Shown here: positions 1-22,608 of the stretch, piece after piece
Layout of the letters: every line of letters begins with the position of its first letter
Position numbering within the stretch: position 1 is the stretch's first letter
Origin: a virus
Strand: one strand, 5' to 3'
Length of the DNA: 22,608 nucleotides
IMG/VR virus record: IMGVR_UViG_3300042890_006712
Span: 1-22,608 of that record
Position numbers and translations under genes: made by a program
The notes under the pieces: generated by a model
Told to the model about the DNA's origin: nothing
What the model saw: the letters and a program-made list of their open reading frames with translations, nothing else
Databases searched by the model: none

Positions 1-795
1 TCCTATCAGGCGGCGCAGTCGGGTTCGAACCGGGGCAAGGTTCTGGTGCTCGAGAACGGTATGAAGTTTCACGAGGTGGGCGTCACGAACAAGGACGCCC
101 AGTTCCTGGAGCTGCGCAAGTTCCAGATCACGGACATTGCCCGACTGTTCAGGGTGCCGCCACACATGATTGCGGACCTGGACCGGGCAACGTTTTCCAA
201 CATCGAGCAGCAAAGCCTGGAATTCGTCATGCACACCATGACGCCCTGGGCGGAGCGCTGGGAGGCTTCCATTGAAGCTGATCTGCTTCCGGACGGGGAT
301 GCCCTGGAGATCGAGTTTGACTTTGCCAACCTGATGCGAGGGGATGCGGCCAGCCGCTCGGCTTATTACCAAAGCGGCATCCAGAACGGCTGGCTCACCC
401 GCAACGAAGCACGCATCTCGGAAAACCTCAACCCGATCTCGGGGCTCGATCAACCGCTGCGGCCGCTGAACATGGTCGAAGAGGATGACGCAGAGGATGC
501 TGAGGACGCGCAAATCGAATCTCAGGATTCCGACACTGATGCCAGACCTGAACCAGACCAGCAGTTGAGCTTGCGCCTTCGAAAGCTGGTTGAGTCCAAC
601 GCCCACCGGCTGGCCCGGCGTATCTGCAAAAAAGGGGCTATGGGTACCAACGAAATCAACCTGATCGCCCAGACCTTCAGCCTGCCTCTATCGGCCGTGC
701 AGGACTGGGCGCAAGGGGCTCCATCACACGAGGATGAACCGGCGCTGTCCCGGTCCCTCATTCAATTGGGCATTCACACAGGAATACACACATGA
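1..795 (+). CDS. Phage portal protein, HK97/lambda-like (3' part only)
   Basis: This is the C-terminal 264 residues of a portal protein; the reading frame is open from base 1, so the start lies upstream of the window. Portal proteins form the dodecameric ring at one capsid vertex through which DNA is packaged and the tail attaches. The stretch around bases 100-200 (ELRKFQITDIARLFRVPPHM, then DLDRATFSNIEQQ) is the hallmark C-terminal motif of the HK97-type portal family. It is followed by an acidic, low-complexity linker (EEDDAEDAEDA) and a basic helical tail. The C-terminus is a duplicated GIHT. The stop codon overlaps the start of the protease gene (ATGA at 792-795), so the two are probably translationally coupled. 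Family assignment is secure; the missing N-terminus cannot be assessed. Confidence 0.95.
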   Translation, partial: SYQAAQSGSNRGKVLVLENGMKFHEVGVTNKDAQFLELRKFQITDIARLFRVPPHMIADLDRATFSNIEQQSLEFVMHTMTPWAERWEASIEADLLPDGDALEIEFDFANLMRGDAASRSAYYQSGIQNGWLTRNEARISENLNPISGLDQPLRPLNMVEEDDAEDAEDAQIESQDSDTDARPEPDQQLSLRLRKLVESNAHRLARRICKKGAMGTNEINLIAQTFSLPLSAVQDWAQGAPSHEDEPALSRSLIQLGIHTGIHT

Positions 796-1733
796 ACAGA
801 CAACTTCTGCTCTCCGAATTTTTGACCACCCCGTGGGCCCTTATGCCCGAACGCCTGCAGGCCATGGCTGGGGTCTTGACCCGCTGGTCTGCGGGCGAGC
901 CGCCAACTGATGAGGCCATGTTCCAGATCCAGTCGGAGCGGGTGCTGCGTGATACCCGCAAACAGATGGCTGCTGCCAATGCTGGCTCTGGCATTGCCGT
1001 GCTGCCTCTGTATGGCGTGGTCACCCAGCGGGGCAATATGGTCGATGACATCTCTGGCCCCGGCAGCACCAGCACCCAGCAATTCACCTCGGCCTTGCGC
1101 CAGGTCCTGGCCGACGACACGGTGGGTCAGATCCTGATCGACATCGACAGCCCCGGCGGCAGCGTGTATGGCGTTGCCGAACTCGCCTCGGAGATCGTCA
1201 AGGCCCGAGCCCAGAAACCCGTGGTGGCCGTGGCGAACAGCCTGGCTGCCTCGGCGGCTTACTGGATTGGCTGCGCTGCCAGTGAGTTCTATGTCACCCC
1301 TGGTGGTGAGGTGGGCTCCATTGGCGTGTGGCAGGCGCACTTTGACTATTCGAAAGCGCTGGAAGAGGAGGGCGTCAAAACCACCCTGGTCTCGGCTGGC
1401 AAGTTCAAGGTCGAGGGCAACCCCTATGTGCCGCTGGACCCGCAGGCCCAGGCCTTCATGCAGTCCCGCGTGGACGACTACTACAACGCCTTCATTCAGG
1501 CTGTGGCCGTGGGTAGAGGTGTCACGGTCGATGACGTCCGAAACGGCATGGGCGAAGGCCGGGTGCTCGGAGCTGATGCTGCCTTGGCGCAGCGCATGGT
1601 TGATGGCATCGCATCCTTCGATGACGTTCTGGCCCGTATGCAGGCCAAGGTCACAGGCAACGCCGTTCGCGGCCAGCCTCAGAAAAGCCATTCCCGACTG
1701 AAACAAGCCCGGGACGCTCTCGCACTGGTTTGA
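792..1733 (+). CDS. Prohead protease, S49 (SppA/ClpP-fold) family
   Basis: The 313-residue product resembles phage S49 peptidases such as lambda protein C, which process head proteins during capsid maturation. The core has the family motif IDIDSPGGS (residues 117-124), the predicted nucleophile Ser154 in AASAAYW, and the predicted general base Lys206 in GKFKVEGNP. The Ser-Lys spacing of 52 equals that of the Ser147/Lys199 dyad known in Bacillus SppA, so the enzyme looks active. There is no signal peptide, as expected for a cytoplasmic assembly protease. The ATG overlaps the portal stop, and AGGA at 780-783 can serve as ribosome binding site. The capsid gene downstream carries its own N-terminal coiled-coil (delta-like) segment, a plausible substrate. 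Cleavage of that segment is inferred from family behaviour. Confidence 0.93.
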   Translation: MNRQLLLSEFLTTPWALMPERLQAMAGVLTRWSAGEPPTDEAMFQIQSERVLRDTRKQMAAANAGSGIAVLPLYGVVTQRGNMVDDISGPGSTSTQQFTSALRQVLADDTVGQILIDIDSPGGSVYGVAELASEIVKARAQKPVVAVANSLAASAAYWIGCAASEFYVTPGGEVGSIGVWQAHFDYSKALEEEGVKTTLVSAGKFKVEGNPYVPLDPQAQAFMQSRVDDYYNAFIQAVAVGRGVTVDDVRNGMGEGRVLGADAALAQRMVDGIASFDDVLARMQAKVTGNAVRGQPQKSHSRLKQARDALALV

Positions 1734-1760
1734 TGCTGGGCTGATTCAACCCTTTCCCTT

Positions 1761-1782
1761 GCAGCCCTCCGTTGAGGGCTGC
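1761..1782 (+). promoter_or_regulatory. Perfect 9-bp RNA hairpin in the capsid gene leader
   Basis: GCAGCCCTC (1761-1769) pairs perfectly with GAGGGCTGC (1774-1782) across a four-base loop, CGTT. No T tract follows, so it is not an intrinsic terminator. It lies 27 bases after the protease stop codon. Such a stem could block 3'-5' exonucleases or be an RNA processing site that separates capsid mRNA from upstream message; the role is inference, the structure is visible. Confidence 0.6.
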
Positions 1783-1816
1783 GCCCCCCTGCGACCCGTT
1801 GGTCGTGATCCCTGTC

Positions 1817-1850
1817 GCCGCCTTGAGTCATTTCGACCAGGCGGCTTTTT
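1817..1850 (+). terminator. Terminator-like hairpin just upstream of the capsid RBS
   Basis: GCCGCCT (1817-1823) pairs with AGGCGGC (1839-1845) and is followed at once by TTTTT (1846-1850). The loop is 15 bases. This has the form of a rho-independent terminator, yet it sits between the co-directional protease and capsid genes, only eight bases before the capsid ribosome binding site. It may attenuate read-through, define a 3' end for upstream messages, or work with phage antitermination. Confidence 0.55.
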
Positions 1851-1869
1851 CATTTCTGGAGATAAACCA

Positions 1870-3186
1870 ATGAGCAAGCAATTGCGTGAGCTTCAAGCTC
1901 GCAAAGCCACCCTGGTCAAGGACGCGCGTGCCTTGACCGATATCGCTGCCGCCGAGCAACGCGACATGAACGACCAAGAGGTCGCAGCCTTCGAAGCCCT
2001 CAAGGCCAAGATCGAAGCGACATCAAACGCCATTGACCGGGAATCTGCCCTGATCTTTGAGGAGGCGCAGATGAACCATCCCTCTCAACTGACCACCGCC
2101 TCCGTGATCGCGGTGGTGGACAACGCCGCCTCTGACCCCAAGCACGGCTTCAAGAGCGTGGGCGACTTCCTCAAGACCGTGCGCCAGGCGCAAAACCCTG
2201 GCGCATCGATTGATGAGCGTCTGCTGATCGGCTCGGGCCGAAACGCTGTGTCTCCTGCCACCTTCGGCAGCGAAGGCTCGGCCCAGGACGGTGGCTTTCT
2301 GGTGCCGCCCCAGTTCGCCCAGGAAATCTTCCAGTTGTCTTTGGGCGAAGACTCCCTGCTGCCCATGACCGATAACGTGGAGATCACGGGCAACACCATG
2401 GCCTTCCCCAAAGACGAGACCACGCCCTGGGGTACCAACGGCATCCGTGCCTACTGGCAAGGCGAAGCGGCTTCTGCCAACGCAGCTAAGCCTGTACTGG
2501 GCCTGTCGACCCTTCGCCTCAAAAAGCTCATGGCCCTGGTGCCGGTGACCGACGAGTTGCTGGACGATACCAATGCCCTGTCGACCTACCTGCCCGACAA
2601 GATCGCCACCTCCATTCGATGGAAGACCAACGAGTCGATCCTGTTTGGCTCGGGCACTGGTCTGCCGGTGGGTTGCATGAGCAACGCCACCACAGTGACT
2701 GTGGCCAAGGAATCGGGTCAGGCCACGCAGACGCTCTTGGCCCAGAACCTGGCCAAGATGATCTCGCGCTTGCCCCCGGGCTCGTTTGGCAAGTCAGTCT
2801 GGATCGTCAACAACGACGTGCTCCCGGCGCTCTTCACGCTGACCCTGGGTAATTACCCGATCTATCTGCCCACCGGCATGAACCCGGGTGGCATTCAGGT
2901 CTCGCCCTACGGCACGCTGCTCGGCCGCCCGGTGATCGTCTCCCAGCACGCCAACACCTTCTCCTCTGCAGGCGATGTGCTCCTGGCGGACCTCTCGTAC
3001 TACCAGACCATCACCAAGGCGGGTGGCTTGCAGACGGCCACTTCCATGCACCTGTACTTCGATGCGGACCTCACGGCATTCCGCACCACGTTCCGCATGG
3101 ATGGCCAATCCAAGATCGCTGCGCCGATCACCCCCGCCAAGGGCAACACGACCATGTCGCCCTTTGTCCAACTGGGCGCTCGCTGA
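1870..3186 (+). CDS. Major capsid protein, HK97 fold
   Basis: The product is 438 residues from ATG 1870, chosen because GGAG at 1858-1861 lies eight bases upstream. The frame is open further 5' but only through the hairpin leader. Residues about 1-65 form a charged, heptad-like helical region (LRELQARKATLVKDARALT onward), like the delta/scaffold domain of HK97-type capsid proteins. The rest matches the phage_capsid family: FLVPPQFAQEIF, the segment PVTDELLDDTN, then RWKTNESILFGSG, and a C-terminal run containing YQTITKAGG and FRTTFRMDGQ. The protein assembles the icosahedral shell and is probably trimmed by the preceding protease. Fusion of the scaffold-like domain to the capsid protein explains the lack of a separate scaffold gene here. 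Family identity is secure; the cleavage site is not visible. Confidence 0.95.
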   Translation: MSKQLRELQARKATLVKDARALTDIAAAEQRDMNDQEVAAFEALKAKIEATSNAIDRESALIFEEAQMNHPSQLTTASVIAVVDNAASDPKHGFKSVGDFLKTVRQAQNPGASIDERLLIGSGRNAVSPATFGSEGSAQDGGFLVPPQFAQEIFQLSLGEDSLLPMTDNVEITGNTMAFPKDETTPWGTNGIRAYWQGEAASANAAKPVLGLSTLRLKKLMALVPVTDELLDDTNALSTYLPDKIATSIRWKTNESILFGSGTGLPVGCMSNATTVTVAKESGQATQTLLAQNLAKMISRLPPGSFGKSVWIVNNDVLPALFTLTLGNYPIYLPTGMNPGGIQVSPYGTLLGRPVIVSQHANTFSSAGDVLLADLSYYQTITKAGGLQTATSMHLYFDADLTAFRTTFRMDGQSKIAAPITPAKGNTTMSPFVQLGAR

Positions 3187-3216
3187 TCAGGCGCCTGACC
3201 ATCAAGGAGAAATCAC

Positions 3217-3666
3217 ATGTTTCCCAATGCAAAAGGCAGCGAGCAGCTGTCCATTCTTGCCACACTCGATCCGGGCAATCAGGCAGCAGGTGTCGTCAGC
3301 ACCGGCTGGGTTGCGCTGAACACCCATCATGGCTTGCTGGCGCTGGTGCAAACCGGTGCGTTGGCCACAGGTTCCACCGTTGACGCCAAGCTGCAGCAAG
3401 CACTCGACACCAGTGGCACCGGTGCCAAGGACGTGGCGGGTAAAGCCATCACGCAACTCACCCAGGCGAGCAACGGTGCCAACCGTCAGGCGCTCATCAA
3501 CCTGCGCCCCGAGGAGCTCGATGTGAACAACGGCTTTGCCTTTGTTCGCCTCGTGGTCACAGTGGCTACTGCTGCGGCCAACACCTCGGCGCAGCTGCTG
3601 GGTATCAATCCGCGACTGGCCTCAGCCGATACAGCCAACCAGGCTGCAGTGGCTCAGATCGTTTGA
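3217..3666 (+). CDS. Probable head decoration or capsid-stabilising protein
   Basis: A 149-residue protein encoded directly after the capsid gene, with AAGGAG at 3204-3209 seven bases before the ATG. It is rich in Ala, Thr, Gln and Asn, has few charged residues, no Cys and no membrane segment. The alternating hydrophobic pattern near the end (FVRLVVTVATAAAN) suggests beta structure. The motif VDAKLQQALDTSGTGAKD followed by AITQLTQA resembles uncharacterised virion proteins that I recall in this position in other siphophages. Position between capsid and connector genes argues for a head structural role such as decoration. I cannot assign it to a named family, and a minor head or head-completion role is equally possible. 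Confidence 0.5.
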   Translation: MFPNAKGSEQLSILATLDPGNQAAGVVSTGWVALNTHHGLLALVQTGALATGSTVDAKLQQALDTSGTGAKDVAGKAITQLTQASNGANRQALINLRPEELDVNNGFAFVRLVVTVATAAANTSAQLLGINPRLASADTANQAAVAQIV

Positions 3667-3686
3667 TCTGAAGGGGAGAGCGGTGC

Positions 3687-4310
3687 ATGCCCATGCAGTT
3701 GATCACCCCGCCAGCGGCTGAGCCGGTCTCGCTGGCCGAAGCCAAGCACCACCTGCGCGTGGACTTTGACGAGGACGATGCCCTGATCCAGGCCCTGATC
3801 TGTGCAGCCCGCCAAGCGGCCGAGATGCTGACCCAGCGTCAGTTGGTCACGGCCCGCTGGCGCATGGTGCTCGACAGCTTTCCTGGCAGCAGCCTCATGG
3901 GGGTTCCTGCAGGGCAGACCTTCTCCCTGCCCGGGCATGCCATCCTTATCCCTAAGTCACCGCTGCAATCTGTGGTGGAAATCCGCTATCTGGACATGGC
4001 GGGTTCTTGGCAGGCCATGCCAGCAGCGAACTACACCGTCGACAGTGCCTGCGAGCCTGCCCGCATCACGCCAGTGTTTGGGCAGATCTGGCCCGTATCT
4101 CTTCCGCAAATCGGAGCCATCTCGGTGGTCTTTGATGCCGGGTATGGCGGTGCAGAGCAAGTGCCCGAAGGCCTCAAAAGCTGGATCAAGCTGCGCCTGG
4201 GCAGTCTCTACGCCCACCGAGAGGAGGTGGCGTCGATGTCCCGAGGTCGCATTGATCCCTTGCCTTTTGTCGATGGCCTGCTCGACCCCTACAAGGTACC
4301 CCTGATATGA
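3687..4310 (+). CDS. Head-tail connector protein, gp6 / phiE125 gp8-like
   Basis: The 207-residue product has the N-terminal pattern typical of the phiE125 gp8/HK97 gp6-like connector family: LITPPAAEPVSLAEAKHHLR, then acidic residues and LIQALICAARQAAEMLTQRQ. This helical N-terminal half forms the ring that docks beneath the portal and closes the DNA exit channel. The C-terminal half (YGGAEQVPEGLKSWIKLRLG, then a helix with YAHREE) is also characteristic. ATG 3687 is preceded by the purine-rich AAGGGGAGAG at 3671-3680; a second ATG two codons later is possible. The head-tail adaptor follows seven bases after the stop. Confidence 0.88.
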   Translation: MPMQLITPPAAEPVSLAEAKHHLRVDFDEDDALIQALICAARQAAEMLTQRQLVTARWRMVLDSFPGSSLMGVPAGQTFSLPGHAILIPKSPLQSVVEIRYLDMAGSWQAMPAANYTVDSACEPARITPVFGQIWPVSLPQIGAISVVFDAGYGGAEQVPEGLKSWIKLRLGSLYAHREEVASMSRGRIDPLPFVDGLLDPYKVPLI

Positions 4311-4317
4311 GGCTTTT

Positions 4318-4668
4318 ATGAACCCGATCGGAGCTGGCGCGTTGACGCGCCGCATCCAAGTCCAGCGCCCCAGCACCACCAAAGATCGCCTGGGCGGCCC
4401 CTGCCGAACCTGGCTTGATGTGGCGACCGTCTGGGCCGATATCCAGCCTCTATCTGGGCGTGAAGCGGTGATCGCTGGGCGCATCTCGGCGCAACTCACT
4501 CACCAGATCACGGTTCGCCATCAGAGACTTTTTGACAACCCCCAGCAAGTGGCCCAGATGCGCGTGCTCTACAAAGCCCGGGTGTTCAACATCCATTCGG
4601 CTCTTCATGAAGACGAGCGCCGGGTCAAACTCATCTTGTTGGCCTCGGAAGGGCTTGACGATGGCTAA
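4318..4668 (+). CDS. Head-tail adaptor (SPP1 gp16 / phage_H_T_join family)
   Basis: At 116 residues the product matches the small head-tail joining family. The features seen are GALTRRIQVQRP near the N-terminus, TWLDVATVWADIQPLSGRE, the H-Q-I-T-V-R strand, and a C-terminal strand near VKLILLASE. In the virion such proteins form the stopper ring below the connector and bind the tail. The stop codon overlaps the next start by eight bases (ATGGCTAA, 4661-4668), pointing to coupled translation. No clear Shine-Dalgarno sequence precedes this ATG, so coupling to the upstream connector gene, seven bases away, is likely. Confidence 0.87.
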   Translation: MNPIGAGALTRRIQVQRPSTTKDRLGGPCRTWLDVATVWADIQPLSGREAVIAGRISAQLTHQITVRHQRLFDNPQQVAQMRVLYKARVFNIHSALHEDERRVKLILLASEGLDDG

Positions 4669-5149
4669 ACGTGAAACCTTCAAGATCGAGGGCCTGGCCG
4701 AACTGGGCAAAGCCCTGCGTGAATTGCCAGAACGAGTCGCCAGAAACGGCCTGCGTGTCTCCGTGTACGCAGGGGCCAAGGTTGTCCGGGACGAAGCCCG
4801 TGCCCGTGCACCCAAGGCAGAGCAGCCCTTGGGGCCGAACCAGCCACCACCGGGCACCCTCAAGCGCTCGGTGATCATGAAGCACATCCCAGAACTCTCC
4901 AGCCTCACGCGTCAGACCTTCTTTGTGACCGTGCGCCACGGCAAGAAGTACCGCAAGCAGGGCAAAAAGGGCAACCTCTCACAAGATGCCTGGTACTGGC
5001 GTTTCGTGGAGTTTGGCACCCGAAAAATGCGCGCGCGGCCATTCCTGAGACCTGCACTGGAAGCCAAGCGGCGCGAAGCGGGGCAGGCCATGAAGGACCG
5101 GTTGAGCGAGCGCATCGAGATGGAAGCCAGCAAGCTCTCCCGGAAATAG
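4661..5149 (+). CDS. HK97 gp10-like tail component
   Basis: The product is 162 residues when read from ATG 4661, inside the stop region of the adaptor gene; the frame is open upstream, but this start fits the family N-terminus (FKIEGLAELGKALRELPERV). The rest shows the family pattern: VVRDEARARAPK, a basic loop, then WYWRFVEFGTRKMRARPFLRP spread over residues about 108-130, followed by a charged helix. HK97 gp10-type proteins act at the head-tail interface or in tail completion. Order adaptor - gp10 - DUF3168 - tube is the usual one. Confidence in the family is high; the exact virion position is inferred. Confidence 0.9.
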   Translation: MAKRETFKIEGLAELGKALRELPERVARNGLRVSVYAGAKVVRDEARARAPKAEQPLGPNQPPPGTLKRSVIMKHIPELSSLTRQTFFVTVRHGKKYRKQGKKGNLSQDAWYWRFVEFGTRKMRARPFLRPALEAKRREAGQAMKDRLSERIEMEASKLSRK

Positions 5150-5151
5150 CC

Positions 5152-5511
5152 GTGCAGGATTTTTATGACGCCATCAAGGATCTGGCCGGGGGTGAGGTCT
5201 ACGCGCTTGTCGCCGCAGAGAACACCCAGTACCCGGTCATCGTCTACACGCCCATCGTGCAAGAGCACATCTTCGGCATCGATGGGCCTAATTTGTCACG
5301 AAGCCTGCAGCGCGTGCGCGTGCAGGTCGACACCTACGCCAGAACGTACCAGGAGGCCTTGAACCTGCAAGACCAGGTCCTGGCGGCGCTTTTGGCGGAC
5401 AAGAGCACCGTTGCCGATGTGCGCATGGGACTCAGTGAATTTGAAGATCAGGCCCGGCTGTACCGGGTGAGCGTGGACTACACCTACTACCGACAGGGCA
5501 GTTCACCATGA
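5152..5511 (+). CDS. Tail terminator / completion protein, DUF3168-like
   Basis: This 119-residue protein begins with GTG two bases after the stop of the gp10-like gene, so translation is probably coupled. It has the DUF3168 pattern: an N-terminal helix ending in a Gly-Gly, then VYTPIVQEHIFGIDG, then RVRVQVDTYARTYQEALNLQ and a C-terminal strand YRVSVDYTYY. Members related to lambda gpU and SPP1 gp17 cap the tail tube after polymerisation and allow it to join the head. The AAGGAG of the following tube gene lies just after the stop codon. Confidence 0.87.
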   Translation: MQDFYDAIKDLAGGEVYALVAAENTQYPVIVYTPIVQEHIFGIDGPNLSRSLQRVRVQVDTYARTYQEALNLQDQVLAALLADKSTVADVRMGLSEFEDQARLYRVSVDYTYYRQGSSP

Positions 5512-5527
5512 AACAAGGAGCATGTGC

Positions 5528-5938
5528 ATGAGCAGCACCGCCATCACCGCCCAGGGCATTGCCATTGCCCGCTTTGGCACCACCACCTTTGAAACCATCC
5601 CCAATGTGGTCTCGTTTCAGGGGCCCGGGGGCCAGGCCTCGGTCATCGATGTGACCAATCTGGCCTCCACGGCCAAAGAAAAACGAGTGGGTCTGCGCGA
5701 CGAAGGGCAGCTGTCGCTCAGCCTGCACTACAACCCCGAAGACGCAGTGCACCAGGGATTGCGCACAGACCGCGCCAACCGAATCCGTCGCCAGTTTCGG
5801 ATCACCTTCACCGATGTGGCAGCCGCTACCTGGACTTTTTACGGCTATGTCACGCAGTTCAGCGTGCAAGGCGGCGTGGACGCGGTGGTCGAGGCCAGTG
5901 TGACCATTGAAATCGACGGCGACATCACAGAAAGCTAA
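5528..5938 (+). CDS. Major tail tube protein
   Basis: The product is 136 residues. An ATG two codons earlier (5522) is only one base from AAGGAG (5515-5520), whereas ATG 5528 is seven bases from it, so 5528 is the more likely start. The protein is mostly beta: GIAIARFGTTTFETIPNVVS, the sequence GQASVIDVTNLAS, KEKRVGLRDEGQLSLSLHYN, and a final FSVQGGVDAVVEASVTIEID. This is the layout of lambda gpV-like tube proteins, which stack as hexameric rings around the tape measure. Position before the assembly chaperones and tape measure supports the call. There is no extra C-terminal Ig-like domain, unlike lambda gpV, so the protein is a short version. Confidence 0.9.
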   Translation: MSSTAITAQGIAIARFGTTTFETIPNVVSFQGPGGQASVIDVTNLASTAKEKRVGLRDEGQLSLSLHYNPEDAVHQGLRTDRANRIRRQFRITFTDVAAATWTFYGYVTQFSVQGGVDAVVEASVTIEIDGDITES

Positions 5939-5942
5939 AACC

Positions 5943-6308
5943 ATGAATCTCCTGTCCAAAGAGGCCATCCTGGCCGCCGATGATTTGCCGCGTGAAATCG
6001 TGAGCGTTCCCGAGTGGGGCGGTGTGGTCCATGTGCGCACCATGACCGGTACCGACCGCGACGCTTTCGAAGCCAGCCTGATCAAAAAAGAATCCGTCCC
6101 GTCGTCTAAAGACCAACGCATGCACAACGTCCGCGCGCGTCTGGTTGCGCTCACCTTGTGTGATGAGTCAGGCGAGCGCTTGTTCCTGGATGGTGAGATC
6201 GACGCTCTGGGCCGCAAAAGTGCCCGGGCGCTTGACCGGGTGTTTGCCGTGGCCCAGCGCCTGAACGGCATTGGCACCGATGAGGCACAAGCCGCAAAAA
6301 ACGCCTGA
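5943..6308 (+). CDS. Tail assembly chaperone, short form (lambda G analogue)
   Basis: The 121-residue product starts at ATG 5943, five bases after the tube stop, and ends at TGA 6306-6308. It begins with a helix-breaking acidic stretch (ILAADDLPREIVSVPEWGG), has VRTMTGTDRDAFEASL, and VRARLVALTLCDESGERLF, all typical of the lambda G-like/phage tail assembly chaperone family. These proteins coat the tape measure before the tube polymerises and do not remain in the virion. The last codons carry a slippery A AAA AAC, so a fraction of ribosomes should continue into the longer product described separately. Confidence 0.85.
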   Translation: MNLLSKEAILAADDLPREIVSVPEWGGVVHVRTMTGTDRDAFEASLIKKESVPSSKDQRMHNVRARLVALTLCDESGERLFLDGEIDALGRKSARALDRVFAVAQRLNGIGTDEAQAAKNA

Positions 6309-6351
6309 TCGCCAGCCCCGCCCGGCGCTTTGTGTTTCGCCTGGCGCTGGC
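6296..6351 (+). promoter_or_regulatory. Probable -1 programmed ribosomal frameshift site with downstream stem
   Basis: Bases 6296-6302 read A AAA AAC in register with the G-type frame (GCA AAA AAC), a classical X XXY YYZ slippery heptamer. A -1 shift enters the frame that is open to 6694, by-passing TGA at 6306. About 8 bases downstream, GCCAGC (6311-6316) can pair with GCTGGC (6346-6351), or CGCCAG (6310-6315) with CTGGCG (6341-6346), a suitably placed stimulatory stem. Lambda and many other siphophages make a G-T fusion at this same place in the gene order. Confidence 0.82.
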
Positions 6352-6694
6352 TTTGGGCATACCGGTGCGGGAGTTATTGGCTCGCATCGGCTCGGATGAG
6401 CTCACCGAGTGGATGGCGTTTTATCAGCTCGAGCCCTTTGGCGACTTTCGGGCGGACCTGCGCTCGGCCATCGTGGCGTCCACCTTGGCCAACGCCCACC
6501 GCAGCAAAGAGGGCAAGCCCTTCACACCCGAAGACTTCATGCCCTTTGTGGATAAGCACCACAAGGAGCGCCGCTCAGATCAGCCCAAGGCCTCTGAGCT
6601 GGATGCATCAAGGCTGAACATCGAACGCTTCAAGGCCATGTTCGCGCACAGGATCAAAAGACCGGATCAAAAGATAAGACACCCCTATGGCTGA
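6302..6694 (+). CDS. Tail assembly chaperone, frameshifted T extension (lambda GT analogue)
   Basis: This segment lies in the -1 frame relative to the preceding gene and has no convincing start of its own; the first usable codon is a GTG at 6332 with no ribosome binding site. Read through the slippery site, it adds about 130 residues to the 120 of the short form, giving a fusion of about 250. Its sequence (FRLALALGIPVRELLARIGS, then ELTEWMAFYQLEPFG and RADLRSAIVASTLAN) matches the T part of phage GT-type chaperones in Burkholderiales phages and lambda. The T domain recruits tube subunits to the tape-measure/G complex in lambda. Its stop overlaps the tape measure ATG (6687). The fusion is inferred from frame, slippery heptamer and gene order. 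Confidence 0.82.
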   Translation, partial: RLIASPARRFVFRLALALGIPVRELLARIGSDELTEWMAFYQLEPFGDFRADLRSAIVASTLANAHRSKEGKPFTPEDFMPFVDKHHKERRSDQPKASELDASRLNIERFKAMFAHRIKRPDQKIRHPYG

Positions 6695-9164
6695 TATCGG
6701 CTCACTGGTCATCAAACTTGCTGCCGATACCGCCGAGTTCCAGGCCGATCTCGGGCGCAGTGCGCGTCTACTGGACAAGCACGCCTCGGAGATGAAAGCC
6801 TCGCTGCAGCAAGTGGCAAGCGTTGCCCGAACGGCCTTTGCGGTGGTCATTGGCACCACCTCGGTGGGCGCGTTGCGCGACTTTGTCGTCCAAACCCTGG
6901 AGACCTCGGCTGCGCTGCAGGGCCTGGCCGAGCAAACCGGAGCAAGCGCCACAGCGCTGTCGGGCTTTGCACCAGTGGCCACCATCTCGGGCACTGCCAT
7001 GGACGCCATTGGCGGGAGCCTTGCCAAACTCTCCAAGGGCCTGGCTGGCGTGGACGATGAGACGGCGGGTGCCACCAAGGCGCTTCAGTTTCTGGGTGTC
7101 CGCGCCAAGGACGCGAGCGGCAACCTGCGCGATCCAGCCGAGGTCATGAACGATGTGGCCTTGAAGCTGTCCGAATTTGAGGATGGCGCAGGCAAGACGG
7201 CCCTGGCCATGGAGCTTTTTGGAAAGTCGGGCGCGTCCATGCTGCCCTTTCTCAAAGACCTCGCAGAAAACCAGGACCTGAACATCCGCCTCACTGCCCA
7301 GCAGATCGAGGAAGCGGACAACGCCTCCAAGGCGCTGGCCCGCATGAAAGCCGAGTCGGGTTTTGTCGCGCAGACCCTGGTCACGGCCGCCATTCCGTCC
7401 ATGACCGTGCTGGCGCAGGAGCTCAAACAGGTGCTGTTTGGCACAGACGATGCAGTGGGCGGTATTCAGCGTCTGCGCACCGATGGTTCGCTCACCACCT
7501 GGGCGCAGAACACAGCCTATGCCATTGCCGTGGTCATCGACGCCCTGCGCGGCATCGGTCAGACCATCAAGTCGGTGATTGGCAGTTTCCAGGCGGTGTG
7601 GGCAGACATCGAACTGGCCGGGACATTTTTAGCGGGAGGCGAGGGACTCAATCCGTTCTCTGATGAGAATCGTGCACGCCTCAAGGCGGCGCTGGACAAG
7701 CGCAACGCGATCGTCGAGCAGGCAAATCAGAACTACGTCGAGCTGTGGGACATGCCACTCTTGGCCGATGCGGTCACCAAGCGCTTTGATGACATCCGCA
7801 AAGCCACTGACGCGAGCAGCACCGAAACGACTGCACCGGCTCCACGCAAGCGCCTGAACTACAGCACCGCCACCACGGCCGTCACAGCCACGGCCATGGC
7901 AGGCATCGACAGTGAGCTCAAGCGCCTGCAAGCCTTGGTGGATGTGGAGTCCGGCATTCTCAAGGATCGCCAACGCATCATCGATCTTTATGAAAACCAG
8001 GGCTACCTGAGTTTCAAGGAAGCCAGTGAGGCCCGCCTGGCGGCCCAGCAGGACTTCACGCAAAAGCTCTCTGCCTTGTCCTCAGATGAGGAAGCCGTTT
8101 TGCGCCGTGGCTTGGAGACGGTCGCGAAAACCAGTCAAGACAAACTCAAGCTTCAAGACAAACTCGCGGAAATCGCCCTCAAGCGTCAAAAGCTCGAGCG
8201 CGACGCCCAGCAGTCAGACCTGGAGCGCCAGATCCGCTTGCCGGGTGAATCGCTCAAGGATCTGCAAGAGCAGGCCTCGCGTGGCCAGGCCCAGTTGCGT
8301 GCGAGCGAAGAGCAGATCAAGACGCTGCGAGAGACCGGCTCCATCAGCGAGCTGGACTCGCTGAGCCGTTTGGCTGAGGCCAGGCAGGCAAGTGCCAACC
8401 AGCTGGGCACACTTGCTCAGCAGGCGCGTGCGCTGGCAGACGCCGCCCCCGGCAACGAAAAACTCGCAGACGCCCTCCAAAAAATCGAGGAAGCTGCGCG
8501 CCAGGCGGCAGACGGAGCTCAGCTGTTGACGCAGCGGGCCAAGGAACTCTCGGACCCCGAGGCGGGATTTGCCAAAGGCCTGCGCGCTGTGGCCGAGGAA
8601 GCCGAGCAAATCGGCAAACAAATGGAAGCGGCCACCGTTCGCGCCTTCAATGGCATGACGGATGCGCTGGTGGGATTTGTGATGACGGGCAAGCTCGACT
8701 TCAGGTCGCTGGCGAACTCCATCATCTCGGATTTGATCCGCATCCAGATCCAGCGCGCCATCACCTTGCCCCTGGCCAAAGCCATGAGCAGCTTCTTTGG
8801 TTTTGCCGATGGCGGGGTCATGACGTCAGAGGGACCATTACCTCTGCGGGGCTACGCCAGCGGAGGGATTGCCAATTCGCCGCAACTGGCGGTGTTTGGC
8901 GAAGGCTCGAGGCCAGAGGCCTATGTGCCGTTGCCTGATGGGCGGACCATTCCCGTGACCATGAGCGGTGGCGCTGCGGGTGCCGGCTTGGGGTCGGGCA
9001 CCGTCTTCAACATTTCCGTGAACGTCTCTGACGCAGGTGCATCCACACGAGGCGACAACGCAGGGGGGCGTGACTTGGGTCAGGCCGTGGCCAATGCGGT
9101 GCGCCAGGAGTTGCTCGCGCAAAAGCGGGCTGGAGGTTTGCTCGATAGCAGGAGGGCTTTGTAA
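6687..9164 (+). CDS. Tail tape measure protein (lambda H-like)
   Basis: The 825-residue product sets tail length and lies inside the tube. Residues 1-40 carry the conserved N-terminus (IGSLVIKLAADTAEFQADLG). A helical, alanine-rich body follows, with hydrophobic stretches at about 45-70 and 225-245, and long charged coiled-coil segments from about 410 to 650. The C-terminal part (residues about 655-760) matches the lambda tape-measure C-terminal family: an amphipathic helix, then FADGGVMTS, YASGGIANSP, and VFGEGSRPEAYVPLPDG. By the usual ruler of about 0.15 nm per residue, the tail would be near 120 nm. Its ATG overlaps the end of the chaperone frame, and the next gene starts directly after its TAA. 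No muralytic domain is evident inside it. Confidence 0.95.
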   Translation: MADIGSLVIKLAADTAEFQADLGRSARLLDKHASEMKASLQQVASVARTAFAVVIGTTSVGALRDFVVQTLETSAALQGLAEQTGASATALSGFAPVATISGTAMDAIGGSLAKLSKGLAGVDDETAGATKALQFLGVRAKDASGNLRDPAEVMNDVALKLSEFEDGAGKTALAMELFGKSGASMLPFLKDLAENQDLNIRLTAQQIEEADNASKALARMKAESGFVAQTLVTAAIPSMTVLAQELKQVLFGTDDAVGGIQRLRTDGSLTTWAQNTAYAIAVVIDALRGIGQTIKSVIGSFQAVWADIELAGTFLAGGEGLNPFSDENRARLKAALDKRNAIVEQANQNYVELWDMPLLADAVTKRFDDIRKATDASSTETTAPAPRKRLNYSTATTAVTATAMAGIDSELKRLQALVDVESGILKDRQRIIDLYENQGYLSFKEASEARLAAQQDFTQKLSALSSDEEAVLRRGLETVAKTSQDKLKLQDKLAEIALKRQKLERDAQQSDLERQIRLPGESLKDLQEQASRGQAQLRASEEQIKTLRETGSISELDSLSRLAEARQASANQLGTLAQQARALADAAPGNEKLADALQKIEEAARQAADGAQLLTQRAKELSDPEAGFAKGLRAVAEEAEQIGKQMEAATVRAFNGMTDALVGFVMTGKLDFRSLANSIISDLIRIQIQRAITLPLAKAMSSFFGFADGGVMTSEGPLPLRGYASGGIANSPQLAVFGEGSRPEAYVPLPDGRTIPVTMSGGAAGAGLGSGTVFNISVNVSDAGASTRGDNAGGRDLGQAVANAVRQELLAQKRAGGLLDSRRAL

Positions 9165-9503
9165 ATGGCGGTGTTCACATGGATTCCTTCCTTGGGTGCC
9201 AGTCTGGCCATGCGGCCCAATATTCGCCGTGTGGCTTTTGGGGATGGCTATGAGCAGCGCCTGGCCTTTGGCATCCACACCCAAGCCGAGGTCTGGACGC
9301 TGGAGTTTCGCAGCCGGACCACGCAGGACGCGAGTGCGATCGATGCGTTTTTGCGTGCTCGCGGGGGTGTGCAGGCCTTTGAGTGGACCACCCCTGCAGG
9401 CACTGCGGCCAAGTTCACCTGCGAAGAGTGGAGCCGCTCGGTCGATGAGCCCAACATCGAGACGGTTCGGGCCACGTTCAAACAGGTGTTTGATTTGTCA
9501 TGA
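9165..9503 (+). CDS. M: Minor tail protein M-like
   Basis: This 112-residue protein starts at the base after the tape measure stop. The sequence FTWIPSLGASLAMRPNIRRV, then FGDGYEQRLAFGIH, WTLEFRSRT and the C-terminal TVRATFKQVFD match the phage minor tail family of lambda gpM. In lambda gpM joins the distal tail tip complex with gpL. Its stop overlaps the start of the L-like gene by four bases (ATGA, 9500-9503). The family call is firm; function is by analogy with lambda. Confidence 0.92.
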   Translation: MAVFTWIPSLGASLAMRPNIRRVAFGDGYEQRLAFGIHTQAEVWTLEFRSRTTQDASAIDAFLRARGGVQAFEWTTPAGTAAKFTCEEWSRSVDEPNIETVRATFKQVFDLS

Positions 9504-10219
9504 CCGATTCCATTCAAACCAGTCCGGCGATCACCTCAGAAATCCAGAAATTGGCCCCCAGCGCTGTGATCGAGCTCTTTGTGCTCGATTTATCGCTCTT
9601 TGGCCAGGGCCCCGTACGCTTTCACGCAGGGACCAACGCCCTCCTGCAGCGTGTGGTCTGGCAAGGCCACGCCTATGAGGCGTTTCCGATCCAGGTAGAG
9701 GGCTTTGAGTTCAACGGTGGCGGGCAGGTGCCCCGTCCCCGGTTGCGGGTGGCCAATGTCACGGGGTCGATCACCGCTCTGGTGCTGAGCTACCAAGACC
9801 TGGTGGGTGCCAGGATCACCCGCAAGCGAACCCTGGCCAAGTACCTCGACGCGGTCAATTTTGAGGGCGGCGTGAACCCGACTGCAGACCCCTTGGCCGA
9901 GTTTGCCGACGATGTGTACAGCGTTGATCGCAAGTCGCGTGAAACGCGCGAGGTGGTCGAGTTCGAGTTGGCCGCATCGTTTGATTTGGAGGGCGTCAGC
10001 TTGCCACGACGGCAGATCGTGCAAAACGTCTGTCCTTGGTCCTATCGGGGTGCCGAGTGTGGTTACACGGGCAGCGCGTATTTCAACGCCAGCGATGAGT
10101 TGGTGAGCAGCAGGGCGCAGGACACCTGCGGCAAACGCCTGGCATCTTGCCAGAGACGATTTGGGACGAATGCTGAGCTGCCCTTCGGTGGCTTTCCTGC
10201 CGCTGGCTTGTTTCGATGA
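9500..10219 (+). CDS. L: Minor tail protein L-like, probable Fe-S tail tip protein
   Basis: At 239 residues this is close to lambda gpL in length. It has IELFVLDLSLFGQGPVRFHA, a central FNGGGQVPRPRLRVAN, and the C-terminal region RQIVQNVCPWSYRGAECGY. The only four cysteines are in that region, at residues 178, 187, 210 and 217. In lambda gpL the corresponding four cysteines bind an iron-sulfur cluster, so this protein probably does too. It starts inside the M stop codon. It forms part of the tail tip between tape measure and the J-like protein. All cluster ligands are present, so no defect is seen. Confidence 0.93.
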   Translation: MTDSIQTSPAITSEIQKLAPSAVIELFVLDLSLFGQGPVRFHAGTNALLQRVVWQGHAYEAFPIQVEGFEFNGGGQVPRPRLRVANVTGSITALVLSYQDLVGARITRKRTLAKYLDAVNFEGGVNPTADPLAEFADDVYSVDRKSRETREVVEFELAASFDLEGVSLPRRQIVQNVCPWSYRGAECGYTGSAYFNASDELVSSRAQDTCGKRLASCQRRFGTNAELPFGGFPAAGLFR

Positions 10220-10236
10220 GGGCTCAAGGCAATCCT

Positions 10237-10269
10237 TGAATGAAATCAATCCATGAATGAAATCAATCA
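10237..10269 (+). repeat. 17-base tandem duplication at the start of the K-like gene
   Basis: TGAATGAAATCAATC occurs at 10237-10251 and again at 10254-10268, separated by CA. The second copy covers the first codons of the K-like gene. The first copy creates an out-of-frame ATG (10240) that would encode only six residues before a stop overlapping the real start region. Confidence 0.7.
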
Positions 10270-10969
10270 GTCGTTGGCATTGGTCCATGCCGCGCGCGAG
10301 TATCCCCGGGAAGCCTGTGGCTTGGTGATTGTTCAAAAGGGCAGGCAGGTGTACTTCCCCTGCCGCAACATTGGCTTGGGGACCGACCAGTTCGTGATTC
10401 ACCCTGAGGACTATGTGCAGGCCCATCATCAGGGTGAGATCGTGGGTGTCTTTCACTCACATCCGAATTTGCCTGCGCAGCCCAGCCAGGCCGATCGTGT
10501 GGCTTGCGAGGCCACAGGCTTGCCGTGGTTCATCGTTTCCTTTCCCGCCGGTCAGTGGGCGCAGATCAAGCCTGAGGGCTACGTTGCGCCCCTGGTAGGG
10601 CGTCAATGGGCGCATGGCGTTCTTGACTGCTACGCCCTGGTTCGCGATTGGTACGGTCAGGAGCGGGGCATTGAGCTGCCGAACTTTGAGCGCTTTGACG
10701 AATGGTGGAAGCGCGGCATGAACCTGTACCTGGACAACTTTGGTTCGGCTGGGTTTGAAGTTGCTGATCTGACCGATCTCAAAGTAGGCGATGTGCTTTT
10801 GATGCAGGTGGCTTCACCGGTACCCAACCATGCATCGGTGTATCTGGGCGATGGTTTGATCCTGCACCACTTGCAGGGCAGGCTCTCCAGCCGGGACGTG
10901 TACGGCGGCTACTGGCAAAAGGTCAGCACCCACGCGTTGCGGCATCCAGATCTGCACCCGCATCTTTAA
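10253..10969 (+). CDS. K: Tail tip peptidase K-like (JAMM + NlpC/P60)
   Basis: The 238-residue product has two enzyme domains in the order seen in lambda gpK. The N-terminal JAMM/MPN domain keeps Glu20 (REACG), His68 and His70 in VFHSHP, Ser78 and Asp81. The C-terminal NlpC/P60 domain keeps Cys126 in GVLDCYALVRDWYG, His193 in PNHASVYLGD and His205. The JAMM part may process a tail protein and the NlpC/P60 part may cut peptidoglycan peptides during DNA entry; both roles are by family analogy. No strong Shine-Dalgarno is seen before ATG 10253, where a short direct repeat lies. The I-like gene follows after 44 bases. Confidence 0.94.
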   Translation: MNEINQSLALVHAAREYPREACGLVIVQKGRQVYFPCRNIGLGTDQFVIHPEDYVQAHHQGEIVGVFHSHPNLPAQPSQADRVACEATGLPWFIVSFPAGQWAQIKPEGYVAPLVGRQWAHGVLDCYALVRDWYGQERGIELPNFERFDEWWKRGMNLYLDNFGSAGFEVADLTDLKVGDVLLMQVASPVPNHASVYLGDGLILHHLQGRLSSRDVYGGYWQKVSTHALRHPDLHPHL

Positions 10970-11013
10970 CCATTTCCTTTACCGCTTTTTAAGCGGGCAG
11001 AACGAGTCTTGCG

Positions 11014-11622
11014 ATGGCCACGATCCTTCTTCTCGGTGAACTGGGCAGGCGCTTTGGCCGTCGACATCAGATGGCAGTGGCCTCGGCCGCAGAGGCTGTG
11101 CGCGCCCTGTGCGCCAATTTCCCGCAGTTTGAGCGCGAGTTGGTGTCCTCTGGCGAGCGCGGTGTGGGCTACCGTGTTCTGGTGGAGCGCGACGCCTTGT
11201 CGCTCGAGCGCCTGCATGAACCCACCGGTCAACAGCGCATCACCATCGCACCCGTGGTCTCCGGGGCAGGAGGCAACGGCTTGGGTCAGATCCTTTTGGG
11301 GGCGGCGCTGATCGCCGTGTCGTGGTGGAACCCAATGGGCTGGGCTGCCGCTGGCTCGTTCTTGTCACAAGCCACCCTGTATTCGGTGGGCACATCCATG
11401 ATTTTGGGCGGCGTGGCCCAGATGATTGCGCCCACCGCAAAAGCCTCGGATCCAGCCGAACGCCCAGAAAACCGCCCCAGCTATGTCTTCAACGGGGCCG
11501 TGAATACCACTGCCCAAGGCCATCCCGTGCCAGTGGGTTATGGCCGCATGATCGTCGGCTCGGCCGTGATCAGCGCGGGCATAGATGTTGATGAAATACC
11601 CGTTGACGAGAGTCCTGTATGA
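11014..11622 (+). CDS. I: Tail assembly protein I-like
   Basis: This 202-residue protein matches lambda gpI: an N-terminal small domain (ATILLLGELGRRFGRRHQMA, then EAVRALCANFPQFERELV), a central hydrophobic glycine-rich segment around residues 88-138 (ILLGAALIAVSWWNPMGWAA), and the C-terminal motif RPSYVFNGAVNTTAQGHPVP followed by VGYGRM, shared by tail proteins of this family. In lambda gpI is needed for tail tip assembly but is not found in the finished virion. The stop overlaps the J-like start (ATGA, 11619-11622). Confidence 0.92.
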   Translation: MATILLLGELGRRFGRRHQMAVASAAEAVRALCANFPQFERELVSSGERGVGYRVLVERDALSLERLHEPTGQQRITIAPVVSGAGGNGLGQILLGAALIAVSWWNPMGWAAAGSFLSQATLYSVGTSMILGGVAQMIAPTAKASDPAERPENRPSYVFNGAVNTTAQGHPVPVGYGRMIVGSAVISAGIDVDEIPVDESPV

Positions 11623-14600
11623 CGACGCCTCTGACACATCCAATGCCTTTGATCATCGGTGCGGGTGGTGGTAGCAAGTCCGGTGGGGGCAGCGCCCGTG
11701 TGGCGCAAGAAGCGGCCGACAGCTTGCGCTCCAAAGCCTACGCGCGCGTGGTCGACCTGGTGTGCGAAGGAGAAATCGAAGGCCTGGTCCAGGGCTTGCA
11801 GTCGGTGTTTCTAGACGACACGCCAATCCAGAATGCCGATGGCAGCTACAACTTCTCCGGAGTCACACTCGAGAGTCGTCCGGGCACCCAGCAGCAGGGC
11901 TACATCCCCGGCTTTGCCTCGGTAGAAAACGAGGTCTCGGTCGGCGTGGAGTGCAAGTTTGCTCAGCCAGTCGTGCGCTCCATCACGGACCCCGATGTCG
12001 ACGCTGTGCGTCTGAAGATCAGCATGCCCGCGCTGACCTTGCAGGACACTACCAACGGAGACTTGAACGGGACAACGCTCAGTTATGCGATCGATGTGCA
12101 GTCGGCGGGCTCCGGTTTTGTTCAGGTGATCACCGATACGGTCACTGGCAAAACCACCTCGCGCTACCAGCGCAGCTATTACGTGCCGCTGCCCGGCACT
12201 GGCCCCTGGGATGTGCGATTGCGCAGGCTCACCGAAGACGCGACCCAGAGCAGCCTGCAAAACAAAACCTTTCTGGACTCGTACACCGAGGTCATCGAGA
12301 GCAAGCTGCGCTACCCCAACAGCGCCTTGATGGCCCTGCGGGTAGATGCGTCGCAGTTCAATAGTATTCCCCGGCGCAGCTATGACTTGAAGCTCCTGCG
12401 CGTGCGGGTGCCGTCCAACTACGCCCCTGAAACCCGGTCATACACCGGAATCTGGGATGGCACGTTCAAGGTGGCCTGGACCGACAACCCGGCATGGTGC
12501 TTTTATGACCTGGTGACCAACACCCGCTACGGCCTTGGCAACTACATCCACGAGTCGCAAGTGGACAAATGGGCGCTGTACCGGGTAGCGCGTTACTGTG
12601 ACGAGCTGGTGCCCGATGGTCTGGGCGGGTATGAGCCGCGCTTCACCTGCAACCTGTACCTCCAAACCCGTGAGCAGGCCTACAAGGTCGTGCAGGACAT
12701 GGCCTCGGTGTTTCGGGGCATGGCCTACTGGTCGGGCGGTGCCATCACGGTCACGCAGGATGCACCGCAAGACCCGGTCTACCAGTTCACCTCCGCCAAC
12801 GTCATCGACGGGGAGTTCGCCTACCAGGGCTCATCTGCCAAGGCCCGCCACACGGTGGTCCTGGTCAGCTGGGTCGATCCGGAGGATTTTTATCGGCAGA
12901 AGGTGGAATACGTCGAGGACGTGTCCGGCATCGCGCGCTACGGCGTGGTGCAGGCCGATGTGGTGGCCATGGGTTGCACCTCGCGCGGTCAGGCCAATCG
13001 GGTGGGCAAGTGGCTGCTGTACTCCGAGCAGTCCGAGTCAGAAATCATCACCTTCCGCACAGGCCTGGAAGGGGCTGTGGTGCGCCCAGGGGATGTCGTT
13101 CAGGTGGCCGACCCGAGTCGCGGTGGCATGCGCCTGGGTGGGCGCATCGCTGCAGCCACCACCACCAGCGTCACGCTGGATCAGGATTTACCAGCCGATT
13201 TGCCCTGGAGGATCTCGGTCATCTTGCCCGATGGCAATGTGCAAGAGCGGCAGGTGGGAGCCAACTTCAATGGAGCCAGCGGGCGAACGCTCACGGTGAC
13301 CATTCCTTTTAGCATGGCACCGCAAACCGATGCCATCTGGGTGCTGGCTTCGACCATCATCGAGCCTCAGTTGTTTCGGGTGGTGTCAGTGGCCGAGCTC
13401 GACCCCGGTGTGCACGAAGTCACGGCCCTGGCCAACAACCCTGGCAAGTACGCCGCCATCGAAGAAGGCCTGGCGCTGCAGCCGCGCGCCATCACGGTAC
13501 TGTCGGACATGCCCGCAGTGCCCACGGGGCTGAGCATGCAAGAGAGCCTGTACCGGGTCAAAGACCGGGCGCTGGTGTTGGTGCAGCTGTCCTGGTCTGA
13601 AGTGCCAACGGCCATTGCCTATCGACTGTCCTACAGGGTAGGGGGCGGCAACTTCGTGAGCCTACCGCTGACCAGTGCCAATTACATTGAAATTCGAGAT
13701 GCACAGGAGGGCGATTACGAGTTCAGCTTAAGAGCCATCGGCATCACCCGAAAGGAGAGTGCTCCCGCCACACTCAGCGCCAAGGTGCTGGGCAAGACGC
13801 TGCCACCGTCGGATGTGACCGGCTTTACGGTCCAGCGCCGCATGTCCGATCTGTTGCTCAGCTGGGACGAACTGCCCGATGCCGATCTGGCGGGCTACGA
13901 GGTGAGGGTAGGGCCCGGCTGGGACGACGCCCAACTGGTGGCCTCCACCTCGGGCACGCAGATGGTCCACGATCAGGATGATGCCGGGCAGTACCCGTAC
14001 CACATCCGTGCCTACGACACCTCGGGCCACTACAGCGCGCATGTCACCACCTTCGTGCTGACATTGCTGGCCCCCGCCACGGTGCGCCAGTTCGATGTCG
14101 TGCAGTCAGCGAACCGGCTGGAGTTTCGCTGGCAACCCAACCCCGAGCCCGAGGTGGTGGGTTATGAGCTTCGAGAGGGGGCAGCCTGGGACGCATCGCT
14201 TTTTGTGGCCGAGGTCAAGTCCACCAGCTACACGCTGCCCTCTGGCTTTGATGGTGAGCGCAAGTTCTGGATCAAGGCGATCGCCTCGCCCGGCATCTAC
14301 AGCGACACGCCCACCTTCGTCTCGACCGTGGTGGCTCAGCCGCAAAACGCCAACCTGATCCTTGAGCGAGATGAGCAGGCTGCTGGCTTTGCTGGCACCA
14401 AGCACTTCGCCTCGGTGGTCACGGTCAATGGCAAAAACGTGCTGCGCATGAACACCGGTGCGCAAGTGGGCGAATACCTCTTTGAGCTGGATCTGGTCTC
14501 GCCCATCCGGGCACAGAACACCTTGCTCAGCAGTTTGGGGGCGTCGGTCGACGACCGCACCACCTGGCAGGAAGCCAACTTTGTCTGGAGCGGTGACGCT

Positions 14601-15152
14601 GCCAGGCGGCAATGGACCTATGACGGTGCCATCGCCAACGTGGATGCGCGGTTCCAGATGGCCCGCCAGGACGTTTTGCACCCAGGTGAGTTGTACGGTT
14701 GGCGGCTCAGCGGCTCGGTAGCGGGCATTGGCAACCTGATACCCAGCCAGTCGGCAGGCGTCAGTTACTCAGACGGCCGCTATGGCGATGGGCTCATGGT
14801 CAAGGACACCACCCAGGTGGCCTGGGGCGTGAACATTCCTCAGGTCTTTCACACCTCGCTCTGGTACATCCCGCAAGAGGTCACGACTTGCGTGATTTGG
14901 AAAGCAACTGGCCCTGGCGCTGCTTTGCTGCTGGGCTATGACGCCCAAACCCAAGACTTCTTTCTGGAAGACCACTTGTCCCGGCGCGTCACGCTGGCTT
15001 TTGAGCTGGAGGCGTCTGACCGGGTCTGTCTGGGGGTGTGCCAGACCCGTACAGATCGCCGCCTGTTTGCTTGCAGGATGGGCGGCCCTGTCCATTCGGC
15101 CAGCGCAGGGATGGAGCCCGTGGGTGGGTTCAGCAGTTTGCAGCTGTACTGA
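11619..15152 (+). CDS. J: Central tail fibre / host specificity protein J-like
   Basis: At 1177 residues this matches the size and order of lambda gpJ, the trimeric tip protein that contacts the host receptor. The N-terminus (GGGSKSGGGSARVAQEAADS, then SKAYARVVDLVCEGEIEGLV) is diagnostic, as are GIWDGTFKVAWTDNPAWC, FYDLVTNTRYGLG and a DMASVFRGMAYW motif. Three fibronectin type III-like units follow, at about residues 632-727, 728-816 and 817-905, each with a Trp in strand B and a Tyr-x-hydrophobic motif in strand F. Residues about 906-1177 are unassigned and probably hold the variable receptor-binding part. The start is coupled to the I-like stop. No frameshift or gap was seen. Confidence 0.96.
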   Translation: MTTPLTHPMPLIIGAGGGSKSGGGSARVAQEAADSLRSKAYARVVDLVCEGEIEGLVQGLQSVFLDDTPIQNADGSYNFSGVTLESRPGTQQQGYIPGFASVENEVSVGVECKFAQPVVRSITDPDVDAVRLKISMPALTLQDTTNGDLNGTTLSYAIDVQSAGSGFVQVITDTVTGKTTSRYQRSYYVPLPGTGPWDVRLRRLTEDATQSSLQNKTFLDSYTEVIESKLRYPNSALMALRVDASQFNSIPRRSYDLKLLRVRVPSNYAPETRSYTGIWDGTFKVAWTDNPAWCFYDLVTNTRYGLGNYIHESQVDKWALYRVARYCDELVPDGLGGYEPRFTCNLYLQTREQAYKVVQDMASVFRGMAYWSGGAITVTQDAPQDPVYQFTSANVIDGEFAYQGSSAKARHTVVLVSWVDPEDFYRQKVEYVEDVSGIARYGVVQADVVAMGCTSRGQANRVGKWLLYSEQSESEIITFRTGLEGAVVRPGDVVQVADPSRGGMRLGGRIAAATTTSVTLDQDLPADLPWRISVILPDGNVQERQVGANFNGASGRTLTVTIPFSMAPQTDAIWVLASTIIEPQLFRVVSVAELDPGVHEVTALANNPGKYAAIEEGLALQPRAITVLSDMPAVPTGLSMQESLYRVKDRALVLVQLSWSEVPTAIAYRLSYRVGGGNFVSLPLTSANYIEIRDAQEGDYEFSLRAIGITRKESAPATLSAKVLGKTLPPSDVTGFTVQRRMSDLLLSWDELPDADLAGYEVRVGPGWDDAQLVASTSGTQMVHDQDDAGQYPYHIRAYDTSGHYSAHVTTFVLTLLAPATVRQFDVVQSANRLEFRWQPNPEPEVVGYELREGAAWDASLFVAEVKSTSYTLPSGFDGERKFWIKAIASPGIYSDTPTFVSTVVAQPQNANLILERDEQAAGFAGTKHFASVVTVNGKNVLRMNTGAQVGEYLFELDLVSPIRAQNTLLSSLGASVDDRTTWQEANFVWSGDAARRQWTYDGAIANVDARFQMARQDVLHPGELYGWRLSGSVAGIGNLIPSQSAGVSYSDGRYGDGLMVKDTTQVAWGVNIPQVFHTSLWYIPQEVTTCVIWKATGPGAALLLGYDAQTQDFFLEDHLSRRVTLAFELEASDRVCLGVCQTRTDRRLFACRMGGPVHSASAGMEPVGGFSSLQLY

Positions 15153-15292
15153 GCCGGGCCGTTCACACCATCTGCATTTGCAGATTCAGCGCAGCCATCA
15201 CAGGCGAGGCGCTCGACACAGGCGTTGTTCCTGAAAAGGGCAGCGCTTTTTTTTAAGCCATTCACTTTCAGTGACTTTTTCCAAGGCAACAC
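15153..15292 (+). terminator. Intergenic gap after J with weak terminator-like structures
   Basis: The 140 bases hold no gene. ATCTGC (15170-15175) pairs with GCAGAT (15180-15185). GCGCT (15209-15213) can pair with AGCGC (15242-15246), immediately followed by eight T residues (15247-15254). TCACT (15262-15266) pairs with AGTGA (15270-15274), followed by CTTTTT. Any of the last two could act as a weak intrinsic terminator, but stems are only five pairs and the next genes are co-directional. The gap ends with the ribosome binding site CCAAGG (15281-15286). Confidence 0.35.
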
Positions 15293-15739
15293 ATGATTGA
15301 CGAAACCATGCAACTTCAGGGGGCGATGACCCTCATTGTTCGACGCGCCAGTGGCGACATCGAAACCGTTCACAAAGACAACATCATCGTGAACGTTGGC
15401 TTTGATTTCATCGCCGACGCCATCGGAAAATCAGCCAACCGTCCCTCGGTCATGGGCTTCATCGCTTTGGGCACGGGCACCACGGCGGCTGCGGCCAGCC
15501 AGTCCGCCTTGGTCTCCGAGCTCGACCGCAACGCCGCTACTTACGCGCACACGGTGGGCACCAAGGCTTTCAGCTTCACGGCGGACTTCCCAGCGGGTGA
15601 CGGCACGGGGGCGATCACGGAAGCCGGTGTGTTCAATGCTGCATCGGGCGGCATCATGCTCGACAGGGTGGTGTTCCCTGTGGTGAACAAGGGAGCAGAT
15701 GACAGCCTGACCGCAGTGTTCACCTTCACCATGAGCTGA
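15293..15739 (+). CDS. Uncharacterised tail-associated protein
   Basis: The product has 148 residues; CCAAGG lies six bases before ATG 15293. It is a compact, beta-rich protein without Cys, signal peptide or membrane segment. Notable stretches are MTLIVRRASGDIETVHKDN, FIALGTGTTAAAASQSALVS, FTADFPAGDGTGAITEAGVF and RVVFPVVNKGADDSLTAVFT. Similar small proteins, from memory, recur in the fibre region of other proteobacterial siphophages, where their role is unknown. The position between J and the repeat protein suggests a structural component of the tail tip or a fibre-attachment protein. I do not assign a function. Confidence 0.6.
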   Translation: MIDETMQLQGAMTLIVRRASGDIETVHKDNIIVNVGFDFIADAIGKSANRPSVMGFIALGTGTTAAAASQSALVSELDRNAATYAHTVGTKAFSFTADFPAGDGTGAITEAGVFNAASGGIMLDRVVFPVVNKGADDSLTAVFTFTMS

Positions 15740-15744
15740 TCGCC

Positions 15745-17097
15745 ATGGCTGAGACGGTCACCGTAGCCGAGTCTCAAGGCCCGCGCTACACCTGGGTCAA
15801 TGCCAGTTTCACATGGGCAAGCGCCGGTGCAGGCAAGTCTTGGCTCACGGCCTACCCCGCTGTTTATGTGGTGGCGGTGGCTGCCACGCTGGCTTGGGGC
15901 GAGGCGACAGGCCGCCAGCATGGCAAGCGGCTCGCCGAAGGTGTGTCCCTCGCAGAAGAGCGGCGGCATCAAGCCGTACTGCAAAAAGCCGAGTCGCTGG
16001 GGTTTGCCGACACCTATTACGACCTGATCGCTTATGTCCTGCGCTGGGTCGAATCCCTGGGTGTGGCCGAGGGCGTCTCCAAGGCTGGCCGCAAGTCTGT
16101 GCATGAAAACCTCCAAACGCTGGACGACCTGGCCCGCTCTGTGACCAAGGCCGTACAAGAAGGCTTACCCGTGAAGGAAGACCTCTCGCGCCGGGTGCTC
16201 CAAAAGCATGGCGAGAGTCTGCCGATGGCGTCAGTTAGTGCACGGCTGGCCAGCAAAGCATTCGCTGAAGGGGTGAATTTGACCGATGGCCTGGATCAAG
16301 GCTTCAGCAAACGCGTTACCGAAGCCCTGAACTTTGCCGAGACCTACTACGACCTGATCGCTTTCATCCTGCGAATAGGCGAAGGATTGGCCGTAAGCGA
16401 TCAGGCCTCGAGGAAGCTTCAAAAACCTGTCTCGGAGGCATTGAGTACCAGCGATCAGCTCACCCGCCAATCTGTCAAACAGGTGACCGAGGGACTGGCG
16501 TTTGCAGAAAACTTGGGCCGCACGGTGGCGTACAAGCGACTCCTGCAAGAAGGGCTGGGGGTGTCAGATGCTCTGCGCCGGGCGATGCGCCTCGCGGCCC
16601 ACGAAGCCCTGGCCCTTGCCGAGCAGTATCGCCGCCACGCCAATGGCGTGATCAGCGACATGATCGTGGCCAGCACCGAGATCACCGAGGCCGATTTTGC
16701 AAACATTGTGGAAGCTGGCCATCCGCCGGGCTACACGGATTTCCGGGATTTCATTCAGGGTGACTACACCTACCAGAAGGCCTTGTTTCGGGCCATCCTG
16801 AAGTCCAGAAACTCGGACAGAGGTTTCATCGATGCGCTGCGCGTCACGGTGGATGTGCCGGATGTCTTTGACCGGGGAACCGTGCAGATCACCGACGCGC
16901 TGGCAGGCGCTGTGATTGGGTTTTCTCGAACTTTCAGGGTCCCGCCTGAAGTGACCATGACCCACAAGGGCGGCACGGTGGTCGCCATTCCACGCCTGTC
17001 CAGTGCAGTCACGCGAACAGGGTTCACTGCTGTTTTGGAAAACACCGCTGGCACCCGCGTGACCGGCACCTTCACCTGGATCGCTCAGGGGTACTGA
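15745..17097 (+). CDS. Repeat-containing tail protein (thirteen 18-20 residue repeats)
   Basis: The 450-residue product starts six bases after the preceding stop. Residues 1-64 are a short aromatic-rich head. Residues 65-304 consist of thirteen units of 18 (three of 20) residues beginning E-G/S/A-L/V, with the rough consensus E-G-L-x-V-x-D-x-L-x-R-x-x-x-K. Units 2 and 8 both carry TYYDLIA and lie exactly 110 residues apart. Residues 305-390 are a mixed linker with FRDFIQGDYTYQKALFRAIL. The C-terminal 60 residues (VPPEVTMTHKGGTVVAIPRL to GTFTWIAQGY) look like a small beta domain, perhaps a fibre tip or attachment domain. Its place between J and the fibre implies a tail spacer or stalk; no enzyme motif is seen. 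Function is inferred from architecture only. Confidence 0.65.
   Translation: MAETVTVAESQGPRYTWVNASFTWASAGAGKSWLTAYPAVYVVAVAATLAWGEATGRQHGKRLAEGVSLAEERRHQAVLQKAESLGFADTYYDLIAYVLRWVESLGVAEGVSKAGRKSVHENLQTLDDLARSVTKAVQEGLPVKEDLSRRVLQKHGESLPMASVSARLASKAFAEGVNLTDGLDQGFSKRVTEALNFAETYYDLIAFILRIGEGLAVSDQASRKLQKPVSEALSTSDQLTRQSVKQVTEGLAFAENLGRTVAYKRLLQEGLGVSDALRRAMRLAAHEALALAEQYRRHANGVISDMIVASTEITEADFANIVEAGHPPGYTDFRDFIQGDYTYQKALFRAILKSRNSDRGFIDALRVTVDVPDVFDRGTVQITDALAGAVIGFSRTFRVPPEVTMTHKGGTVVAIPRLSSAVTRTGFTAVLENTAGTRVTGTFTWIAQGY
15937..16656 (+). repeat. Coding repeat array, 54/60-base units
   Basis: Thirteen units start at protein residues 65, 83, 103, 121, 139, 157, 175, 193, 213, 231, 249, 269 and 287. 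Ten units are 18 residues and three are 20. A higher-order period of 110 residues (330 bases) is visible: AEGVSL/AEGVNL at 64 and 174, and the TYYDLIA units at 90 and 200. At DNA level ACGACCTGATCGCTT is identical in both of the latter (near 16019 and 16349), suggesting duplication of a six-unit block. Confidence 0.8.
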
Positions 17098-17137
17098 CAG
17101 CCCCTATGCAGCCGAGTCATTTGTCCATCCATTCACC

Positions 17138-18118
17138 ATGCAAAACTTCACCGACATCCCGTCGTCGCGCACGCTCTCTGATTCTCTGATCGAGATCCTG
17201 AACAACGACAAGACAGCGATCTCCTGCAACAGCGGAACCACGTTCCCGACCACCAACCAGCAGGTGGGCATGCTGTGCTACCGCACCGACCAGCTCAAGC
17301 TCTACCAGCTGATCGGCACCAACCCGGACAACTGGCGCTTCATCATGGATTTGGCCAGTGGGATTGATGCCCAGTTCGCAGCCAAGCTCAACGCGGCGGC
17401 CTACACCGCAGCAGACGTGCTGGCCAAGCTGCTCACGGTGGATGGCTCCGGCTCAGGGCTGGACGCTGACCTGCTCGATGGACAACACGCCAGCGCTTTT
17501 GCTTCAGCGTCACACAACCACAATGCAGCCTATCTGGGCATCAGCGCCAAGGCGACGGATTCCGATCGGCTTGATGGCTACGACTCATCGGCCTTTGTCC
17601 GCTCGGTCAATGGTGGTGGTCCTGACGCAAACGGAAACGCCACTGTCAGCATCGACCTGTCTGGCCGGGTAGCGCGCACGGGTGACAGCATGAGTGGGCG
17701 CCTGACCCTGCCCAGCCAGACCGTACAGAGCACTTCGCCCACGATTGATTTTTACGACACAGACCAGGGCAGTACCCGCTACCTGCATGTCAACAGCAAC
17801 CTGATGGGGTTTTTGAAAACCGACGGCAACTGGGACATGTACATGAACAACGGCGGCTCTTTGTGGACCGCCAATTACGGCTGGTTGCACGACTACTTCT
17901 TTGGATCGGTGGGCAATTGTGTGCGTCCGATCAGCTCCAAGGTGACCTCGGGAAGTCCCACAGCTTTTCAGCTGGGCGAAGAAAACGTTATCAACTGTTA
18001 TGGCAGCGGTCCGCACTACCTCATCAACCATGAACTCATGGACAACGGCGGCCAGATTTCTCATCGGATGGTCCGGTATTACACAAACTGCAACTGCAAC
18101 TGTCAGTGCAATTGCTAG
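17138..18118 (+). CDS. Tail fibre protein with Cys-rich NCNCNCQCNC C-terminus
   Basis: The 326-residue product begins 40 bases after the repeat protein. Residues 10-75 form a small domain found at the start of fibre proteins (ILNNDKTAISCNSGTTFPTT, then GMLCYRTDQLKLYQL and WRFIMDL). Residues 109-121 (DADLLDGQHASAF) and 141-153 (DSDRLDGYDSSAF) are the LDG-x(3)-SAF repeats typical of phage tail fibres, with SHNHNAAYLG between them. The distal part (residues about 175-316) is beta-rich and aromatic, with GDSMSGRLTLP and NWDMYMNNGG. The last ten residues (317-326) alternate Asn/Gln with Cys. Five of the nine cysteines are in this tail. Downstream sit a dioxygenase and a radical SAM enzyme, so this C-terminus is the best candidate substrate. 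Fibre identity is well supported; modification is inferred. Confidence 0.87.
   Translation: MQNFTDIPSSRTLSDSLIEILNNDKTAISCNSGTTFPTTNQQVGMLCYRTDQLKLYQLIGTNPDNWRFIMDLASGIDAQFAAKLNAAAYTAADVLAKLLTVDGSGSGLDADLLDGQHASAFASASHNHNAAYLGISAKATDSDRLDGYDSSAFVRSVNGGGPDANGNATVSIDLSGRVARTGDSMSGRLTLPSQTVQSTSPTIDFYDTDQGSTRYLHVNSNLMGFLKTDGNWDMYMNNGGSLWTANYGWLHDYFFGSVGNCVRPISSKVTSGSPTAFQLGEENVINCYGSGPHYLINHELMDNGGQISHRMVRYYTNCNCNCQCNC
18086..18115 (+). repeat. Hexanucleotide repeat encoding the Asn-Cys tail
   Basis: Five degenerate six-base units (AACTGC, AACTGC, AACTGT, CAGTGC, AATTGC) end the fibre gene just before TAG at 18116. The first two are identical. Gain or loss of a unit would change the number of Asn-Cys pairs without shifting frame. 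Confidence 0.8.
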
Positions 18119-18123
18119 GAGGT
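18117..18123 (+). promoter_or_regulatory. Near-perfect Shine-Dalgarno sequence overlapping the fibre stop
   Basis: AGGAGGT at 18117-18123 is a full anti-16S match and begins inside the TAG stop of the fibre gene, five bases before ATG 18128. It is the strongest ribosome binding site noted in the window and fixes the start of the 307-residue protein. It suggests that this protein is made in quantity, as a structural partner would be. Confidence 0.8.
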
Positions 18124-18127
18124 ACCC

Positions 18128-19051
18128 ATGTTCCGTAAAGCTGTATCCAGCATGTCATATCCAGTTTTCCTGGACCTGGTGGTCACCGAACGGATTGTCT
18201 GCCTGACCGCATACACCGAAATTGAGAAGCACATCTTTGAAGCCGATGCTGATCCGGGTGACGATCAATCCGAAAGCATCCGGTCACTGCGCTTTGAAGG
18301 GCATTTTGTTCCTGGCCAACTGCCACCCAAGGCTACAGGGGTTTATCACGACCGCCTGCCATGCGTGCAGTTGGGAAAACCGTTGGTCCTGGGTGAATCG
18401 CTCTCACAGGGCTTGGCAGGGCGCTATTTCAAGGCGGCTTCATATTCATTACTTGACCTGGACGATCCGTCTATCCGCAGCGGAGAAAAGTCTGATGCCG
18501 CAGTCTGGGTGTGTGGTGTGGACTATGAAGGCAACCTGCGCCCGTTTTACAACGCGATTGCTTTTGAAACATCAACCAAGATGCACCCGATGCGTTCGGT
18601 CAGAAACCTCGGGACACCCAGCAATCTATTTATCTACCAACCCTTTGCGAGCACACCGCTGATCCAGTGCAGCATGACGCTCAAATACAACCTGTCCCTG
18701 GGTTACAGAAGCAGTGTGCAAGGTTTCTTCGAGGCCCAGGATTACAACTACCTGCCAGATATGGACGAGGCCTTCCCTCGGCTTGAGTTGATCTCGGGCG
18801 GTGGAGAGATTGGAGCGGGTGGGCAGCATCAGGTCACCGTCCAGGTGGTCAGCGCAGAGGGCAGGGACGCCACTTTGTACCTAGAGGAAACAGGGGGTTA
18901 TTTGCCCATGCGCCGAGTGCGAAGCATCAACGGTAAAGCCTCATTCAAGGTTCATGCCCTGGGATTGGCTGCAGGTGACGCCTTCAAGGTCAAGTTGGGT
19001 TTCAGAAACTACTCCGGGCTGCTGGACGTTCCCTTTGAGGTGGTTGCATGA
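18128..19051 (+). CDS. Unrecognised protein in the fibre-modification block
   Basis: I do not recognise this 307-residue protein. AGGAGGT four bases upstream selects ATG 18128 rather than the later ATG at 18152. It has no signal peptide or membrane segment. Residues 1-215 include YPVFLDLVVTERIVCLTAYT, an acidic patch near 46-52 (DADPGDD), FYNAIAFETSTKMHPMRSVR and IYQPFASTPLIQCSMTLKYN. Residues about 225-307 look like an Ig-like beta domain: QHQVTVQVVSAEGRDATLYL and FKVKLGFRNYSGLLDVPFEV. Four cysteines are scattered. It overlaps the dioxygenase start (ATGA, 19048-19051). It could be a distal fibre subunit, a fibre chaperone or a substrate-presenting partner for the two enzymes; the strong ribosome binding site favours a structural role. 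Confidence 0.7.
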   Translation: MFRKAVSSMSYPVFLDLVVTERIVCLTAYTEIEKHIFEADADPGDDQSESIRSLRFEGHFVPGQLPPKATGVYHDRLPCVQLGKPLVLGESLSQGLAGRYFKAASYSLLDLDDPSIRSGEKSDAAVWVCGVDYEGNLRPFYNAIAFETSTKMHPMRSVRNLGTPSNLFIYQPFASTPLIQCSMTLKYNLSLGYRSSVQGFFEAQDYNYLPDMDEAFPRLELISGGGEIGAGGQHQVTVQVVSAEGRDATLYLEETGGYLPMRRVRSINGKASFKVHALGLAAGDAFKVKLGFRNYSGLLDVPFEVVA

Positions 19052-19734
19052 AGATCACCAACCACTGGGTCACACCTATTGCCGAGTTTGATCTGGCACT
19101 GCCACAGCCGATGCGCCAACAGTTGACGGCAGTACTGCAGCGGAAAGAGGCAGATAGAGACAAGTTGTCCGAGTCTTCACCAGACTTTTTCAGGTTCATG
19201 CAGTCCAAGCAGTTTTACGCTTCGACCCATTACAACCTGTTCGCAGAGGCCAACCAGCACCCCGAGAAGAACGCCATCCTTTCCTTCGAGTTGTTGGCCT
19301 GTAATGCTTATCGGCAATACCTGAGACAAGCCTTGAACATCGAGCAAGCGGATGAGTTGAAGCTTGTGGGAAGGTGCTTTGGGAATGTTCAAACGACAGG
19401 CGGCAGGACCTTTCCGCACTATCACCAGTCTGTCGATCACGTCCTGATCCACTACCTGGATATTCCTGACCACAACGACCCCGAGCTGGGTAAGTCATAC
19501 CGCCACGGCACGCATGCCTTGCTGCTGCAAGACCCGCGTGGTGCCGTGAACTATCCCTATTGGGAAAAAGTGCTCTCAATTGCCCCTTACACAGGCAAAA
19601 CCATCATTCACCCGGCCTACGTCTGGCATGAAAGCAATCCCTACAGAGGGCAGGGCACGCGCATGTGCCTGGTGGTGAATTTTCAGATAGCCAGTCACAG
19701 CTACATCGAGCTGCACAAAGAAATGAGGTTTTGA
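19048..19734 (+). CDS. Probable 2-oxoglutarate/Fe(II)-dependent dioxygenase
   Basis: The 228-residue product has the pattern of the small putative 2OG-Fe(II) oxygenase family (2OG-FeII_Oxy_5-like). FPHYHQSVDHVLIHYLDIP (residues 122-140) carries candidate iron ligands His124 and His126 (with Asp130 nearby). The distal segment IIHPAYVWHESNPYRGQG (residues 186-203) supplies His188 and His194, and Arg205 in TRMCLVVNFQI is the candidate 2-oxoglutarate anchor. Such enzymes hydroxylate or otherwise oxidise side chains. Start and stop overlap both neighbours, so it is co-translated with the unknown protein and the radical SAM enzyme. The substrate is not known; the Asn- and Cys-rich fibre tail is a natural candidate. 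Which histidines bind iron needs a structure prediction. Confidence 0.72.
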   Translation: MKITNHWVTPIAEFDLALPQPMRQQLTAVLQRKEADRDKLSESSPDFFRFMQSKQFYASTHYNLFAEANQHPEKNAILSFELLACNAYRQYLRQALNIEQADELKLVGRCFGNVQTTGGRTFPHYHQSVDHVLIHYLDIPDHNDPELGKSYRHGTHALLLQDPRGAVNYPYWEKVLSIAPYTGKTIIHPAYVWHESNPYRGQGTRMCLVVNFQIASHSYIELHKEMRF

Positions 19735-21095
19735 TGACCATGTTCACCATTCACGCCTTGCGTCAAGACGGCCAAAAAGTCTTGCTGCAATACGACAACC
19801 AGTTGTCCACGCTGACTTGGCAGGATGGCCGCCCCGTAGTGCCTGTTCGGCCCGGCAGTTTCCGGGATGCTACGGTGGTCTCTGTCACCCAACCCGGCCG
19901 CAAAAGCCAAGTAAGCATCCTCAAGATCAGTCTAGGGTTGTCCTGCAATTACGAATGCAGCTACTGCAACCAGCGCTTTGTCCCCCATGCGGATGCGAGC
20001 AACCCGGATGAGATCGAGCCTTTCATCAGTCAGTTGACGGACGCGCTGATCGAGTCACCCGAGCGCATCGAGTTCTGGGGGGGTGAACCCTTGGTGTACT
20101 GGAAGACGCTAAAACCACTGGCTGAACGTCTGCGTAGTTTGTACCCGGATGCTCAGTTCAGCGTCATCACCAATGGAAGCTTGCTCGACGCTCAGAAGAA
20201 TGAGTGGCTCGACCGGATGGGGTTTTCTGTGGGCTTGTCACACGACGGACCAGGCCAGTCCAAAAGAGGGCCCGATCCTCTGGATGATCCTGGTAAATAT
20301 GCCGCCATCATGGACTTGTATGCCCGCTTGCATCCTAAGGGTCGCATCAGCATCAACGCCATGGTTCACTCCAGCAACCAAAGCCGGGCGCAGATTCAGG
20401 TCTGGCTGCAGCAGCGGTTTGGCCAGGATGTGAACATCGGGGAGGGCGCCTTCATTGACCCTTACGATGAAGGCGGTTTAGCTGCAACGCTGCAAACCCA
20501 GCAGGACCATGTGCGTTTCAGGTCTTTGGCCTACAAAGAACTGCGTCAAGGCCTGGCTTCGCGCATGTCAGTGGCGCAGCAGCGCATCATGGATTTTGTG
20601 CAGTCCATACGCTCAGCTCGACCAGCAGCCTCGTTGGGCCAAAAGTGCGGCATGGATAAATCGAACAACCTTGCTGTGGACCTGCATGGCAAGGTGATCA
20701 CCTGCCAGAACGTCAGTGCAGCAGCTATTGCGCCCAATGGCCAACCTCATCAGATTGGCCATTTGTCCAACCTGCAGGCGGTCAAGATGCGCAGCGCCAC
20801 CCACTGGAGCCACAGAGCAGACTGCCCCAGTTGCCCTGTGCTCCAACTTTGCAAAGGCTCATGCATGTTTTTGCAAGGAAAATTGTGGGATGCGGGTTGT
20901 GACGCAGCCTATTCTGACAATGTGCCCTTTTTGGCCGCCGCCATTGAATACCTGACCGGCTGCATCCCTTACTACATCGACGGTGACTTTAGACAGGACC
21001 GAAAAGACGTTTTTGGGCAAGTTCACGGAGTACCTCAGCAACCCCGCAAACGCGTCATTCCCATCTTGGCGCACGACAAGTCTGTCGTAGCCTGA
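19734..21095 (+). CDS. Radical SAM/SPASM peptide-modifying enzyme
   Basis: From ATG 19734 (one-base overlap with the previous stop, GAGG at 19725-19728) the product is 453 residues. The radical SAM motif is C71-x3-C75-x2-C78 (CNYECSYCNQ), with the GGEP motif at 116-119 and SVITNGSLL at 143-151. The C-terminal SPASM region has C305-x13-G-x4-C324, then C364-x2-C367-x5-C373-x3-C377 and C389, the full seven-cysteine signature for two auxiliary 4Fe-4S clusters. Enzymes of this class (anaerobic sulfatase maturases, sactionine synthases, PqqE-like proteins) modify peptides or proteins. The first 60 residues lie before the radical SAM domain and are unassigned. No sulfatase or small RiPP precursor gene is nearby; the Cys-ended fibre is the likely target. 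A terminator follows the gene. Confidence 0.93.
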   Translation: MTMFTIHALRQDGQKVLLQYDNQLSTLTWQDGRPVVPVRPGSFRDATVVSVTQPGRKSQVSILKISLGLSCNYECSYCNQRFVPHADASNPDEIEPFISQLTDALIESPERIEFWGGEPLVYWKTLKPLAERLRSLYPDAQFSVITNGSLLDAQKNEWLDRMGFSVGLSHDGPGQSKRGPDPLDDPGKYAAIMDLYARLHPKGRISINAMVHSSNQSRAQIQVWLQQRFGQDVNIGEGAFIDPYDEGGLAATLQTQQDHVRFRSLAYKELRQGLASRMSVAQQRIMDFVQSIRSARPAASLGQKCGMDKSNNLAVDLHGKVITCQNVSAAAIAPNGQPHQIGHLSNLQAVKMRSATHWSHRADCPSCPVLQLCKGSCMFLQGKLWDAGCDAAYSDNVPFLAAAIEYLTGCIPYYIDGDFRQDRKDVFGQVHGVPQQPRKRVIPILAHDKSVVA

Positions 21096-21121
21096 TTCAA
21101 CATCCATCCATCTCAATATCC

Positions 21122-21152
21122 GCCCGCCTGACCTGGTCAGTTCGGGCTTTTT
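21122..21152 (+). terminator. Rho-independent terminator after the radical SAM gene
   Basis: GCCCG (21122-21126) pairs with CGGGC (21143-21147), and CTGAC (21128-21132) with GTCAG (21136-21140) around a three-base loop, with small asymmetric bulges. Five T residues follow (21148-21152). The holin ribosome binding site GGAG begins six bases later, so the structure also forms part of the leader of the lysis cassette, an arrangement like that before the capsid gene. Confidence 0.75.
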
Positions 21153-21167
21153 ACTTTGGAGACTCGT

Positions 21168-21551
21168 ATGCCTGAACCGACAAGCTCTGGCGTGGCAGGG
21201 GCAGCCGCTGCTTACAAGGCCTTTGGGGGCACTGCTGCCGCTGTCGCCAGCGGTGCCACGCTGGCAGCGGTGGTCGTAATGCTCATGACGCCGCCGCGTG
21301 ACAAACGCGAATGGGCCGTGGGCCTGATCAGCACTGTGGTCTCCAGCATCGGTGGTGGCGCCATCACGGTGGAGCACTTCCATTTGCACCATTGGGCCTT
21401 TTCAACCGTGGGCCTGTGTGCTCTGGGTGGTCTCATGTTCGCCTGTGGCCTGCCCGGCTGGGCCTTAGTGCGCTGGGTGTTCAACTTCATTGGTCAGCGC
21501 CGTGATGCTTCTATTGACGAAGTGGCCAAGGACGTGAAGGAGATGCTGTGA
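21168..21551 (+). CDS. Holin-like membrane protein
   Basis: The 127-residue product starts at ATG 21168, six bases after GGAG (21158-21161); a TTG four codons earlier is unlikely because it overlaps this ribosome binding site. Three hydrophobic segments are visible at about residues 20-40, 49-68 and 77-105, followed by a charged cytoplasmic tail (RRDASIDEVAKDVKEML). Size, three segments, and position directly before an endolysin without a signal peptide point to a class I-type holin that opens the inner membrane at lysis. I do not recognise a named holin family. Its stop overlaps the endolysin start (GTGA). Confidence 0.75.
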   Translation: MPEPTSSGVAGAAAAYKAFGGTAAAVASGATLAAVVVMLMTPPRDKREWAVGLISTVVSSIGGGAITVEHFHLHHWAFSTVGLCALGGLMFACGLPGWALVRWVFNFIGQRRDASIDEVAKDVKEML

Positions 21552-22030
21552 AACCGCAAGACTTCATCGCGCTCATTGGCCCAGCCGCACGAGCCAGTCG
21601 CTTGCAGACTGGCATCCCCGCCAGCTTTGTGGTGGCCCAAGCCGCTCTGGAATCCGGCTGGGGCGAGTCTGGCCTGGCCACGCGGGCCAAGAACCTCTTT
21701 GGCATCAAGGCCGATCGCAGTTGGACGGGCCAGCGCATCACCCTCAAAACCCGCGAATTTTTGAACAAGAAGTGGGTGGTCATCCCAGCGGACTGGCGCG
21801 CCTACCCCGATTGGCAGGCTTGTCTGGTCGACCATGGCCAGTTTTTGCGCCGCAACAAGCGTTACGCTGCTTGCTTTGCCTGCACCACGGGCAAGACTTT
21901 TGCGCAGGCGGTGGCCAAGGCAGGCTATGCCACCGATCCGCGCTATGCCGACAAGTTGATCAACATGATCGACAAACACCAGCTTGAAGCGCTGGACCCG
22001 CCGCTGAACCTATCACCGGAGGCCACATGA
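21548..22030 (+). CDS. Endolysin, glucosaminidase family (GH73, FlgJ-like)
   Basis: This 160-residue enzyme starts with GTG overlapping the holin stop, with AAGGAG (21537-21542) five bases upstream. The sequence IPASFVVAQAALESGWGESG (residues 23-42) holds the catalytic Glu35, and ATRAKNLFGIKAD the following conserved loop; YATDPRYADKLINMI (residues about 136-150) is the typical C-terminal helix. The domain cleaves the glycan strand of peptidoglycan. There is no signal peptide or cell-wall binding module, so release depends on the holin. Its stop overlaps the Rz start (22027-22030). Confidence 0.93.
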   Translation: MKPQDFIALIGPAARASRLQTGIPASFVVAQAALESGWGESGLATRAKNLFGIKADRSWTGQRITLKTREFLNKKWVVIPADWRAYPDWQACLVDHGQFLRRNKRYAACFACTTGKTFAQAVAKAGYATDPRYADKLINMIDKHQLEALDPPLNLSPEAT

Positions 22031-22608
22031 CTGTGTGGCTTTTACGCTGGCTAAGCGCCTTACCCCTGCGATGGATCATCTCAAGCCTGGTGGCTGCGGG
22101 CCTGTTTTGGGCCGGCTACCGGCTAGGGCAGCAGGGCGTCCATCTGGCCTGGGACGCAGAGCGCATACAGCAGCAAACCGCTGCCTTAGCCCAATCCCTG
22201 CAGGTGGCCCAAGTTCAAACCCAACAAGAACAGATCAACCAGCGCATCACTACCGACCATGACACCCGAAAAAACCAACTTCAGCACCTGTGGCGGCCCC
22301 AAAAACCGCCCACTTCGCCTACCTCGCCGGTCTCTGCTCCGCCTGGGGGTAATGACCAGCGCACTGACTCTGAGCGCCTGCGCAAGCCAGCCTCCAGCCC
22401 CGACGGTCCTGGTACCTTGTCCGCCCATGCCGAGCCTGCCACCGGTGTTGATGCAGCCGCCTCCCACGCTGTATCTGATCCCGCCAGCGCTCAGATCCCC
22501 ATGAGTTGTGAGCAACTGGCCAGCGACGCCGCGCAGGCCACGCTCATGGTCTTGTCATTCCAGCGCTGGTATGTGGAGCAAGCCCAAGCCCTGGGGCAGG
22601 GCCGGTAG
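22027..22608 (+). CDS. Rz: Inner-membrane spanin Rz-like protein
   Basis: The 193-residue product has one N-terminal membrane anchor (about residues 13-33, IISSLVAAGLFWAGYRLG) followed by a Gln-rich predicted coiled coil (about 44-90) in the periplasm, as in i-spanins. Residues 90-155 are Pro/Ser-rich, exactly where the Rz1 frame overlaps and constrains the sequence. The C-terminus (SCEQLASDAAQATLMVLSFQ, then WYVEQAQ) is a helix that resembles the end of other Rz-like proteins. With the lipoprotein encoded inside it, it should fuse inner and outer membranes in the last step of lysis. The stop codon ends the window. Confidence 0.85.
   Translation: MTVWLLRWLSALPLRWIISSLVAAGLFWAGYRLGQQGVHLAWDAERIQQQTAALAQSLQVAQVQTQQEQINQRITTDHDTRKNQLQHLWRPQKPPTSPTSPVSAPPGGNDQRTDSERLRKPASSPDGPGTLSAHAEPATGVDAAASHAVSDPASAQIPMSCEQLASDAAQATLMVLSFQRWYVEQAQALGQGR
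22259..22504 (+). CDS. Rz1: Outer-membrane lipoprotein spanin Rz1, nested in Rz
   Basis: This 81-residue frame lies entirely inside the Rz gene in the +1 frame. It has a basic n-region (RPLRLPRRSLLRLG), a hydrophobic core and a lipobox LSAC ending at Cys41. The predicted mature lipoprotein has 41 residues and is very Pro-rich (QPPAPTVLVPCPPMPSLPPV), as expected for an o-spanin. The annotated ATG gives a long n-region, so a later start closer to the basic residues is possible. Lipobox, proline content and nested position together make the assignment strong. Confidence 0.88.
   Translation: MTPEKTNFSTCGGPKNRPLRLPRRSLLRLGVMTSALTLSACASQPPAPTVLVPCPPMPSLPPVLMQPPPTLYLIPPALRSP

Follow-up and report, generated by a model that had tools for sequence, protein, structure and literature searches.

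The window, that is, the whole 22,608-nucleotide stretch analysed here, is a viral contig (IMG/VR record IMGVR_UViG_3300042890_006712), probably from a Burkholderiales phage, that encodes on its plus strand a tail fibre, a protein of the family we call U, a 2OG-Fe(II) oxygenase and a radical SAM enzyme (rSAM). The fibre gene, P0001 (positions 17138 to 18118; 326 amino acids), is similar to several tail-fibre families of PHROG, with phrog_7389 as the best match (E-value 3.4e-11). Its translated product has the C-terminal residues ...YYTNCNCNCQCNC and, as the first-pass annotation had reported, ends in NCNCNCQCNC (codons 18086 to 18115), the segment that we propose to be modified. A ribosome binding site, AGGAGGT (18117 to 18123), overlaps the fibre stop codon and precedes the ATG of P0002 at 18128 with a gap of 9 nt, in agreement with its earlier description as near-perfect. 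P0002 (18128 to 19051), here the founding member of family U, has an N-terminal beta region and a C-terminal Ig-like domain. It overlaps the oxygenase gene P0003 (19048 to 19734) by 4 nt (ATGA), which in turn overlaps the rSAM gene P0004 (19734 to 21095) by 1 nt (TGATG), so the start/stop overlaps noted before are real. A stem-loop with a T-run, CTTTTT (21122 to 21152, plus strand; -14.9 kcal/mol, z = -2.66), probably is an intrinsic terminator closing the cassette. The terminator placed here by the first-pass annotation, ahead of lysis genes, is supported by this fold but not by the consensus terminator scan, which alone was not above chance (5 found versus 4.4 expected). The next gene downstream is phage lysozyme-like (recognised by reading its sequence). 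The window has no Rfam match.

Both enzymes are what they had been thought to be. P0003 belongs to the 2OG-Fe(II) oxygenase family PF13759 (33.9 bits, E-value 4.4e-8, Pfam gathering cut-off 27). P0004 matches the radical SAM family PF04055 above cut-off and the SPASM model TIGR04085 with 30.6 bits (NCBIfam cut-off 27). The CX3CX2C motif that binds the SAM cluster (CNYECSYC, residues 71-78, positions 19944 to 19967, plus strand) is invariant in 21 aligned homologues (alignment A2), as expected of the superfamily. All seven SPASM cysteines (C305, C324, C364, C367, C373, C377 and C389; 20646 to 20900, plus strand) are present in the arrangement CX13GX4C ... CX2CX5CX3C ... C; in the same alignment six are invariant and one is nearly so. 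The nearest solved structures are 8vpo, CteB (5wgg) and anSME (4k36), and the nearest NCBIfam model by E-value is PapB. P0004 is a member of neither the PapB family (NF047865: 68.9 bits, cut-off 340) nor the anSME family (TIGR03942: 46.2 bits, cut-off 349.45), and all its full-length NCBIfam matches lie far below their cut-offs.

The Cys tail is a recurrent feature. Among 72 complete relatives of P0001, 71 end in such a tail, and in the remaining one a Hint domain comes after it. Across 73 distinct tails the common pattern is a period of two: 381 of 477 steps between cysteines have this spacing, and the intervening residue is Asn at 344 of 455 positions (153 of 209 in the loci found by rSAM alone), with Ala, Gly, Arg or Gln at some of the others. 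The tail is borne by about ten protein bodies with no detectable similarity between them. Some of these proteins are small (65-125 amino acids) and match no family; we infer that they too are fibre tips. In three lineages (Achromobacter phages JWF and 2-1; L203; L265) a self-processing Hint domain directly follows the tail, a placement that would leave the tail as the C-terminus of the mature protein. Third-position codon variation is present within identical tails; we do not count it as evidence of selection, because the comparison is conditioned on identical peptides.

Does the tail predict the enzyme, and the enzyme the tail? The first-pass annotation had proposed the fibre C-terminus as the substrate and had named two findings that would speak against this: tails commonly without the enzymes, or the enzymes commonly without the tail. 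Neither was found. Starting from the tail, all 53 viral contigs in which a C-terminal NCNCNCNC tail is followed by 4 kb or more of sequence carry the rSAM, in each case on the same strand and within 5.4 kb, versus 0 of 15 controls in which the DNA pattern lies outside a Cys frame (Fisher p = 2e-15, for sequences that are phylogenetically non-independent). The sole exception at a requirement of at least 3 kb, L199, has the rSAM further along the same contig. Fibre relatives for which sufficient sequence downstream is available all combine the tail with the rSAM (46/46). Starting from the enzyme, a tail is evident in 80 of 89 loci found by rSAM alone. This is more than chance, because only 79 of the 4,204 six-frame ORFs of at least 60 amino acids in these loci bear such a tail. 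As for the other nine loci, in three the tail lies on the edge of the contig or locus or shortly outside it (L014, L023, L027), one has a variant tail (L073), two are cut contigs (L056, L062), and two (L024, L089) have no tail upstream and appear to be copies of the rSAM that were truncated or rearranged, their rSAM match beginning only at residues 34 and 195. Only L072, with U and rSAM intact, is an unexplained case, having no tail within its 28-kb fragment. When the rSAMs are clustered at <50% identity, 16 of 19 clusters include one or more loci with the tail. More distant rSAMs of phages (Campylobacter CP220 and others, approximately 22% identity) lack a tail of this kind in their neighbourhood, so that the pairing is a property of this rSAM family in particular.

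The other genes of the cassette are less regular, and the oxygenase is an optional component. A PF13759-like or PF13640-type oxygenase, that is, one of at least two 2OG families, occurs in about half of the rSAM loci (88/168), and a search starting from the 2OG enzyme retrieved no more than seven close loci. Family U is present in 115 of the 168 loci, often between tail and rSAM, and U or an unrelated protein, V, in 146; the two interchange. P0002, earlier called an unknown protein, indeed has no match in Pfam, PHROG or NCBIfam, but it belongs to a conserved companion family. Its sequence has no conserved stretch. Foldseek searches with U found nothing in the PDB beyond partial matches, Ig-like or other, and full-length matches among viral models only to uncharacterised phage proteins; the predicted structure of V is of low confidence (pLDDT 59). 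Any one of U, V and the oxygenase can be missing; the sole constant pairing is that of tail and rSAM.

From this pairing we strongly infer that the tail is the substrate of the rSAM. The explanation that we favour, and regard as likely as a whole, is a phage cassette for maturing the fibre tip, in which the rSAM modifies the C-terminal tail of the phage's own fibre. The fibre or tip protein would be made with an exposed C-terminal run of Cys alternating mostly with Asn. P0004 would recognise the run itself, because the proteins bearing it share nothing else, and would modify it by radical chemistry. The likeliest product would be a series of Cys-thioether links to neighbouring Asn or Asp, since the nearest characterised relatives, the ranthipeptide maturases PapB and CteB, make thioethers; in the PapB family these join Cys to Asp or Glu (PMC9413430). 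We put thioether cross-linking forward tentatively, at somewhat less than an even chance: most intervening residues are Asn, and Ala, Gly, Arg and Gln cannot all be acceptors. In about half of the phages the oxygenase may carry out a further reaction, possibly the hydroxylation of Asn. The gene for U or V usually lies shortly downstream of the fibre gene, and its product is probably a cap, a chaperone or a display protein for the tip once this has matured. Adsorption may then involve this tip, which would be hardened or chemically distinctive, a role that we consider reasonably likely.

The same enzyme could act on the same tail and make something else: Asn epimerisation, conversion of Cys to formylglycine as by anSME, or Cys alkylation. 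This alternative is possible, though somewhat doubtful; it shares the substrate claim, so that its probability overlaps with that of the substrate part of the explanation above. In its favour, anSME is one of the nearest relatives of solved structure, the annotation of the JWF gene reads anaerobic sulfatase-maturating enzyme, and the strict N-C alternation recalls peptides of alternating D and L residues, such as polytheonamide. The best NCBIfam E-value, however, is that of the thioether-forming PapB, although this match, like all the full-length ones, is far below cut-off. It is improbable that the tail is instead a metal-binding tip, with three chains giving stacked Cys layers, comparable to the HxH iron sites in T4 gp37, and the rSAM serving elsewhere in the cassette. 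CxCxC is a plausible set of metal ligands, and iron-binding HxH fibre tips are known (PMC11705849), but this leaves unexplained why unrelated tails pair with one rSAM family (53/53, 46/46) while U, V and the oxygenase are dispensable. More improbable still is that the rSAM modifies U, V or a host molecule beside a tail that is a coincidental neighbour. The position of U and the frequency of U or V are in its favour, but U and V have no Cys-rich motif in common, and tail and rSAM are directly adjacent (9-19 nt) at some loci. That P0004 is a viperin-like antiviral or counter-defence enzyme near a fibre by chance is very improbable, and we reject the viperin identity: PADLOC pVip models match the rSAM core (E-value 3.5e-15), but only over residues 70-217, whereas P0004, unlike viperins with their short rSAM core, has a complete SPASM domain, scores higher with PapB and is tied to the tail.

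The proposed fibre-tip maturation by the rSAM has parallels in several known systems. The PapB and SCIFF (CteB) maturases share with P0004 the superfamily, the SPASM architecture and a repeated Cys-containing motif as partner. Their substrates are small leader-bearing precursors, whereas here a fibre or tip protein of the phage would be modified at its C-terminus, and the PapB motif is CX3D/E rather than N-C alternation. The system, first described as RiPP-like, has RiPP-like chemistry at most and is not a RiPP, because no leader peptide is seen: the tail is C-terminal, the tail-bearing bodies have no leader in common, and in the window, as in most loci, the partner is a fibre of full size. 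anSME and QhpD, also SPASM enzymes, modify whole, functional proteins post-translationally; their substrates are bacterial enzymes, and the one proposed here is part of a virion. The T4 gp37 and marine-phage HxH tips likewise have period-2 ligand residues and a possibly rigid or metal-containing tip, with His in place of Cys and no dedicated modifying enzyme. U and V genes adjoin the fibre in the position of the helpers Tfa and gp38 (adhesin/chaperone), but U is tied to tail and rSAM, and V, like U, has no Pfam match. In its account of a pelagimyophage host-recognition cluster, PMC7029224 mentions in passing rSAM gene cassettes among tail-fibre genes; that account reports no Cys tail, substrate or mechanism.

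Phage receptor-binding tips are usually viewed as plain polypeptide, sometimes with metal ions or glycans. These phages probably modify the tip that contacts the host, and a dedicated radical enzyme acting there would, if true, be a new layer of phage-host recognition: a chemistry of the tip, used in attachment to the host, that is genetically encoded and portable. We found no published description of the tail-rSAM system in the open-access PMC literature; a preprint or subscription paper may exist. The system is found repeatedly, in many virus contigs from the environment as well as in sewage phages and prophages. With moderate confidence we propose a widespread class of virion maturation, in which an alternating Asn-Cys tag receives a covalent structure made by a radical SAM enzyme (thioether-laddered or otherwise cross-linked, and hydroxylated in some) and is graftable onto many fibre proteins, with the dedicated companions U and V and, in some lineages, exposure by Hint. 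Such a tail could also serve as a transferable substrate tag where peptides are to be cross-linked. A direct test is feasible, because the system is present in a cultured, re-inducible phage, the temperate siphovirus Achromobacter phage JWF, as well as in prophages of environmental bacteria, Limnohabitans among them. Among 401 bacterial genomes from a single family, most occurrences of the DNA pattern are (AACTGC)n repeats that lie in other frames; the clear case of a tail at a C-terminus there is that of a known prophage, and another candidate is a short ORF (L313).

The window, a complete IMG/VR virus record of 22,608 bases, is read as carrying a siphovirus-like tail region that extends to the lysis genes, and the fibre gene within it (17138-18118) does end in NCNCNCQCNC, as the first-pass annotation had it. 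Nine bases past this gene, and preceded by AGGAGGT, starts P0002 (307 amino acids), for which searches of protein-family databases returned no known family. The start of P0003, a 2OG-Fe(II) oxygenase (PF13759), overlaps the end of P0002, and the start of P0004, a radical SAM enzyme with SPASM domain, overlaps the end of P0003. The terminator said to close this set is probable: 3' of P0004 a stem-loop with a T-run folds at -14.9 kcal/mol (z -2.66), but a consensus scan alone does not exceed chance. Prophages of Limnohabitans, Rhodoferax and further Burkholderiales are the nearest chromosomal relatives of the window, so the host of this phage probably belongs to that order. The protein upstream of the fibre (15745-17097) has repeated internal units and a C-terminal match to the H-type lectin domain (PF09458) below threshold (E 0.0035).

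Do tail and enzyme occur together elsewhere? When P0004 alone served as the query, 75 viral and 14 genome loci were recovered, and a Cys-alternating open reading frame is present in 80 of these 89; the enzyme is thus not commonly found without the tail. Where no tail was scored, the locus starts within or right after it (L014, L027), it lies just beyond the fetched stretch (L023), or the locus is cut (L056, L062). L073 has a variant tail, NCTSACACACNC. In L024 and L089 the enzyme match starts only at residues 34 and 195, respectively, and the upstream tail is absent. The sole case without explanation is L072, where P0002's family (U) and the enzyme are present and no tail was found in the 28-kb fragment. 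With the fibre as query, 79 loci were recovered, 72 of them with a complete fibre, of which 71 end in the Cys tail. Nor do such fibres commonly lack the enzyme, the outcome that the first-pass annotation would have counted as a refutation: 46 of 46 relatives with 4 kb or more of downstream sequence have it. Viral contigs were also scanned for DNA that encodes NCNCNCNC, which gave at least 119 loci. Among the matches listed, the pattern sits at the C-terminus of an open reading frame in 90 of 119, and the enzyme accompanies such tails in 53/53 loci with at least 4 kb downstream and 63/64 with at least 3 kb (the exception has its enzyme further along the contig), versus 0/15 where the pattern lies outside the Cys frame (p = 2e-15, in-frame versus out-of-frame, indicative only because the counts include related phages). 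Diversity is the stronger argument: with the tail removed there are about ten bodies without detectable similarity to each other, and 16 of 19 enzyme clusters below 50% identity have the tail in at least one locus.

Most Cys-to-Cys steps span two residues (381 of 477 across 73 distinct tails), and the intervening residues (n = 455) are mostly Asn (344), followed by Ala (46) and Asp (34). Tails found through the enzyme alone have Asn at 153 of 209 intervening positions; the bias was therefore not created by the seed pattern.

An alignment of 21 diverse homologues shows complete or almost complete conservation of the CX3CX2C, GGE(P) and SHDGP motifs of P0004 and of its seven SPASM cysteines. The closest solved structures by profile are 8vpo, the thioether-forming CteB (5wgg) and anSME (4k36). 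PapB gives the best NCBIfam E-value, and every full-length NCBIfam family score is far under its cut-off. Taken together, these comparisons make P0004 a radical SAM/SPASM enzyme outside the named families, nearest to those that modify peptides or proteins.

The other members of the cassette are less constant. Family U occurs in 115 of 168 enzyme loci and an alternative companion, V, in 31 further ones; profile comparison found no relationship between U and V, and a divergent marine-type family is a relative of U (98.7% probability). The U model (pLDDT 84) has an N-terminal beta region and a C-terminal Ig-like domain; its PDB matches are Ig-like or partial, and its full-length matches are all uncharacterised phage proteins. 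Catalytic-looking residues are not conserved in the family alignment, which suggests that U serves as a structural protein, chaperone or adhesin. An oxygenase, PF13759-like or of PF13640 type, is present in 88 of the 168 loci. On about 20 viral contigs a TRAP-type solute-binding protein gene (PF03480 DctP, 1.7e-40, L049:3913-4857) is near the cassette, typically directly 3' of the radical SAM gene.

A Hint domain (PF05203, 5.3e-12) comes immediately after the tail NCNCDC(NC)NCSC in two Achromobacter phages, JWF and 2-1. The same order is found on other fibres in L203, with a weaker Pfam match, and in L265, the remaining complete fibre relative, where the Hint domain was assigned from its CFPLDTMLTMANG start. 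Because a Hint domain cuts at its own first Cys, cleavage would leave the tail as the C-terminus of the mature fibre, and this placement supports the importance of a free C-terminal tail. A direct test of the system is possible in JWF, a siphovirus with a temperate lifestyle and a tail of 254 nm (PMC3899368).

Tail and radical SAM enzyme are the sole constant pair across loci. Because the tail-bearing bodies differ, what the enzyme recognises must be the tail or else a companion that binds the tail. On the simplest reading, already proposed in the first-pass annotation, the enzyme acts on the tail as its substrate, and the constant pairing agrees with this. Family proximity makes thioether formation the favoured chemistry, in which the enzyme would put Cys thioethers into the fibre tail. 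PapB forms Cys-Asp/Glu thioethers with loose spacing (PMC9413430). Unlike the Asp/Glu partners of PapB, the residues between the tail cysteines are mainly Asn and Ala, so the enzyme may instead change the tail by epimerisation, Cys oxidation or another modification. Modification of the tail would also be compatible with a tip that binds metal, as that of HxH fibres does (PMC11705849). The enzyme superfamilies are already known, and radical SAM cassettes are noted in a passage on the host-recognition cluster of pelagimyophages (PMC7029224). Literature searches found no published account of a fibre-tail/radical SAM system, and the combination of fibre tag, dedicated enzyme, companion families, optional oxygenase and Hint exposure, with its putative chemistry, appears new as a system, no matching kind having been found.

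Several loci depart from this layout. Proteins of 67-79 amino acids with endings such as STACNCNCNCNCTRGIL sit in clusters that contain as many as four distinct radical SAM genes (L098, L139, L104, L163), nearer to the classical small-precursor arrangement. In L033, L038, L039 and L156, several tandem small tail-bearing open reading frames precede one U and one radical SAM gene, like duplicated or alternative tips. L195 has tandem cassettes: tail and enzyme, then tail, U, oxygenase and a second enzyme gene that runs off the end of the contig. In L103:41-934 and L206 the NCNC tail lies inside the protein and is followed by similar C-terminal segments (ICTKLFSLGMM and VICTELYSQGYM). Finally, several genomes from a single bacterial family (L313-L342) contain (AACTGC)n microsatellites, mostly in frames other than Asn-Cys.
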